IMG/VR virus record: IMGVR_UViG_3300043431_000079 | Coordinates: 1-25,550 of that record | Direction: 5' to 3' (one strand) | DNA length: 25,550 nt | Source: a virus | Part shown: positions 1 through 25,550 of the stretch, in pieces | How positions within the stretch are numbered: the first letter of the stretch is position 1 | How the letters are laid out: each line of letters opens with the position of its first letter | Notes under the pieces: model-generated | What the model was told of the DNA's origin: nothing | Seen by the model: only the letters and a program-made list of their open reading frames with translations | The model's database searches: none | Made by a program: the position numbers and the translations under genes

Positions 1-351
1 TGCGGCACGGAATACTCTTTCGACCCGACAGACGGTGGAAGCATCTGCGTAGCGTGTCTGAAGGAGAGGCTGGAGCAGTCGCAAGGCGAGCAGGCGCCAG
101 TTGCTTGGTTGTGGGTAAATAAGCAGACAGGTGCAAAAGGTGTTTGCTTTGAAATCCCTACTGCATTCCACCCGGATTATCTATGGCGGCATCTCTACAC
201 CCACCCGCAGCCAGCGCAGAAGCCGCTCACCGATGATCAGGTATTGAAAGCTGTACGCCATCTTTACCAGTCCGACCTCCCTGTTGGAATGGGTTTTTCT
301 GACGATCTGGATGTGGCCCGCGCCATCGAAGCCGCCCACAACATCAAATGA
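1..351 (+). CDS. Phage hypothetical protein, 5' end missing, possible zinc ribbon
   Basis: The frame is open from the first base, so the start lies before the window. The visible 116 residues begin with a Cys, followed by CVAC at about residues 16-19, which looks like the second half of a small zinc ribbon. The first ATG-like or GTG codon inside the window (109) would cut this off, so I prefer a truncated longer gene. The C-terminal half (THPQP...LTDDQVLKAVR) resembles small accessory proteins common in phages of proteobacteria, whose role is unknown. It ends with TGA 5 bases before a terminator, so it is probably the last gene of the preceding transcription unit. The function is not recognised; the reading frame is fairly secure. 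Confidence 0.7.
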   Translation, partial: CGTEYSFDPTDGGSICVACLKERLEQSQGEQAPVAWLWVNKQTGAKGVCFEIPTAFHPDYLWRHLYTHPQPAQKPLTDDQVLKAVRHLYQSDLPVGMGFSDDLDVARAIEAAHNIK

Positions 352-356
352 CACAC

Positions 357-376
357 AGCCCCTTCGGGGGCTTTTT
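357..376 (+). terminator. Rho-independent terminator with TTCG loop
   Basis: AGCCCC (357-362) pairs perfectly with GGGGCT (367-372) around a TTCG tetraloop, followed by a T run to 376. It closes the truncated upstream gene and sits 3 bases before the MuF start codon, so the hairpin occupies the place where that gene's ribosome binding site should be. Confidence 0.85.
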
Positions 377-379
377 GCT

Positions 380-1297
380 ATGCCTAACCCCATCATCCCA
401 GGCTCAAATCAAGACCGCACCGGCACCCTGTCAATCCTTCGCCGTGCCGTGCGCGAGATCAACCGCAGATGGGCTGGGCTGCAAGCCGATGTGCTGGCGG
501 CGTTCGAGTCCATCCCGGCCTATGCGATCAATGCAGGTGAGACCGTCGATCTGTACCGCTATGGCCTGACACCCGATCAAATGGCGCGCCTGTCTGCCGA
601 GCTGCAGTCCGCTGTCGAGCGATGGATAGCGGATGGGCGCGACCCTGCAAACCTGTTCTGGTGGTCGCAGTACGTCAGCGAGACCGCCCAGCTTGGCACC
701 GCTCAGTCAGTCGCCAATCTGTCTAGCCTGTCTCCGGCCTACGCCGCTGCGCGGTCTATCGAAATGGTGATCTACTCCGAGCCCTACGTGCAGCGCTTGG
801 CCCTGGCGCAGTTCAAGAGCTATGAGCACTGGACCGGCCTTGCCGCTGCTCAGAAGTCCGAGCTGGCGCAGGTGATCGGCCGCGCGGTGACGGATGGCAA
901 GAGTCCGCGCGCCATCGCCGACGAGATCAAGAATCGACTGGGCGTGAGTCTGAGCAAGGCGAAATCTTATGCGCAAACGGACATTACAGACACGCTCAGG
1001 CAAGCCAGATGGGCCGAGTCTGAGCAGGCGCAGCAGGACTTCGGTATCAAGATCGGGCTGCTTTGGACTTCGGCGCTGTTGCCTACGACGAGGCCGTGGC
1101 ATGCATCACGCCATGGCCGGATCTACACGGCCACCCAGGTCAAAGAGTTCTACGGCCAGCGAGGCAATGTTTTTTCTTGTCACTGCTCAACCACGGAGGC
1201 ACTACTAGACACCGACGGCAAGCCCATCCTGACGCCCAAGCTACGCGCCAAGATGGCCGGTGAAAAGATCAAGTGGGACGCTGAGAATCCGCAGTAG
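380..1297 (+). CDS. MuF-like phage head morphogenesis protein (SPP1 gp7 / Mu gpF family)
   Basis: This 305-residue protein ends with the family signature: an aromatic LLWTSALLPTTRPWHASRHG stretch at about residues 230-250, followed by a CHCSTTEALLD segment. In SPP1 gp7 and Mu gpF relatives such proteins act at the portal during head assembly and a few copies enter the capsid. The middle part is helical and alanine-rich. I chose ATG 380 (MPNPIIPGSN) because an earlier ATG at 284 would overlap the upstream gene by 68 bases and add sequence read through the terminator. No clean Shine-Dalgarno is present; GGGGGC in the terminator stem is the only purine-rich stretch. The gene ends in TAG and its last codons overlap the promoter of the downstream noncoding RNA. 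The portal and terminase genes presumably lie upstream, outside the window. Confidence 0.85.
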   Translation: MPNPIIPGSNQDRTGTLSILRRAVREINRRWAGLQADVLAAFESIPAYAINAGETVDLYRYGLTPDQMARLSAELQSAVERWIADGRDPANLFWWSQYVSETAQLGTAQSVANLSSLSPAYAAARSIEMVIYSEPYVQRLALAQFKSYEHWTGLAAAQKSELAQVIGRAVTDGKSPRAIADEIKNRLGVSLSKAKSYAQTDITDTLRQARWAESEQAQQDFGIKIGLLWTSALLPTTRPWHASRHGRIYTATQVKEFYGQRGNVFSCHCSTTEALLDTDGKPILTPKLRAKMAGEKIKWDAENPQ

Positions 1298-1309
1298 GTG
1301 CGGTATACT
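1281..1309 (+). promoter_or_regulatory. Sigma70-type promoter of the 1316-1582 RNA
   Basis: CTGAGA (1281-1286, 4 of 6 consensus) and TATACT (1304-1309, 5 of 6) are separated by exactly 17 bases. The predicted start is near 1316, the base before the first strand of the 12-bp stem of the candidate RNA. The -35 box lies inside the end of the MuF gene. Inferred from sequence only. Confidence 0.6.
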
Positions 1310-1315
1310 GGCATC

Positions 1316-1582
1316 CGATGATCAGCGCGAGAGGCAGGTCTTAGCCGCCTGCTGCAATGTGGGGTTCCGCTTTGTGACATGCCATGGTGCTTTATCCAGA
1401 CTGGCGCTGATCATCACTATCACGCATGCGGATTGTGAAGCCATGGACTGCTGATCGTCTCTGTGGTACTTCATTCAGTCAGTCCGCAGCCGTGATGGTT
1501 ACAAGCCAAGCTACAGATCGGTTCGCCGGTTGACGTTTTGCGCCATCAACATCAAGCCCTGACCACAAATCAGGGCTTTTTT
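1316..1582 (+). ncRNA. Candidate structured noncoding RNA between MuF and protease genes
   Basis: The 318-base gap between the MuF gene and the next gene has no convincing reading frame but dense complementarity. P1 is a perfect 12-bp stem (1317-1328 with 1404-1415). It encloses a hairpin with GCAGG 1334-1338 / CCTGC 1348-1352 and a second at 1355-1362 / 1367-1374 with a GGTT loop. P2 starts on the very next base: 1416-1424 pairs with 1491-1499 (9 bp, one G-U). Inside P2 are GCGG/CCGC (1428-1431/1484-1487) or, competing with it, a 10-bp helix 1445-1454 with 1475-1485 containing one bulge. A TTCG-capped hairpin follows at 1517-1530, then an intrinsic terminator. A promoter with 17-base spacing begins it. 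A long mRNA leader is the alternative, but the terminator favours a discrete transcript of about 267 nt. I do not recognise the family. Confidence 0.6.
1555..1582 (+). terminator. Rho-independent terminator ending the noncoding RNA
   Basis: AGCCCTGA (1555-1562) pairs perfectly with TCAGGGCT (1570-1577) around a 7-base loop, followed by six T in a row (1577-1582). It separates the MuF/RNA unit from the protease gene, so the next gene needs its own promoter or antitermination. Confidence 0.9.
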
Positions 1583-1596
1583 GTGCGCGCCTGCTT

Positions 1597-1615
1597 TCTC
1601 CCTAGCATTGGCCGC
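1597..1615 (+). promoter_or_regulatory. Start-associated element, copy 1 (TAGCAT 7 bases before ATG)
   Basis: TCTCCCTAGCATTGGCC at 1597-1613 recurs, with one small variation, before the genes at 7997 and 12923 and, identical over 17 bases, at 16674. TAGCAT (1603-1608) is followed by exactly 7 bases and then the ATG at 1616. It could be a phage late promoter giving leaderless mRNA, or a translation-start element. No Shine-Dalgarno is present. Confidence 0.6.
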
Positions 1616-2932
1616 ATGACCTCAAAACGTGTTCATATCCTAAGCGCGGTAAACGCATCCAGCGTAAGCAAGGACGGCAGTACCTACACAATCCGCGATG
1701 TCGTCGGCGCTGTCGATGATATCGTGATGAATAGCCGACTCTACCCTGCTGACCAGCTCAAAGCCGCAGCCGCGACGCTTGAAGGTAAGCCCGCTCCGGC
1801 AGGCCACCCCAAGAACTCGGCAGGCCAGGCCATCAGCGCGCTAAACGGAGAAGCGCTGGCAAGCGCTTGGATCGGCAGCTATGTGCGCAATGCCCGCCAC
1901 GAAGCAGGCCGCACCATTGCTGACGTGGTGGTCAACGAAGCCCAGGCCCGCGCACACCCGGACGGCGCAAGGCTTATCGAACGGCTGGATGCAGCCATTG
2001 CAGGCAACAACGCCGATCCAATCCATGTCAGCACCGGCTTGATGATGGACCCCATCATTGCCAATGGCGAGTCGCGCGGAAAAAAGTACAGCTCTATCGT
2101 CACCAACATCAGGTACGACCATTTGGCGATTCTGCTGAATGAGCAAGGCGCGGCGACTCCTGATCAGGGTGTAGGGATGTTCCTCAATTCGGCAGGCGAG
2201 GCCGAGCAAGTCGAGGAGGTGATTATCAACACCGAACCCGAAGACCTGCGCACCCGTGGCTTGTTGGGCTGGATCAAGCGGCTGATCGGCAATGAATCCG
2301 AAATGTCGTTTGATGACATCGCCAACAAGCTGCGCGAATCGCTGCCGCAAAACTCCTGGCTGCGCGAGGTCTATTCCAAGCGCGTGATCTACGTCACCGA
2401 AGCGCCTGGCCGGGATGCTGCGTATTTCCAGCAGGACTACGCCATTGATTCCGCGGGCTCCGTATCATTACTGGGAAGCCCCGTTGAAGTCACTCGGCGG
2501 GTCGAGTACAAACCCGTCGAAACGAATGAAAGGACCGACGCAGTGAAGCAACACATTCTCGCCGCGCTCAACGCCGCTGGCATCCAAACCGAGAGCATGG
2601 ACGAGTCCGCGCTGCTGTCGGCCTACAACGCGCTGATCACCAAGCCGCAAGCTGACGCACTGACCGCTGCAAACGCCAAGATCGCACAGATCGAAGCCAA
2701 TGCACAAGCCACCGAAGCCGCCGAGCTGGACAAGCTGTCCGCTCAGATGGCCGTCAACAGCGCCCTGACCGCCGATGACCTGAAAGCCCTGGGCCTGAAG
2801 CGCCTGCGCGAGATCAAGTCCGCAGCAAAAGATGCTGGCGGTTATGCCGCGCCCATTTTGGCCGCCAACAGTGCAACCAAACCCGCCAGCGAGTTCGCCG
2901 GCTACTCGATCAACTCTCATCTGGAGGCCTAA
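1616..2932 (+). CDS. DUF2213-type prohead protease fused to scaffold domain
   Basis: This 438-residue protein has the look of the DUF2213 family of phage head proteins, proposed to be maturation proteases. The N-terminal part (about residues 1-200) carries SRLYPADQLKAAAATLEGKPAPAGHPKN and a later HVSTGL segment. A middle part (about 230-300) has the SEMSFDDIANKLRESL helix and the YFQQDYAIDSAGSVSL strand region. Residues about 310-400 form an alanine-rich coiled coil (AALNAAGIQ to ANAQATEAAELDKL), as expected for an internal scaffold. It lies between the MuF protein and the decoration and capsid genes, the usual place for protease and scaffold. ATG 1616 (MTSKRVHI) is chosen over 1538 because the earlier start would be read through the terminator. 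It has no Shine-Dalgarno but is preceded by the repeated CTCCCTAGCAT element. The catalytic residues cannot be assigned from sequence alone. Confidence 0.75.
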   Translation: MTSKRVHILSAVNASSVSKDGSTYTIRDVVGAVDDIVMNSRLYPADQLKAAAATLEGKPAPAGHPKNSAGQAISALNGEALASAWIGSYVRNARHEAGRTIADVVVNEAQARAHPDGARLIERLDAAIAGNNADPIHVSTGLMMDPIIANGESRGKKYSSIVTNIRYDHLAILLNEQGAATPDQGVGMFLNSAGEAEQVEEVIINTEPEDLRTRGLLGWIKRLIGNESEMSFDDIANKLRESLPQNSWLREVYSKRVIYVTEAPGRDAAYFQQDYAIDSAGSVSLLGSPVEVTRRVEYKPVETNERTDAVKQHILAALNAAGIQTESMDESALLSAYNALITKPQADALTAANAKIAQIEANAQATEAAELDKLSAQMAVNSALTADDLKALGLKRLREIKSAAKDAGGYAAPILAANSATKPASEFAGYSINSHLEA

Positions 2933-2935
2933 ATC

Positions 2936-3376
2936 ATGGCAAACCGCATTTTCCGAGGCTCGGCTGAAAAGACTGTTTCGAGCAAGACCGTTGCCGGTGC
3001 TTACCTGCCCGGCACCTTCGTGACCGAGGGCGCTTCGACCCTGACCCAAGCGACCGCACCGGCTGGCCTGCTGCGCGTGCTGGCAAACCGTGACTGGTAC
3101 AGCGACGGCGGCCTCACCGCCTCCGATCCGCTGCTGGCCGCCTACGCCTCTGGCGACACCGCCGACGCCTACGCCATCGAGCCGGGCTACGTCTTCCAGG
3201 TTGCCGCTGCAGCTGCGACCTACACCTTCGGCCAGGAGCTGACCATTGGTGCCGGTGGCCGCGTGACCGCTGCAGCCTCGACCAACCTCGTGATCGGCTT
3301 CGCTCGCACCGCTGGTGCCAAGTCGGCCGGCGACCTGATTGATGTCGAAATCGCAAACTTCTACGTCAAGGCCTAA
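2936..3376 (+). CDS. Putative head decoration / structural cement protein
   Basis: This 146-residue protein follows the protease/scaffold gene after 3 bases and immediately precedes the capsid gene. It is rich in Ala, Gly and Thr, with short beta-type stretches (AVAGAYLPGTFVTEGAS-like N terminus, then TFGQELTIGAGGRVTAA, then LVIGFARTAG and DLIDVEIANF). This pattern of a barrel-like 'pay-in, attribute, value' protein is typical of small capsid decoration or cement proteins that stabilise mature heads in siphoviruses and podoviruses. No enzyme motif is present. The assignment rests on position, size and composition rather than a diagnostic motif. Confidence 0.6.
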   Translation: MANRIFRGSAEKTVSSKTVAGAYLPGTFVTEGASTLTQATAPAGLLRVLANRDWYSDGGLTASDPLLAAYASGDTADAYAIEPGYVFQVAAAAATYTFGQELTIGAGGRVTAAASTNLVIGFARTAGAKSAGDLIDVEIANFYVKA

Positions 3377-3401
3377 CGCCTGACAACCTGGAGCAAACAA
3401 C

Positions 3402-4394
3402 ATGCTGAAATTCACCCCCGAGCAAGAGCTGGCCGTCAACTCGGCCCGCGAAGCCTTCAACCAGACCATGACCGCTGTTGCGGCTCAGAACTCGCTGATC
3501 GGAAACGCATCCCCCATTCCGCTCGACGCCTGGCGCCGTGTGGACCAGCGCGGCGCGATGATCCAGCGCGATGTGCTGGCCGTGTTCAACCGCCTGGCCG
3601 CATCGAACCAGACCCCGGTCGGTGTGGGCGATATCGTCAACTTCTACCCGCAGATCAGCGACTCGGGCGAAGTCCATGTCTCGATGGACGGCCGCTCCGA
3701 GGGGCTGGCTGATCAAGCGAACGTCAAGTATGTCGGCACCCCGGTGCCGGTATTCGACAGCTATGCCCGCATGGGTTGGCGTCAGATGGAGACCATCCGC
3801 AAATCTGGCGGCGGTCTCGACATCGACACCATCGCCAACCATCAGCGCAAGGTCGCCGAGAAGCTGGAAGATGTCGCACTGAACGGCATGCCGAACATCG
3901 TCGTTGGTGGCAATACCATCTACGGCCTGCGCACCTTCCCGCAACGCTCAACCGATACCACCGGCCTGGTGCTGAAGTCCTCGACCGGCGCTCAGTGGCT
4001 GGCTGCGATGGAAAAGCTGATCAATGCCCTGATTGGCGACAACGCATTCGGTCGCGTCACCGTCTTCCTGAACTACGGTGACTACGTGTACGCCAGCATT
4101 AACGAGTTCACCGCTGGCTACCCGAAGACCATCCTGCAGCGCCTGCAGGAAATCGGCCAGATCGCCGAAATCGTCCCGGCTCCGAAGGTCCCGGCAAACG
4201 AAGTGATCGGCATCGCTGGCCTGGCGACTGGTGAGTGGGGTTCTATCCTGCAAGCCATGCCGCTGGTGACCCGTCCGAAGGCTCGCAGCAACCCGGAAGA
4301 CGACTACGTGTTCGGCGTTCTGGCCATGGCTGCCCCGCAGTTCCGCGCGGACTACGAAGGCCGCTCGCAGATCGCCCATCTGACGCAAGCCTGA
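3402..4394 (+). CDS. Major capsid protein
   Basis: This 330-residue protein occupies the capsid position, directly after the scaffold and decoration genes. It begins with a helical segment (QELAVNSAREAFNQTMTAVAAQ), contains a central KLEDVALNGMPNIVVGGNTIYGLRTFP stretch and a 'NYGDYVYAS...TILQRLQEIGQIAEIVPAP' segment, and ends with a region like VFGVLAMAAPQFRADYEGRSQIAHLTQA. The 'bound to a plasmid-like gene product, named target, then domain strands' organisation matches HK97-fold capsid proteins that do not need a cleaved long N-terminal delta domain, and several capsid families contain the G-N-x-x-x-G-L loop seen here. A good ribosome site (CTGGAGC) lies 9 bases before the ATG. Codon use is strongly biased to G/C at third positions, as expected for a highly expressed structural gene. 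The exact family is not certain. Confidence 0.8.
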   Translation: MLKFTPEQELAVNSAREAFNQTMTAVAAQNSLIGNASPIPLDAWRRVDQRGAMIQRDVLAVFNRLAASNQTPVGVGDIVNFYPQISDSGEVHVSMDGRSEGLADQANVKYVGTPVPVFDSYARMGWRQMETIRKSGGGLDIDTIANHQRKVAEKLEDVALNGMPNIVVGGNTIYGLRTFPQRSTDTTGLVLKSSTGAQWLAAMEKLINALIGDNAFGRVTVFLNYGDYVYASINEFTAGYPKTILQRLQEIGQIAEIVPAPKVPANEVIGIAGLATGEWGSILQAMPLVTRPKARSNPEDDYVFGVLAMAAPQFRADYEGRSQIAHLTQA

Positions 4395-4396
4395 TC

Positions 4397-4693
4397 ATGA
4401 AGCTGACCATTACGCACCTGAAGGCTCCCTGGCCCACCGGCGCTGTGGTCGGCGACGTGATCGAACTCGCCAGCGTGCCCACATGGGCCGTTGGCAAGTG
4501 CGCACCCGCTGACGATGGCGCAACCGTGACTGTCGGCGCGGTGCAAGCTGCGCCAGCAGCGCAAGTAGTGCAAGCAAAGCAAGAGCCTAGCATTGATGAC
4601 TTGCGCGAGCAGGCCAAGGCGTTTGGCATCAAAGTCGATGGCCGTTGGTCGGCTGACCGGATGGCTGCTGAGATCCAGAAGGCACAAGGCTAA
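4397..4693 (+). CDS. Small head protein with C-terminal HeH/LEM-like helix domain
   Basis: This 98-residue protein starts at ATG 4397, 2 bases after the capsid stop codon. Its N terminus (MKLTITHLKAPWPTGAVVGDVIEL) looks like a small beta fold. A flexible Ala/Gln-rich linker lies at about residues 45-62. The last 35 residues, with DLREQAKAFGIKVDGRW, follow the pattern of the helix-extension-helix (HeH/LEM-like, Rho N-terminal-like) domain seen in many phage head-operon proteins, sometimes thought to bind nucleic acid or another head protein. The gene is translationally close to both neighbours. Its exact role is not known; a minor head component or assembly factor is the most likely. Confidence 0.6.
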   Translation: MKLTITHLKAPWPTGAVVGDVIELASVPTWAVGKCAPADDGATVTVGAVQAAPAAQVVQAKQEPSIDDLREQAKAFGIKVDGRWSADRMAAEIQKAQG

Positions 4694-4696
4694 GGC

Positions 4697-5122
4697 ATGA
4701 AATCAATCTCTATCCAGTGGCACGACTCGCCGCAGTCCGTCCATCGCGCCATGTGGGAGCCTGTCGCGGCAAGCGAAGGCACCGCCTACGATGACATGAT
4801 GGCGGATTCTGTCGGCGTCGCAACGTCCGCTGACGGGGTTGATTTTGAGCTGTCCCATGCTGACGAGTTGGCCGCGCTAGAGGCTCAAGGCTGCTGGGCA
4901 TTTGTCGACACCGAAGTGGGCGTCATCCATGCATGGGTGGCGCCTGACGCGCCTCGTTCGCGCGTGGTGCATATGTTCGCGCATGAGATTGGGCACATGG
5001 TGGGCACCCCGCTAGATGACGACATTTCCGAGGAAATGCGCGCCGAGGAATTCGGGCGCGTCGCCGCTATGGCGTTCGATATGATGATGTCGATTCAGCA
5101 ACAACACGAGGCCTTAAAATGA
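4697..5122 (+). CDS. HEIGH-motif metalloprotease-like protein in head operon
   Basis: The 141-residue protein contains VVHMFAHEIGHMVGTP with H96-E97-x-x-H100, the zinc-binding and catalytic HExxH signature, followed about 13-18 residues later by SEEMRAEEFGRVAAMAF, which offers a Glu third ligand. This is the arrangement of gluzincin-type and ImmA/IrrE-like (COG2856) peptidases. The N-terminal 80 residues show no clear domain. It lies between the LEM-like gene (3 bases upstream) and the head-tail adaptor gene, whose ATG overlaps its stop. A virion-associated or assembly protease is an inference; it could also be an accessory gene that cleaves a host or repressor protein. All metal ligands appear intact. 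Confidence 0.6.
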   Translation: MKSISIQWHDSPQSVHRAMWEPVAASEGTAYDDMMADSVGVATSADGVDFELSHADELAALEAQGCWAFVDTEVGVIHAWVAPDAPRSRVVHMFAHEIGHMVGTPLDDDISEEMRAEEFGRVAAMAFDMMMSIQQQHEALK

Positions 5123-5484
5123 TCACCAGCGCACAGGCGACCCAGTACCTCGACCAGATGCTGGGAGTCGGTGCGCCCGGTTTTCTTGTGGACGCCGCCG
5201 TCTCTGACGTGGCGACCTACGAGGCCGCGCTGACCGCAGCAGGCTACACGACCTCGACCATTGTGCGCATCGAATGCATGGCCGTCGCCATCCTGGTGGC
5301 TGCAGGCGACCCCAAGCGCACCAGCTCGCAAGGCGCTGCATCGGGCGCGTCTCGCTCATTCCGATTCAAGGATGGCGACCTGTCGGCCCTACGCCGCTCG
5401 CTGGCTTCGCTGGATACGTCCGGCGTGGTCGCTGATCTGGTCGGCACTGATCCTGCCGCGTCTGCTTTCATGATGGTGGTGTGA
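5119..5484 (+). CDS. Putative head-tail adaptor (DUF7370-like)
   Basis: This 121-residue protein overlaps the preceding stop codon by 4 bases (ATGA). The pattern 'MITSAQATQYLD..LG..APGFLVDAAVSD', then an Ala-rich helix with a RIECMAVAILVAAGDPKRTSSQGA segment, then SGASRSFRFKDGDLSALRRSLASLDTSG, resembles a group of small phage proteins located after the capsid gene (I recall this as DUF7370), which are likely to be adaptor proteins at the head-tail joint. The SGASRSFRF core is the most telling piece. It is followed after 3 bases by another small structural gene. Confidence 0.55.
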   Translation: MITSAQATQYLDQMLGVGAPGFLVDAAVSDVATYEAALTAAGYTTSTIVRIECMAVAILVAAGDPKRTSSQGAASGASRSFRFKDGDLSALRRSLASLDTSGVVADLVGTDPAASAFMMVV

Positions 5485-5487
5485 CAA

Positions 5488-5853
5488 ATGGCAATGCCTT
5501 ACAAATTCATGACGGCGGGCGAGTCCGAGGTACTGCCCGTCAACGGCGGGCCGTACTTCACCGAGGAAATGTCAGCGGACTGGGCCTATGGCGCGGTCTA
5601 CGTCGAATTCTTCTCTGACGCTGCCGGGACGGTCCCCGCGACCCCCACCGCTGGCGATGTGATTGCCGAGGCTTCGCCGATGGGAACGCTGTTCATGGCA
5701 TCTGGCAACGTCTCAAAAATCCTGGCAGTCAATGCAGGAAGCCCGCCGATGTATGAGCCGCCTGTTTTTGAGGGCTGCGCCATCAAAGGCCGTCTGACAT
5801 TCTCCGGCGTCACTGGTGCTGCTACCTGCCGCGCCATCTTCTGGAGGTCTTGA
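5488..5853 (+). CDS. Small phage structural protein, function unknown
   Basis: This 121-residue protein has beta-rich character, with alternating hydrophobic segments (WAYGAVYVEFFSD, GTLFMASGNVSKILAVNAG, GRLTFSGVTGAATCRAIFW). No catalytic motif or membrane segment is visible. The gene lies 3 bases after the adaptor gene and 3 bases before the next gene, in a tightly packed head-tail joining cluster, so a minor head or head-completion protein is likely. I do not recognise the family. Confidence 0.55.
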   Translation: MAMPYKFMTAGESEVLPVNGGPYFTEEMSADWAYGAVYVEFFSDAAGTVPATPTAGDVIAEASPMGTLFMASGNVSKILAVNAGSPPMYEPPVFEGCAIKGRLTFSGVTGAATCRAIFWRS

Positions 5854-5856
5854 GCC

Positions 5857-6225
5857 ATGTACCCGAGTCACGCACAGCGCGCGGACATTCAGAGCTTCGC
5901 GCGCATCTATCCAGAAGGCGTATCGCTTGTCACGCCGGGCAGGCCCAGCCTGAAATCGGTCGCCATTCAGAACCGCGACAACAAGACGATCTATTTCTGG
6001 CACGGCCGCATGCCATCCGGCACCACGGGCCAAGGCCCGTACCTGCCGGTCGATCCGGTGCAATGGACCGCGCAAGAAAAAGCGGACGCCGCCGCAATGA
6101 TGCTGGTCTATGGCGAGGCCATCGCAGCCGGTGCGACCTACGAGCCCCGCGTGGCGCAAACGTCCGCGCTCTATAGCTATGTGACGGTCGGCACCGCCGT
6201 CGCTCACGTCAAGGCGGGCAACTGA
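5857..6225 (+). CDS. Small phage structural protein, function unknown
   Basis: This 122-residue protein starts MYPSHAQRADIQSFARIYPEGVSLVTPGRPSLKSVAIQNRDNKTIYFWHGRMP in outline and contains a hydrophobic-alternating N-terminal half and an Ala-rich helix (EKADAAAMMLVYGEAIAAG). No motif is recognised. The gene is embedded in the head-tail joining cluster, starting 3 bases after the preceding stop and ending 1 base before the following gene, so it is probably a minor structural protein made together with its neighbours. Confidence 0.55.
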   Translation: MYPSHAQRADIQSFARIYPEGVSLVTPGRPSLKSVAIQNRDNKTIYFWHGRMPSGTTGQGPYLPVDPVQWTAQEKADAAAMMLVYGEAIAAGATYEPRVAQTSALYSYVTVGTAVAHVKAGN

Positions 6226-6226
6226 T

Positions 6227-6568
6227 ATGAGCGCATCATCAAGATGGAGCTACACGTCAACAGCCACCCACTGGGTGCAATCCGGGTTCGATGATTGGAC
6301 CGGGGTTAAGACCTGGGCAGCGCCGGTCGCGTTCGCCTGCGACTACAAAGCCGAGGCCAAGACGATGACCGACGCCACGGGGCAGGAGTTCGTCTCGCGC
6401 CAGGTGCTCTATACCGAGCGCAGCACGATCCAGCCGGGCGACATGGTGTTGATTGGCTCTCATGCTGGCGCTGATCCAGTCATTGCAGGAGCCGCCGAGG
6501 TGCGCAGCGTGACGCGCTACGCTGACACGTTCGACCTCGTGGCTGATGATTACATGATCGCCACCTGA
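6227..6568 (+). CDS. Putative head closure / head-tail joining protein
   Basis: The 113-residue protein lies just before the gp10-like neck gene, the usual place of a head closure protein. Its sequence is beta-rich, with a WAAPVAFACDYKAEAKTMTDATGQEFVSRQVLYTE segment and a short loop PGDMVLIG, a layout seen in small head-tail joining proteins in which a compact barrel carries a long loop. Assignment rests on size, fold impression and position; no diagnostic motif is present. It is separated by 1 base from both neighbours, so it is clearly co-transcribed with them. Confidence 0.5.
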   Translation: MSASSRWSYTSTATHWVQSGFDDWTGVKTWAAPVAFACDYKAEAKTMTDATGQEFVSRQVLYTERSTIQPGDMVLIGSHAGADPVIAGAAEVRSVTRYADTFDLVADDYMIAT

Positions 6569-6569
6569 C

Positions 6570-6920
6570 ATGGCTACCCGGCGCACCAGCAACCGCCTGC
6601 CTCAGTTCCTGGCGGCTGTAGAGCAGAAGGCAGCGCGCGGCGTCACGCAAGCCCTGATACTTGGTGCGTCCGAGGCTAGCGTGATGACGCCGATTGATAC
6701 CTCGACGCTTTTGAATAGCCAGTTCCGCAACGTGACGAAAGATGGCTCCAAGATCGTCGGGACAGTGGGCTACACGGCGGAGTATGCCCGCTACGTGCAT
6801 GACCCTAACGTCAAGCAGAAGTTCAGGCGCTCGACAGCTGAGAAAGAGTTCCTTCGCAAGGGCTTCGAGGAGGCCGAGCCGAATATCCGGGCCGTCATCA
6901 CTGGCGCAATCAAGACGTGA
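6570..6920 (+). CDS. HK97 gp10-like neck (tail completion) protein
   Basis: This 116-residue protein carries the signature of the HK97 gp10 family: TPIDTSTLLNSQ near the middle, then VGYTAEYARYVHDPN, then a Lys/Arg-rich stretch and EKEFLRKGFEEAEPNI near the end. In HK97-like phages this protein joins the completed head neck to the tail. It is the last gene of the head block; its stop codon is followed directly by a strong two-way terminator, after which the strand changes. Length and motif order agree with the family. Confidence 0.75.
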   Translation: MATRRTSNRLPQFLAAVEQKAARGVTQALILGASEASVMTPIDTSTLLNSQFRNVTKDGSKIVGTVGYTAEYARYVHDPNVKQKFRRSTAEKEFLRKGFEEAEPNIRAVITGAIKT

Positions 6921-6921
6921 A

Positions 6922-6950
6922 AAAGCCCGCTGATGCGGGCTTTGTTGTTT
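6922..6950. terminator. Bidirectional terminator between head block and methyltransferase
   Basis: AAAGCCCGC (6922-6930) pairs with GCGGGCTTT (6935-6943) around TGAT, followed on plus by TTTGTTGTTT. On minus the stem is followed by a T run read from the A run at 6921-6925. It ends both converging units. The stem and the TTTGTTGTT tail recur almost unchanged at 12050-12078. Confidence 0.85.
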
Positions 6951-6954
6951 CATA

Positions 6955-7854
6955 TTACATCAGGCATTCGATGAAGGCTTGCGCGGCTTTCGCGTTGATC
7001 GCGTTTCCGTAGGCGCGCAGGCGCACCACTCGGGCGGTAGCCCCATCAACCAACGGGAATGATCCGGGTTCAACTGGCCGCCACTTTCCATCCCGGCATC
7101 CGAGCCAATCAGCATCTCGCCAGAAACCGTTAGTCGGGCCGGACCCACCAATGCCACGATCTGTCCCAGCGGCTTGCCCGTGTCCCAAGGCCTGGCTTCC
7201 TTTACCCCTCGACTGGCGTCCGTCACTGTCGTGGTCGGCCAGCCCGCCAAGGTCGCCACTCCAGGCACGCAAGACAGCTTGCCCCGCTCCATTTCGCGCA
7301 TCGCGCCCTCGGCTGTCCGGCTGTTCTTTTCCCCGTCCACGGCCCGCGGTGTCGGCCACCCAGTAAAGCCGGTCTCGGATGTGCGGCGCACCGACGCCCG
7401 CAGACGGGAACGGAACCGCCCCGAAGGCGTAGCCCAGGGCTTCCATGTCAGTGTGTACAAGGTCGATCCAAGGATCGCTGTCTTTGCTCGCAACCTGCTC
7501 TCCAATGACGACTGCAGGATTGCACTTGCGGATGAGGTGATGGAAGGCTGGCCACAGGTGCCGCTCGTCATCAAACCCAGCTCCTTTGCCTGCCGCGCTG
7601 AAAGGTTGGCACGGACAGGAACCAGTCCAAACAGGTCGCTCGTCTGCCCATCCTGCGGATCGCAGGGCATGGGACCATACGCCAACGCCGGCGAAAAAGT
7701 GGCATTGCGTGAAGCCGCGCAGGTCGCTGGGGTATACATCTTCGATGCTTCGCTCATCAACGTATCCTGGCGCGATATGGCTGGCTTCGATGAGGTTTCG
7801 CAGCCACTGAGCGGCTGCTGGGTCGATTTCGTTGTAGTAGGCGTGGTTTGCCAC
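6955..7854 (-). CDS. DNA (cytosine-5) methyltransferase with reordered motifs II-III-I-IV
   Basis: The 299-residue enzyme transfers a methyl group from S-adenosylmethionine to cytosine C5. Visible motifs are I (FAGVG, 54-58), IV ([13 protein letters not shown], catalytic Cys82), a VI-like EQV (119-121), VIII (PHIRDRLYW, about 157-165) and a C-terminal YGNAI (motif X, about 282-286). The NEID and SIEDV stretches, which match motifs II and III, lie before motif I instead of after it. I chose GTG 7854 because AAGGA lies 7 bases before it and [11 protein letters not shown] begins there; longer versions would run through the promoter and into the opposite tail gene. Probable roles are protecting phage DNA from host restriction, or epigenetic control. 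It lies opposite to its neighbours with its own promoter. A second reading frame runs through almost the whole gene. The recognition sequence cannot be predicted. Confidence 0.85.
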
Positions 7855-7856
7855 AT
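6960..7856 (-). CDS. Overlapping frame within the methyltransferase gene, product uncertain
   Basis: A 298-residue reading frame starts at ATG 7856, 2 bases before the GTG start of the methyltransferase, shares its AAGGA site (5-base spacing), and stops 5 bases short of it. The translation is Ser, Thr, Arg and Trp-rich, with segments [33 protein letters not shown], and a tail [19 protein letters not shown] recall similar hypothetical proteins (LTW...GWPTP...LNP..WLMG) annotated in many phages and bacteria near or over such methyltransferases, which suggests that the frame is maintained. It may still be a by-product of the GC-rich repeats in the methyltransferase target region. No catalytic motif is seen. 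Confidence that it is translated is modest. Confidence 0.35.
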
Positions 7857-7949
7857 GAGCTTCCTTGTGAACGTGGAAAGTGAAATGAAGGAGCCGGGAA
7901 AGCAGTTTCACTGTCTGCTGTTCGGGGATCAGCCTATCCCGGCCCATGT

Positions 7950-7958
7950 ATTTTACCA
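7950..7958 (-). promoter_or_regulatory. Possible extended -10 promoter of the methyltransferase
   Basis: On minus the sequence reads TGGTAAAAT, an extended -10 box. No good -35 is visible. Transcription would begin near 7943 and give a leader of about 87 bases containing a small GGGAT/ATCCC hairpin (7925-7940). Confidence 0.4.
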
Positions 7959-7977
7959 CGCATCTCGCTTTACCGCA

Positions 7978-7996
7978 TCTCCCTAGCATAGCCCGT
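7978..7996 (+). promoter_or_regulatory. Start-associated element, copy 2 (TAGCAT 7 bases before ATG)
   Basis: TCTCCCTAGCATAGCC at 7978-7993 matches the elements before the genes at 1616 and 12923. TAGCAT (7984-7989) is followed by exactly 7 bases and ATG 7997. There is no Shine-Dalgarno, and upstream is the opposite-strand methyltransferase, so transcription of the tail genes may restart here. Confidence 0.6.
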
Positions 7997-8347
7997 ATGA
8001 GCATAGCCGCCGACGCCATCCGCAACCTAATCACCCCCCTCCTGACCGGCTGGCGCGTCCAGTTTGGTCGGTGGATCGACGGTGCGCCTACTGACCGTTT
8101 CGCCGTCATCCGCCCTGCTGGCGGTGTTCCTGCCTCGCTGGTGCGCCGCCCGCAGTTCACCCTCGTTCTGATCGGCGCAGTAGGCGACTCGTCGGCCATC
8201 CCGGACGGCAAAGCGCACCAGATTATCGAGGCCATGCGCGCGAGCAGCGGCTCCATCGTCACTATGAGTCCGGGCGAGCCGGTGTTTTTCTCGACTGATG
8301 ACGGCCGCCCGGTCATCGAAATCGCCATTTCGACCATCACCATCTAA
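7997..8347 (+). CDS. Putative tail terminator protein
   Basis: This 116-residue protein begins MSIAADAIRNLITPLLTGWRVQFGRW and has alternating beta-type segments (RFAVIRPAGG, QFTLVLIGAVG, SIVTMSPGEPVFFSTDDGRPVIEIAIS). Tail terminator proteins (lambda gpU type) are of this size and sit just before the tail tube gene, capping the growing tube, which is the basis of this call. The start is ATG 7997 and not the upstream ATG at 7946, because the repeated CTCCCTAGCAT element lies between them and no homologous-looking sequence precedes 7997. It is the first gene after the methyltransferase interruption and is preceded by no Shine-Dalgarno. Confidence 0.6.
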   Translation: MSIAADAIRNLITPLLTGWRVQFGRWIDGAPTDRFAVIRPAGGVPASLVRRPQFTLVLIGAVGDSSAIPDGKAHQIIEAMRASSGSIVTMSPGEPVFFSTDDGRPVIEIAISTITI

Positions 8348-8356
8348 GGAGCCACC

Positions 8357-8815
8357 ATGAGTGCATATGACGGCAAGAATGCCATTGTCAGTTTTTCGAT
8401 TCAGCCTGAAACCGCCACGGCTGGCACCCTCGTCTGGACCACGCTGGGCATGATGCGCACCAAGAGTCTGGGCGGCACTTGGGAGACCGCCAGCTCGACC
8501 GCTGACAGCACCGCTGACAGCGCCAGCACCGTGATCGCCACGCGCCGCAGCTTCTCGTTCAGCGGCGACGGCGTGAGCTATGACGACGCGGCGTACAACC
8601 AGCGCATCCTGAAGAACCATTTCTTCAACCCTGGCACCATCACGCAAAACCAACCGAAGGCCTGGTTCAAGCTGGCCTATCCGAGCGGCGAGTCCTTCAT
8701 TGGCCCGTTCATGATCACGTCCTGGTCGGACGAAAGCCCTGAAGCTGACGTGCAAACGTGGTCTATCGAGGCGACCAGCAACGGCAACGTGGTCTACGAC
8801 GACGGCGTGGCCTAA
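8357..8815 (+). CDS. Major tail tube protein
   Basis: The 152-residue protein lies between the tail terminator candidate and the chaperone and tape measure genes, the standard tube position. It is rich in Thr, Ser and Ala with beta-forming segments (NAIVSFSIQPE, RRSFSFSGDGVSYDD, GPFMITSWSDESPEADVQTWSIEATSNGN in outline), consistent with a tail tube beta sandwich. The phrase 'EADVQTWSIEATSNG' near the end resembles the C-terminal strand of tube proteins of the gpV/TTP type. A strong ribosome site (AAGGAG) 7 bases before the ATG suits a highly expressed protein. The stop TAA directly abuts the next ATG. Confidence 0.75.
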   Translation: MSAYDGKNAIVSFSIQPETATAGTLVWTTLGMMRTKSLGGTWETASSTADSTADSASTVIATRRSFSFSGDGVSYDDAAYNQRILKNHFFNPGTITQNQPKAWFKLAYPSGESFIGPFMITSWSDESPEADVQTWSIEATSNGNVVYDDGVA

Positions 8816-9364
8816 ATGCTGATCGAGTGCGGATTCGTCCGAGCTGTAGCACCTGATGGCAGTGAATACACGTTCACGCCATCGCTGGCGCGCATCGCCA
8901 CGCTTGGCAATCCGCACGAGATAGTCGGGTTGTACGCAGCCCTACACGGCCAACACGCCGAGCGCGAGGCGGGCTACATCCTAGCTTGTCTGTGCGACCA
9001 GGATGACCCGACGCCGCTGATCGGATGGATCTACAGCGACGGGCTGCGCCGTCCCGGCACCATGCCTGCGTCTGAGCAGGTGGTGATTGCCAGGCACCTG
9101 ATGCACCACGGCATCGTCGGCAAAGCCAAGCCAAGCAAGGGTGGCGGGCAATACTCGGACCGCTTCGACGCTGCCGAGTACATCGCTGCCGCGCGGGTTC
9201 ATTTGGGCCTGTCCAGTGGTGACGCCGAGGCGCTGAGCATGACCGAGTTTCAAATGATGCTCGCCATGAAATATCCCGAGTCGCAGGAAAAGCAGATCCC
9301 GAGCCGGGACGAATACCGCAAGGCCATGCAGGCGGCACAAATGAAGGAGCAGCGCAATGGCTGA
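8816..9364 (+). CDS. Tail assembly chaperone-like protein (DUF6246-like)
   Basis: This 182-residue protein starts directly after the tube gene stop. The pattern 'LIE.G.VR......YTFTPSLARIATLGNPHEIVGLYA' followed by repeated helices, 'LIGWIYSDGLRRPGTMPASEQVVIARHLMHHGIVG' and a Lys/Gln-rich end (EYRKAMQAAQMKEQRNG) matches proteins that I know as DUF6246, always found between the tube and tape measure genes. Many siphoviruses place a chaperone that folds the tape measure here, often made by a frameshift. I see no second frame continuing it, so a single product is likely. Its end overlaps the tape measure start by 8 bases. Confidence 0.65.
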   Translation: MLIECGFVRAVAPDGSEYTFTPSLARIATLGNPHEIVGLYAALHGQHAEREAGYILACLCDQDDPTPLIGWIYSDGLRRPGTMPASEQVVIARHLMHHGIVGKAKPSKGGGQYSDRFDAAEYIAAARVHLGLSSGDAEALSMTEFQMMLAMKYPESQEKQIPSRDEYRKAMQAAQMKEQRNG

Positions 9365-12044
9365 GAAGGTAGGGGAAATCTATTACGAGGTGACGCTTGA
9401 CACCTCGAAAGCCCTTGAGCAGCAAAGGGAGCTCGCCCGCCAGCTTGGCGAGATGCCATCAACGCTCACGCAATCGGCGCAAGCGGCAAAGAGCTATGCT
9501 ACCGCAACCGAGGTGGCGGCAAAAGCGGCGACAGAGGCGGCGCAGGCCATGCAGTCTGAGGCAAAAGCCGCATTGGAAGCTGCAAAATCAGCCCAGGAAA
9601 AAGCGCAAGCGGCAATATCTGATGCACAAGCCACGCAAGCGCAAGCGCAGGCGACAAAGCAATCAAGCGCCGAGCAGAGGTCGGCGGCATCCAGTACGGC
9701 AGAAGCCACAAAAGCAACGCAGCAGTCCACCAAGGCTACGCGCGAACACGCTGCAGCAACCGATGGGGCGGCGAAATCATCTGGCGAGCTGAAGCAGGCA
9801 ACCCGTCAGCTTCCGGCACAGTTCACCGACATTTTCACGAGTATTCAGGCTGGGCAAGACCCGCTGACCGTCTTGATCCAGCAGGGCGGACAGCTTAAGG
9901 ACCAGTTCGGCGGCGTGGGTGCGGCAACGCGCGCCATGGGTGGTTACATCCTGGGTCTAATCAACCCGCTGACAGTGGCGGCAGCGGCTGTTGCCACGTT
10001 TGTGTATGGCCTAGTTGCTGGGCAAAAAGAGGCGCAAAACCTCAATTCCGCTCTGATCATGACCGGCCAGCAGTCTGGCGTGACGACTGATCAGCTATCC
10101 ACCATGGCGGCATCCATGGACGACATGGCGGGGGTGACGCAAGCCAAGGCCACCGAGGCGCTGCTGACATTCATCAATGCCGGCATTCGCGGCGAGGAGT
10201 CTCTGGGAAAGTTTACCGCTGCCGCTATCCAGCTCGAAAAGGCCGGCGGCGCATCGGTCGAGGAGACCGCCAAGAAGTTCAAGGAGCTAGAGCGCGAGCC
10301 ATTCAAGGCGGCGGTCAAGCTGGACGAGGCAATCAATTTCCTTGACCAGTCCACCAAGCAGCACATCAAAACGCTTGAAGAGCAGGGCCGCATGACTGAT
10401 GCGGCGCGCGTGGCGCAGGAGGCATATGCTGACGCCATCGCAAACCGCATCCCGAAAATCACGGAAAATCTAGGGTTGATTGAGCGTGCCTGGCGCGGCA
10501 TTGTCAGCACAGCTAAAGAGGCCGGCGACGCCCTATTGAGCATTGGTCGCACCGACACCAACACCAGCAAGCTTGATGAGCTGCAAAAGAAGCTGGCATC
10601 GTTTGAGCAAAAGTACCCCAACGCGCCGACTGATTCTGTCATGGGTCGGGCAAAGGAGCGCGTCAAGCTAGAGATTCAAGGGCTTGAGCAGCAGATGAAG
10701 GCCGGCGCCGACATGGCGGCCCAGCAGGCCACAGAGGCCAGCAAGAAGCGCGCACGCGACAAAGCCGACGCTGATGCAGCCAAGTACCTGACAGATCAAC
10801 AGAAGCTGCAATTGCAGATTGCTAAGGAGCTTGGCACGCTGCGCGAGGCTGGCGCATCTCCGTCTGAGTTGAAGGCGCGCGAGGCTGCGATTCGTGCGGA
10901 CTTTGCCAAGAAACAACCGAAGGGCGAGAAGCCTTTTGACTCTTCTGGATACATGTCCGGCTTGTCGCAGAAGGCGGCGAGCGAATGGGATCGAGTCGGC
11001 ATCATTGAGGCTGAGGCTCTGCGCCAGCACAAGGAATTGCTGACCAAGGGTAAGCTGACGCAAGCCGAGTACGAGGACGGTAGATCATTGATCATGCAGG
11101 CCGGCGCATTGTCTCGACAGAAGATTCAGCAAGATGGCCTCGACAAGCTGATACAGGACATCCTGACAGAGGAGCGAATCACCGACGAGGCTGCGGCGCG
11201 CAAACGCCAAAAAGCCGAGCAAGCAGCCAAGGCCGAGCAAGCCGCGCGCCAACTGATCGCCGACGCCGCTGGTGATCCGGTCGAGAAGATTAGGCTTGAG
11301 GAAGAAGCCAAGCTGGCAGCGCAGCAGGCGGCGTATGACCAGCAGTTGATCAGCTTAGAGACTTTCGAGCAAGCCAAGGCCGCTATCATCGCCAAGTCGG
11401 CAGCGGATCAGCAAGCGATTCAAGACGCCAACAACGTCATGTCAGTGCAGCTCATGGGCAAGATGACTGATGACGTGCTAGGCATTTTGCAGAAGTCAGG
11501 CAAGGAGCGAACTGCTCTGGGCAAGGCGCTGTTCTTGGCGACAAAAGCGCTTGCAGTGGCCGAGATCATCATGAACACGGAGGTTGCAGCCACGAAGGCA
11601 GGCGCCCAGCTTGGGGTGTTTGGCATCCCAATGGCGACCATGATCCGCGCCCAAGGCTACGCCAGCGCGGGTTTGGTGGCAGGAATGGCTGTCGCCGATG
11701 TGGCTGGCCGAGCCTATGGCGGCCCCGTGAGCGCAGACAGCCTCTACCGCGTCAACGAGCGCGGCGCGCCTGAGATGTACACGGCCAGCAACGGAAAGCA
11801 ATACATGCTTCCGACTGCAAACGGCAACGTGACAGCCGCCAACAAGATCGGAGGCGCCACTGACGTGCAGTGGAACATCGTGATCAACAACACGGCGACA
11901 GGAACGATGGCAAGCGCATCGGTTGATCAGCAGTCTCGGACGGTGCAAATCGCCGTCACTGAAGTGGCCCAGCAGATCAGCAACAACAGCGGGCCGGTCT
12001 GGTCGGCTATGCGGGGATCGACGAATATCCGGTCGGCGCTGTGA
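9357..12044 (+). CDS. Tail length tape measure protein
   Basis: This is the largest gene of the window: 895 residues, preceded by AAGGAG. Residues about 15-140 form a long Ala/Gln/Lys-rich coiled coil. Residues about 145-400 match the prophage tape measure domain (TMP_2, lambda gpH-like): LPAQFTDIFTSIQAGQDPLTVLIQQGGQLKDQFGG in outline, a hydrophobic helix (GLINPLTVAAAAVATFVYGL, about 205-225) and the DMAGVTQAKATEALLTFI region. A second coiled coil lies at about 440-690, with a second hydrophobic stretch (about 735-775). The protein spans the tube, sets tail length and is ejected with DNA. Repetitive Ala-rich DNA, seen at 9480-9780, comes from the coiled coil. A terminator follows immediately. 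Confidence 0.9.
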   Translation: MAEKVGEIYYEVTLDTSKALEQQRELARQLGEMPSTLTQSAQAAKSYATATEVAAKAATEAAQAMQSEAKAALEAAKSAQEKAQAAISDAQATQAQAQATKQSSAEQRSAASSTAEATKATQQSTKATREHAAATDGAAKSSGELKQATRQLPAQFTDIFTSIQAGQDPLTVLIQQGGQLKDQFGGVGAATRAMGGYILGLINPLTVAAAAVATFVYGLVAGQKEAQNLNSALIMTGQQSGVTTDQLSTMAASMDDMAGVTQAKATEALLTFINAGIRGEESLGKFTAAAIQLEKAGGASVEETAKKFKELEREPFKAAVKLDEAINFLDQSTKQHIKTLEEQGRMTDAARVAQEAYADAIANRIPKITENLGLIERAWRGIVSTAKEAGDALLSIGRTDTNTSKLDELQKKLASFEQKYPNAPTDSVMGRAKERVKLEIQGLEQQMKAGADMAAQQATEASKKRARDKADADAAKYLTDQQKLQLQIAKELGTLREAGASPSELKAREAAIRADFAKKQPKGEKPFDSSGYMSGLSQKAASEWDRVGIIEAEALRQHKELLTKGKLTQAEYEDGRSLIMQAGALSRQKIQQDGLDKLIQDILTEERITDEAAARKRQKAEQAAKAEQAARQLIADAAGDPVEKIRLEEEAKLAAQQAAYDQQLISLETFEQAKAAIIAKSAADQQAIQDANNVMSVQLMGKMTDDVLGILQKSGKERTALGKALFLATKALAVAEIIMNTEVAATKAGAQLGVFGIPMATMIRAQGYASAGLVAGMAVADVAGRAYGGPVSADSLYRVNERGAPEMYTASNGKQYMLPTANGNVTAANKIGGATDVQWNIVINNTATGTMASASVDQQSRTVQIAVTEVAQQISNNSGPVWSAMRGSTNIRSAL

Positions 12045-12049
12045 TGAAA

Positions 12050-12078
12050 AAAGCCCGCATGTAGCGGGCTTTGTTGTT
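12050..12078 (+). terminator. Rho-independent terminator after the tape measure gene
   Basis: AAAGCCCGC (12050-12058) pairs with GCGGGCTTT (12064-12072) around ATGTA and is followed by TTTGTTGTT. It is nearly the same module as at 6922-6950, differing mainly in the loop. An A run at 12047-12052 lets it also work on the minus strand for the converging small genes. Confidence 0.85.
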
Positions 12079-12121
12079 GGTGATGCGTAGTTTGACTACA
12101 GCGCAATGATGGCCAGGAATA

Positions 12122-12217
12122 TCAGCCATCCCAGCCATCTTTCCCGTTTGCCGCGAGGTATGTGGCGGCGATAATTGAAAGGATGGTGACTGCGGCCCTG
12201 ATGTATTCTTGATTCAT
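12122..12217 (-). CDS. Small membrane peptide, 31 residues
   Basis: The reading frame from ATG 12217 gives MNQEYIRAAVTILSIIAATY followed by a short polar tail, 31 residues in all. One hydrophobic segment (about residues 8-22) would cross the membrane. It begins 20 bases after the stop of the 91-residue gene upstream on the same strand, as expected for the last gene of the minus-strand cassette. The ribosome site is weak (AGGGT about 10 bases upstream). An overlapping frame is also open and hydrophobic at its end but has no start codon. The function is unknown and translation is uncertain. Confidence 0.35.
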   Translation of the reverse strand: MNQEYIRAAVTILSIIAATYLAANGKDGWDG

Positions 12218-12237
12218 TTCATGACCCTGGTGTTGGT

Positions 12238-12513
12238 TTACTTAGTGTACAGCGGAATCAGGTTATCAGTCACGCAAAAACCCTCGTCAACGGCATCCTG
12301 GGTCCATGTGTCGCCGTTCTCGGGGTCATACAAGAGGTATGGGGTGGGGTCGGGTTGCTCCATCGCAGCGCGAAGCGCATCACGCGCAGCGTCAAATTGA
12401 TGCACCCTTGACTGTTTCATGTCAAGCAAGCGCGAGTCGGTCGCCATGTCATCCATCGCATCCATGACCTCTTGCAGGACCGCAGTGGAAATGATGGTTA
12501 TTATGGTTTTCAT
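12238..12513 (-). CDS. Hypothetical phage protein, 91 residues
   Basis: Starting from ATG 12513 the product is MKTIITIISTAVLQEVMDAMDD followed by an acidic helical region and a C-terminal segment DPTPYLLYDPENGDTWTQDAVDEGFCV. A TTG at 12522 would add three residues and overlap the upstream stop by 4 bases; ATG seems more likely. No domain is recognised. It is the middle gene of a three-gene minus-strand cassette inserted between the tape measure and the tail tip genes. A role in host interaction or superinfection is typical of such inserted genes, but nothing in the sequence demonstrates it. Confidence 0.55.
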   Translation of the reverse strand: MKTIITIISTAVLQEVMDAMDDMATDSRLLDMKQSRVHQFDAARDALRAAMEQPDPTPYLLYDPENGDTWTQDAVDEGFCVTDNLIPLYTK

Positions 12514-12518
12514 GGTTT

Positions 12519-12731
12519 TCAATCAACACAATTACCGTTTTCGTCAACTTCGAAGTAACCCCAATCGGCTTGCTGGAAGGCAACATCGCGCATAGCTTCG
12601 TCACGCTCTTCCTCGGTCATACCATCCCACACAGCTTCTTCGATTCCAAGCTCCTCTAGGGAGGTCGTGGTTTCGTACTTGCTGTGGATGTTGGCCCCGC
12701 TGTCGTTAAAAACTTTGAATCTGCGACTCAT
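12519..12731 (-). CDS. Small acidic phage protein (DUF7167-like)
   Basis: This 70-residue protein starts at ATG 12731 with a good GGAG 9 bases upstream, right after the terminator-like hairpin of the leader RNA. Its sequence (MSRRFKVFNDSGANIHSKY in part, then LEELGIEEAVWDGMTEEERDEAM and QADWGYFEVDEN) follows the pattern of a family of small phage proteins that I recall as DUF7167, of unknown role. A longer version starting at 12881 would run through the promoter and the whole leader RNA and is rejected. Expression is probably controlled by the kissing-loop leader: read-through of the U tract at 12753-12744 is needed to reach its ribosome site. Confidence 0.65.
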   Translation of the reverse strand: MSRRFKVFNDSGANIHSKYETTTSLEELGIEEAVWDGMTEEERDEAMRDVAFQQADWGYFEVDENGNCVD

Positions 12732-12743
12732 TTTGTGTGCTCC

Positions 12744-12793
12744 AAAAGAAAAACCGCCACGCCATGCAGGTACGAGCTGCACAGTGTGGCGGT
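12744..12793 (-). terminator. Terminator or attenuator formed by hairpin 2 of the leader RNA
   Basis: On minus, the 15-pair hairpin (12793 to 12753, with a 2-by-2 internal loop) is followed by TTTTTCTTTT. The GGAG ribosome site of the gene at 12731 follows directly, so termination here would cut off that gene. Confidence 0.7.
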
Positions 12794-12846
12794 AGGCCGT
12801 TGGGCTTTGATGTGTAAACGTCTCGTACACGTAACACCAAAGCCTG
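12744..12846 (-). ncRNA. Candidate kissing-loop RNA (two hairpins with complementary 7-nt loops)
   Basis: From a predicted start near 12846 the minus-strand transcript begins with hairpin 1: outer stem 12838-12844 with 12803-12809 (7 bp), ACAC/GTGT (12834-12837 with 12812-12815), ACGT/ACGT (12829-12832 with 12818-12821) and a 7-nt loop at 12828-12822. After a 9-base linker comes hairpin 2: 12786-12793 with 12753-12760 (8 bp), then 12777-12783 with 12763-12769 (7 bp), and a 7-nt loop at 12776-12770. In RNA sense the loops read GTACGAG and CTCGTAC, exact reverse complements. Hairpin 2 is followed by TTTTTCTTTT. A 17-base-spaced promoter lies just upstream. It may be a free small RNA, an attenuator of the gene at 12731, or both. 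Seven-nt fully paired loops recall ColE1 RNAI/RNAII kissing, and paired loops on one molecule recall phi29 packaging RNA; these are analogies only. Confidence 0.65.
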
Positions 12847-12852
12847 AGCGCA

Positions 12853-12881
12853 AGTATACACGCACCACGCCAGCCATGCAA
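12853..12881 (-). promoter_or_regulatory. Sigma70-type promoter of the kissing-loop RNA
   Basis: On minus, TTGCAT (12881-12876) and TATACT (12858-12853) are separated by 17 bases. The predicted start is near 12846, two bases before the first stem strand. The -10 is strong and the -35 weak. The bases before TATACT (GGTGCG) resemble those before the TATACT of the 1316 RNA promoter. Confidence 0.55.
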
Positions 12882-12904
12882 GGGCGTGAGTTCAATTCAC
12901 ACCC

Positions 12905-12922
12905 CTCCCTAGCATAGCCACC
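12905..12922 (+). promoter_or_regulatory. Start-associated element, copy 3 (TAGCAT 7 bases before ATG)
   Basis: CTCCCTAGCATAGCC at 12905-12919 matches copies 1 and 2. TAGCAT (12910-12915) is followed by exactly 7 bases and ATG 12923, again without a Shine-Dalgarno sequence. It restarts expression of tail-tip genes after the minus-strand cassette. Confidence 0.6.
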
Positions 12923-13393
12923 ATGCCAGAAGCCTACCCGCTCCACCTACGCACGATCCAGCAGGCGTCAAAGTCCCGCAGCCAGCCTGCAGCGTTCCGC
13001 ATGGCCGAGCCACGCCGGGGGTATGGCTATGCACAGGCAGTCGGCACCGACACTCCGATTTTCTGGGATGTGCAGTTCAGGTTCACGACCGCCGAGGCGG
13101 CAGCGTTCCAGCTCTGGTTCACGCAGAAGATCGCGCGCGGGGTCGATGAGTTCACTCTCCCGATCCGCACCGAGTTCGGGCTGGTGACGCACACATGCAG
13201 ATTCTTGCCTGACAGCCTGCTGAATACCAGCGAGGACGGGCTTACATGGGTCTACAGCGCACAGATCATGGCGCGGGCGCAGGTCATACCAACCAGCTAC
13301 AGCGACGCGGCTGATTTGATTCTGGCGCTGCCAGATTGGCCGCAGTGGGCTGGGCTGCTAGATGAAACCGTCACGCAGGAGCTGCCGACATAA
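12923..13393 (+). CDS. Putative distal tail / minor tail protein
   Basis: The 156-residue protein is the first gene of the tail tip block. Segments such as DTPIFWDVQFRFTTAEAAAFQLWFTQKIARG, DEFTLPIRTEFG and LTWVYSAQIMARAQV fit small proteins that attach at the lower end of the tail tube in siphoviruses of proteobacteria (lambda gpM-like position, after the tape measure). No enzyme motif is visible. Its stop and the next start overlap as TAATG. The start at ATG 12923 is fixed by the repeated element just upstream. The role is inferred mainly from gene order. Confidence 0.6.
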   Translation: MPEAYPLHLRTIQQASKSRSQPAAFRMAEPRRGYGYAQAVGTDTPIFWDVQFRFTTAEAAAFQLWFTQKIARGVDEFTLPIRTEFGLVTHTCRFLPDSLLNTSEDGLTWVYSAQIMARAQVIPTSYSDAADLILALPDWPQWAGLLDETVTQELPT

Positions 13394-13875
13394 TGGACAA
13401 GGCTCAATTCTGGGCAACAAAATCGCCGCTGGCCGAGTACCACGCGATCACGTTCACGCACCCGGCGTTCGACGCGCCGTTTCGACTGGTGGCGAATCAG
13501 TTCGCGCCCGTCACGCTCGGCGGCTTCGTGCATACGCCAGCGCCAATGAGCATCAAAGCGCCGGACCAGAAGTCCGACACGCAGGCGCGGCTGACGATGA
13601 GTTTCCCACGTCAGGTGGTGGGGCGCGAGTTCAAGCGGCAGTTGCGTCTGATCCAGTCCAGCGGATCGCGTGAGCCTATCGCCGTGACCTATGCGATCTA
13701 CCTGGGCGACACGGCAGCGCCTGAAATGACGTGGAGCCTCTACGCCGCCGAGGCTGGTGGGGTTCAGTTCTCGACCGACGCTGTGCAGGTGGTGGCGACG
13801 GATGACAATCCGATGAGGCGTCAGGTCGGCGTGATCTATGACCCGGCAACGTTTACGGGGCTGGAGCTGATCTGA
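13393..13875 (+). CDS. DUF1833-like tail tip protein
   Basis: This 160-residue protein has the typical DUF1833 layout: an early ITFTHPAFDAPFRLVANQ segment, a middle KSDTQARLTMSFPRQVVGREFKRQLR region, and a late strand-rich end PMRRQVGVIYDPATFTG. Proteins of this group take the place of lambda gpL in tail tip assembly of many phages and lie between the distal tail gene and the NlpC/P60-like gene, as here. It overlaps its upstream neighbour by 1 base and the downstream one by 1 base. The iron-sulphur Cys cluster of lambda gpL is absent. Confidence 0.7.
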   Translation: MDKAQFWATKSPLAEYHAITFTHPAFDAPFRLVANQFAPVTLGGFVHTPAPMSIKAPDQKSDTQARLTMSFPRQVVGREFKRQLRLIQSSGSREPIAVTYAIYLGDTAAPEMTWSLYAAEAGGVQFSTDAVQVVATDDNPMRRQVGVIYDPATFTGLELI

Positions 13876-14276
13876 TGACCCAATCGGACTTCATCACGCG
13901 CGCCATTGGCATCCCCTGGGTGCGCTGGCGCAGTGACTGGGATGCCGCGGACTGCTACGGCCTGATCGTGCTGTACTTCCGCGAGGTGCTGGGCGTAGAG
14001 CTTGATGGAAGGCCGGCTACCGACGATGGTGTGACACTGGATTTTCCTCCAGGGTGGAATAGCTGGAGCGAATGCGGCCCAGAGCATGAAGCGGCCTGCT
14101 TTGTCGGGTGGAAATCTGGTTCTCCCCATCATTGCGGCGTCATCGTCGCTGGCGGCGGCATGGTGCTGCATTCTGACGGCACAGAAAGCAGGCCAGGGAA
14201 TGTGCGCCTAACCAGACTATCCACCATGCAGCGCATGTATTCAGACATTCGATTCTATAAATACACCAAATGCTAA
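13875..14276 (+). CDS. NlpC/P60-like tail tip peptidase
   Basis: This 133-residue protein contains the catalytic pattern of NlpC/P60 (CHAP-related) Cys peptidases: DCYGLIVLYFREVLG with the nucleophile Cys27, and SPHHCGVIVAGGGMVLHSD with His85/86 as the base. Lambda gpK carries the same domain. In phages it sits at the tail tip and is thought to cut peptidoglycan cross-links during DNA entry. It is short and lacks the JAB/MPN domain that gpK has in front. It begins on the last base of the DUF1833 gene stop (TGATG) and its end overlaps the next start by 7 bases. Confidence 0.75.
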   Translation: MTQSDFITRAIGIPWVRWRSDWDAADCYGLIVLYFREVLGVELDGRPATDDGVTLDFPPGWNSWSECGPEHEAACFVGWKSGSPHHCGVIVAGGGMVLHSDGTESRPGNVRLTRLSTMQRMYSDIRFYKYTKC

Positions 14277-14407
14277 CCATTCTCAACGATCCGGCTGGCA
14301 TCACTGGACGCCAGCACTTCGAGCTTGATCCATCTATCAGTCTGCAAGCCAATATCGGGCGGCACCTGCATGGTGGTGCTGATTGCGAGCTGAGAATCAA
14401 TGGCTAG
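14270..14407 (+). pseudogene. N-terminal piece of the J-like tail protein, ended by in-frame TAG
   Basis: ATG 14270 overlaps the upstream stop by 7 bases and gives 45 residues (MLTILNDPAG start, ADCELRING end), then TAG at 14405-14407. The frame then continues open without another stop to 16723: the amber codon, TVDPLTDPR, and the ATG at 14435. Pseudomonas-type host specificity proteins that I recall start with a similar MLTI...VNG.PV.P segment joined directly to the rest, so this piece and the next gene appear to be one protein of 817 residues. Possible explanations are a nonsense mutation, an error in the sequence, or stop-codon read-through. As a free peptide it has no recognisable function. 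Confidence 0.6.
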
Positions 14408-14434
14408 ACGGTTGATCCGCTTACCGATCCGCGC

Positions 14435-16723
14435 ATGGATGCACCACCGAGCTTGCTGGATAACGTGGTGGCAGTGCGCAGGCCAGGAACTGGCGTTGAG
14501 ATTTCAACATGGGTGATCCTAGCGATTGTCAGCGCAGCAGCGGCATACGTCCTCATGCCGCAGATGCCGAACCTTGGCGGTGCGACTAGCAAGGACAGCC
14601 CGAACAATAGGCTGACCGGGCAAAGCAACATTGCGCGCTCCTACCAGGCCATCCCTGATGTGTACGGCTATCGCCGGGTGTGGCCGGACCTGATCCAGCC
14701 ATCGGTGGTTGAGTACGTCGATCACGTCAAGTACGTTACCGAGTGGCTGTGCGTCTCTCGCGGCAAGGGTACCATTGCTGACGTGCAGTACGCCGAGACG
14801 CCAATTGATGACATTGACGGGGCGAGCTATGAGGTGTTCGAGCCGGTGCCGTCTGGCGGTTATCCAGAGTTCGGCGCTACCACGATTCTCAACGTGGATG
14901 AAGTTTTCGCCAGCGATGAGGTCAACGGGCAGGAACTCACGCCGGTGGAGTCGTTCGCTACGCTGACCAAGACCGGAGCGTTCACGGCGGTCACTGCCGC
15001 TACACAGTTCACGGTGACGATACCGGATGGCGCTGATCTTGATCAGCTCAAGTCGCTGGTTCCGAGTGGCACTGCTGAGGTTTCATTCATCTATTCCAGC
15101 GGCGGGCTGCTTCCGGTATTCAGCGAGACCTGCACAGTCCTGGCTGTGTCTGTGGTTGGTGGCAATGCGACCTTCACCTTTTCCAGCAGCGCATGGAGTG
15201 ATTCGCATACCGCCGAGGCTTCGTCATTCACCATCGCCCCGAATGGCACCGCCAGCGCGGTTGTCGGCCCCTTCACGCTGCCCGTGGTGGCTGATCGCAT
15301 CTGGTGGAACACCATATTCCAGCGCGGCCTAAAAGGCACCGTACAGATCCGCGCGGAATGGTGGCAGGTCGATAGCGGAGGTGTCGAGATTTCAGGCACC
15401 CGTCAAACGCAAGACAACACGTATACAGCCAGCACCTACGACCAGAGGTTCTACACCAACAAGGTCACGCCGAGCGCCGGACCTGGCCGATATCGGATCC
15501 AGTTCGAGCGATTGAACGAGGTCAACGGCGATGGGTCGGCTGACGTGGCGAAGCTGGAGGAGGTCTACGCGGTGCGCGAGTACGCCAGCAAGACATTGCC
15601 TGGAGTTACCGTGATTCGGGTCACGACGAAGGCGACCGAATCCGCTACTGGATTCAGCGACCGGAAATTCAACCTTCGATGGCTGCGACACGTCAGAACG
15701 CTGACCACTGACGCCCTGAGCGAGTCTCGCAATTTTGCGCGCGCCATGGCGCATATCTGGACCATTGCAGGCAACGACATCACCGGGCTGGATACCGCCG
15801 CACTGGCCGCCATCAACACCGAGCACGGCGAGAACTCGCCGCTGCTGCGCTTTGACGGCAGCCTGGACGATGCCGACATGAGCCTGGGCGAGCGCCTGCA
15901 GTACGTCGCCAATACGGCGCGCTGCGTTGTCTGGCGCGATGGCACGAAATGGACCGCCACACGCGACCAAGCGCGGCTGTATCCCGAGCTGCAGCTGGAC
16001 TACCGCAATCTCGCAGCCAGCGGGGATTCGACCATCAGCTACGCCGCGCACCTACCGGCCAGCAATGACGGCGTTGAAGTCGAGTACGTGGACGAGACGA
16101 CGCAATCGAAGAAGTCCTACGTCCGCCTGAACATCAGCAGCGGATCGCCCGTGGCTGGCGTCAGCGAGAATCCGAAGAAGGTCAAGCTGCAGGGTTGCAC
16201 CACGCTTGCGCAAGCCACGAACCGTGCACAGCTCGAAGCGCGCAGGCTGATCTATCAGCGCGTCAGCGTGAGCGACACAGCCCTTGCCGATGCCAGCGGC
16301 CTGGGAATCGGCTCGCTGGTGCGCTGGATCGACCCGAACGATTTTGCCGGCGACGATGGGTTGCAGGCCGGCGAGGTGCTGGCGATCAGCGGCAACGTCA
16401 TCACGCCGAGCGAGCCTGTTGATTGGAAGGGGCAGACATCGGGCCGGATCATGTTCACCGGGGCGGACGGCAAGCAGGTCGGCACGACCCAGCTTTGCTA
16501 TCCGGTATCTGGTGGTGTGCAGGTAGCAGCCCTACCGGCTGGCGTCTATGTGCGAGACAGCGCGCGGCAGCTGGGCAGTCGCTACGCATTCGCTGTTGGC
16601 CTGACTCAGGCCGAGATCGAGGCGGAGGGGCTATACACCGTCACTGAGATCAGGCCAGCAGCAGACGGAACCGTCTCCCTAGCATTGGCCCAATACGATT
16701 CACGCATCTACGGAGCCGACTAA
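14435..16723 (+). CDS. J-like central tail tip protein (host specificity protein)
   Basis: The 762 residues from ATG 14435 have a hydrophobic segment near the N terminus (STWVILAIVSAAAAYVLM, about 25-42), followed by NRLTGQSNIARSYQAIPDVYGYRRVWPD, a stretch typical of J-like tail tip proteins. Lambda-type J is the central tail tip component that recruits receptor-binding fibres. A large middle region is beta-rich; a segment with YRIQFERLNEVNGDGSADVAK and a late region ARRLIYQRVSV follow. No Shine-Dalgarno precedes ATG 14435, and the frame is open upstream to a TAG at 14405, so the natural start is probably 14270. The last codons contain a fourth copy of the CTCCCTAGCAT element, coding SLALAQYD. 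The protein is shorter than lambda J (1132 residues). Confidence 0.75.
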   Translation: MDAPPSLLDNVVAVRRPGTGVEISTWVILAIVSAAAAYVLMPQMPNLGGATSKDSPNNRLTGQSNIARSYQAIPDVYGYRRVWPDLIQPSVVEYVDHVKYVTEWLCVSRGKGTIADVQYAETPIDDIDGASYEVFEPVPSGGYPEFGATTILNVDEVFASDEVNGQELTPVESFATLTKTGAFTAVTAATQFTVTIPDGADLDQLKSLVPSGTAEVSFIYSSGGLLPVFSETCTVLAVSVVGGNATFTFSSSAWSDSHTAEASSFTIAPNGTASAVVGPFTLPVVADRIWWNTIFQRGLKGTVQIRAEWWQVDSGGVEISGTRQTQDNTYTASTYDQRFYTNKVTPSAGPGRYRIQFERLNEVNGDGSADVAKLEEVYAVREYASKTLPGVTVIRVTTKATESATGFSDRKFNLRWLRHVRTLTTDALSESRNFARAMAHIWTIAGNDITGLDTAALAAINTEHGENSPLLRFDGSLDDADMSLGERLQYVANTARCVVWRDGTKWTATRDQARLYPELQLDYRNLAASGDSTISYAAHLPASNDGVEVEYVDETTQSKKSYVRLNISSGSPVAGVSENPKKVKLQGCTTLAQATNRAQLEARRLIYQRVSVSDTALADASGLGIGSLVRWIDPNDFAGDDGLQAGEVLAISGNVITPSEPVDWKGQTSGRIMFTGADGKQVGTTQLCYPVSGGVQVAALPAGVYVRDSARQLGSRYAFAVGLTQAEIEAEGLYTVTEIRPAADGTVSLALAQYDSRIYGAD
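16674..16690 (+). promoter_or_regulatory. Start-associated element, copy 4, inside the J-like gene end
   Basis: TCTCCCTAGCATTGGCC is identical over 17 bases to copy 1. Here it is within coding sequence and TAGCAT (16680-16685) is followed 7 bases later by ATA rather than ATG. The tailspike ATG lies 31 bases further on, preceded by GGAG. If the element is a promoter it would give a short leader for the tailspike gene; chance coding similarity is the alternative. Confidence 0.4.
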
Positions 16724-18901
16724 ATGCCGACCACGAACCCTGTCCCCAGCCAAGACCCGAGCGACCTGCTTTTCAATGCGGAAAAGCTGGATGAGGTGCT
16801 GAATGGCACCGGCACCAGTTTCACGGATCGCCTGGGAACTGCGCGGCGCACTGTTGCCGGGATGAACGCGGACTTCGACGCGCAACTTGCCGATGCTGAA
16901 TCTGATCTGAACGTCTATCGGGCTGATGCGGCTGCGAGTGCTGCCGAGGCGCTTGGCTATCTGCAGACAATTCGCGCTACATCGTATGGCGCATACGCCA
17001 GTGACCCAGCAACTGATCCGCTTGGCAATCCGCCGACTGTTGGTGATGAATATTTCAACACCACGTCCAATCTGCTGAAACGCTGGAATGGTGCGACATG
17101 GCAGGCCAGCGACATCAATACGGCGAACCTGGCTTCGCCTAGCGGATCTTCATTTGTCGGATACGACGGTCAGACCGTCCAGGATGTGCTGGATGGTGCG
17201 AAGTCCTTGCAAGACTACGCCGCACTGCGCGCCTACACTGGCCGTGCGAAACGCATTTACATCACCGGCCTGCCGGCCACGGAAAAGCCGGCTGGCATTG
17301 CTGGCCTGTTTCAGTACGATACGACTGACACGACAAGCGCTGACAACGGTGGCACGATCATTGTCGGAGCTGATGACAGGCGCTGGAAACGTGACTTTGA
17401 TGGAGCAGTAAACGTCAAATGGTTTGGCGCTGTTGGAAACTACGTCAGTTCATCAAGTCGCGGCACCAATGACATGGATGCGTTCATTAGGTTTTTTGAA
17501 TACTGCAAAACCAATAAGCGCAAAGGGTTTATTCCAAAAAGCAGCTATTACATAGGTACTCCGCTTCCGGCAATCGGAGAAACAACATCGTCATCAACTC
17601 TGCTAGGAAACTTCGCAATTGAAGGCGAGGACGCTCATAGCACTACATTGGTGTTTGACATAACAGACAACAACGATGTTGCGTTTCAGATTGCTCCAGA
17701 TTCGTCTGGATGGGACATGAAGAATTTTGGAATCAGCAACATTACCTCTAAAAAGGGTGTTGGGTTTTACATACCGGGCTCATACGACTCTAAATTTGAA
17801 AACATTCAAGTTTTCGGTTTTGACGTTAACTGGAAAAAACGCTCGTTTGTTACAACTTTCATTAACATTGAGGGCGCAGGCGGAAACTGCGGTTTTTACG
17901 ATCTCGGCGGAACATCCACGCTGGTGATCTCGTCATGGATGAACTACAACACACCGCTTGCCGGTGACTCACGGGATTTTGCAGGCTGCGGCTGGTTTGT
18001 CGCGGCTTCAGACTACAACAAATATGTGTCTTGTGCTTCTGACAGCAATACAGTTGCTTACAAAGTAAAAACAACGCAAGCCACATACCCTGGCTTTGTG
18101 CAAGACACTCTGGAGTTTGACAACTGCGGAACCGAGGGGTGTGGTAGCGCATGGATCATTGATGCAAAAGGTGGCGACGTAAGGCTAAACCGACCGACTG
18201 CCTACGACGTAGGGAACAGCAAGCTGGCGCACGTTGAAAACGCCTGGAACGTAGTCATCACCTCGCATAGCGACCCGGTTCTGACGAACGTGACTCGGGG
18301 CACCGACGTTGGTGCTGGAGTCGTGCGAATTCTTGAGACCAACTACAACACAGGAGGCAACCCAGCCTCATATCCAGCAAACCTTCCGTCTTTTGAATTC
18401 GGTGCCTATGGTATTGATGATTTTGCACACGACGGCATTCGGCTTGGTTCTGCGATGACATGCGGCAGGCTGCTTCGCCGTGCAAACAGCATCGAGTTTG
18501 AAATCTACATGCGTGGTAACGGTATTTTTGGTGGGGCCAAAGTAGATATTCTTCCTGTAACTAACTACACCGGCAGCGGAACACCAATGGACAGGGGTGG
18601 TTCTGTTTATGTTGGAGGTTTGAACGGGTTGGGTACGATTTACTACAACTTGTCGAAAACGAATGCCGCAATGGTTGTTACAGTAACAAAGATTGGATCT
18701 GCTCCAAACGAAATTGGTCTAAGGGTACTGATTGAACCGTTTAGCGGAACAGCTTCGCCAACCGCTCACAACGCGATTTTCAATGTGGAGGCGTATGTAA
18801 CGCCGGTCGGTGAAGACGGAAACGGTAAAAACCACAACATTAAAGCGGTTGGGACATACACAGGTCGGTCGAATTTGAAGCTGAAGGGTGTTGATTACTA
18901 A
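16724..18901 (+). CDS. Tail fibre / tailspike protein with beta-helix-like domain
   Basis: The 725-residue protein begins with an adaptor-like region (MPTTNPVPSQDPSDLLFNAE, TDRLGTARRTVAGM) of the type that attaches tailspikes to siphovirus tails, followed by a helical linker to about residue 85. A segment GLFQYDTTDTTSADNGGTIIV and VNVKWFGAVG (about 195-240) is the entry to a right-handed beta helix (pectate-lyase-like fold), with Gly, Asn and Val-rich strands to the C terminus. Such spikes bind and often cleave surface polysaccharide. Catalytic residues cannot be assigned. From about base 17450 onward the DNA becomes clearly richer in A and T than its neighbours, with Lys and Asn codons, suggesting that the receptor-binding part was acquired from elsewhere. 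GGAG lies upstream of ATG; the stop overlaps the next start (TAATG). Confidence 0.8.
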   Translation: MPTTNPVPSQDPSDLLFNAEKLDEVLNGTGTSFTDRLGTARRTVAGMNADFDAQLADAESDLNVYRADAAASAAEALGYLQTIRATSYGAYASDPATDPLGNPPTVGDEYFNTTSNLLKRWNGATWQASDINTANLASPSGSSFVGYDGQTVQDVLDGAKSLQDYAALRAYTGRAKRIYITGLPATEKPAGIAGLFQYDTTDTTSADNGGTIIVGADDRRWKRDFDGAVNVKWFGAVGNYVSSSSRGTNDMDAFIRFFEYCKTNKRKGFIPKSSYYIGTPLPAIGETTSSSTLLGNFAIEGEDAHSTTLVFDITDNNDVAFQIAPDSSGWDMKNFGISNITSKKGVGFYIPGSYDSKFENIQVFGFDVNWKKRSFVTTFINIEGAGGNCGFYDLGGTSTLVISSWMNYNTPLAGDSRDFAGCGWFVAASDYNKYVSCASDSNTVAYKVKTTQATYPGFVQDTLEFDNCGTEGCGSAWIIDAKGGDVRLNRPTAYDVGNSKLAHVENAWNVVITSHSDPVLTNVTRGTDVGAGVVRILETNYNTGGNPASYPANLPSFEFGAYGIDDFAHDGIRLGSAMTCGRLLRRANSIEFEIYMRGNGIFGGAKVDILPVTNYTGSGTPMDRGGSVYVGGLNGLGTIYYNLSKTNAAMVVTVTKIGSAPNEIGLRVLIEPFSGTASPTAHNAIFNVEAYVTPVGEDGNGKNHNIKAVGTYTGRSNLKLKGVDY

Positions 18902-19173
18902 TGCGAGTCCGAACCGCCACCGGCTTGATCTCCGCCTACATGCGACTGTGCAAATTCGACGGCTGGACCAGCTTCTGGAACGTCATCTACGTCATGCCAG
19001 GCTTCGAGAACGACCAGCGCCTGCTGCGCCACGAGCGCAAGCACATTGAGCAGATCGAGCGCGACGGGCGCTTGCTGTTTGCGATCAAGTACCTGTACTG
19101 GCTGTGCCGGTACGGATACCAAAAATGCCCCTACGAGGTCGAAGCACGCGCGGCTGAATTGAAATCACCATGA
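18901..19173 (+). CDS. Small HERKH metallopeptidase-like protein
   Basis: This 90-residue protein contains RLLRHERKHIEQ with H44-E45-x-x-H48, a zinc peptidase HExxH motif, followed by PYEVEARAAE near the end, whose Glu residues (79 and 81) could supply the third ligand. The central part GRLLFAIKYLYWLCRYGY is rather hydrophobic. The same layout, a small protein with HE..H...RDG..FL..YL......YEVEAR, is found in families of putative membrane-associated peptidases of bacteria. It sits between the tailspike and the lysis genes, overlapping the former by 1 base and the latter by 4. A function in envelope breakdown is inferred from position only. Confidence 0.6.
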   Translation: MRVRTATGLISAYMRLCKFDGWTSFWNVIYVMPGFENDQRLLRHERKHIEQIERDGRLLFAIKYLYWLCRYGYQKCPYEVEARAAELKSP

Positions 19174-19412
19174 CACCAGAAGAACGCAAGGCGCTGATCG
19201 CCGAAATCGTGGAGGTCATGAACTCCACAAAGCCGCAACTGTCCGACGAGGAGATGCAATGGGTCCGCCTTGCGATTGAGGCTGAGTCGCGCAAGATCCG
19301 ATTCAGGGATGCCGTGATCGAAAAGACGCTGGGCAGCCTGGTATGGTCCGGCATTGCTGGTCTTGGCTACCTGGTCATCGATTACCTGAAAAACCGAGGG
19401 ATTTCACTGTGA
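19170..19412 (+). CDS. Small membrane protein, possible holin
   Basis: This 80-residue protein has a charged helical N terminus (MTPEERKALIAEIVEVMNS, LSDEEMQWVRLAIEAESRKIRFRDAVIEKT) and one membrane segment near the end (LGSLVWSGIAGLGYLVIDYL). A cytoplasmic helical domain with one C-terminal membrane pass, directly upstream of the lysozyme, suggests an accessory lysis membrane protein or holin component; I recall similar small proteins in lysis cassettes. Its start overlaps the upstream stop by 4 bases (ATGA), and its stop overlaps a GTG start of the tiny Trp-rich reading frame. Confidence 0.55.
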   Translation: MTPEERKALIAEIVEVMNSTKPQLSDEEMQWVRLAIEAESRKIRFRDAVIEKTLGSLVWSGIAGLGYLVIDYLKNRGISL

Positions 19413-19462
19413 ACCCGATCGCAATTGCTATGCTGTTTTTCTGGTGGAGGTGGTGGGCATGA
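19409..19462 (+). CDS. Trp-rich micropeptide, 17 residues
   Basis: A GTG at 19409 overlaps the stop of the membrane protein (GTGA), and the frame ends in TGA overlapping the lysozyme ATG (ATGA). The product, MNPIAIAMLFFWWRWWA, is hydrophobic followed by WWRWW. Exact coupling at both ends on the pattern of all neighbouring genes argues for translation, and a peptide with a membrane-interacting Trp/Arg end would suit a lysis region. It may instead only keep ribosomes moving into the lysozyme gene. The GGAGG for lysozyme lies inside this frame. Confidence 0.4.
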   Translation: MNPIAIAMLFFWWRWWA

Positions 19463-19890
19463 TTGAGCAACTGACCGCGCAGCTCAGGCGCGACGAGGGC
19501 ACCAGGGCTGCGGCCTATCAGGATCACCTGGGATTCTGGACTATCGGAGTGGGTCGCCTGATCGACTCGCGCAAGCCGGGTGCTGGGCTGCGACCGGATG
19601 AAATCGACTACCTGCTGAAGAATGACATCGCCGACCGGGTGCAGGCGTTACAGAAGGCGCTTCCGTGGTTTGCGAAGCTGGATCATGCGCGCCAGGGTGT
19701 GCTGATCAACATGGCGTTCCAGATGGGCACGGAGGGCCTGCTGGCGTTTCGTCAGACGCTTGGACTGGTGCGTGATGGGAAGTATGCCGAAGCGTCCGAT
19801 CAAATGCTGAAAAGCAAGTGGGCCACCAGCCAAACACCAGAGCGGGCACATCGCCTGAGCCAACAAATGAAAACAGGAGAATGGAAATGA
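19459..19890 (+). CDS. T4-type lysozyme (glycoside hydrolase family 24 endolysin)
   Basis: The 143-residue enzyme hydrolyses beta-1,4 bonds between N-acetylmuramic acid and N-acetylglucosamine of peptidoglycan. The catalytic triad is intact, with spacing as in T4 lysozyme: Glu13, Asp22, Thr28 (RRDEGTR...YQDHLGFWTIGVGR). No signal peptide or SAR segment is visible, so it needs a holin to reach the wall. I chose ATG 19459, since GGAGG precedes it by 9 bases, over the GTG at 19444. Length (T4: 164 residues) is short but normal for phage family members. Its stop overlaps the start of the holin candidate by 4 bases. Confidence 0.9.
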   Translation: MIEQLTAQLRRDEGTRAAAYQDHLGFWTIGVGRLIDSRKPGAGLRPDEIDYLLKNDIADRVQALQKALPWFAKLDHARQGVLINMAFQMGTEGLLAFRQTLGLVRDGKYAEASDQMLKSKWATSQTPERAHRLSQQMKTGEWK

Positions 19891-20057
19891 ACGCAGCAAT
19901 GATCTCGGCGATTGTCCGCCACCTACTGACCGCCGTAGCCGGTGGCTTTGCCGTGCAGTACGGTGTGGACGGTGACACGATGAACGCCATCGTAGGCGGT
20001 GCCTCGGCGCTGGCTGGTGTAATCTGGTCGCTGGCTGACAAGCGCAAGGCTGAATGA
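19887..20057 (+). CDS. Putative holin (Pam3-gp28-like)
   Basis: The 56-residue protein from ATG 19887 (AGGAGA just upstream) has two hydrophobic segments: ISAIVRHLLTAVAGGFAVQYG and MNAIVGGASALAGVIWSLA, joined by a short polar turn (VDGDT), with a charged tail KRKAE. This two-helix layout with both ends on the same side matches class II holins and resembles a family that I recall as Pam3-gp28. It would make the hole through which the lysozyme leaves the cytoplasm. It is the last gene of the late operon; a terminator follows directly. Confidence 0.7.
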   Translation: MNAAMISAIVRHLLTAVAGGFAVQYGVDGDTMNAIVGGASALAGVIWSLADKRKAE

Positions 20058-20061
20058 AAAA

Positions 20062-20081
20062 ACCCGCCCTTGGGCGGTTTC
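20062..20081. terminator. Bidirectional terminator between lysis genes and minus-strand operon
   Basis: CCGCC (20064-20068) pairs with GGCGG (20073-20077) around CTTG. On plus it is followed by TTT; on minus by six T from the A run at 20057-20062, so it is stronger for the minus-strand operon that ends at 20114. Confidence 0.8.
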
Positions 20082-20113
20082 TGAAGGTTTTGTGTACTGA
20101 CTGAAGATTTTTC

Positions 20114-20386
20114 CTAAGAATTTGCTTCCTTGTAATCCAAGTAGAAGCCTATCATCGTCGTCAGCATCGCCGACTTCTGCGCGGCCTTCTGCTGGCGCTT
20201 GTGCTGACGCTTGGCCGCGTCGTAGGCGCTATTGAGTGCGCTGGATCTCTGGCGCGCGCGCTCGATCAGGTCTTTGTCGCGTGGCTTGGCGCGGTGCGCT
20301 GCCGCCAGTTCGCTGTTGGCGAGGTTGGCAGCATCAAAGAGCCTGGCTAGCTGCTCCAGTGTGATCCGCTGCGGCTTGGTGGTCAC
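20114..20386 (-). CDS. Hypothetical helical phage protein
   Basis: This 90-residue protein starts at GTG 20386, whose GTGA overlaps the upstream stop, and ends in TAG. It is basic and helical throughout (LEQLARLFDAANLANSELAAAHRA, RARQRSSALNSAYDAAKRQHKRQQKAAQK). No domain is recognised. It is the last gene of the long minus-strand operon of small genes, 30 bases before the shared terminator. A coiled coil that binds nucleic acid or partner protein is possible but not shown. Confidence 0.6.
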   Translation of the reverse strand: MTTKPQRITLEQLARLFDAANLANSELAAAHRAKPRDKDLIERARQRSSALNSAYDAAKRQHKRQQKAAQKSAMLTTMIGFYLDYKEANS

Positions 20387-20598
20387 TGCGCGCCTCTTGC
20401 GCGGATTGCTGCTGCCACTTCGTCAGTGTGTCGGCACCCGGCGCTGTGATCCCCGATGGTTATGGCGATCTTGAAGCATGCCTCGCGCTCTGCTGCTGAT
20501 ACAAGCTCTGCAAAACTTTCGAGATACGCAACATCAATCAGTGACAGGCCGGTAAGCCCGACTTTTTCGGCAAGCGCCATGATTTCGTCGCGGGTCAT
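20383..20598 (-). CDS. Hypothetical phage protein, small acidic
   Basis: This 71-residue protein begins MTRDEIMALAEKVGLTGLSL and has a SFAELVSAAEREACFKIAITIGDHSAGC segment and an IRARGAQ end. The pattern 'FA.LV.AAEREAC......AIRARG' is very common in small early proteins of phages of proteobacteria; their role is unknown. Its start overlaps the preceding stop by 4 bases (ATGA), as for most genes in this operon. Confidence 0.65.
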   Translation of the reverse strand: MTRDEIMALAEKVGLTGLSLIDVAYLESFAELVSAAEREACFKIAITIGDHSAGCRHTDEVAAAIRARGAQ

Positions 20599-21182
20599 TG
20601 CGCATCCTCCTGCAGTGCGCTCAAGCCGTTGGTGAAATACATCGGCGCATAGAACCGGCAGGAATTGTCCTCACGCGGCGACACGGCCCAGAATCGCTGG
20701 TCAGGCGCGGGCTTGGCTTGCGCGCGGTAGCAAGTGCCGTACTCGGGGCAGTGCTGGTCGGCGCACATGGTCAGGTGCAGCGTGACTGGCTTTGTATCAA
20801 CAGCCTGAGGTGCTGGTAGCTGTTGGTCCTGGTCAATTGAAAAGGACAGTGCGGCCAACAGGCTTTCAGCATCATCCATTTCACCTGTATTGCAGTAGCG
20901 CGCAATCTCCCGGATAGCCAAGTCCGCAAGCTGGCGCGGCACTGGAACCGTTTCGTTATCCGGATGCTCCACCACAGGCATCAGCGGTCCAACGCCACCG
21001 GCCCCCACGGCGTAGAGCTGGGCCTCCAGTTCTGCAATCCGCGTTGCTCGGATGTTTGCAAGGGCGTTTGCTTTGCCGAGCAGGTCATGCAGGCGCAGCA
21101 ACTCGCGCTTTACCTGGCGCTCGAAGTGCACTTCCTCGTCGCAGTCGTTGATCAGCTTCAGGGTACGGGTCATGTCAGTCAT
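20595..21182 (-). CDS. Hypothetical phage protein with Cys-rich C-terminal part
   Basis: The 195-residue protein is the longest of the minus-strand operon. The N-terminal half is helical (VHFERQVKRELLRLHDLLGKANALA) with a coiled-coil-like segment (RATRIAELEAQL). The C-terminal half has CADQHCPEYGTCYRA (three Cys, possibly a metal site) and RFWAVSPREDNSCRFYAPMYF. Its start overlaps the upstream stop by 4 bases (ATGA). I do not recognise the family. Confidence 0.6.
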   Translation of the reverse strand: MTDMTRTLKLINDCDEEVHFERQVKRELLRLHDLLGKANALANIRATRIAELEAQLYAVGAGGVGPLMPVVEHPDNETVPVPRQLADLAIREIARYCNTGEMDDAESLLAALSFSIDQDQQLPAPQAVDTKPVTLHLTMCADQHCPEYGTCYRAQAKPAPDQRFWAVSPREDNSCRFYAPMYFTNGLSALQEDAQ

Positions 21183-21481
21183 TTGGTCGGCCTTTCGTTT
21201 TTGAGCCCAAGCAGGTCATAGAGATCGCAGGCGGCAAGCTGAGTGTGATAGCGGCCCTTTGCGGCGTGAAGCTTTTTGATAGCGGTGCGCAACGTCATCA
21301 AGTCGTCGTGATAACCGTTTGCAAGTCGCGTCAGTCCTTTGATTGCTTGCATCCTATGCTCGCACTCGGCATGCAAGCGGCGCAACTCGGCGGCGGCCTC
21401 TCCGCATGCTCCAGGTCTGGAAAAACAGTGGTCCAGTTCGTCCAGCAATTCAGCCAGCCGAATCGCTTCAGGTTGTTTCAT
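21179..21481 (-). CDS. Hypothetical phage protein, helical
   Basis: The 100-residue protein from ATG 21481 reads MKQPEAIRLAELLDELDHC, then repeated helices (AAAELRRLHAECEHRMQAIKG, LRTAIKKLHAAKGRYHTQLAACDLYDLLGL). An ATG at 21544 is less likely, because it would start inside the upstream HNH gene frame. Proteins of this type (KQPEAL.LADLLD....) are frequent in phage accessory operons, function unknown. A short gap of 17 bases separates it from the HNH-like gene. Confidence 0.6.
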   Translation of the reverse strand: MKQPEAIRLAELLDELDHCFSRPGACGEAAAELRRLHAECEHRMQAIKGLTRLANGYHDDLMTLRTAIKKLHAAKGRYHTQLAACDLYDLLGLKNERPTK

Positions 21482-21498
21482 GTCGTTCACTTCTATTC

Positions 21499-21987
21499 CT
21501 ATGCAAAAAGCCCAGAGAATGGGCTGGCGGAAAATGTCCGCCATACTTCGCCGCGTCGGATTTTCCCGATCAGGCTTTTCGTGACGCCGTAGCGGTTGGC
21601 AAGGTCTTGCTGTTTTTCATCGGATGCGCGGATCTGGTCAACGTCTGCCTGTGACAGCTTCGCACTGGTGCGGCGCTTGATCTCAGCGATGCGCTTGACG
21701 CGCAACGTGTTGGTAGCGCCGCTCATTTCAGCCATGTTCCTGCGGTTCATCTGCGTCCTGGTGCTGCGGCCGGTGTGCTCGGGGTTCACGCACCTCGGGT
21801 TGCCGCAGTTGTAGGTGGCAATGAATCCCGTCATAGGCCAGCCACGCTCAAGCAACATCCAGCGCCGTACGTTGGCGACCTTGCCGTCGTGCTTCATCAT
21901 TGGGACAGCTCCTTGCATGCAGCCGTGCCACTCCCAGCACTCGCCGTCTAGCGTGACGTGGCACTGAATTTTCTCGATCAAGGTCAC
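21499..21987 (-). CDS. HNH endonuclease-like protein, active site partly altered
   Basis: The 162-residue protein starts at GTG 21987 (AGGAG upstream, GTGA overlap with the previous stop). It contains CWEWHGCMQG, a VRRWMLLERG helix and CGNPRCVNPEHTGRSTRTQMNRRN, the frame of a phage HNH (AP2/NUMOD-like) homing endonuclease. The His that normally begins the HNH triad before the CGNPxCVNPxH loop is replaced (IATYNCGNP), and the usual HR pair is RR, so cleavage may be lost. A C-terminal helix-turn-helix segment (KLSQADVDQIRASDEKQQDLANRYGVTKSLIGKIRRGE) follows and would bind DNA. Free-standing homing endonucleases often insert in such operons; an alternative is recruitment as a DNA-binding regulator. 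It ends in TAG. Confidence 0.7.
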   Translation of the reverse strand: MTLIEKIQCHVTLDGECWEWHGCMQGAVPMMKHDGKVANVRRWMLLERGWPMTGFIATYNCGNPRCVNPEHTGRSTRTQMNRRNMAEMSGATNTLRVKRIAEIKRRTSAKLSQADVDQIRASDEKQQDLANRYGVTKSLIGKIRRGEVWRTFSASPFSGLFA

Positions 21988-22193
21988 GGCTTTTTCTCCT
22001 GCTTGGCCTGCAGCTTTGTGACGCACTCACGACAGACGTAGTGCGCTCGGAACCTCTGAGCGCCAGCTTGCGGGCGCTGTTGGTCGCAGTACAGGCACCA
22101 GATGGACGCGCCGGGCCGTAGGTCGGCCATGGTGCGGGTCTGTGGCGCTTGCACCGCCTTAGGTGGCAGGTGCGATGGCCTGGATTTTTTCAT
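21984..22193 (-). CDS. Small zinc-ribbon-like phage protein
   Basis: This 69-residue protein contains CLYCDQQRPQAGAQRFRAHYVCREC, a CxxC...CxxC pair set spaced as in a zinc ribbon, after a Pro-rich basic N terminus (MKKSRPSHLPPKAVQAPQ) and before a Lys-rich tail. Such ribbons commonly bind nucleic acid or proteins. Both ends overlap neighbours by 4 bases: ATGA with the upstream cysteine-rich membrane protein and GTGA with the HNH gene. Its exact role is not known. Confidence 0.6.
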   Translation of the reverse strand: MKKSRPSHLPPKAVQAPQTRTMADLRPGASIWCLYCDQQRPQAGAQRFRAHYVCRECVTKLQAKQEKKP

Positions 22194-22351
22194 GCCCCAG
22201 GCGCGAGGAGGTAGGACATGGCGACAGCGGTGCCAATGGCGACCGCCACGGTGGCGAAGTACGCCAGCCAGACTTTGCCGCGATAGCTCAGACGGCGCGG
22301 CTGTTCGCAGTAGCAGGACCTGCCTTGATTGCAGTCTTGATTGCAGCTCAT
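22190..22351 (-). CDS. Small Cys-rich membrane protein
   Basis: A 53-residue reading frame between ATG 22351 and TGA 22190 gives MSCNQDCNQGRSCYCEQPRR followed by one membrane segment (VWLAYFATVAVAIGTAVAMSYLLA). The start overlaps the upstream stop (ATGA) and its stop overlaps the downstream start (ATGA), which strongly supports translation. The N-terminal C..DCNQGR.C.C pattern is common in tiny phage inner-membrane proteins; their function is unknown. The cysteines may bind metal. Confidence 0.75.
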   Translation of the reverse strand: MSCNQDCNQGRSCYCEQPRRLSYRGKVWLAYFATVAVAIGTAVAMSYLLAPGA

Positions 22352-22800
22352 TTTGCTTTCACTCCCAAAGTGAGGAATTGGCCGGTGTACGGCTTGAGGC
22401 CGTCAGTGCGCAAGCTTTGGCAAGCCTCGTGATCCATTGCGCCGGGTCGCATGGGCTGGGTGCGGGTCGGCACATAGACGCCTGCCATCTTGTTGATCAT
22501 GATGCCTGGTGCAATGATGCCAACGTATTTTTCAGGCACTGGGTCATCCGACTTTAGCTTGCGCACTTGCTTGGCGCGAGGCGAAGTCTTGACTGTCATG
22601 TCAGCGGTATAGATCGCTGGGCGAGGGGTTGCGCTGATGTTCTGGATTGCGCCGCGCCTCACCAGTGTCTTGATGGCGTTATCAACCTGCTGTTTTTTTA
22701 TGCCGTGGCTGCCGTCATCAAGTATCTGGTCCCTGGTGGCACGACCAAGGCGCTTGACGCTGTTGAGGATTGGAGTCGAGAATTCGTCTTTGCGCGACAT
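22348..22800 (-). CDS. Winged-helix-like phage protein
   Basis: The 150-residue product from ATG 22800 has an N-terminal segment that looks like a winged helix (ILNSVKRLGRATRDQILDDGSHGIKKQQVDNAIKTLVRRGAIQNI), with DNA-binding potential, then a basic linker (KTSPRAKQVRKLKSD) and a C-terminal motif PTRTQPMRPGAMDHEACQSLRTDG, seen in small phage accessory proteins. A TTG at 22806 is an alternative start. It probably regulates the operon or another phage gene. It overlaps the next gene by 4 bases. Confidence 0.6.
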   Translation of the reverse strand: MSRKDEFSTPILNSVKRLGRATRDQILDDGSHGIKKQQVDNAIKTLVRRGAIQNISATPRPAIYTADMTVKTSPRAKQVRKLKSDDPVPEKYVGIIAPGIMINKMAGVYVPTRTQPMRPGAMDHEACQSLRTDGLKPYTGQFLTLGVKAK

Positions 22801-22802
22801 GA

Positions 22803-23003
22803 TCAAGACTTTCGGTAGAGGTGAGAAAACTTGGCCTTGGCGTCAGATGTCACGCGGTCGATGTCTTCAATGCACTTTTTGTAGGCGACGGACTCACGGC
22901 CAACAGGGGACTCGGCTTGTGCCATTTCAGCCTTGGCGGCGAGTCCTAGCAGGCGCTGGCGGATCTCGTATGGCAGGATCTGTGCGATGTAGATGGATTT
23001 CAT
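22803..23003 (-). CDS. Hypothetical phage protein
   Basis: A 66-residue protein, MKSIYIAQILPYEIRQRLLGLAAKAEMAQAE in part, mostly helical with mixed charges and a basic end (KAKFSHLYRKS). No motif is recognised. It overlaps the upstream gene by 4 bases and is followed after 2 bases by the winged-helix-like gene, so it belongs to the same coupled operon. Confidence 0.55.
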   Translation of the reverse strand: MKSIYIAQILPYEIRQRLLGLAAKAEMAQAESPVGRESVAYKKCIEDIDRVTSDAKAKFSHLYRKS

Positions 23004-23230
23004 GCTTCACCTCGTGCGCGGAGCATGGCGTCGGCTTGGCTGTACGCCCATTCGGCAATGTTCTTATCTGAAGCATTGCCGTTACTATTGTGGGACAGAA
23101 GCCCTTGCAGCGCCTTGGCCGCGAAGTAGTCGCGCAGGGTCATTCCGTCAGAAATGATCATCCCGCCTTCTTGGGTTGGGATTCGGTCACACGGAAAAGC
23201 CGGTCCGCCGTTGTTGATGTTGTTGCTCAT
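23000..23230 (-). CDS. Conserved small phage protein (NGGPAFP/GMTLRDYFAAK type)
   Basis: This 76-residue protein has two features of a very widespread phage and prophage protein family: NGGPAFP near the N terminus and GMTLRDYFAAKALQGLL in the middle, with a WAYSQADAMLRAR end. Members are found in the early accessory regions of many phages; no function is known. It starts with ATG 23230 shortly after a 38-residue gene (20-base gap). Confidence 0.7.
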   Translation of the reverse strand: MSNNINNGGPAFPCDRIPTQEGGMIISDGMTLRDYFAAKALQGLLSHNSNGNASDKNIAEWAYSQADAMLRARGEA

Positions 23231-23250
23231 GATGTTTTTCCTTTGGTTGT

Positions 23251-23367
23251 TTATCGCTGGATCAGCGAGCGGGCAATTTTGAAACTACGGCGGCGGCTGT
23301 GGCCGTTTGCGCGGTAGAAGCTGTAGAGATACAGCAGGTCACATATCTTTGTAATCAGTGCGCTCAT
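23251..23367 (-). CDS. Tiny basic phage protein, 38 residues
   Basis: ATG 23367 overlaps the preceding stop by 4 bases (ATGA); the frame ends in TAA at 23251 after 38 residues: MSALITKICDLLYLYSFYRA then a basic Arg/Ser-rich tail (SRRRSFKIARSLIQR). The overlap pattern is that of every gene around it, so translation is likely. An aromatic N-terminal helix with a positively charged end could be peripheral membrane or nucleic acid-binding; nothing more can be said. Confidence 0.6.
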   Translation of the reverse strand: MSALITKICDLLYLYSFYRANGHSRRRSFKIARSLIQR

Positions 23368-23618
23368 TTGGCGACCACCCGGCAGGCATAGTCGCCATTG
23401 TTTCCGACCATCACCAGCTCGGCGGACGGTCCGCGTGTGGCTTTGCAGCGGGCGTCGAGGATTGCGGCGTCACGCGCTGCGGCCTTGGCGTAGGTGATGT
23501 CGGCTTGCATGGCCTGTGCCGTCTCGTGGTCGCTGGGGCCGTCGAGCAGGCAGCTCGCGGCGAGGATGACGGCGGCACCGATTGCCAGTGCCCAGGTGGT
23601 GAATTTTTCGATGCCCAT
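23364..23618 (-). CDS. Small membrane or lipoprotein-like protein
   Basis: The 84-residue product from ATG 23618 (AAGGAAAC upstream) has a short N terminus and a hydrophobic segment (TTWALAIGAAVILAASCLL) with a Cys at its end that weakly resembles a lipobox (AASC). The rest (HETAQAMQADITYAKAAARDAAILDARCKATRG..) is a helical, presumably periplasmic part, ending in DYACRVVAK; two further Cys could form a disulphide. An ATG at 23723 is rejected because its extra N terminus is polar and overlaps the upstream gene. Role unknown; surface or periplasmic exclusion is possible. Confidence 0.6.
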   Translation of the reverse strand: MGIEKFTTWALAIGAAVILAASCLLDGPSDHETAQAMQADITYAKAAARDAAILDARCKATRGPSAELVMVGNNGDYACRVVAK

Positions 23619-23640
23619 GATTGTTTCCTTGGTGGTTGGG

Positions 23641-23841
23641 TTAATTGATCTGCTTTTTTTGGCGATCGCTTGGCTCGTGCTTGGTGTCTTTTTGGTGCTG
23701 TGCCCTTGACTTTTCAGTGTCAAATCCTCGACTGCATGAGCAGTAATATTTCATGCCCAAGTTACTCCTTTTCCTAGGCTCGTCGTCGCCAATGTCGATG
23801 CCATATTCTTTGAGTATGTGAAGTCTTGCGTATTGTCCCAT
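23641..23841 (-). CDS. Small protein with C2H2-like zinc finger
   Basis: This 66-residue protein ends with YYCSCSRGFDTEKSRAQHQ followed by KDTKH, so a Cys-x-Cys pair is followed 12 residues later by His-x5-His, resembling a C2H2 finger with unusually close cysteines. The N-terminal half (ARLHILKEYGIDIGDDEPRKRSN) is not recognised. C2H2-type fingers are uncommon in bacterial viruses. The gene lies in the middle of the accessory operon, 22 bases before the membrane protein gene. DNA or RNA binding is inferred. Confidence 0.55.
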   Translation of the reverse strand: MGQYARLHILKEYGIDIGDDEPRKRSNLGMKYYCSCSRGFDTEKSRAQHQKDTKHEPSDRQKKQIN

Positions 23842-23858
23842 TGCATCCTCTCGGTGGT

Positions 23859-24077
23859 TTACTTGCTGTCGCGCAGCTTGACTTCGACTCGGTGTTCGAG
23901 CAGCTTGCCGATCACGTCGCTGGCGACTTCCTGCATTTCAAGGCCGTAGCGGCTGTCGGTGTCGGCGATGCGCTCGATGGCTTCTAGCAGCATGTCGCGT
24001 TCGGTCAGCAGGTCGCTAACGGCCAGTAGGACGGGTGCCGACTGGAAGCCAGCCGGGATGATGTTCTTAGCGGTCAT
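23859..24077 (-). CDS. Hypothetical phage protein
   Basis: This 72-residue protein begins MTAKNIIPAGFQSAPVLLAVSDLLTERDMLLEAIERIAD, with a helical and acidic body and a mixed-charge end (EHRVEVKLRDSK). Its start overlaps the upstream gene by 11 bases. No motif is recognised; a helical adaptor or regulator is possible. Operon position supports a real gene. Confidence 0.55.
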   Translation of the reverse strand: MTAKNIIPAGFQSAPVLLAVSDLLTERDMLLEAIERIADTDSRYGLEMQEVASDVIGKLLEHRVEVKLRDSK

Positions 24078-24321
24078 TGTTTGCCTCGTATGCGTCGATT
24101 CGTGCGTCGTCGATCAAGCCTTGCATCACGGCATCGTGGCCTGCCAGCAGCTTGTCGGCCATGTCTTCGATCCGGGACAGGTCGAAAGCGCCGACCGGAA
24201 TGACCGTCTCGCCGATGGCGATCTTGATGATGACGGGCATGTCATCTTCCGGGTCGCCGATGGTGTATTCGATTTCGGCGATCAGGCCTTCTTCGCCGAT
24301 TTTTTGGAGCTGGTGGTACAT
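24067..24321 (-). CDS. Hypothetical phage protein, first gene of the leftward operon
   Basis: The 84-residue product from ATG 24321 (AAGGAACACC just upstream) is MYHQLQKIGEEGLIAEIEYTI and continues as an acidic, beta-alpha protein (VIIKIAIGETVIPVGAFDLSRIEDMADKLLAGH). It is the first gene after the divergent control region. It does not look like a CI-type repressor: no helix-turn-helix is visible. Its function is unknown. An ATG at 24348 is possible but has no good ribosome site. Confidence 0.6.
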   Translation of the reverse strand: MYHQLQKIGEEGLIAEIEYTIGDPEDDMPVIIKIAIGETVIPVGAFDLSRIEDMADKLLAGHDAVMQGLIDDARIDAYEANNDR

Positions 24322-24374
24322 GGTGTTCCTTGGTTGGTTGGTTCGCATCGCCGCTGTCTCGCTGCGATGACTGC

Positions 24375-24401
24375 ATCTTAACCCAAAAAACAGCAGGTCA
24401 A
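24375..24401 (-). promoter_or_regulatory. Possible leftward promoter of the minus-strand operon
   Basis: On minus, TTGACC (24401-24396, 5 of 6) and TAAGAT (24380-24375, 4 of 6) are separated by 15 bases, slightly short. It lies 54 bases before the ATG of the first operon gene and faces away from the Cro-like gene. Confidence 0.35.
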
Positions 24402-24403
24402 AG

Positions 24404-24439
24404 GATTTTTTTGGTCTTGCGCATAGATTTTTTTGGACT
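24404..24439 (+). repeat. Direct repeat GATTTTTTTGGwCT, possible operator
   Basis: Two 14-base copies (24404-24417 and 24426-24439, one mismatch) start 22 bases apart, about two helical turns. The second copy ends within the -10 box of the Cro-like gene. This placement suggests an operator that controls both divergent transcripts, but homopolymer runs can arise by slippage. Confidence 0.5.
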
Positions 24440-24444
24440 ACAAT
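24417..24444 (+). promoter_or_regulatory. Rightward promoter of the Cro-like gene
   Basis: TACAAT (24439-24444, 5 of 6) lies 16 bases after TTGCGC (24417-24422). Only 6 bases separate the -10 box from ATG 24451, so transcription would start at or next to the start codon and give a leaderless or nearly leaderless mRNA. Confidence 0.5.
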
Positions 24445-24450
24445 GCAGGC

Positions 24451-24651
24451 ATGAAAACCATCCTACACCACGCCATAGAGATTGAGGGCACACAGCGCAA
24501 GCTGTCCGCTGCCCTTGGTGTTGACCACCGCACCGTCAGCCACTGGAGCAAGCATGGTCTGCCCAAGGGCCGGGAGCAGCAGCTCATCGGACTCTACGGA
24601 CGGCGCAAGCTCAAGACATGGACCCAGCCACAACCAAAGGAAAACGCATGA
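24451..24651 (+). CDS. Cro/YdaS-like DNA-binding protein
   Basis: The 66-residue protein carries a helix-turn-helix: AIEIEGTQRKLSAALGVDHRTVSHWSKHGLPKGR, the typical 'Q.KLA..LGV....VS.W...GLP' of Cro and YdaS proteins. In temperate phages the first rightward gene with such a domain turns off repressor or early genes. It is preceded by the putative operator repeats. The leader is only a few bases long. The following gene overlaps by 4 bases. The CI-type partner is not in the window, so its control circuit is incomplete here. Confidence 0.7.
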   Translation: MKTILHHAIEIEGTQRKLSAALGVDHRTVSHWSKHGLPKGREQQLIGLYGRRKLKTWTQPQPKENA

Positions 24652-24803
24652 CACACACGACAGACAAAGACTACGCCGACACGCTGGCGCGTCTATACGC
24701 CATCCCGGCGACCCAGCCGAAGCGGCGCGAGACCACGCAGGCACAGGAGCGCGCGCGGCTGGTAGAGGATCTGATGACGCTCGACGGGGAGGCGACATGG
24801 TGA
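24648..24803 (+). CDS. Small hypothetical early protein
   Basis: A 51-residue reading frame, MTHTTDKDYADTLARLYAI followed by a basic segment (QPKRRETTQAQERARLVEDLM), begins with ATG 24648 overlapping the Cro-like stop by 4 bases. Mostly helical with no known motif. It overlaps the next gene by 7 bases. Expression with the Cro-like gene is expected; the function is unknown. Confidence 0.5.
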   Translation: MTHTTDKDYADTLARLYAIPATQPKRRETTQAQERARLVEDLMTLDGEATW

Positions 24804-25111
24804 GCAGCTTTGACCTGGCGGTTTTCGTCTACCGCCATCGTGACACGGGCGAGATTCGCGCGCTGTACTGTGAGGACGCCATGGCTCTGGCTGTACGCGC
24901 TGAATGGCTGCACGTCGGCAGTCTGGAGCCTCGCGCATGGATTGAGGCTAACTGGTCCGGTGCAATGGCGGCACCATATCTGATCAATGCGCTGCAGCGC
25001 ATGGTGAGGCATGAGCGCGGACAGGATCAGCACAGCGACCGCGTGGGTGCTTTGTATACGGCAGACATGGCGCTGAATCGCGCATTGGGGAATGAAGCAT
25101 GGCCGATGTGA
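24797..25111 (+). CDS. Hypothetical early phage protein
   Basis: The 104-residue product from ATG 24797 (GGGGAGG just upstream) is MVSSFDLAVFVYRHRDTGEIRALYCEDAMALAVRAEWLH in part, then a helical end (LINALQRMVRHERGQDQHSD). A much longer upstream extension in the same frame overlaps the preceding genes and is rejected. The domain is not recognised. It is coupled to its neighbours by overlaps. Confidence 0.55.
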   Translation: MVSSFDLAVFVYRHRDTGEIRALYCEDAMALAVRAEWLHVGSLEPRAWIEANWSGAMAAPYLINALQRMVRHERGQDQHSDRVGALYTADMALNRALGNEAWPM

Positions 25112-25329
25112 TGTCATTCACCCCGCTTGAAATGGCCGATCAGCTTGAAGAGGCGGCACGAACGCTCAGAAGGATGGACCGCGATTTGGATCGCGCCGTC
25201 CTGGTGTCGCGGTGGATGGTTTTTGCTTCCAAGCTGCCAGAAGGCCGCGACAAAAGCGAACTCAACAAAGACATTTTCGCAGCAGCAGAACGAATCGTGG
25301 CGCGCCACGGAGAATGGAAACAAAAATGA
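25099..25329 (+). CDS. Hypothetical early phage protein, helical
   Basis: This 76-residue protein from ATG 25099 (MADVMSFTPLEMADQLEEAARTLRRMDRDLDRA) is helical and highly charged, with a second helix (KLPEGRDKSELNKDIFAAAERIVARHG). It overlaps the upstream gene by 13 bases; ATG 25111 is an alternative start. No motif is recognised. Its stop overlaps the next start (ATGA). Confidence 0.55.
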   Translation: MADVMSFTPLEMADQLEEAARTLRRMDRDLDRAVLVSRWMVFASKLPEGRDKSELNKDIFAAAERIVARHGEWKQK

Positions 25330-25550
25330 TCAGCATCAAAACCAAGCGGCCGGCGCGTCCTTCATTCGCTGGCCTGCCGTGCCAGATTAGGCCTGCCGCC
25401 ATCAGGTTGCGCGCGCTCATGAAAGCGGTGGCAATGCGTCGCAAGCAGACGCCGATTGAGATAGCCGTTCGTGGTGCCGCCGTGATGCCGCAGGCCTCGC
25501 GTGATGAGCTGCAACTGGTCGAGCTGGCGGCGCTTGACTCGATGGCGCGC
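25326..25550 (+). CDS. Basic hypothetical protein, 3' end outside window
   Basis: ATG 25326 overlaps the preceding stop by 4 bases and the frame stays open for 75 codons to the last base. The N terminus is very basic (MISIKTKRPARPSFAGLPCQIRPAAIRLRALMKAVAMRRKQ), followed by a mixed helical part. Such a beginning could bind nucleic acid, as expected for an early replication-region protein, but no domain can be recognised from the fragment. Confidence 0.6.
   Translation, partial: MISIKTKRPARPSFAGLPCQIRPAAIRLRALMKAVAMRRKQTPIEIAVRGAAVMPQASRDELQLVELAALDSMAR

Follow-up and report, generated by a model that had tools for sequence, protein, structure and literature searches.

In the ColE1 RNAI/RNAII system, 7-nt loops pair over their full length, and their letters change together to yield orthogonal specificities. 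The put RNA of phage HK022 lets RNA polymerase pass terminators without a protein. Measuring ~70 nt, put forms two stem-loops after a phage promoter and is present in two copies per genome (PMC9378689). The C4 antisense RNA of phages P1 and P7 uses its loops to target the ant mRNA (PMC12197685). Attenuator leaders and riboswitches place a folded leader and a terminator between promoter and gene and can include a loop-loop contact, such as L2-L3 of the purine riboswitch.

Here, we analyze a predicted RNA on the minus strand of a metagenomic phage contig of 25.5 kb that carries tail genes (the whole stretch of 25,550 nt, hereafter ‘the window’), in which two neighboring hairpins, H1 and H2, present the complementary loops L1 and L2. 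As in ColE1, the loops have 7 nt and pair over their whole length. RNAI and RNAII, however, are transcribed antisense to each other from one DNA stretch and pair through their stems too, whereas here both loops belong to one RNA, complementarity is confined to them, the stems of H1 and H2 being unrelated to each other, and H2 is a putative terminator before a gene; H1 and H2 are not a sense/antisense pair with complementary stems. With put, the RNA shares its approximate place after the promoter, its two stem-loops and, in three genomes, its occurrence in two copies (PMC9378689). Like C4, it is a phage RNA that heads operons, with an antirepressor following in some copies, but its loops target each other rather than an ant mRNA. 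Complementary loops on one molecule, which could join molecules into rings, recall the phi29 packaging RNA (pRNA), but the twin-hairpin RNA precedes accessory genes and ends in a predicted terminator. Promoter, folded leader, terminator, gene and loop-loop contact are also the elements of attenuators and riboswitches, but here the terminator’s own loop would kiss, no conserved ligand-binding core is evident and the genes behind are unrelated.

Rfam cmscan returned no match at the gathering thresholds, at E ≤ 10 for the window or at E ≤ 1 for the other tested members; the ColE1 RNAI/RNAII model matched neither the window nor the tested members, and the C4 and phi29 pRNA models gave no match; the RNA is thus unrelated to RNAI and pRNA at the level of Rfam families. 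Nothing comparable, whether a kissing or a leader RNA, is mentioned in a 2025 review on the small RNAs of phages (PMC12197685), and no kissing-loop phage leader was found in the open-licence literature. On the basis of that literature, the family is likely, though not proven, to be new: neither leader attenuators nor kissing loops are novel in themselves, and as far as we found it is their combination, the family and its portability that are apparently new.

A predicted twin-hairpin RNA antisense to the tail genes

The RNA lies in a minus-strand insert within the plus-strand tail block, comprising a promoter-like site, the two hairpins, a U-tract, a GGAG and a 70-aa DUF7167 gene. The same insert is found in a relative, IMG/VR 3300016482_000022 (L003). 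The features of the window, some with their conservation in L003 or in the 11 family members described below, are as follows.

9357–12044, plus strand: tape measure gene, tail block flank of the insert
12238–12513, minus strand: second ORF of the insert, 91 aa; its start alone is common to L003
12519–12731, minus strand: DUF7167 small gene, 70 aa (PF23768, E 3e-6; phrog_8831, E 1e-17), with ATG at 12731 and Shine-Dalgarno GGAG at 12743–12740
12744–12846, minus strand: twin-hairpin leader RNA, ~103 nt, with homologues by covariance model
12744–12752, minus strand: U-tract UUUUCUUUU of the predicted intrinsic terminator; a U-tract is present in 11/11 members
12753–12793, minus strand: hairpin H2, ~16 bp with one mismatch and a 7-nt loop; the putative terminator stem
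12770–12776, minus strand: kissing loop L2, CUCGUAC, perfect reverse complement of L1
12794–12802, minus strand: linker CAACGGCCU, able to adopt a small alternative hairpin together with the 3′ base of H1
12803–12844, minus strand: hairpin H1, 11 bp, 1x4 asymmetric internal loop, 4 bp and a 7-nt loop; anatomy kept in all members
12822–12828, minus strand: kissing loop L1, GUACGAG, covarying with L2 in homologues
12853–12881, minus strand: sigma70-like promoter TTGCAT-N17-TATACT (–35-like TTGCAT 12881–12876, 17-nt spacer, TATACT 12858–12853), position kept in L003
12882–12904, minus strand: 23-bp palindrome GGGTGTGA-ATTGAAC-TCACGCCC, whose end lies immediately before the –35 hexamer
12923–13393, plus strand: tail gene, other flank of the insert

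The two side-by-side hairpins with perfectly reverse-complementary 7-nt loops, first noticed in a sequence-only reading, are thus confirmed between 12846 and 12744, as is the T-rich tract after H2. The minus strand is taken to be the RNA strand because the U-tract exists there only and because the H1 loop is lost when L003 is read on the plus strand. Folding of the 103-nt RNA yielded –45.0 kcal/mol, compared with –28.5 ± 3.1 kcal/mol for shuffled versions (z –5.3), and both L1 and L2 were open hairpin loops in minimum-energy folds computed without the kiss. H2 resembles an intrinsic terminator and stands directly before the GGAG and ATG of the DUF7167 gene. It was absent from the output of a strict terminator scanner, since its stem is long and interrupted.

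The promoter with a 17-base spacer proposed by the same reading is present but imperfect, matching the consensus at 4/6 and 5/6 letters. Its L003 counterpart at the same place, TTGCAA-N17-TATACT, was listed by a strict promoter scanner, the window promoter was not. Transcription likely starts at ~12846. The palindrome is kept in L003, as GGGTGTGA-ATTGAAC-TCACACCC, and is a possible operator. It is also faintly similar to a tRNA T-arm (BLAST E 2, tRNA-Cys genes of Brevundimonas phages).

Between tape measure and tail gene (window 12045–12922) lies a hot spot at which accessory genes insert: inserts in relatives (L023, L032, L164, L176, L181, L189) hold lipoprotein-like, HNH-like and other genes, mostly antisense, and most relatives of the neighboring tail gene have no insert there. 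The second insert gene (window 12238–12513, minus strand; L003 from 6219) begins with a shared MKTII and continues as different proteins, as if the remainder had been exchanged downstream of the shared start; the protein of L003 appears secreted. Elsewhere in the window, an ORF for a C-5 cytosine methyltransferase (PF00145; 6955–8343, minus strand) lies within the tail gene block, with parts showing 75–90% DNA identity to methyltransferases of Edwardsiella, Bordetella, Burkholderia and Xanthomonas phages. The 11-mer CTCCCTAGCAT occurs at 1598, 7979, 12905 and 16675, always on the plus strand, where 0.27 occurrences would be expected even allowing one mismatch, and recurs in many related phages. 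It is followed in most cases by an ATG 5–9 nt later with no Shine-Dalgarno sequence between, and may be a phage –10 element (TAGCAT) serving leaderless mRNAs or else mark start sites in an unusual way.

Loop complementarity beyond chance

When twin hairpins with complementary loops were sought across the window, the pair at 12744–12846 ranked first by a wide margin, and none of 60 dinucleotide shuffles reached its score. As a control, we collected distinct terminator-like hairpins with 6–7-nt loops from 1.8 Mb of fetched sequence. In 9/443, an upstream loop was complementary over its full length, and eight of these nine were family members, leaving one case among the remaining 435. This ninth case (L063) was rejected as a member, being an unrelated inverted repeat. 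Because the fetched DNA is enriched for relatives, the control tests specificity, not abundance.

Comparison of the window with L003, whose loops are GUGCAAG and CUUGCAC, revealed differences at 4/14 loop sites, two per loop, with both pairs kept perfect through two double changes. The chance of both loops staying complementary given four changes in 14 sites is 0.2–0.9%. Two further double changes fall in H2, bringing the total to four, and H2 also differs by one whole inserted base pair. Divergence amounts to 17% in H1 and 29% in H2 but only 4% in the gene behind, and the 9-nt linker is unchanged. The hairpins thus change fast, and the changes are mostly structure-keeping.

As a broader test, a covariance model (R1) was built from the window and L003, with nested stems only and the loop-loop pairing left out. 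Its matches were one copy in 3300020176_000028 (E 4e-16), one in Aeromonas phage AsC4_1 (E 7e-4) and, within 3300016482_000022 itself, an additional copy (E 6e-16). BLAST from the AsC4_1 copy led to Avpx2, Avpd1, 4_L372X, phiA005, 4_4512, 2_D05, 4_D05 and vB_AsaM-56/51/56, and covariance models located two copies each in vB_AsaM-56 and 4_D05. The model R2 recovered a copy outside its training set (4_D05 12995–13095, E 4e-12).

Segment-wise comparison revealed perfect Watson-Crick loop complementarity in 11/11 distinct members, drawn from a modest number of lineages (one set of Aeromonas phages plus a few phages from metagenomes). There are seven loop codes, of which five have 7 nt and two have 6 nt: besides that of L003, GUACCAG/CUGGUAC, GGACAAG/CUUGUCC, GAGCAAG/CUUGCUC, GUACGAG/CUCGUAC, GUAGAG/CUCUAC and GUGGAG/CUCCAC. 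One code, GUACGAG/CUCGUAC, is common to two different phages, namely the window and vB_AsaM-56 (copy 2). Pairs were counted on a hand segmentation checked letter by letter against the loci; a MAFFT alignment (A5) misplaced the 6-nt loops and was left out of the counts. In the kiss columns, 98.6% of positions are paired versus 25–46% in slid versions, and their covariation score of 0.377, against 0.129 in shuffled alignments, was reached in 0/500 shuffles. The stems covary as well, having changed on both sides in 24/33 pairs, in an alignment itself fitted to the stems. Mean loop duplex energies were –8.3 kcal/mol for a member’s own loops and –1.9 for cross pairs.

Complementarity is therefore kept by compensatory change, as in a kissing-loop RNA, and its retention in relatives, the failure of which the sequence-only reading had named as refuting, holds throughout the family. 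Because relatives differ in their loop letters yet always match, we consider it almost certain, from these comparisons, that the loop pairing is real and under selection.

Other searches added no members. DNA-pattern searches of viral contigs returned known members or chance matches only, and a match (L091) to the one pattern searched in bacterial genome contigs was rejected as chance. BLAST of the window unit against phages and plasmids gave no match, and an R2 scan of eight other phages nothing convincing. The weak R2 matches L256, L257 and L259 lacked family-type twin loops on inspection, and phage blackswan219-6 shares the gene start but not the RNA.

Common anatomy and the genes behind the RNA

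Each of the 11 members presents the same order of promoter-like site, H1, linker, H2 with U-tract, and ATG. H1 consists of 11 bp (some with one mismatch), an internal loop of 0–1 nt on the 5′ and 3–4 nt on the 3′ side, 4 bp and a 6–7-nt loop, and throughout the family the hinge sits exactly 4 bp beneath L1. The linker measures 9–13 nt and can form an alternative hairpin with the 3′ base of H1 in 11/11 members (–3.2 to –8.9 kcal/mol); the foot of H1 therefore has two possible partners. H2 has ~15–18 bp with small defects.

Promoter-like hexamers with 16–18-nt spacers stand upstream of all 11, clear in seven and weak in four; against shuffled upstream sequences, 7/11 gave p < 0.02, one 0.07 and three 0.12–0.22. 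With this weakness in four, promoter, intrinsic terminator and Shine-Dalgarno sequence plus ORF lie on the same strand in 11/11, as in an attenuator. The claim of a self-contained transcription unit of ~103 nt thus stands as to the predicted succession of promoter, RNA and terminator but is too narrow: because every copy lies 17–21 nt before an ATG, the RNA is better read as a leader.

The following genes, unrelated to one another, are found behind the leader.

DUF7167: the window and L003
Bro-N antirepressor: directly behind the leader in L194
phrog_5086: L195
HNH endonuclease phrog_953: vB_AsaM-56 copy 2, 4_D05 copy 2 and 4_L372X
phrog_1273: vB_AsaM-56 copy 1 and 4_D05 copy 1
phrog_343: 4_4512
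Endonuclease-like zinc-finger protein: Avpx2
Unknown gene: AsC4_1

An antirepressor gene also lies one gene further downstream of the leader in vB_AsaM-56. Conversely, many relatives of the DUF7167 gene are without the twin-hairpin RNA (L004–L020, plus AsC4_1 at the homologous place). The AsC4_1 gene (PV158446.1 13921–14109; locus L092 3501–3689) is antisense in the tail block and has its own near-consensus promoter, TTGACA-N17-TATCTT, with no twin-hairpin leader. Since the DUF7167 gene also occurs without the RNA, leader and gene are exchangeable modules. In vB_AsaM-56 (JQ177063.1 13307–13460, locus L205), gp36 as annotated overlaps the RNA, and gp37 is annotated to begin inside H2; the true gp37 start is probably the ATG after the U-tract.

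Possible modes of action

Sequence comparison establishes anatomy, loop complementarity, covariation and position before a gene. Given the order of promoter, hairpin, terminator, Shine-Dalgarno sequence and ATG in every copy, the simplest reading is a cis-acting attenuator leader of a phage accessory gene whose loops kiss within one molecule, to which we give an even chance of being right. The switching of a terminator directly before the small gene, suggested by the sequence-only reading, has thereby become the leading idea. The leader would probably control the switching-on of the gene behind it. A sigma70-type promoter would start the RNA at the base of H1, which would fold first and present L1. 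RNA polymerase would then make H2, a terminator whose loop L2 is exactly complementary to L1. Transcripts stopping there would yield the ~100-nt RNA, those reading through would express the gene, and contact between L1 and L2 would set the balance in one direction or the other. We favor a kiss inside a single nascent RNA, made by way of the H1 hinge, that would alter the speed or quality of H2 closing; contacting the terminator’s own loop can affect the timing or stability of H2. According to a simple rod estimate, the linker reaches across a straight kiss with both stems complete if H1 bends by ~78–145°, a fold-back that the hinge would permit.

An intermolecular kiss is geometrically easier, as no fold-back is required, and the terminated ~100-nt RNA could instead be a working product that acts in trans, which we regard as possible yet fairly unlikely. 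Two molecules might form a closed dimer through L1-L2 and L2-L1, whose antiparallel arrangement needs no bend, or a free copy might kiss the nascent leader, so that the amount of RNA, reflecting gene dose or a superinfecting phage, would feed back on the gene, with the loop codes as identity tags. Self-recognition is favored by the three genomes with two copies (3300016482_000022, vB_AsaM-56 and 4_D05): the codes differ within each, and pairing between copies is weak (about –0.6 to –3.5 kcal/mol versus –6 to –8.9 for own loops). The faster divergence of the hairpins than of the gene behind is likewise as expected of changing tags. Drift, however, also yields differing codes in two copies, the window and copy 2 of vB_AsaM-56 have an identical code despite belonging to different phages, and a free RNA has no need of a conserved H1 hinge or of tight placement before an ATG.

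Another reading, which strikes us as doubtful, holds that RNA polymerase, a host factor or a phage antiterminator recognizes the kissing fold, in the manner of HK022 put or lambda nut, such that H2 and later terminators are passed. The location matches put, that is, two stem-loops in the first ~100 nt after a phage promoter (PMC9378689), with the early promoters here being promoter-like sites, and the conserved linker and its alternative hairpin could be a binding site. Yet put is not reported to kiss, nor is its second hairpin described as a terminator (PMC9378689), the best R2 match in the HK022 genome was unconvincing (E 0.7) and lay away from the early promoters, and the phages revealed no regulator gene in common.

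That the element is simply a terminator or insulator preceding a moron-type gene, with loop complementarity as a by-product of inverted-repeat DNA, is very improbable: H2 does resemble a good intrinsic terminator and insulation of accessory genes is common, but the loops covary in 11/11 members, such upstream partners are nearly absent from other terminator-like hairpins (1/435) and the anatomy of H1 is conserved.

Discussion

Our analysis adds a structured RNA family absent from Rfam and present in named Aeromonas phages, and the comparative evidence supports a contact between the loop of an upstream hairpin and that of a terminator. More speculatively, and in our judgment unlikely as a whole, the RNA may be a mobile, gene-independent cassette in which each copy’s loop pair fits itself alone, sensing its own dose by kissing within one phage or between co-infecting phages and regulating its accessory gene without cross-talk. 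If the attenuator switch works as proposed, accessory genes such as antirepressors, homing-type endonucleases and small unknowns would be movable together with ready-made RNA control. The family is also a naturally occurring collection of orthogonal kissing codes whose output would be a terminator.
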